From Deltaproteobacteria bacterium RBG_13_61_14 (GTDB taxonomy: Bacteria > RBG-13-61-14): a stretch of 5,949 nt of DNA. Both the position numbers and the translations under genes were made by a program. Of this stretch, positions 1 to 5,949 are shown piece after piece; the first letter of the stretch is position 1; every line of letters begins with the position of its first letter. The notes beneath the pieces are model-generated. The model was not told the DNA's origin. It was given only the letters and a program-made list of their open reading frames with translations, and did not search any database. The stretch covers positions 15,820 through 21,768 of the forward strand of contig MGQK01000034.1 of NCBI GenBank assembly GCA_001797815.1, read 5' to 3'.

Positions 1-878
1 CCGCCGGCCGGACCAGGGATCTGGTCGGCGGTGACCTCGGTGCTGACGTCCGGGTAGCCGCCGGTGCTCTCGGTGATGTCCCCGCTCGCATACCAAGTTA
101 CGCCCCCCGCTTGATCGCAGTCGTCGGTATAAACGGCACAGGAGCCGGAGTAATCGCAGACCGCGGTGAACATCTGGTAGCCGCCTTCCGGGAGGTCAAT
201 GGCGCCGCCGGACATGGCCGAGATCGGGATAATGTCCAGGCTCATCAGGTCGCAAGTGGCTTCGGCCACATCCACGGTGGCGCTGTCCAAAGCCATGGAG
301 ACCATGCATTGGACCTCATCGGTTGCCGGCGCCATCGTGCCCGCTGTATACTCTCCGGTCATTTCATCAATCCAGCCGGCGGAATCACCGAAGAGATAAT
401 AGAACGGGTCGTAGCCCTGGGGGTTGAACTCGCTGGTGGTATAACCGTCGGACCAATAGGCCACGCAGTAAAAGTCCACGGAATCTCCTGGACTCACGCT
501 CAACGGGCCGTCCGGGGTGAGATCCACCGAGACCACGGTATCATCGTTCAGCACGTTGACGTTGGTGTTGTCCCAGCCATAGCCGACGCCATAGGAGACG
601 GTTCCTTCAATAAAGCCCGAGCCGCCGGCAGGACCAGGAATTTGGTTGGCAGTGAGCATCGTGCTGAGCGTGGGCGTGCCCCCGGAGTTTTCCCAGACGT
701 CGCCGCTGGCATACCATTCAACCCCTCCGGCCTGGGTGCAATCATCGTAAAAAGTGCCACAGCCGGTCCCGGAATAATCGCAGGCTGCGGTGAATAGCTG
801 GTAACCGTCTTCGATTAAGTCAATGGAGCCGCCCATCATCGCGGCTACCGGAATAATATCCAGGTAGATCAGCTCGCA
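1..878 (-). repeat. Tandem ~624-bp repeat encoding the Ig-like unit (one full copy, one partial)
   Basis: The full copy spans 255-878 (residues 119-326). The second copy starts at 254 (residue 327) and is cut by the window edge after 84 residues. Over that overlap about 56 residues match with a single one-residue gap, including LDIIP, GYQ-FTA-CDYSG, DDC-QAGGV-WYASGD and QIPGPAG. The copies have diverged in synonymous positions too, so the duplication is not recent. More copies may lie to the left of the window. Confidence 0.85.
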
Positions 879-1232
879 ATCGCCGCCGCCGCAGTCCTCC
901 GGGCAAAACATCTCATCTTCCCAAGGCGGCTGGCAGAAGGTGTCCCCGCAGTAGCAATCAAAGGAACAATTCCCCGGGTCTTCGCCCAAGCCCGGTTCGC
1001 AGATCATGTTCATGTTGCAACCGCCGGTGCAGTCATCCGGACAACTTCCCGCGTCTTCATAAGGTGGTTGACAGAGACTATCCCCGCAATAACAATCATC
1101 GGAGCAAGTCACCGGGTCTTCCGCAGGAGGTTCGCAGATGCCGTTCGGACACATCTGTGCCCCGACACTGGCAGGAAGACCAAACAGCACCATCAAGCAA
1201 ACTCCAATCCAAATTTTCCTGATCCAGTTCAT
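1..1232 (-). CDS. Secreted cysteine-rich repeat protein with tandem Ig-like units (C-terminus beyond window)
   Basis: Reading leftward from ATG at 1232, the frame stays open for 410 codons to the window edge, so the 3' end is missing. Residues 1-25 form a signal peptide (MNWIRK, hydrophobic core, then ASVGA before Gln26), so the protein is predicted to be exported. Residues 28-114 hold four cysteine modules with spacing near C-x4-C-x9-C-x3-C, of the type CGDxxCxxPxEDxxxCPxDC. A roughly 208-residue unit begins at Cys119 (LDIIPVAAM) and again at Cys327 (LDIIPISAM). Each unit looks like two Ig-like or BIG-like subdomains: a YSG...WYASGD pattern, then a YWSDG...TGEYTAGT pattern. Extra cysteines suggest disulfides. 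Similar short cysteine modules occur in secreted proteins of several bacterial groups. The specific function is unknown; adhesion or a surface-structural role is inference. The start is set by GGAGG ten bases upstream. The frame is also open back to an ATG at 1388, but that start has no ribosome site and would bury the signal peptide. Confidence 0.88.
   Translation of the reverse strand, partial: MNWIRKIWIGVCLMVLFGLPASVGAQMCPNGICEPPAEDPVTCSDDCYCGDSLCQPPYEDAGSCPDDCTGGCNMNMICEPGLGEDPGNCSFDCYCGDTFCQPPWEDEMFCPEDCGGGDCELIYLDIIPVAAMMGGSIDLIEDGYQLFTAACDYSGTGCGTFYDDCTQAGGVEWYASGDVWENSGGTPTLSTMLTANQIPGPAGGSGFIEGTVSYGVGYGWDNTNVNVLNDDTVVSVDLTPDGPLSVSPGDSVDFYCVAYWSDGYTTSEFNPQGYDPFYYLFGDSAGWIDEMTGEYTAGTMAPATDEVQCMVSMALDSATVDVAEATCDLMSLDIIPISAMSGGAIDLPEGGYQMFTAVCDYSGSCAVYTDDCDQAGGVTWYASGDITESTGGYPDVSTEVTADQIPGPAG
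891..1151 (-). repeat. Four tandem cysteine-module repeats inside the secreted protein
   Basis: Residues 28-47, 49-68, 72-93 and 95-114 each carry four cysteines and acidic pairs before the third and fourth (for example CxxPxED and CPDDC). The first, second and fourth share exact spacing C-x4-C-x9-C-x3-C. The third is looser (x5 and x10). The period is 21-23 residues, or 63-69 bases. The second and fourth units are the most alike (YCGDSLCQPPYED and YCGDTFCQPPWED), which suggests they arose by duplication of a two-unit block. Confidence 0.85.
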
Positions 1233-1242
1233 GACTCGATGT

Positions 1243-1247
1243 CCTCC
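1243..1247 (-). promoter_or_regulatory. Ribosome binding site that sets the secreted-protein start
   Basis: GGAGG (within AAAGGAGGAC on the minus strand) lies ten bases before the ATG at 1232. It supports that start over the in-frame ATG at 1388, which has no such site. Confidence 0.8.
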
Positions 1248-1309
1248 TTTTGCGAACGCATCCACCTTGCTCAAACTCCCGGCCGCTTCTCTTGGCGGCT
1301 TTCTCAAAC

Positions 1310-1350
1310 AAAAAAGCCGCGAGATGGCCTGAACCACCCTCCCGCGGCTT
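1310..1350 (-). terminator. Intrinsic terminator or attenuator ahead of the secreted-protein gene
   Basis: On the minus strand AAGCCGCG (1350-1343) pairs perfectly with CGCGGCTT (1321-1314) across a 21-base loop, and the stem runs into six T residues (1315-1310). It lies 78 bases before the ATG and about 270 bases after the inferred transcription start, so it is placed as an attenuator in the leader. It could alternatively terminate read-through from purC, whose stop is about 370 bases upstream. Confidence 0.6.
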
Positions 1351-1560
1351 GATCCGACTTGACCTTCCAGTTCATGAACTTTACTCATACCCGGCCGGTT
1401 TTTTTCCAAAACCCTGAGGGGATCTCAAATTCGATCCATTAACCATTTCATTCCCGAGCCAGCACCTTCTCCAGGCAATCGGACGACCTCAGCGGACTGC
1501 CGCGGGAACATGGGGGACCAGGGACGAGAAAGCCGACACGGGAAATAGTGCCAAGGCCTC

Positions 1561-1610
1561 AAAAAAGAACCAATAGTAAATTCCCTGAATTCCCTGTGAA
1601 ATGTTGGTTC
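1561..1610 (-). terminator. Terminator-like hairpin immediately after the promoter start
   Basis: On the minus strand GAACCAA (1610-1604) pairs with TTGGTTC (1573-1567) across a 30-base loop, followed at once by six T residues (1566-1561). The stem is only 7 bp with 3 GC pairs, so it is weak. The loop holds a short direct repeat (ATTCCCTG twice, on the plus strand). It would end a transcript of about 55 bases from the promoter at 1623-1651. Confidence 0.4.
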
Positions 1611-1622
1611 AAAAACGCAAAA

Positions 1623-1651
1623 ACTATACCACCCGGTTCACTCCCTGTCAA
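1623..1651 (-). promoter_or_regulatory. Strong sigma70-type promoter for the secreted-protein leader
   Basis: On the minus strand TTGACA (1651-1646) is followed after exactly 17 bases by TATAGT (1628-1623): a perfect -35 and five of six bases of the -10. Transcription should start near 1616, giving a leader of about 385 bases before the ATG at 1232. A hairpin-forming inverted repeat, TCAAGA-AAAA-TCTTGA (1648-1663), overlaps the -35 box and could be an operator, though that is inference. Confidence 0.75.
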
Positions 1652-1716
1652 GAAAAATCTTGAGTTGGCCAGGGTGTCCTGGTTCAAAAAAAATCGGAGA
1701 AAACCAGGTAAAAAGG

Positions 1717-2604
1717 TCAGGATTCGCCCATCAGGATTCGCTGGGCTTGCAGGTACTTCTTCGTGGTCTTCCGGACAATGTCGTCGGGCAGTTCCGGCGC
1801 CGGCGGGATCTTGTTCCAGCCGATCCCGATCAGGTAGTCCCGCACGAACTGCTTGTCAAAACTGGGCTGCGGTCCCCCGGGCCGGTAGCTCTCGGCCGGC
1901 CAGAAGCGGGAGGAGTCCGGGGTGAGCATCTCGTCAATCACCAGGAGCTTCCCGTCCTTGAGCCCGAACTCGAACTTGGTGTCCGCCACGATGATCCCCC
2001 GCGCCTTCGCATAGTCCGCGGCAAATTGGTAAATCGCCAGCGCCTTGTCCCGCACTTCTTTCGCCCGCTTCTTGCCGAGCAGCTTCTCCACCGCGGCAAA
2101 GGCGATGTTCTCGTCGTGGATCCCGATCTCCGCCTTGGTCGAAGGCGTAAAGATCGGCTCCGGCAACGCCTCCGACTCCCGCAGGCCCCGGGGCAGCTTG
2201 ATCCCGCACAACGCGCCGGTCTCCTGGTATTCTTTCCAGCCCGAGCCGGAGAGATACCCCCGCACCACCGCCTCCACCGGCAAAGGCTCGGTCTTCTGCA
2301 CCACCATCGCCCGCTCCTTAAGCATCTTCCGCGACTCGGAATCTTTGACCACGTCCCCCACGGTCTTCCGGCTCAAATGGTTCGGGCAAAGCTTCTCGGT
2401 CTTCTCGAACCAGAAGCGCGACAGCGAGGTCAGCACCGCTCCCTTCTCCGGGATGGGCGTGGGCATGACCACGTCAAAGGTGGAGATGCGGTCGGTGGCC
2501 ACGATCAGGAGTTCCTGGCCCAGGTCGTAGATATCGCGGACCTTGCCCCGCTTGAGGAGCTTGAAGCCGGGCAAGTGGGTTTCGGTCACTGTGCTCGCAG
2601 CCAT
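1717..2604 (-). CDS. purC: Phosphoribosylaminoimidazole-succinocarboxamide synthase (SAICAR synthetase)
   Basis: This cytosolic enzyme of de novo purine biosynthesis joins CAIR and L-aspartate, using ATP, to make SAICAR. The 295-residue product shows the family landmarks in order: [10 protein letters not shown] (20-29, nucleotide-binding loop), [18 protein letters not shown] (38-55), [15 protein letters not shown] (113-127), [14 protein letters not shown] (153-167), DTKFEFG (208-214) and [14 protein letters not shown] (223-236). The length fits the longer (about 300-residue) form of the family. The frame is open further upstream to 2736, but ATG at 2604 is chosen: it has GGAGG ten bases before it, and the protein starts as the family does. 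The start overlaps the last 19 bases of the upstream ABC ATPase gene, so the two are probably co-transcribed and may be translationally coupled. No key residue is missing. Confidence 0.96.
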
Positions 2605-3596
2605 TTTCGGCTTTCCTCCGTGGGCCGGGGAACGTGATGGCACGTGGCCCAGTGCTGAGGCTCGTGCTCTTTCCATTCCGGAATAACCTCGCGGCAGACC
2701 TCGGTGGCCCAGGGGCAGCGCGGGTGGAAGGTGCACCCGGGAGGCGGGTTGATCGGGCTGGGCACGTCGCCGGGGAGGAGCAGGCGCTGGCGCTTCTGGG
2801 TGGGGTCCGGCTGGGGCACCGCGGAGAGGAGCGCGATGGTGTAGGGGTGGAGCGGCCTCCGGTAAATCTCTTTTGCCCCGGCCAACTCCGCGATCCGGCC
2901 CAGGTACATCACCGCCACCCGGTCGGCGATGTGCTCGATCACCCGCAGGTCGTGGGAGATGAAGAGGTAGGTCAGTCCCCGCTTCTCCTGCAGGTCCAGG
3001 AGCAGGTTCAGGATCTGGGCCTGGATCGAGACGTCAAGCGCACTGACCGGCTCGTCGCACACGATCAGCCGCGGCTCCACCGCCAGCGCCCGCGCGATCC
3101 CGATCCGCTGCCGCTGGCCCCCGGAGAACTCGTGCGGATACCGGGAAAAGGCGTCCTCATGCAAGCCCACCTCGCGCAGCAGCTTCAAAATCCGCTCGCG
3201 CTTCTCCTTGCCCCGGGCCAGGCGATGGATGGTGAAGGCCTCGCCGATGATCCCGCCCACGGTCATGCGCGGGTTGAGCGAGGAGTAGGGGTCCTGGAAA
3301 ATGATCTGCATCTGCTTGCGCAGCGCCCGCAGCTCTCCGCCCGAAAGCCCGACCACGTCGCGGCCCTGGAAGTAAATCTCGCCCGCGGTCGGCTCGATCA
3401 GCCGCAAGAGGGCGCGGCCCAGGGTGGACTTGCCGCAACCCGACTCGCCCACCAGGCCCAGGGTCTCGCCCTCCCGGACCGTGAGCGACACCCCGTCCAC
3501 CGCCTTCACCGCGGCTACCGTCCGCGAGAACACGCCCGCCCGCACCGGAAAGTACTTCTTCAGGTCCCGGATGTCCAGCAGCCCGTTGGATGCCAT
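2586..3596 (-). CDS. Oligopeptide/dipeptide ABC transporter ATP-binding protein, OppF/DppF type
   Basis: This is one of the two cytoplasmic ATPases that normally power peptide import through a DppBC/OppBC permease. The 336-residue product has a complete nucleotide-binding domain: Walker [10 protein letters not shown] (50-58), Q-loop QDPYSSLNP (101-109), signature [15 protein letters not shown] (157-171), Walker B LIVCDEP (177-183), D-loop SALD (185-188) and the switch His215 in ISHD. The C-terminal oligopeptide domain follows (PLHPYT at 248-253, then [14 protein letters not shown]). Cys288, Cys294, Cys301 and Cys319 form the conserved cluster of this family, reported in some homologues to hold an iron-sulfur cluster. 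All catalytic residues are present. ATG 3596 is preferred over TTG 3629 because the protein then begins [14 protein letters not shown] as the family does; neither start has a Shine-Dalgarno site. No permease, binding protein or partner ATPase is adjacent, and purC overlaps its end. The substrate cannot be told from sequence. Confidence 0.93.
2615..2619 (-). promoter_or_regulatory. Ribosome binding site of purC, inside the ABC ATPase gene
   Basis: GGAGG on the minus strand, ten bases before ATG 2604. It fixes the purC start and lies within the final codons of the upstream gene, consistent with coupled translation. Confidence 0.75.
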
Positions 3597-3607
3597 CTCG
3601 GAAGGCA

Positions 3608-3636
3608 AGGTTATCTTCGCCGCTGCCAAAAGTCAA
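3608..3636 (-). promoter_or_regulatory. Possible promoter for the ABC ATPase-purC unit
   Basis: TTGACT (3636-3631) is followed after 17 bases by TAACCT (3613-3608) on the minus strand. The -35 is good but the -10 matches only half the consensus. A start near 3601 would leave almost no leader before ATG 3596, in keeping with the lack of a ribosome site. Weak evidence. Confidence 0.25.
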
Positions 3637-3726
3637 TCCGGGCGGCAAGCGCTCCGGCGCGGGGCCGGCGGCCCACGCTAAACCTTCTACTCGAACCGGC
3701 GCGAATGCGGCCGTTCTCACTTCTGC

Positions 3727-3754
3727 AAATGTGAAATGTGAAGACCTGACCCCA
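3727..3754. repeat. 28-bp dispersed repeat, copy 1 (core GACCTGACCCCA)
   Basis: It matches 4334-4361 at 24 of 28 positions in the same orientation. Read on the minus strand it begins TGGGGTCAGGTC and continues with two TTTCACAT-like steps. From memory, such TGGGGTCAGGTC sequences are scattered through many bacterial genomes and often lie near REP-associated Y1 transposase genes; no transposase is present here. A third, short match (CCTGACCCC) lies at 3798-3806. Confidence 0.65.
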
Positions 3755-3757
3755 ACC

Positions 3758-3787
3758 TTGCTTTTTCCCCGGACAAACACTTATGAT
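3758..3787 (+). promoter_or_regulatory. Likely promoter of the DsrE-like gene
   Basis: TTGCTT (3758-3763), an 18-base spacer, then TATGAT (3782-3787). The predicted start near 3794 gives a leader of about 47 bases. It begins four bases after repeat copy 1. Confidence 0.45.
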
Positions 3788-3840
3788 GGAATCTGGCCCT
3801 GACCCCGGCTTCTCATCTTTGTTGAAGGAGGGATGGAACG

Positions 3841-4188
3841 ATGCAGTTGCTGTTGGTCTTGAACCCGAAACCTTATGACGGGAGCGACGTGATGTGGAAC
3901 GCGCTGCGCCTGCTGGGCCAGGCGTTAAAGGAGGGGATGGCGGTGAAGGTGTTCCTGCTCAACGACGGGGTGGAACTGGCGCAGCGGGGCCTGGAGCGGG
4001 GCGCGGAGTATGATTTGCAGGGGATGCTGGCGGAAGCCCTCGCCCGAGGGGCGGAAGTGAAAGCCTGCGGCACCTGCTTGAGCCGGCGGGGGATCAGCCG
4101 CGAAGAATTGCTGCCCCAGGTGCCGGTGGCGGTGCTCCCGGATTTGACCGCCTGGATTGCGGCCGCGGACAAGGTGTTGACCTTCTGA
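3841..4188 (+). CDS. DsrE/DsrF-like small sulfur-relay family protein
   Basis: The 115-residue cytosolic protein has the DsrE-like pattern. It opens with a hydrophobic beta strand (LLLVLNPKPYDGSD), then a helix (ALRLLGQALKEG), a strand with VKVFLLNDGV (35-44), a helix over the next 25 residues, VKACGTCLSRRG (73-84) with Cys76 and Cys79, and a C-terminal AAADKVLTF. DsrE-family proteins handle sulfur as persulfides on a conserved cysteine, or act as small redox or structural subunits. Here the CxxC at the expected place suggests the cysteine is active, but the partner is unknown. The start is set by AAGGAGG (3825-3831), nine bases upstream. It is monocistronic, divergent from the ABC ATPase and flanked by two copies of a 28-bp repeat. 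No other sulfur-relay gene is in the window. Confidence 0.85.
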   Translation: MQLLLVLNPKPYDGSDVMWNALRLLGQALKEGMAVKVFLLNDGVELAQRGLERGAEYDLQGMLAEALARGAEVKACGTCLSRRGISREELLPQVPVAVLPDLTAWIAAADKVLTF

Positions 4189-4372
4189 AAAAAGACTCCG
4201 TGCGCGCAAACATGCGAAAGGATAGCCCGGGGAGGGTGCCCGGGGTTGAAGGATACTAAAAACCTATCAAGCCCTGATGGGGCCTCACCGCATGGGTTGC
4301 AGAGGAACTATCTCTTTGGCGCCCGCAGCGAGTAATTGTGAATTGTCAGGACCTGACCCCATACCCTTACCC
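4189..4372. other. Non-coding spacer holding repeat copy 2
   Basis: It contains a six-base self-complementary pair (CCCGGG twice near 4228-4245) without a T tract, repeat copy 2 and a CCCTTACCCTTA run. I see no open frame with coding character, no tRNA and no clear terminator for the DsrE-like gene. The left part does not resemble a continuation of the neighbouring glycyl radical enzyme. Confidence 0.5.
4334..4361. repeat. 28-bp dispersed repeat, copy 2 (core GACCTGACCCCA)
   Basis: It has the same orientation as copy 1 and lies 607 bases downstream of it; 24 of 28 positions agree. On the minus strand it reads TGGGGTCAGGTCCTGACAAT and onward. Eleven bases separate it from the stop codon of the truncated glycyl radical enzyme, and the intervening bases are a short hexamer repeat (CCCTTA twice on the plus strand, 4364-4375). 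Confidence 0.65.
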
Positions 4373-4735
4373 TTACTGCCAGTAAGGCAGGATTTCTCTG
4401 AGCGCGCGCTTCTCCGCCTCCCCCACGCGGTAAGGCTGGATGGCGCGGCTCTCGTAGCTCTCGAGCTGCGCGGCGATGGAAAAGGATTTGGTCTCCGGGA
4501 AAAGGGGCGCGCCCCGGAGCTTGCTGGTGCGGTTTCCCACGATCAGCTCTTCCGGAGCGATGCGGATGGACATGTTGGTGAGGAGGTGCTCGAGCGCGCG
4601 GGCGTTGCGGACGACCTGGGGCTGGCCTTGGGTTCTGCGCTGGGCTTCGGTCCAGAGCACGGCCCGCTCGGCGCAGACCTCGAAAGGAGCCTCGAGCAGT
4701 CTCTGCTTGAGCCGCGGCGCGCGACCTTCCCTCAT
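4373..4735 (-). pseudogene. N-terminal remnant of a glycyl radical enzyme (pyruvate formate-lyase family)
   Basis: The 120-residue frame matches the start of PFL-family glycyl radical enzymes. It has a first helix (LKQRLLEAPFEVCAERA, 9-25), then TEAQRRT with a following PQVVRNARALEHLL, the hallmark ELIVGNRTSKLRGAPLFPE (63-81), and EKRALREILPYW (108-119). Family members are about 800 residues long, with a catalytic cysteine mid-protein and a radical glycine near the end. Both are absent, because a TAA follows PYWQ at 4375-4373, directly beside a dispersed repeat. No continuation is visible in any frame beyond the stop, so this is a deletion or insertion breakpoint rather than a single frameshift. 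The subclass (formate-lyase, diol dehydratase and so on) cannot be assigned from this part. A functional short protein is possible but unlikely. ATG 4735 has no Shine-Dalgarno site; the promoter suggests a leaderless message. Confidence 0.8.
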
Positions 4736-4744
4736 CTCAGAAGC

Positions 4745-4773
4745 ATTGTAAGTCCGGGTCCGGCCGCGGTCAA
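4745..4773 (-). promoter_or_regulatory. Promoter of the glycyl radical enzyme remnant, probably leaderless
   Basis: TTGACC (4773-4768), exactly 17 bases, then TACAAT (4750-4745) on the minus strand: five of six matches in each box. Transcription should begin around 4738, within a few bases of ATG 4735. This explains the absence of a ribosome site. Confidence 0.55.
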
Positions 4774-4774
4774 G

Positions 4775-4798
4775 CGATCCGCATTAAAAACCGGATCG
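4775..4798. repeat. Inverted repeat CGATCCG...CGGATCG upstream of the promoter
   Basis: Perfect 7-bp arms at 4775-4781 and 4792-4798 around a 10-base AT-rich centre, immediately upstream of the -35 box at 4768-4773. No T tract follows on either strand, so it is not a terminator. The position suits a regulator binding site. Confidence 0.4.
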
Positions 4799-4846
4799 TA
4801 GGTGCTCGGGGTCCTGGCGGGTTGGCCCTTCGGCCAGGCTCTTCTC

Positions 4847-4883
4847 AAAAAAATCCCCCTGCCCGGACGGACAGAGGGATTTT
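4847..4883 (-). terminator. Rho-independent terminator of the Hsp20 gene
   Basis: On the minus strand arms at 4881-4869 and 4864-4852 form a 13-pair stem (two G-U pairs) closed by a four-base loop, followed by a seven-T tract (4853-4847). It starts 25 bases after the Hsp20 stop. A TTTTCTTTC run on the plus side (4880-4888) gives it weak bidirectional character. Confidence 0.88.
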
Positions 4884-4907
4884 CTTTCTCGGGCGTGGAG
4901 CTCCGGC

Positions 4908-5348
4908 TTAAGCCGCTTCCTTGATGTTGATCTTGACCGACTTGGCCTTGGCCTCGGCTTTCTTGGGCAACGTAATCCGGAGCACGCCTTTTTCGTACTT
5001 GGCCGTGATCTTGTCCTGGTCCACCGTGCCGGGGAGCGTGAAGGACCGGCTGAAGCCGCCGTTCCTGGATTCGATCAGGTAGTAGTTTTCCTTTTTCTCT
5101 TCCCGCTCCAGCTTCTTCTCGCCGCGCAGGGTCAGGACATTGTTCTCCACCTTGACCTCGATGTCCTTTTCCTCCATGTCCGGCAACTCCGCTTTCACCA
5201 GGAGGTTGTGCTCGTCCTCCATGATGTCCACCGCCGGAGCCCAAAACCCGTCGGTCGCCTCCCGGCCCAAGGCCTCTTCAAACAGGCGGCCCATTCTGCC
5301 TGGAAGGTTCTCGATTTCCCGAAATGGATCCCATCTGACGATTGCCAT
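4908..5348 (-). CDS. Hsp20/alpha-crystallin family small heat-shock protein
   Basis: The 146-residue ATP-independent chaperone is cytosolic and binds unfolding proteins as large oligomers. The variable N-terminal arm has the usual MAIVRWDPFREIENL start (1-15) and FW at 35-36. The alpha-crystallin domain follows (about 38-129): PAVDIMEDEHNLLVKAELP (38-56), KDIEVKVENNVLTLRGEK (61-78), a loop with FSRSFTLPGTV (99-109) and the signature GVLRITLPK (121-129). The C-terminal tail carries the I-x-I motif (INI, 140-142) used for oligomer contacts. Length and all landmarks are normal. AAAGGAGG (5358-5365) stands nine bases before the ATG. The gene is monocistronic, with its own promoter-like boxes upstream and a strong terminator downstream. 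No CIRCE element is seen. Confidence 0.96.
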   Translation of the reverse strand: MAIVRWDPFREIENLPGRMGRLFEEALGREATDGFWAPAVDIMEDEHNLLVKAELPDMEEKDIEVKVENNVLTLRGEKKLEREEKKENYYLIESRNGGFSRSFTLPGTVDQDKITAKYEKGVLRITLPKKAEAKAKSVKINIKEAA

Positions 5349-5432
5349 TTCCGCTCGCCTCCTTTAACTTGAATTATTGAATTGAGGGAACCCTTTGCGG
5401 GTCAGGCGCCTGTCTCGCTGGTCCCGTTGAAA

Positions 5433-5460
5433 AATGTAATCATGGCTGGGAGCTTGTCAA
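5433..5460 (-). promoter_or_regulatory. Likely promoter of the Hsp20 gene
   Basis: TTGACA (5460-5455), a 16-base spacer, then TACATT (5438-5433) on the minus strand: a perfect -35 with four of six bases in the -10. The leader would be about 78 bases and contains a perfect palindrome, CAGGCGCCTG (5403-5412). I see no sigma32-type promoter. Confidence 0.45.
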
Positions 5461-5504
5461 GGGGCGAAGGATCGAAAGACCAAGCAGATCCGGGGGATCG
5501 CCGC

Positions 5505-5949
5505 TTAAGGCAAAGGTCCTAACAGCAGCAGCAGGCCCTTGCGCACCATCATCACTCCGATGGCGGCCAGGAGCAGGGAGGCGAGCTTGGAAACCGCCTT
5601 GGATCCGGCCTTGCCCAGGAGCCGGATGATCCGGGGGGCCAGCCGGAACAGGAGTCCTGCGATCAGGATGTTCAGGATCAGGGCCAACGTGGTCACGACC
5701 ATGCCATGCTCGTTGATGAGGAGGATGGAGGTGGTGAGCACGGCCGGCCCGACCAGCAGCGGCACCCCCAGCGGCACCGCGCCCAGACTTTCCAGGTCAA
5801 ATTGCTGCCGGGCTTTTTCCATGGTGAGCAAATCGGATAGGGAAAGGGCGAAGAGCAGGACCCCGCCGGCGATCATGAAGTCCGAAGCCGTGATCCCCAG
5901 GTAGCGGAGCAGCTCGTTGCCCAGGAAGACGAAGGCCAGGGCCACCACC
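5505..5949 (-). CDS. MarC family (UPF0056) integral membrane protein, N-terminus beyond window
   Basis: The frame is open to the right edge; 147 complete codons are visible and the start lies outside. The family is about 200-220 residues with six membrane segments, so roughly the first 55-70 residues are missing. Visible hydrophobic segments include VALAFVFLGNELLRYLGI, DFMIAGGVLLFALSLSDLL, AVPLGVPLLVGPAVLTTSIL (with the characteristic VPL-x-GPA turn), VVTTLALILNILIAGLLF and SKLASLLLAAIGVMMV, ending KGLLLLLGPLP. The inner-membrane location is predicted. Despite the name, the family has no firmly established transport function, and the link of MarC to antibiotic resistance has been withdrawn. 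It is followed by the independent Hsp20 gene with 156 bases between, and no clear terminator is seen there. Confidence 0.9.
   Translation of the reverse strand, partial: VVALAFVFLGNELLRYLGITASDFMIAGGVLLFALSLSDLLTMEKARQQFDLESLGAVPLGVPLLVGPAVLTTSILLINEHGMVVTTLALILNILIAGLLFRLAPRIIRLLGKAGSKAVSKLASLLLAAIGVMMVRKGLLLLLGPLP

Follow-up and report, generated by a model that had tools for sequence, protein, structure and literature searches.

The window (the whole stretch of 5,949 nt that was analysed) is C34:15820-21768 of the 4.74-Mb draft genome of Deltaproteobacteria bacterium RBG_13_61_14, for which close genomes are scarce among those searched: two are from the same order, and the next are related at the domain level only. 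The elements of interest all lie on the minus strand, where purC is followed by an intergenic stretch and then by a signal-peptide gene with its ATG at 1232. In the order of transcription, the features are:

1717-2604, minus strand: purC (SAICAR synthetase), the upstream co-directional gene (PF01259, 3.4e-74)
1623-1651, minus strand: predicted promoter TTGACA-17-TATAGT, TG-extended, start expected near 1616 (11 of 12 consensus positions, enrichment, shuffles)
1567-1610, minus strand: weak hairpin GAACCAA..TTGGTTC, then T6; probably no terminator (z -1.2, pattern search)
1493-1508, minus strand: segment A (UUCCCGCGGC, then GUCCG), 5' strand of the predicted antiterminator (shuffles, genome windows, pair list)
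1357-1492, minus strand: multibranched region inside the A:B helix, a putative sensor domain (fold of 1509-1337)
1339-1356, minus strand: segment B (CGGA..GCCGCGGGA), 3' strand of the predicted antiterminator (folding, pair list)
1309-1350, minus strand: intrinsic terminator with a stem of 11 bp and 3 inner bp, followed by T6 (z -5.2; rank in genome sample)
1295-1305, minus strand: segment D (..AAAGCCGC), predicted partner of 1320-1310, the 3' arm of the terminator, when antitermination has freed this arm in the full-length leader
1243-1250, minus strand: Shine-Dalgarno sequence AAAGGAGG, about 10 nt 5' of the ATG (sequence)
3-1232, minus strand: 5' part of the giant secreted-protein gene, with signal peptide MNWIRKIWIGVCLMVLFGLPASVGA; extends past the window

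The secreted-protein region occupies C34:1-17051, in which 984 codons are followed by a frame change at an assembly gap and then by a 4768-codon frame that runs off the contig end; the two frames are a single giant gene or two, with a total of at least 17 kb. Residues 1-410 of the secreted protein are without a Pfam match, and other large secreted proteins of the same genome hold similar repeats. (A 'DGDGNLLIGVPDLNRINLILNG' motif of the giant gene, close to the contig edge, resembles the start of a paralogue on contig C35 and is dockerin-like by eye). An in-frame N-terminal extension starting at 1388 or 1409 was rejected because the signal peptide would become internal. An exact 12-nt repeat, TCATGAACTGGA on the minus strand, is found at the start of the secreted gene (1223-1234) and at the leader ATG that opens a short frame at 1375-1304 (1366-1377). 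Elsewhere in the window, a 120-aa frame (4373-4735) matches the first fifth only of a pyruvate formate lyase-like profile (PF02901, positions 4-122 of 647) and is probably a gene remnant.

In the initial annotation a near-consensus promoter starts a transcript about 385 bases 5' of the ATG, with two terminator hairpins in between. The promoter is borne out: the site is TG-extended, has a spacer of 17 and agrees with the consensus at 11 of 12 positions, and its expected start near 1616 predicts a leader of 385 nt. When the intergenic stretch (484 nt) is shuffled by mononucleotides, a site of this grade appears on one strand in 10 of 2000 cases. In a 377-kb genome sample, sites of at least 11/12 number 11 in the 71 kb called intergenic vs 5 in 306 kb of coding DNA, and are accordingly about nine times denser in the former. 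Between terminator and ATG the top σ70 match is 7/12, which is the usual value in shuffled sequence. An exact 11-nt repeat, TTTTTGAACCA on the minus strand, flanks the promoter at 1605-1615 and 1680-1690, 75 bp apart; these repeats could be operator sites, though the hexamer test is not significant. The threefold occurrence of TGAACC around the promoter was rejected as an operator: one hexamer or another is present three times in 10.6% of intergenic windows.

One of the two hairpins stands as a terminator. The downstream hairpin, 1350-1314, has a folding energy of -23.7 kcal/mol vs -12.1 +/- 2.2 in shuffles (none of 300 as stable), is followed by T6 and ranks with the cleanest intrinsic terminators of the genome sample. 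It lies ~370 nt past purC and about 75-80 nt (77) before the ATG; many clean terminators of the sample stand ~50-70 nt past stop codons. (A very clean one near 4853 on the minus strand, ~54 nt past an Hsp20 gene, is a typical gene end here). The upstream hairpin, 1610-1567, is at chance level and was rejected as a second terminator: its 7-bp stem closes a ~30-nt loop at -8.5 kcal/mol, and 36 of 300 shuffles are as stable. Its inverted-repeat pattern occurs once per genome in three genomes, near chance expectation, and a mobile or repeated element was also rejected: the genome has a single copy, the core has no exact counterpart in viral contigs, and no plasmid or phage matches.

The 5' arm of the terminator (1350-1339) is part of segment B, and it has a second potential partner upstream. 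Nucleotides 1508-1499 are perfectly complementary to 1348-1339 of this arm, and the helix is extended by pairing of 1497-1493 with 1352-1356. In the folding model A:B and the terminator are mutually exclusive, which makes A:B a predicted antiterminator. Folding of growing transcripts gives A:B a probability of 0.9-1.0 until the terminator is complete (to 1320) and of ~0.01 at 1308, rising back to 1.0 in the full leader; the terminator has a probability of 0.97-0.99 from 1316 to 1300. A:B returns once segment D has paired with the freed 3' arm, and in the minimum-energy fold D and 1320-1310 form 11 consecutive pairs. (These are equilibrium calculations rather than kinetics). With either structure forced at 1308, A:B has an energy of -103.3 kcal/mol vs -106.0 kcal/mol for the terminator, a gap of 2.7 by which the terminator is slightly more stable. 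This near-isoenergetic balance and the alternative pairing are, like the promoter match and the terminator, properties that computation establishes for the locus.

The pairing of 1508-1499 with 1348-1339, which the initial annotation did not report, was discovered by inspection. Dinucleotide shuffling of the leader yields a partner for B as good as A in 4 of 1000 cases, and 22 of 1354 genome windows contain one (1.6%, a modest figure). The A:B domain as a whole (1509-1337) folds at -64.2 with z -2.5, its boundaries having been picked after the fold was seen, and the stability of the whole leader is ordinary (z -0.96 vs shuffles). On these folding models, the predicted antiterminator pairing is the best evidence for regulation.

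Controls were drawn from 1.42 Mb of the same genome, with genes called roughly and starts approximate. Among the 337 genes with 200 nt or more of free sequence upstream, 14 have a clean terminator no more than 350 nt from the start. When clean hairpin-plus-T sites are ranked by the antiterminator test, a rank of 0.02 or less is reached by 4/17 in leaders, 2/30 at gene ends and 7/137 in coding sequence. Rfam identifies one of these four sites in leaders (L167:341-473) as a TPP riboswitch (RF00059), which has its own terminator, so the pairing test finds real switches and the organism uses them; of the three low-rank leader sites besides the one under test, this riboswitch alone has independent support. 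Leader terminators are found at 3 of 19 large genes vs 11 of 318 others (Fisher p 0.04), which is weak evidence; the count includes the locus under test. Upstream of the paralogous giant secreted gene (L123:6540 on contig C35) there is likewise a strong terminator (-21.7 kcal/mol, TTTTT), which ends ~80 nt before the ATG, a distance like that at the window gene; the paralogue's leader is without comparable antiterminator pairing and without sequence similarity to the window leader. (The region upstream of this paralogue, L123:5990-6540, is AT-rich, with a possible promoter TTGACA-17-TAAAAG, TG-extended, ~540 nt ahead). The genome further encodes a NusG-like protein (L157:12219-12803, C53) in a polysaccharide-type neighbourhood, a possible RfaH/LoaP-like antiterminator.

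The initial annotation recognised no known class and proposed comparison with Rfam; on this point it was right, in that the best matches of the leader to Rfam 15 covariance models, at permissive limits too, are far below gathering scores, with no riboswitch among them. The c-di-GMP riboswitch models RF01051 and RF01786 have no match in the leader or elsewhere in the genome, and 6S RNA (RF00013) is not matched here, the genome's 6S RNA being at C81:64965-65143. A ribosome-mediated attenuator with a leader peptide was rejected: the short frames at 1511, 1451 and 1375 are without a good ribosome site or codon runs. (The last of these, 1375-1304, has 23 codons and crosses the terminator). The leader is single-copy in its own genome, is not found by DNA comparison in 97 other genomes and has no match in phage or plasmid records. 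A one-sequence covariance model found no homologue in the 40 other genomes to which it was applied (41 in all), a failure that says little for a model of a single sequence. Nor is the leader found beside purC homologues, of which the best has 63% identity and none is from a close relative, and a PurC scan of 84,980 species at one genome per species, from which records of this or very near genomes were perhaps omitted, turned up no close relative. There is no covariation to analyse because no homologous leader was found in the genomes searched.

The region can be thought of as the transcription-attenuator leader of the giant secreted-protein gene, a known kind of device that would constitute a new class only if it is a sensor RNA; this is our best explanation, and we put its chances at about even. 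The attenuator- or riboswitch-like layout that was initially proposed holds in its general form (predicted promoter, leader, intrinsic terminator and mutually exclusive antiterminator, with no σ70-like promoter between terminator and gene) and fails in its two-terminator picture. In the proposed mechanism, RNA polymerase would start near 1616, and as the leader emerges segment A would pair with B, closing the multibranched domain. Once segment C (1324-1314) has emerged, it could invade and pair with B, forming the terminator, which would end the transcript near 1309 at a length of about 305 nt. Were the A:B domain stabilised by a signal, be it a small molecule, a protein, an RNA or a ribosome, C would stay free to pair with D, and polymerase would continue into the gene region. 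That the switch operates, its direction of control, its function and the existence of a signal are what we infer from this arrangement. The truncated ~305-nt RNA might be released and have a role of its own. An undescribed cis-regulator is possible; the more specific proposal, that an undescribed riboswitch or RNA-sensing attenuator restricted to a sparsely sampled lineage decides transcription of the giant region, is doubtful.

The chief rival to the attenuator reading, which we regard as conceivable and not probable, divides the region differently: the promoter at 1651-1623 would make a stand-alone small RNA of ~305 nt ending at 1350-1314, and/or the hairpin would end purC read-through, while the secreted gene would have a non-σ70 promoter of its own between 1309 and 1232. 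Promoter and terminator do bracket a unit of this length, and a clean hairpin-plus-T of the kind that other genes often have is absent just past the purC stop. On the other hand, a terminator standing alone has no use for an antiterminator, and few of those at gene ends have one (the 2/30 above). Moreover, no Rfam small RNA is matched and no σ70-like site lies 3' of the terminator.

It is unlikely that there is no regulation here at all, with a leaky or accidental terminator, an A:B pairing that is a coincidence among GC-rich repeats and low constitutive expression. GCGGC/GCCGC words do recur across the leader, the match frequency of A:B in genome windows and the ordinary stability of the whole leader are as expected for this case, and conservation is not demonstrable; against it stand the z of -5.2 and T6 of a hairpin located within a promoter-bearing leader, and the rarity of clean leader terminators among genes with free upstream space. 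Protein-mediated processive antitermination, in which a factor loaded on the leader or the polymerase would carry transcription through the terminator of a very long gene in the manner of LoaP, RfaH and AlpA, is very improbable: the length of the gene, the second, divergent NusG-like protein and the terminator at about -80 common to two giant secreted genes are in its favour, but the NusG paralogue adjoins a DegT-type aminotransferase and a CapD-like membrane protein far from the gene (annotation by eye), and the two leaders have no common sequence usable as a loading site.

If the attenuator works as proposed, it is a case of a cell that controls at the RNA level what it spends on one of its longest genes, in a lineage of which few members have been sequenced, and the leader is then clearly a candidate new sensor RNA. 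A single-copy, single-genome case is a lead rather than a class. Premature termination is widespread in E. coli 5' UTRs (PMC7815308), and thousands of sensor RNAs are predicted to be still undiscovered (PMC10043782).

Among known systems, processive antitermination of the LoaP/RfaH type (e.g. PMC12691694) likewise carries polymerase past terminators that precede or lie within long transcription units; at the window gene a loading site or linked factor was not identified, and the NusG paralogue is located elsewhere. The c-di-GMP riboswitches that precede extracellular and adhesion genes (e.g. PMC4933901) are comparable as leaders of genes for large surface or extracellular proteins, and differ in that the window leader matches neither of their two models. 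The TPP riboswitch of the same genome is closer in construction, in that its terminator 5' arm also has an upstream alternative partner and is flagged by the same pairing test; it belongs to a recognised class with a conserved aptamer, whereas the window leader matches no class. Rli51, the 121-nt leader of Listeria monocytogenes mpl, has been studied experimentally and responds to another small RNA (PMC11394854). The window leader is longer (385 vs 121 nt) and slightly favours the terminator at the decision point, and the likeness is one of layout, with no sequence relation claimed. This layout is common to the two: the leader of a secreted-protein gene, a predicted fold into terminator or competing antiterminator, and with it the release of a short RNA on termination (PMC11394854).
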